From a bacterium (GTDB lineage Bacteria > Thermosulfidibacterota > Thermosulfidibacteria > Thermosulfidibacterales > Thermosulfidibacteraceae): DNA of 8,743 nucleotides. The notes below the pieces were generated by a model. The model was given only the letters and a program-made list of their open reading frames with translations, had not been told where the DNA came from and ran no database searches. Below are positions 1 to 8,743 of this stretch, one piece after another (positions within the stretch are counted from its first letter, which is position 1; every line of letters starts with the position of its first letter). A program made the position numbers and the translations under genes. The stretch is from assembly GCA_027022065.1 (NCBI GenBank), contig JALVZS010000125.1, positions 1-8,743 on the forward strand, given 5' to 3'.

Positions 1-343
1 CCCTGGCGGATGTGGCAACGGTTATAGGAGATTTTCCCTCCCTCTCCTCAATAAACCTAATTGCATCCTCAAAATAGGGGACAGCCTTCACCAGCTTCAA
101 GGCCTCGTCCCTGGTAGGATTGTAAACGGCACCAAACCCACTTTTCCAATGGGATGTTATACGCTCAACCATGGCCATTTGAGAGCCCAGTGGAGTGACC
201 ATTATCAAGCCCTTTCCCTCATAAGTTCTCACAAGCCTTGCAAGATCATGGATATCTAAATTGGTTATAGAAGATACCACAATCCTTTTCCTTTTGTCGT
301 AAACGGGATAGTGCACAAGAACAAGGTAGAAGTTTACCCCCAT
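1..343 (-). CDS. SPOUT-superfamily RNA methyltransferase, TrmD-linked (COG4752 type), 3' end outside window
   Basis: The reading frame opens at ATG 343-341 and runs off the left edge after 114 residues, so only the N-terminal part is seen. It begins [17 protein letters not shown] and continues with [26 protein letters not shown] and [13 protein letters not shown]. These resemble the family annotated as RNA_Me_trans / COG4752, predicted SAM-dependent SPOUT RNA methyltransferases. That family is often encoded directly after trmD and before rplS. The SAM-binding trefoil knot should lie in the missing C-terminal part. Its start lies inside trmD, overlapping it by 10 bases in another frame, so the two are very probably translationally coupled. 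The RNA target is not known from the sequence. Family assignment is by eye; I am fairly sure of it, less sure of the function. Confidence 0.8.
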
Positions 344-1068
344 TCCTTTCCCTTTATTATCTGAAAAAGCATCCTCTTATCTTCATCACTTAGAGCTGCT
401 CTAGCCAGAAGATCGGGCCTTTTAAAAAACGTCTCCTTCACCTGCTGAAGTCTTCTCCACTTTCCTATACGGGCATGATCCCCACTCAAGAGAACCTCCG
501 GCACCTTGTATCCACGAAAAACCCTAGGCCTTGTAAACTGAGGATACTCCAAAAGCCCCCCCTCAAAGGACTCATCCGTCAAGGAGTCCCTGCATCCTAA
601 AACCTCAGGAACGAAGCGTGAAACGGCATCTATTATGCAGCATGCTGCAAACTCTCCCCCCGAAAGCACGAAATCACCCACACTTATTAAGTCGTCCACA
701 AAAAAGGAAACCCTCTCGTCAACCCCTTCGTATCTTCCGCAAACAAGGCATATATCTTCAATACCTGCAAGCTCCTTAGCCATCCTGCTGTTGAAGGGCT
801 TCCCCTTTGGAGAAAGTAAAAATACCTTTGCATCAGGCGCCTTTTCCCTCACATACTCTATAGCCTTCACCAGTGGTTCAGGCTTCATCACCATACCCGC
901 TCCACCGCCGTAGGGCTCGTCATCCACGGTTCTGTGTCTGTCCTCGGTAAAATCTCTGGGATTAACAAGAACAACCTCAACCCTTCCCGCCTCTATAGCC
1001 CTTCCCAAAACACCAAAGTTCAGGCAGGAAAACAGCTCTGGAAATATGGTGATCACGAAGAATCTCAC
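334..1068 (-). CDS. trmD: tRNA (guanine-37-N1)-methyltransferase TrmD
   Basis: This enzyme methylates G37 next to the anticodon with S-adenosylmethionine and so prevents +1 frameshifting. It acts as a dimer in the cytoplasm. At 244 residues it has the usual bacterial length. Visible motifs are the N-terminal [11 protein letters not shown], the [12 protein letters not shown] segment near residues 54-65, and the knot motifs [11 protein letters not shown] (110-120) and [11 protein letters not shown] (129-139). The lid and catalytic region is [16 protein letters not shown] (166-181). The acidic pair D165/E166 lies just before the Ser-Phe, where E. coli TrmD has its catalytic Asp169. The start is GTG (1068-1066), which overlaps the TGA stop of rimM by four bases and has a GAGGG-type ribosome site inside the rimM end. 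The downstream SPOUT gene overlaps its stop. Identification is firm. Confidence 0.97.
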
Positions 1069-1568
1069 AACATGCCCTCTATAATGCGGACAACCATTCT
1101 GCCAGTGTCCTTATCTATCTCTTCCGTGAAAACAGAGGGTATAAGAACCTCCCTCTCCCCGTCCCTGACCACATAGATATCGTGGGCACCTGTGGCCATT
1201 ATATCCTCAACAACCCCTATAAACTCTCCTTCGGTGGAGTATACCTCAAGCCCCACAATCTCAAACCAGTAAAACTCCCCATCCTCCAAAGGCACCAAAT
1301 CCTCATACTTAACCTCAAGAAACCACCCCTTGAAGAACTTTACCGCTTCTGGAGTGTTTAAGCCTTTGAATTTTATAATAAAGGATCTGTGATGGGGCCT
1401 GATATATTCCACCTCCATGTATATACGCCTGTTGCCCCTTCTCAGATAAAAACCCTTTTGCTTTGTGATGTTCTCCGGCACATCCGTTTCAATGGAACAC
1501 TTCGCCTCTCCCCCAACACCAAAAGGGCCAAGGATTTTGCTTACTATAGCGTAACCTTCCTTTCTCAT
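1065..1568 (-). CDS. rimM: 16S rRNA processing protein RimM
   Basis: RimM helps mature the 3' (head) domain of the 30S subunit and binds ribosomal protein S19. The 167-residue product has the two-domain family layout: an N-terminal RimM barrel ([13 protein letters not shown], about residues 11-23) and a C-terminal PRC barrel. The PRC barrel shows [12 protein letters not shown] (99-110), [17 protein letters not shown] (118-134) and the hallmark VLIPSV (141-146). The ATG at 1568 is preceded by only a weak, too-close purine run (GAAAGG, 2 bases away). A strong 8-bp hairpin ends 16 bases upstream of the start, so low or regulated translation is likely. It overlaps trmD by four bases, the standard rimM-trmD coupling. 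Confidence 0.96.
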
Positions 1569-1584
1569 GGCCTTTCAAAAATTT

Positions 1585-1611
1585 AGGACGGGCCCCTGAA
1601 GAACCCGTCCT
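1585..1611 (-). promoter_or_regulatory. Hairpin between khpA and rimM, attenuator or terminator-like
   Basis: AGGACGGG (1585-1592) and CCCGTCCT (1604-1611) form a perfect 8-bp GC-rich stem with an 11-base loop. Read on the minus strand the hairpin is followed by TAAATTTTTG, a short U-rich run, and then by the rimM start codon 16 bases beyond the stem. It could act as a partial intrinsic terminator or as a structure that limits rimM translation. In E. coli the same operon makes far less RimM and TrmD than ribosomal protein, through translational control, so a similar role is an inference by analogy. Confidence 0.65.
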
Positions 1612-1648
1612 TATAATCAACCTAGCCCCCTAACCCCTGCTTTAACAG

Positions 1649-1882
1649 TTACTCAAGGATCTCCAAAACGGCTCTCTTGCCCTGTTTAGTAGCAGCAGCA
1701 GAAAGAATGGTTCTTATAGCCCTAGCGGTTCTTCCCTGTCTTCCAATTATCTTACCAAGATCCTCTGGAGCAACCCTTAACTCAAGCACACAGGTCCTCT
1801 CCCCAACAACCTCTGTTACCTCAACCTTGTCAGGATTATCGGCTATAGCTTTGGCTATCTTCTCCACAAGCTCCTTAAACAT
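1649..1882 (-). CDS. khpA: KH-domain RNA-binding protein KhpA (YlqC family)
   Basis: A 77-residue single KH-domain protein. The RNA-gripping loop [11 protein letters not shown] lies at residues 43-53 with the GxxG motif GRQG at 47-50, followed by a helix rich in Ala and Ile and a final beta strand (AVLEILE). Position between rpsP and rimM and the small size are typical of KhpA/YlqC. In Gram-positive bacteria this protein partners KhpB and influences small-RNA and mRNA stability and cell elongation; whether it does so here is unknown. The ATG at 1882 has a doubled GGAGG upstream. The copy six bases away is well placed, the second abuts the ATG. The first copy is partly inside a small hairpin (1890-1908), so its own leader may be a regulatory target. 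Confidence 0.94.
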
Positions 1883-1889
1883 CCTCCAC

Positions 1890-1908
1890 CTCCAGCTTCT
1901 AGTTGGAG
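1890..1908 (-). promoter_or_regulatory. Small hairpin covering the khpA ribosome-binding site
   Basis: On the minus strand CTCCA pairs with TGGAG, followed by an A/C mismatch and two more pairs around an AGA loop. The 3' arm contains the first four bases of the GGAGG that lies six bases from the khpA ATG. The stem is short, so it may be only marginally stable, particularly in a thermophile. Partial masking of the ribosome site is an inference. Confidence 0.4.
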
Positions 1909-1930
1909 CAAGGGGTTAGGGAGTCTTTGC

Positions 1931-2179
1931 CTATCCTCCTACAGTAACCCCTGCTTTCCTCAATACCCAGCGTGCCTGCGAAGTAGGCTGTGCACCCTTT
2001 TTAAGCCACTCCTTAGCCTTTTCAACATCCACCTTTATCTCAGGCGGCTCCTTTATAGGATCGTAATATCCCAGTATTTCAATAAATCTACCGTCTCTTG
2101 GGGCCCTGGCATCCGCCACCACCAACCTGTAGAAAGGCCTGTGTCTCTTTCCCATCCTCATCAAGCGTATCCTAACCAC
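1931..2179 (-). CDS. rpsP: 30S ribosomal protein S16
   Basis: S16 is a primary assembly protein of the 30S subunit. The 82-residue product shows the family signature: [20 protein letters not shown] at the N-terminus, [21 protein letters not shown] (about 20-40) and the C-terminal [16 protein letters not shown]. The start is GTG (2179-2177), chosen because it reproduces the conserved N-terminus and has GAGGTGAT a few bases upstream. It follows ffh after 12 bases, so the two are surely co-transcribed. It is followed by a 48-base leader for khpA. Length is normal for the family. Confidence 0.98.
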
Positions 2180-2191
2180 CCGATCACCTCC

Positions 2192-3556
2192 TCAGTGCAT
2201 AAATCTTGTAACATCAAAATCAAAGGGCAATCCCATTAATTTCTTCTTGCCCTTTTTGCCCTTTTTCAATCCCTTCATCATCTTTCTCATCTGCTGGTAC
2301 TGTTTTAATACCCTGTTAACCATCTGCACACTTGTCCCAGAACCTTTAGCAATACGCCTCTTTCTGCTGGAGTTGATTATTGATGGATTTCTCCTCTCCT
2401 CTGGAGTCATGGAGTTTATAACAGCCTCCATGTGGGCTATTTCCTTCTCATCTATGCGCACATTTTTCAACATGTTCTTCATACCACCAAGCCCAGGTAT
2501 GCCTGGAAGCATATCTATAATGCTTTCAATGGATCCCATCTTCCTCAACGCCCTCAGCTGTTCCCTCATGTCTTCCAGTGTAAACTCACCCTCCATAAGG
2601 CGCCTTTCCATTTCAGCGGCCTTTCTCTCATCAAAGGCCCTCTGCGCCTTCTCAATGAGGGTGAGTATATCGCCCATTCCCAATATGCGGTTGGCTATCC
2701 TGTCAGGATGGAAAGGCTCAAGCATCTCAATCTTTTCACCAACACCTACATACTTTATAGGCTTTCCAACAACCCTCTTTATAGATAACGCCGCTCCACC
2801 CCTTGCATCACCGTCCATCTTGGTGAGAATAACTCCTGTTATCCCCACCCTTTCATCAAAGGTCTTCGCCACATTCACTGCCTCTTGTCCCGTCATGGCG
2901 TCAACAACAAGCAATACCTCTTGGGGTTTCACCGCATCCCTTATGGCCTCAAGTTCCTGCATCATGGCCTCATCTATGTGAAGTCTTCCCGCCGTATCTA
3001 TGATAACCACATCACTGCCAGATGAAAGTGCCTGCTTAACCGCCTTAAGGGTTATATTCACCGGCGTATCCTTCTCATGAAAAACGGGAACATCTATACT
3101 TTCACCCAAAACCTTTAGCTGATCTATAGCAGCAGGCCTGTAGACATCGGCAGCCACAAGTAGGGGAGCGTGTCCCTGATTCTTCAACATGTAAGCAAGC
3201 TTCGCAGCAGTTGTGGTCTTACCTGAACCCTGAAGCCCTACCATCATAACCACCGTAGGGGGTGAGGAAGCAAAAGACAAAGGCTCGTGCTTTCCTCCCA
3301 AAAGCTCCACAAGCTTCTCATGAACACTTTTAACCACCTCTTGAGCTGGGGTAAGCCCTCCAGAAATCTCCTTACCCAAAAGCTCGGCCTTTATCTCCTC
3401 AACAACGGAACGCACCACATTCACATTAACATCTGCTTCAAGAAGGGCTATCCTTATCTCTCTAAGGACCGCCTCTATATCAGACTTGGAAAGCCTTCCT
3501 TTGCCCCCAGCCTTGCCAAAAACCCTCTGTAACTTATCAGAAAGCGCTTCAAACAT
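2192..3556 (-). CDS. ffh: Signal recognition particle GTPase Ffh (SRP54)
   Basis: Ffh binds 4.5S/SRP RNA and the signal sequences of nascent membrane proteins and delivers ribosomes to FtsY. The 454-residue product shows the three SRP54 regions. The N helical bundle spans about residues 1-95. The G domain has P-loop GLQGSGKTT (107-115), DTAGR (187-191), [10 protein letters not shown] (245-254) and GVGE (271-274). The C-terminal M domain (about 300-435) carries the methionine-rich [17 protein letters not shown] segment and the RNA-binding helix around [17 protein letters not shown] lysine-rich stretch (430-439) precedes the end DVTRFMH. The ATG at 3556 has a GGGGGTGAGG-type ribosome site. A promoter (3582-3610) lies just upstream. 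The ylxM gene found before ffh in many Firmicutes is absent; a marR gene is there instead. Confidence 0.98.
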
Positions 3557-3581
3557 ACCTCACCCCCAGACTACCTGGAGC

Positions 3582-3610
3582 CTAATATCCGCAAACAAAA
3601 GTGGTGTCAA
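3582..3610 (-). promoter_or_regulatory. Sigma-70-type promoter of the ffh-rpsP-khpA-rimM-trmD operon
   Basis: On the minus strand a perfect -35 box TTGACA (3610-3605) is followed after exactly 17 bases by TATTAG (3587-3582), a 4-of-6 match to TATAAT. Transcription would begin near 3575, about 19 bases before the ffh ATG. It lies in the 68-base gap between marR and ffh. I see no terminator between the two genes, so some readthrough from marR is also likely. Confidence 0.75.
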
Positions 3611-3624
3611 CTATGGAATGTTAA

Positions 3625-4065
3625 TTAAATATCCTCTAGCACCTTAAGCCACACATCAAAGGACTTCTTCAAAATCTCCAGCTCCTCTGGCGTGAGCTTT
3701 TCTATTCCAGGAGTAACCGCCTCAGCCACCGCATCTTCAAAATCCCTGTAGAGCTTTCTCCCCTTTTGAGTAATTCTTATAATGACTTTTCTCCTGTCCT
3801 CCTTGGAGCGGTCCTTTACGATATAACCCTCATCCTCCAGCTTATTGGTTATGTTGGTAAGTTTGCTAGCCCTTATAGGAGTAAGTTTCTTCTGTAGATC
3901 ACTTAGGAACATCCTGCCCTCGGGCTCTGCATCAAGGAGGGACAGTATAAGCACTTCAAGGTTTGAAAGATCCGTAACACAGGAAAATAACTTTCTAAAA
4001 TAGGGTCTCACCAGGCGCATTCCATTCAAAATCTCTGCTATGGATCCTTTCTCCTCTACCATCAT
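3625..4065 (-). CDS. MarR-family transcriptional regulator
   Basis: The 146-residue protein has the MarR winged-helix layout. An N-terminal dimerisation helix is followed by a helix-turn-helix region (about residues 52-80, FLSDLQKKL through [17 protein letters not shown]). The wing is [16 protein letters not shown] (87-102), whose D90-R91-R92-K93 is the family hallmark, and a C-terminal helical pair completes the dimer arm. MarR proteins usually repress themselves and a divergent neighbour and release DNA when a small acid, phenol or CoA thioester binds. It is divergent from the dehydratase gene across a 92-base gap with overlapping promoters, so that cluster is its likely target. The first of two adjacent ATG codons (4065) was chosen; GAGGAGG lies just upstream. 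The ligand cannot be read from sequence. It shares its strand with ffh by position, probably not by function. Confidence 0.9.
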
Positions 4066-4100
4066 TTCCTCCTCTTAAATTTTTTTCTTAATCACTCCAC

Positions 4101-4130
4101 TTGACTTTTGCAATAATATAATGTTAGTTT
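4101..4130 (+). promoter_or_regulatory. Candidate promoter of the dehydratase gene
   Basis: TTGACT (4101-4106) is a good -35 box, but the boxes at 17-18 bases (TTAGTT 4124-4129 or TAGTTT 4125-4130) match the -10 consensus poorly. A perfect TATAAT exists at 4117-4122, but it has no -35 box at the right distance (the TTGACT is only 10 bases away). Either reading suggests a weak or activator-dependent promoter. The assignment is tentative. Confidence 0.4.
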
Positions 4131-4143
4131 AAACAAAAATCAA
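4115..4143 (-). promoter_or_regulatory. Promoter of the marR gene
   Basis: On the minus strand TTGATT (4143-4138) and TATATT (4120-4115) are separated by exactly 17 bases, a good sigma-70-type promoter. The palindrome at 4127-4134 lies in the spacer, as expected for an autoregulated repressor. The boxes overlap the candidate promoter of the divergent dehydratase gene, so one bound protein could control both. Confidence 0.6.
4122..4135. promoter_or_regulatory. Candidate MarR operator
   Basis: GTTTAAAC (4127-4134) is a perfect 8-base palindrome. It is overlapped by an inverted repeat TGTT-N6-AACA (4122-4135). It sits within the marR promoter spacer and at the likely -10 of the divergent gene. 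Position and symmetry suit a MarR dimer, though the AT-rich setting makes chance palindromes possible. A related-looking TTAGT-AAAC string occurs near 6147-6155, before the CoA-transferase promoter. Confidence 0.4.
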
Positions 4144-4157
4144 TCAGGAGGAGTAAA

Positions 4158-5585
4158 ATGCTTATAAGTAAAGAAGCTTATATTGAGAGATTGTCAAAAA
4201 AGCAACCCACTATCTATGTAAACGGCGAGAAAGTTTCAAACTTTGTAGAGCACCCCAACATTAAACCGATAGTTGAATCTATAGGCTTGACCTATGAGTT
4301 AGCTCTTAAAGATGAATTTAAAGAGCTAACAACCGCCCACTCCCAGTTTATTGACGAGCCTGTAAACAGATTTTTACACATCTACACCACAAAGGAGGAT
4401 TTAATAGCCAGGCTTAAACTTGCCCGCTTCTACAGCCAAAGGCTAGCCACATGTAACTACAGGTGCGTTGGCTCCGACGCCCTAAACGCCTTGTATACTG
4501 TAACCTACGAGATGGATCAAGCCCTAGGCACAGAGTACCACAAAAGACTTGTGGAGTACATAAAGTACGCCCAAAAGAATGATCTGGCCCTTTCTGGAGC
4601 CCTCACCGATGTAAAGGGCGACAGAAGCAAAAGGCCCCACGAGCAGGATGACATGTATCTAAAAATAGTGGAAAAGCGCCCTGACGGCATAGTGGTAAGA
4701 GGAGCCAAGGCTCACCAGTCAGGAGCCGTTGCGGCAGATGAAACCGTTGTTATGCCCACTATAGCTCTAAAGGAAGAAGATAAAGCCTATGCAGTAGCCT
4801 TTGCCGTTCCTGCTGGAACAGAAGGGTTAATATATGTGCTTCAGAACAATGCCTTTGAGGCAAAACGCAGGGAAAACGGAGAATGGGAGATAGGTAATCC
4901 CTATGGTGTGAGAGGCACATGCCTTATGATATTTGACAATGTTTTTATCCCCTGGGAAAGGGTTTTCATGTGTGAGGAGTACAAGTACGCAGCACCCCTT
5001 GTGGGCAACTTCGCAAACATACACAGATACGCAGGTTCGGGCTGCAAAGCGGGCTTTATGGACACAATCATAGGAGCGGCGGAGCTCATGGCAGACTACA
5101 ACGGCATAGCCAACGCATCCCACATACAGGCCAAGATCACAGAGATGATAAGGGGATGCGAAGGCTGTTACGCCTGTGCTTTAGCTGCAGGCTATGAGGC
5201 AACACAGACACCTTCAGGGGTATGGCTGCCCAACGGATTGTATTCCAATGTCTCAAAAATCCTCGGATTCACAGCCATAGGAGATGCCATTGTGTATCTT
5301 GCAGATATAGCAGGCGGTATATGCGTAACCTGCCCATCCGAAAGGGATCTAAAGAACCCAGAAATTGGCAAGTATATAGAGCACTACCTCAGAGGCAGAG
5401 AGGATATACCCACAGAGGAACGCATGAAGGTTATCAAGTTCATAGAGTACTGGGTCGCAGGTCCCCACGAGGGAGGAGCGGTTCACGGAGGAGGCTCCCC
5501 CATAACTCCCAATCTATTCATAAAGAGACTGGCAAATGTAGAGGAAAAGATAAGACTCGTAAAAGAGTTGTTGAATCTAAAATAA
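4158..5585 (+). CDS. 4-hydroxybutyryl-CoA dehydratase-like [4Fe-4S] flavoprotein, variant active site
   Basis: The 475-residue protein belongs to the HpaB/AbfD superfamily (acyl-CoA dehydrogenase fold). AbfD is a homotetramer with FAD and a [4Fe-4S] cluster that removes water from 4-hydroxybutyryl-CoA by a ketyl radical route and isomerises vinylacetyl-CoA. Aligned by eye with the Clostridium aminobutyricum enzyme (490 residues), all four cluster ligands are kept: C99, C103, H289 and C296 for C99, C103, H292 and C299. K297 matches K300, and AKAHQSG (183-189) matches the substrate region, with Ser188 for Thr190. However E257, Y296 and E455 appear to be T254, G293 and G440. Extra cysteines form CxxCxxC (334/337/340) and CxxC (389/392). 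The cluster ligands argue against a plain flavin hydroxylase. The ATG has AGGAGGAG six bases upstream. It is first in a cluster with a thioesterase and two CoA-transferases. The fold is sure, the substrate unknown. Confidence 0.85.
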
Positions 5586-5590
5586 AGATC

Positions 5591-5610
5591 GGGGCGGGGC
5601 TTTTCGCCCC
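5591..5610 (+). promoter_or_regulatory. GC-rich hairpin between dehydratase and thioesterase genes
   Basis: GGGGCG (5591-5596) pairs with CGCCCC (5605-5610); an alternative register pairs GGGGC (5596-5600) with GCCCC (5606-5610). It starts six bases after the dehydratase stop codon. What follows is CTATTTAC, not a clear run of T, so it is a poor terminator. It may be a partial terminator or an mRNA-stabilising 3' structure that lowers thioesterase expression relative to the dehydratase. Confidence 0.55.
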
Positions 5611-5627
5611 CTATTTACAAAAATAAA

Positions 5628-6092
5628 ATGAAAGAATGGACAAAGGTCTTAGAAGAGATTTACAGAACAGCTCCCATAAGTAAAACCCTCAAAAGCGATA
5701 TATGGTTTGATGAGGATGGAAGGGCCCACTTCTCTCTCCAATTCCACCCAGGCATCTGCCACGCCCTTGGAGATATCCACGGTGGCATAATAGCCGCCAT
5801 GATTGACAACGCCCTATGGTTCACGGCAGCGGCCCAATACCCGTATGTGTGGATCACAACAACAGAGTTTCACACATACCTGGTAAAGCCTCCCGAAAGG
5901 CAGAACATCTATTCAGAAGGATGGATAATCCATAAAGGGAAGAGGCTTGCCGTAGCCAGGGCGGAGGTAAAAAGGGAAGATGGAGCCTTAGTGGCCTACG
6001 GAACGGGAACATTTGCCGTTCTAAGCCACATAAGACTGGACTTAGATGAAGCAAAAAGGAGAATAAAAGAGCTCCTGGCGCAAAGTAAATAA
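5628..6092 (+). CDS. PaaI-type hotdog-fold acyl-CoA thioesterase
   Basis: The 154-residue protein has the hotdog thioesterase core of the PaaI/YbgC-like group, which hydrolyses acyl- or aryl-CoA. The motif GDIHGGIIAAMIDNAL (48-63) contains the HGG signature at 51-53 and, in the central helix, D60 where PaaI enzymes carry their catalytic Asp. Later strands (ITTTEFHTYLVKP, about 76-88, and ALVAYGTGTFAVL, about 120-132) complete the fold. The C-terminal charged helix after residue 135 is an extension. The ATG at 5628 has no ribosome site; the sequence before it is AT-rich and no other in-frame start exists after the upstream stop. It is in the same frame as the dehydratase, separated by the TAA and 14 codons. 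Neighbours suggest it drains or recycles CoA thioesters of the same pathway. Substrate unknown. Confidence 0.85.
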   Translation: MKEWTKVLEEIYRTAPISKTLKSDIWFDEDGRAHFSLQFHPGICHALGDIHGGIIAAMIDNALWFTAAAQYPYVWITTTEFHTYLVKPPERQNIYSEGWIIHKGKRLAVARAEVKREDGALVAYGTGTFAVLSHIRLDLDEAKRRIKELLAQSK

Positions 6093-6164
6093 ACGCAGTT
6101 TTACTATTATATACCCTCCCGCATCTCTATCCCTCTTTATTTTAATTTTAGTAAACGAAGTTTC

Positions 6165-6193
6165 TTGCCAAAAAATAAACGTTATGTTATAAG
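6165..6193 (+). promoter_or_regulatory. Promoter of the CoA-transferase gene pair
   Basis: TTGCCA (6165-6170) and TATAAG (6188-6193) are separated by exactly 17 bases, and TGT directly before the -10 box gives an extended -10 element. Transcription would start near 6200, leaving about 37 untranslated bases before the ATG at 6237. A small inverted repeat, TTAT-GTT-ATAA (6182-6192), overlaps the -10 box and might be an operator. The rest of the 144-base gap (6093-6236) is AT-rich and shows no convincing terminator. Confidence 0.7.
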
Positions 6194-6236
6194 TAGCCTA
6201 GAGTATGACTCAATAATTAATTCTGGAGGTGTGCCC

Positions 6237-7571
6237 ATGGATGGAGGGCTCTCATATCAGCAACTTATCAGAGAAATCTTTTCCCCTGAGAAACTGTTTG
6301 AGAAACCTGAAGCTCTCAAGGGTGTTAGGATACTGGATGTAACCGCAGTTGTTCTAGGCCCAGCAGCAGTGGACTATCTAGCGGAGTTTGGAGCAGAGGT
6401 GATCAAGTTTGAACCTGCCCATGGAGATCAGATGAGATATGTTACTCCCTTTGCCTACTTCTGGAAGAACATGTCCCCCGGACTATGGGAGCAGCAGCAC
6501 AACAGGTATTGGGTAGGCATGCACCTGGGGCATCCAAAGGCAAAGGAGCTATTCTTAAAATTCGTTGAAAAAGCAGACGTTGTGGTTGACAACCTCACCC
6601 CTGGAAGGATGGCAGAGTGGGGAGTGGATTACAGTGTTTTAAGAGAGGTAAATCCCAGAATCATTCAGCTTCATGTATCAGGCTTTGGAAGCTGGGGCCC
6701 CTGGACGGGAAGAACCTCTTACGACGCCATAGCCCAATCCATGGGAGGGCTGGCCTATATCACAGGATTTGAGGACAGGGGACCTATAAAGTCAGGTGTA
6801 TGGATCGCAGACTGGCTCAACGGGCTAATGTGCGCGGTGGCCATAGTTGCAGCCCTAAACTACAGGGAAAAGACAGGAGAGGGCCAATTCATAGACATGC
6901 AGCAGGTGGAAAATGTCATAAGAATGCTGGACTGGACCTGGATCTACACGTACCTCACAGGCAAGAACAGGCCAAGGGCAGGCAACAGAGACTTAGCCAT
7001 ATGTCCCTCTGATCTGTTTGACTGCGCGGATGGATGGGTTGCCATAACGGCATTTACAGAGGAAGAGTTTAAAGGGCTTTGTAAGGCCATGGGAAGGATG
7101 GATCTATTTGAGAAGTACCAAGACCCAACAGAAAGACTAAAAGATGAAAACGCAAGAGCGTTACTGAAGGAGATTGCAGAGTGGGTAAAAGATAAGCGCT
7201 CCGATTACATCGTTCAGCTTGCAGACAAATACGGATTTGCAGCAACAAAGGTGCTTGAGGTAGACGATGTTTACCACGGAGAGCACTTCAACGAAAGGAA
7301 AGCTATACAGGAATACGAGGATGAGGTTTATGGCTACTTCAAGGAGCAGGCCTATCCTCCCAGGATGAGCCAAACCCCAAGCAGGGTGAAGTGGGGAGCA
7401 AGACCTGTGGGATTTGATAATGAGTTTGTCTTTGTAAACATCCTTGGACTCCCCTTGGAAGAGGTGAAGAAGCTAGAGGAAGAGGGTGTGATATTCAAGT
7501 GGAATCCCGATATTCCTTCAACATGTCCGCCTCCCGATTGGGATGGCAAATCTGGAATTAAGTATCCTTAA
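6237..7571 (+). CDS. Class III (CaiB/BaiF family) CoA-transferase, first of a tandem pair
   Basis: Class III transferases move CoA between carboxylic acids through an aspartyl-CoA mixed anhydride. The 444-residue product has the N-terminal Rossmann start [20 protein letters not shown] (29-48) and [13 protein letters not shown] (52-64). [13 protein letters not shown] (139-151) follows, then [13 protein letters not shown] (161-173), whose D163 is in the place of the catalytic Asp169 of formyl-CoA transferase. The GEGQFIDMQ strand lies at 214-222 and a glycine-loop region at RAGNRD (247-252). The C-terminus has a proline-rich tail (PSTCPPPDW). The ATG at 6237 was chosen over an upstream in-frame TTG (6165) because GGAGGT lies six bases before it and the TTG falls in the promoter's -35 box. 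The next gene follows after 12 bases. Donor and acceptor acids are unknown. Confidence 0.93.
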
Positions 7572-7583
7572 GGAGGTGCTGTC

Positions 7584-8743
7584 ATGGATGAAAAGAAGAT
7601 AGTAGGAATGGCCATAAACGAGGAGTATGCGAAGTTTATCTACAGCATAACAAAGCCTGAAGATATACCCTTTAAGCCTGAAGCTTTGGACGACATAACC
7701 GTACTTGACATAAGCTACGGTAACTTTGCGGGACTCTTCTGCTCCTCCATCTTAGCAGAGCTTGGCGCAAAGGTTATAAGGATAGAACCTCCTGGAGGAG
7801 ACGTAGCTAGGAAGATGTCTCCTTATGGAATGATGATAAAGGACACAGGACTGGCGTATCTTGTAGAGGCCAGAAACAAGTATCACATAACCTTAAATCT
7901 TAAAACGGAAGAGGGAAGGGAGATATTCAAAAAGCTTGTTTTAAAATCCGATGTACTAATTGAAACCTTCAAGCCCGGATACATGTACTCCCTCGGCCTG
8001 GGCTATGATGTGCTAAGCAAGATCAACCCCAAACTCATATACTGCGCCATCCACACATACGGACACTTTGGGAAGGAATCCGAAAAGCATGCAAATCAGC
8101 CCGACTATGACCTAAGCGATCAGGCAAGAGGCGTTGTCATGTCTGTAACGGGGGAACCAGAGCTTGATCCTGAGGTGCCGCAGGAGTACAAGAAGCCTCT
8201 GCGTCAGGGCAACTGGATGGGATGGTATCTGGCAGGAGCCTGGGCCGCACTGGGCATAAACCTTGCAATATTCCACAGATATAAATACGGAAAAGGCCAG
8301 ATGATTGACTGCTCCCCACCCGAAGGCCTCTTCTCCATAGCGAACTACCTCTTCCAGTTCTACCACATGACGGGAAGAAAGATGATAAGAGCCGGAAACT
8401 ACGACTATGCGGTATTCCCATACTCATACTTCAAGTGCAAGGACGGATATGCCTTTATCTCTGGATTTACCGATCCCAACTGGGCCGCCCTGTGTGAGAT
8501 CATGAATAGGCCAGACCTGCAGCAACAGTTCCCCACTATTAAAGAGAGACTTACCCCAGAAAACCAGCCCAAGATACAGCACGAGATAGAAAAGTGGACG
8601 GAGAAATACACATCTGAGGAAATCCTGCAAATAGTAACCGAATACAGCAGGCGTCCAGACAGAAAGGGCGTTGTGGTAACGGGTAGGCTGGAAGAGCCCA
8701 AAGATGTGCTGCAGAGGGAACACTGGAAGCTGAGAAAGACCTT
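7584..8743 (+). CDS. Class III (CaiB/BaiF family) CoA-transferase, second of the pair, 3' end outside window
   Basis: The frame opens at ATG 7584 and is still open at the right edge after 386 codons. AAGGAGGTG overlaps the upstream stop codon and gives a strong ribosome site. The product is collinear with its neighbour: [20 protein letters not shown] (38-57), [13 protein letters not shown] (61-73) and [15 protein letters not shown] (149-163). [18 protein letters not shown] (173-190) follows, with D176 as the likely catalytic Asp. [13 protein letters not shown] lies at 236-248 and [20 protein letters not shown] at 269-288. Both copies share a PEAL string before the first strand, suggesting an old duplication. 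Adjacent class III pairs form heteromers in benzylsuccinate (BbsEF) and malate (SmtAB) CoA-transferases, so this pair may be one enzyme. Both appear to keep the catalytic Asp. Only a modest C-terminal part should be missing. Confidence 0.92.

Follow-up and report, generated by a model that had tools for sequence, protein, structure and literature searches.

The window analysed here, 8,743 nucleotides from a Thermosulfidibacteraceae genome (GCA_027022065.1, contig JALVZS010000125.1), encodes a protein with the sequence, fold and [4Fe-4S] ligands of the 4-hydroxybutyryl-CoA dehydratase (4HBD) family, in which the reportedly catalytic residues of the C. aminobutyricum enzyme AbfD are replaced, and which stands, with genes for acyl-CoA metabolism beside it, in a clade of bacterial and archaeal proteins that share this fixed exchange. 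The clade, referred to below as the T clade, probably represents a separate enzyme group. With middling confidence, the window protein is read as an FAD/[4Fe-4S] enzyme that would form a 2-enoyl-CoA from some acyl-CoA different from 4-hydroxybutyryl-CoA, within a pathway supplied by the neighbouring genes.

Family, fold and active site of the AbfD-like protein

The open reading frame (Table 1) is matched across its whole length by the Pfam models HpaB_N and HpaB, and its closest solved structure is C. aminobutyricum AbfD (1U8V; 403 bits, E 1.6e-119 with phmmer; 41-42% identity), followed by the oxygen-tolerant 4HBD of N. maritimus (6VJR; 364 bits, 39% identity) and, at no more than 141 bits, by the HpaB monooxygenases. 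The AlphaFold2 model, for which 52 homologues were used as input (pLDDT 94.1, pTM 0.92), agrees with 1U8V at TM 0.98 (Foldseek) and rmsd 1.2-1.6, and its structural superposition gives Z 53.8 on 1U8V (rmsd 1.2) and Z 54.8 on 6VJR. An HpaB-type flavin monooxygenase is disfavoured by the cluster ligands and highly improbable: the 4-hydroxyphenylacetate 3-monooxygenases share the overall fold (Z about 41), the Pfam models and a match to TIGR02309, but the latter reaches 174 bits, far under the NCBIfam cut-off of 480, the identity is about 24% versus 41% to 1U8V, none of the HpaB chains displayed in the alignment has a counterpart of the ligand Cys, and many relatives of the window protein belong to strict anaerobes. 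Promoter and terminator scans gave nothing above shuffles.

Table 1. Features of the window discussed in the text (AbfD numbering in brackets)
Feature	Position	Strand	Remark
Divergent MarR-family regulator	3625..4065	(-)	92 bp from the AbfD-like gene
Shine-Dalgarno-like AGGAGG	about 4146-4152		just 5' of the AbfD-like ORF
AbfD-like ORF (4-hydroxybutyryl-CoA dehydratase family)	4158..5585	(+)	475 aa
C99-N-Y101-R-C103	4452..4466	(+)	two [4Fe-4S] ligand Cys flanking the clade-specific Tyr
S188 (T190)	4719..4721	(+)	S in 62/62 of the clade vs T in 49/49 canonical
T254 (E257)	4917..4919	(+)	T in 62/62 of the clade vs E in 49/49 canonical
H289 ligand, Y291, G293 (Y296), C296 ligand, K297	5022..5048	(+)	
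H437-E438-G439-G440-A441-V442-H443	5466..5486	(+)	shortened loop in place of the AbfD E455 loop
Hotdog-fold (4HBT/PaaI-like) acyl-CoA thioesterase	5628..6092	(+)	154 aa
Class III (CaiB) CoA-transferase, first of pair	6165..7571	(+)	
Class III (CaiB) CoA-transferase, second of pair	7584..8743	(+)	interrupted by the contig end

A sequence-only reading of the stretch 4452-5477, which runs from the codon of C99 to that of G440, had placed the cluster ligands at C99, C103, H289 and C296, followed by K297, and the MAFFT alignment with 1U8V confirms them as the counterparts of AbfD C99, C103, H292, C299 and K300. The residue counting by which T254, G293 and G440 were set against E257, Y296 and E455, and S188 against T190, was likewise correct by MAFFT and phmmer; Y291 is aligned with AbfD Q294, Y101 replaces Q101, and a deletion of four residues lies opposite E455 in the loop 448-455, with G440 three residues before the conserved HG. 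By contrast, the N. maritimus enzyme, which has the same fold and ligands, keeps Q101, T190 and all three of Glu, Tyr and Glu.

4-Hydroxybutyryl-CoA dehydratase is an oxygen-sensitive enzyme that yields crotonyl-CoA through radical chemistry. In the AbfD work of Zhang et al. in 2015, E257, Y296 and E455 are reported to be catalytic, the variants E257Q, E455Q and Y296W to have no measurable activity, and Y296F and T190V to have <1%, the residues reportedly forming a relay E455-Y296-FAD-T190-E257. In the starter reportedly proposed for AbfD, E455 deprotonates Y296, Y296 reduces FAD, and E257 protonates FAD via T190. Since its residues are replaced in the window protein, this starter cannot operate there, and the residue signature of a functional 4HBD (EC 4.2.1.120) is absent.

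The T clade as a paralogous subfamily

About 140 usable homologues, obtained by searching with T-type sequences from the window's phylum and by further genome searches, were sorted into sets by the residues at AbfD positions 257/296/455. The canonical E/Y/E set holds 49 proteins, both solved 4HBDs (1U8V and 6VJR) among them, and the T clade holds 62 sampled proteins: 45 of the T/C type, from Desulfotomaculum relatives, Desulfosporosinus, Syntrophaceae, Desulfomonile, Chloroflexota, Methanolliviera and the window's own phylum, and 17 of the T/G type, from the window, Desulfurella, Hippea, Desulfurellales and archaeal genomes related to Methanolliviera. Positions 101/190/257/296/455 read Q/T/E/Y/E in every canonical sequence (49/49), whereas the first four read Y/S/T/(C or G) in 62/62 clade members, position 296 (window 293) being G throughout the T/G proteins and C throughout the T/C proteins; at 455, Gly is present in 60 clade members and Ala in 2, so that at none of the five positions is a residue common to the two sets. 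The cluster ligands and K300 are invariant across both, and Y101, S188, T254, R252, Q229 and H437 are invariant within the clade; the window protein shows its full pattern of Y101, S190, T257, C/G296, no Glu455 and a His in the shortened loop. Alignment with AbfD and 6VJR gives no E/Y/E in the window protein after gap placement, and because an alignment-free count puts Gly three places ahead of the conserved HG in 17/17 T/G proteins and Glu there in 49/49 canonical ones, gap placement cannot bring back a Glu at 455. Several canonical Bacillota proteins related to Desulfotomaculum (L046, L061, L069, L087, L090, L099, L116, L119) have a shortened loop of their own, GTAL----xESMHGAG, and loop length alone is therefore no marker of the T clade.

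In a quick tree built with the trait columns removed (SH-aLRT support, no bootstrap), the T/G proteins, the T/C proteins and the two together each lie on one side of a branch, with values of 99, 99 and 98, separate from the canonical E/Y/E proteins; the T/G/G pattern thus defines a clade, as had been suspected. The naming of a new subfamily with retained cluster ligands is reasonable, although with 62 proteins it is far wider than the sequence-only reading supposed. One T/G/G member, L194 in G180 (788,745-790,115), which we take to be Archaeoglobus fulgidus HpaA-2 (AF_0885), is 46% identical to the window protein. AF_0885 is one of three A. fulgidus 4HBD homologues and is 1.5-fold induced on H2/CO2 (PMC3949148); our literature search found it treated solely as a 4HBD homologue, with no biochemistry, and found neither an assay of any T-clade member nor a paper setting these paralogues apart from 4HBD.

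Both kinds of protein co-occur within genomes, one T/C (L145) and two E/Y/E proteins (L150, L155) in Desulfallas Bu1-1, and T/G together with E/Y/E proteins in two archaeal genomes (G170 with L187 and L207; G165 with L189 and L206), so that the T clade is a paralogous subfamily rather than a drifting 4HBD. Plain 4HBD activity, i.e., the same reaction performed by other residues, is one of the two strongest rival explanations and would accord with the lack of any other AbfD homologue in the window genome (88% complete) and with a Desulfurella operon, described below, that would equally suit plain 4-hydroxybutyrate degradation. However, this co-occurrence, the fixation of E/Y/E in all canonical proteins with its absence from the whole clade, and the near inactivity reported for AbfD variants with single exchanges at these sites make it rather unlikely.

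That the T clade is conserved both among Bacteria and among archaea related to Methanolliviera argues that it is functional and old. A non-catalytic or degenerate homologue, to which the loss of several presumed catalytic residues could point, along with broken copies of other AbfD paralogues in Desulfurella (L128/L129 in G041; L141 14564-15585), one split by an internal TAA and another lying in two frames, is hardly credible: from Bacteria to Archaea the ligands and the replacement residues are invariant, and the window protein is 67-71% identical to its counterparts in Desulfurellales.

Other AbfD-like sets were observed among the homologues. In nine proteins of a Q/I set (L012, L018-L021, L023, L024, L137, L138), Tyr takes the place of the ligand His292 while the three ligand Cys are kept, and K300, E257 and Y296 are replaced by Val, Gln and Ile, respectively; in the window's phylum this set adjoins acyl-CoA dehydrogenase, EtfBA and a PaaK-like CoA ligase (L036-L038, L041). 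Sixteen proteins keep Y296 and the cluster ligands, but E455 is replaced by Ala, Ser or Gly, and position 257 is Glu, Asp or, in one case, His (L016, L017, L126, L127, L132-L136, L142, L157-L160, L200, L203); in Desulfurella they adjoin a short-chain dehydrogenase and a glutaconate-type CoA-transferase, as annotated by eye. Two homologues (L013, L153) are missing the ligand cysteines and are presumably devoid of the cluster.

Gene neighbourhood and acyl-CoA context

The AbfD-like gene is followed by those for the thioesterase and the pair of class III CoA-transferases, the two transferases being 31% identical to each other (the second cut at the contig end), and is preceded by the divergent MarR gene; on the other side of the window (2-3556, minus strand) lies an ordinary ffh-rpsP-rimM-trmD housekeeping cluster, with another ORF at the window edge. 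For the first CoA-transferase the best named model is succinyl-CoA:mesaconate CoA-transferase (236 bits, below the cut-off of 700) and the best match among structures is succinate-HMG CoA-transferase, which hints at a short, perhaps branched dicarboxylate. The tie of this gene set to the AbfD-like enzyme is loose, since a genome of the same family (G002) has the thioesterase (67%) and MarR (51%) genes beside CoA-transferases without an AbfD-like gene. MarR relatives neighbour a T/C member in L010 and the CoA-transferase pairs in L234, and most genomes of the window's phylum have a run of four class III CoA-transferase genes, made up of two pairs like that of the window (L230-L234, L238).

Elsewhere, the T/G gene of Desulfurella lies in a beta-oxidation-type operon with a 4-hydroxybutyrate CoA-transferase-family enzyme, enoyl-CoA hydratases, a 3-hydroxyacyl-CoA (3-hydroxybutyryl-CoA) dehydrogenase, acyl-CoA dehydrogenase, EtfAB, acyl-CoA carboxylase, a methylmalonyl-CoA epimerase-like protein and succinyl-CoA ligase, and downstream of a Syntrophaceae T/C gene (L089) lies the gene of a B12-dependent acyl-CoA mutase that most resembles 2-hydroxyisobutyryl-CoA mutase. 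Most T/C genes are solitary, without pathway neighbours, and a conserved operon sought for the T/C members was not found. Taken together, the neighbouring genes point to CoA thioesters of short acids, and from the CoA-transferases, thioesterase and MarR regulator of the window together with the Desulfurella operon, which support an acyl-CoA substrate, we infer that the substrate is a CoA thioester.

Two more specific links were considered and rejected. For 3-methylcrotonyl-CoA as a shared substrate, the Desulfurella carboxyltransferase is MCC-like at 662 bits, yet equally like 9TPS, named propionyl-CoA carboxylase (672 bits), and the window's phylum has only weaker, PCC-level matches. A thiolase/DUF35-like pair accompanies clade members in L141 and L121 and the CoA-transferases in L234, but the window genome carries no close copy of it, and elsewhere it is unlinked.

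The bbu cluster of Emergencia timonensis, in which a flavoenzyme eliminates trimethylamine from C4 of an acyl-CoA, resembles the window in combining a flavoenzyme with two class III CoA-transferases and a thioesterase (PMC8364193). Its BbuA, however, is of the acyl-CoA dehydrogenase family and about 10% identical to 4HBD, which makes the two systems analogous, not homologous.

Putative reaction and its alternatives

FAD and a [4Fe-4S] cluster held by three Cys and one His are likely cofactors of the window protein, given the conserved ligands, K300, the hydroxyl at 190 and the fold. The reaction would be the loss of water or of another leaving group at C4 and/or a shift of the double bond from 3,4 to 2,3. 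With the bulky Tyr296 and the E455 loop gone, space near the substrate should open, and a larger or branched acyl-CoA is probable, any exact substrate being speculative. In the putative window pathway, the flanking CoA-transferases would convert the acid to its CoA thioester, the AbfD-like enzyme would act on this, and the thioesterase would free the CoA, under the control of the MarR regulator.

The suggestion that Y291 or E438 could serve as substitute catalysts fails across the clade, as the former is present in just 6/62 members and the latter in 1/62, being unique to the window. The invariant Y101, H437, T254 and S188 are better candidates, judged by conservation: Y101, between the ligand Cys, would be an attractive if speculative substitute redox residue, H437 in the shortened loop a speculative substitute base, and S188/T254 could stand in for T190/E257.

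AbfD also has vinylacetyl-CoA isomerase activity, and many of these anaerobes oxidise fatty acids. The other of the strongest rivals is a pure isomerase, which would only convert delta-3 to delta-2 enoyl-CoA for the beta-oxidation of unsaturated or branched acids, with the cluster being structural or a Lewis acid. The loss of all proposed radical-initiation residues, with H292, K300 and the cluster ligands kept, and the mostly solitary genes in anaerobes would suit it, as would the five homologues in the alkene degrader Desulfatibacillum, whose presence has been interpreted as tied to alkene degradation (PMC3949148). It leaves unexplained, however, the strict gain of Y101, R252, Q229 and H437 and the pairing with CoA-transferases, and we consider it rather unlikely. 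A bolder and less probable reading extends the preferred one, of a cluster-flavin enzyme acting on another acyl-CoA, to the whole T clade, which would be a second [4Fe-4S]-flavin acyl-CoA eliminase with its own, independent wiring: the redox-active Tyr would have moved from 296 to 101, the acid/base role would fall to the Thr-Ser pair and His437, and a branched or longer acyl-CoA would be processed in an undescribed pathway, with at least two further subfamilies (Tyr for the His ligand; Y296 without E455) beside it.

Significance for the 4HBD family

4HBD is used as a marker enzyme for inferring two CO2-fixation cycles in genomes (PMC12794621, PMC9802188), and a large clade that passes for 4HBD without the starter residues would give false calls, since homology alone would mislabel its members. 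The five residues Y101, S190, T257, C/G296 and the lack of E455 separate the T clade from 4HBD at sight. The clade is also a natural multiple-mutant experiment on the AbfD mechanism: T-clade enzymes that still perform cluster-flavin chemistry would mean that the Tyr-Glu starter of the AbfD proposal is not the sole solution, and a T clade that only isomerises would support that proposal.
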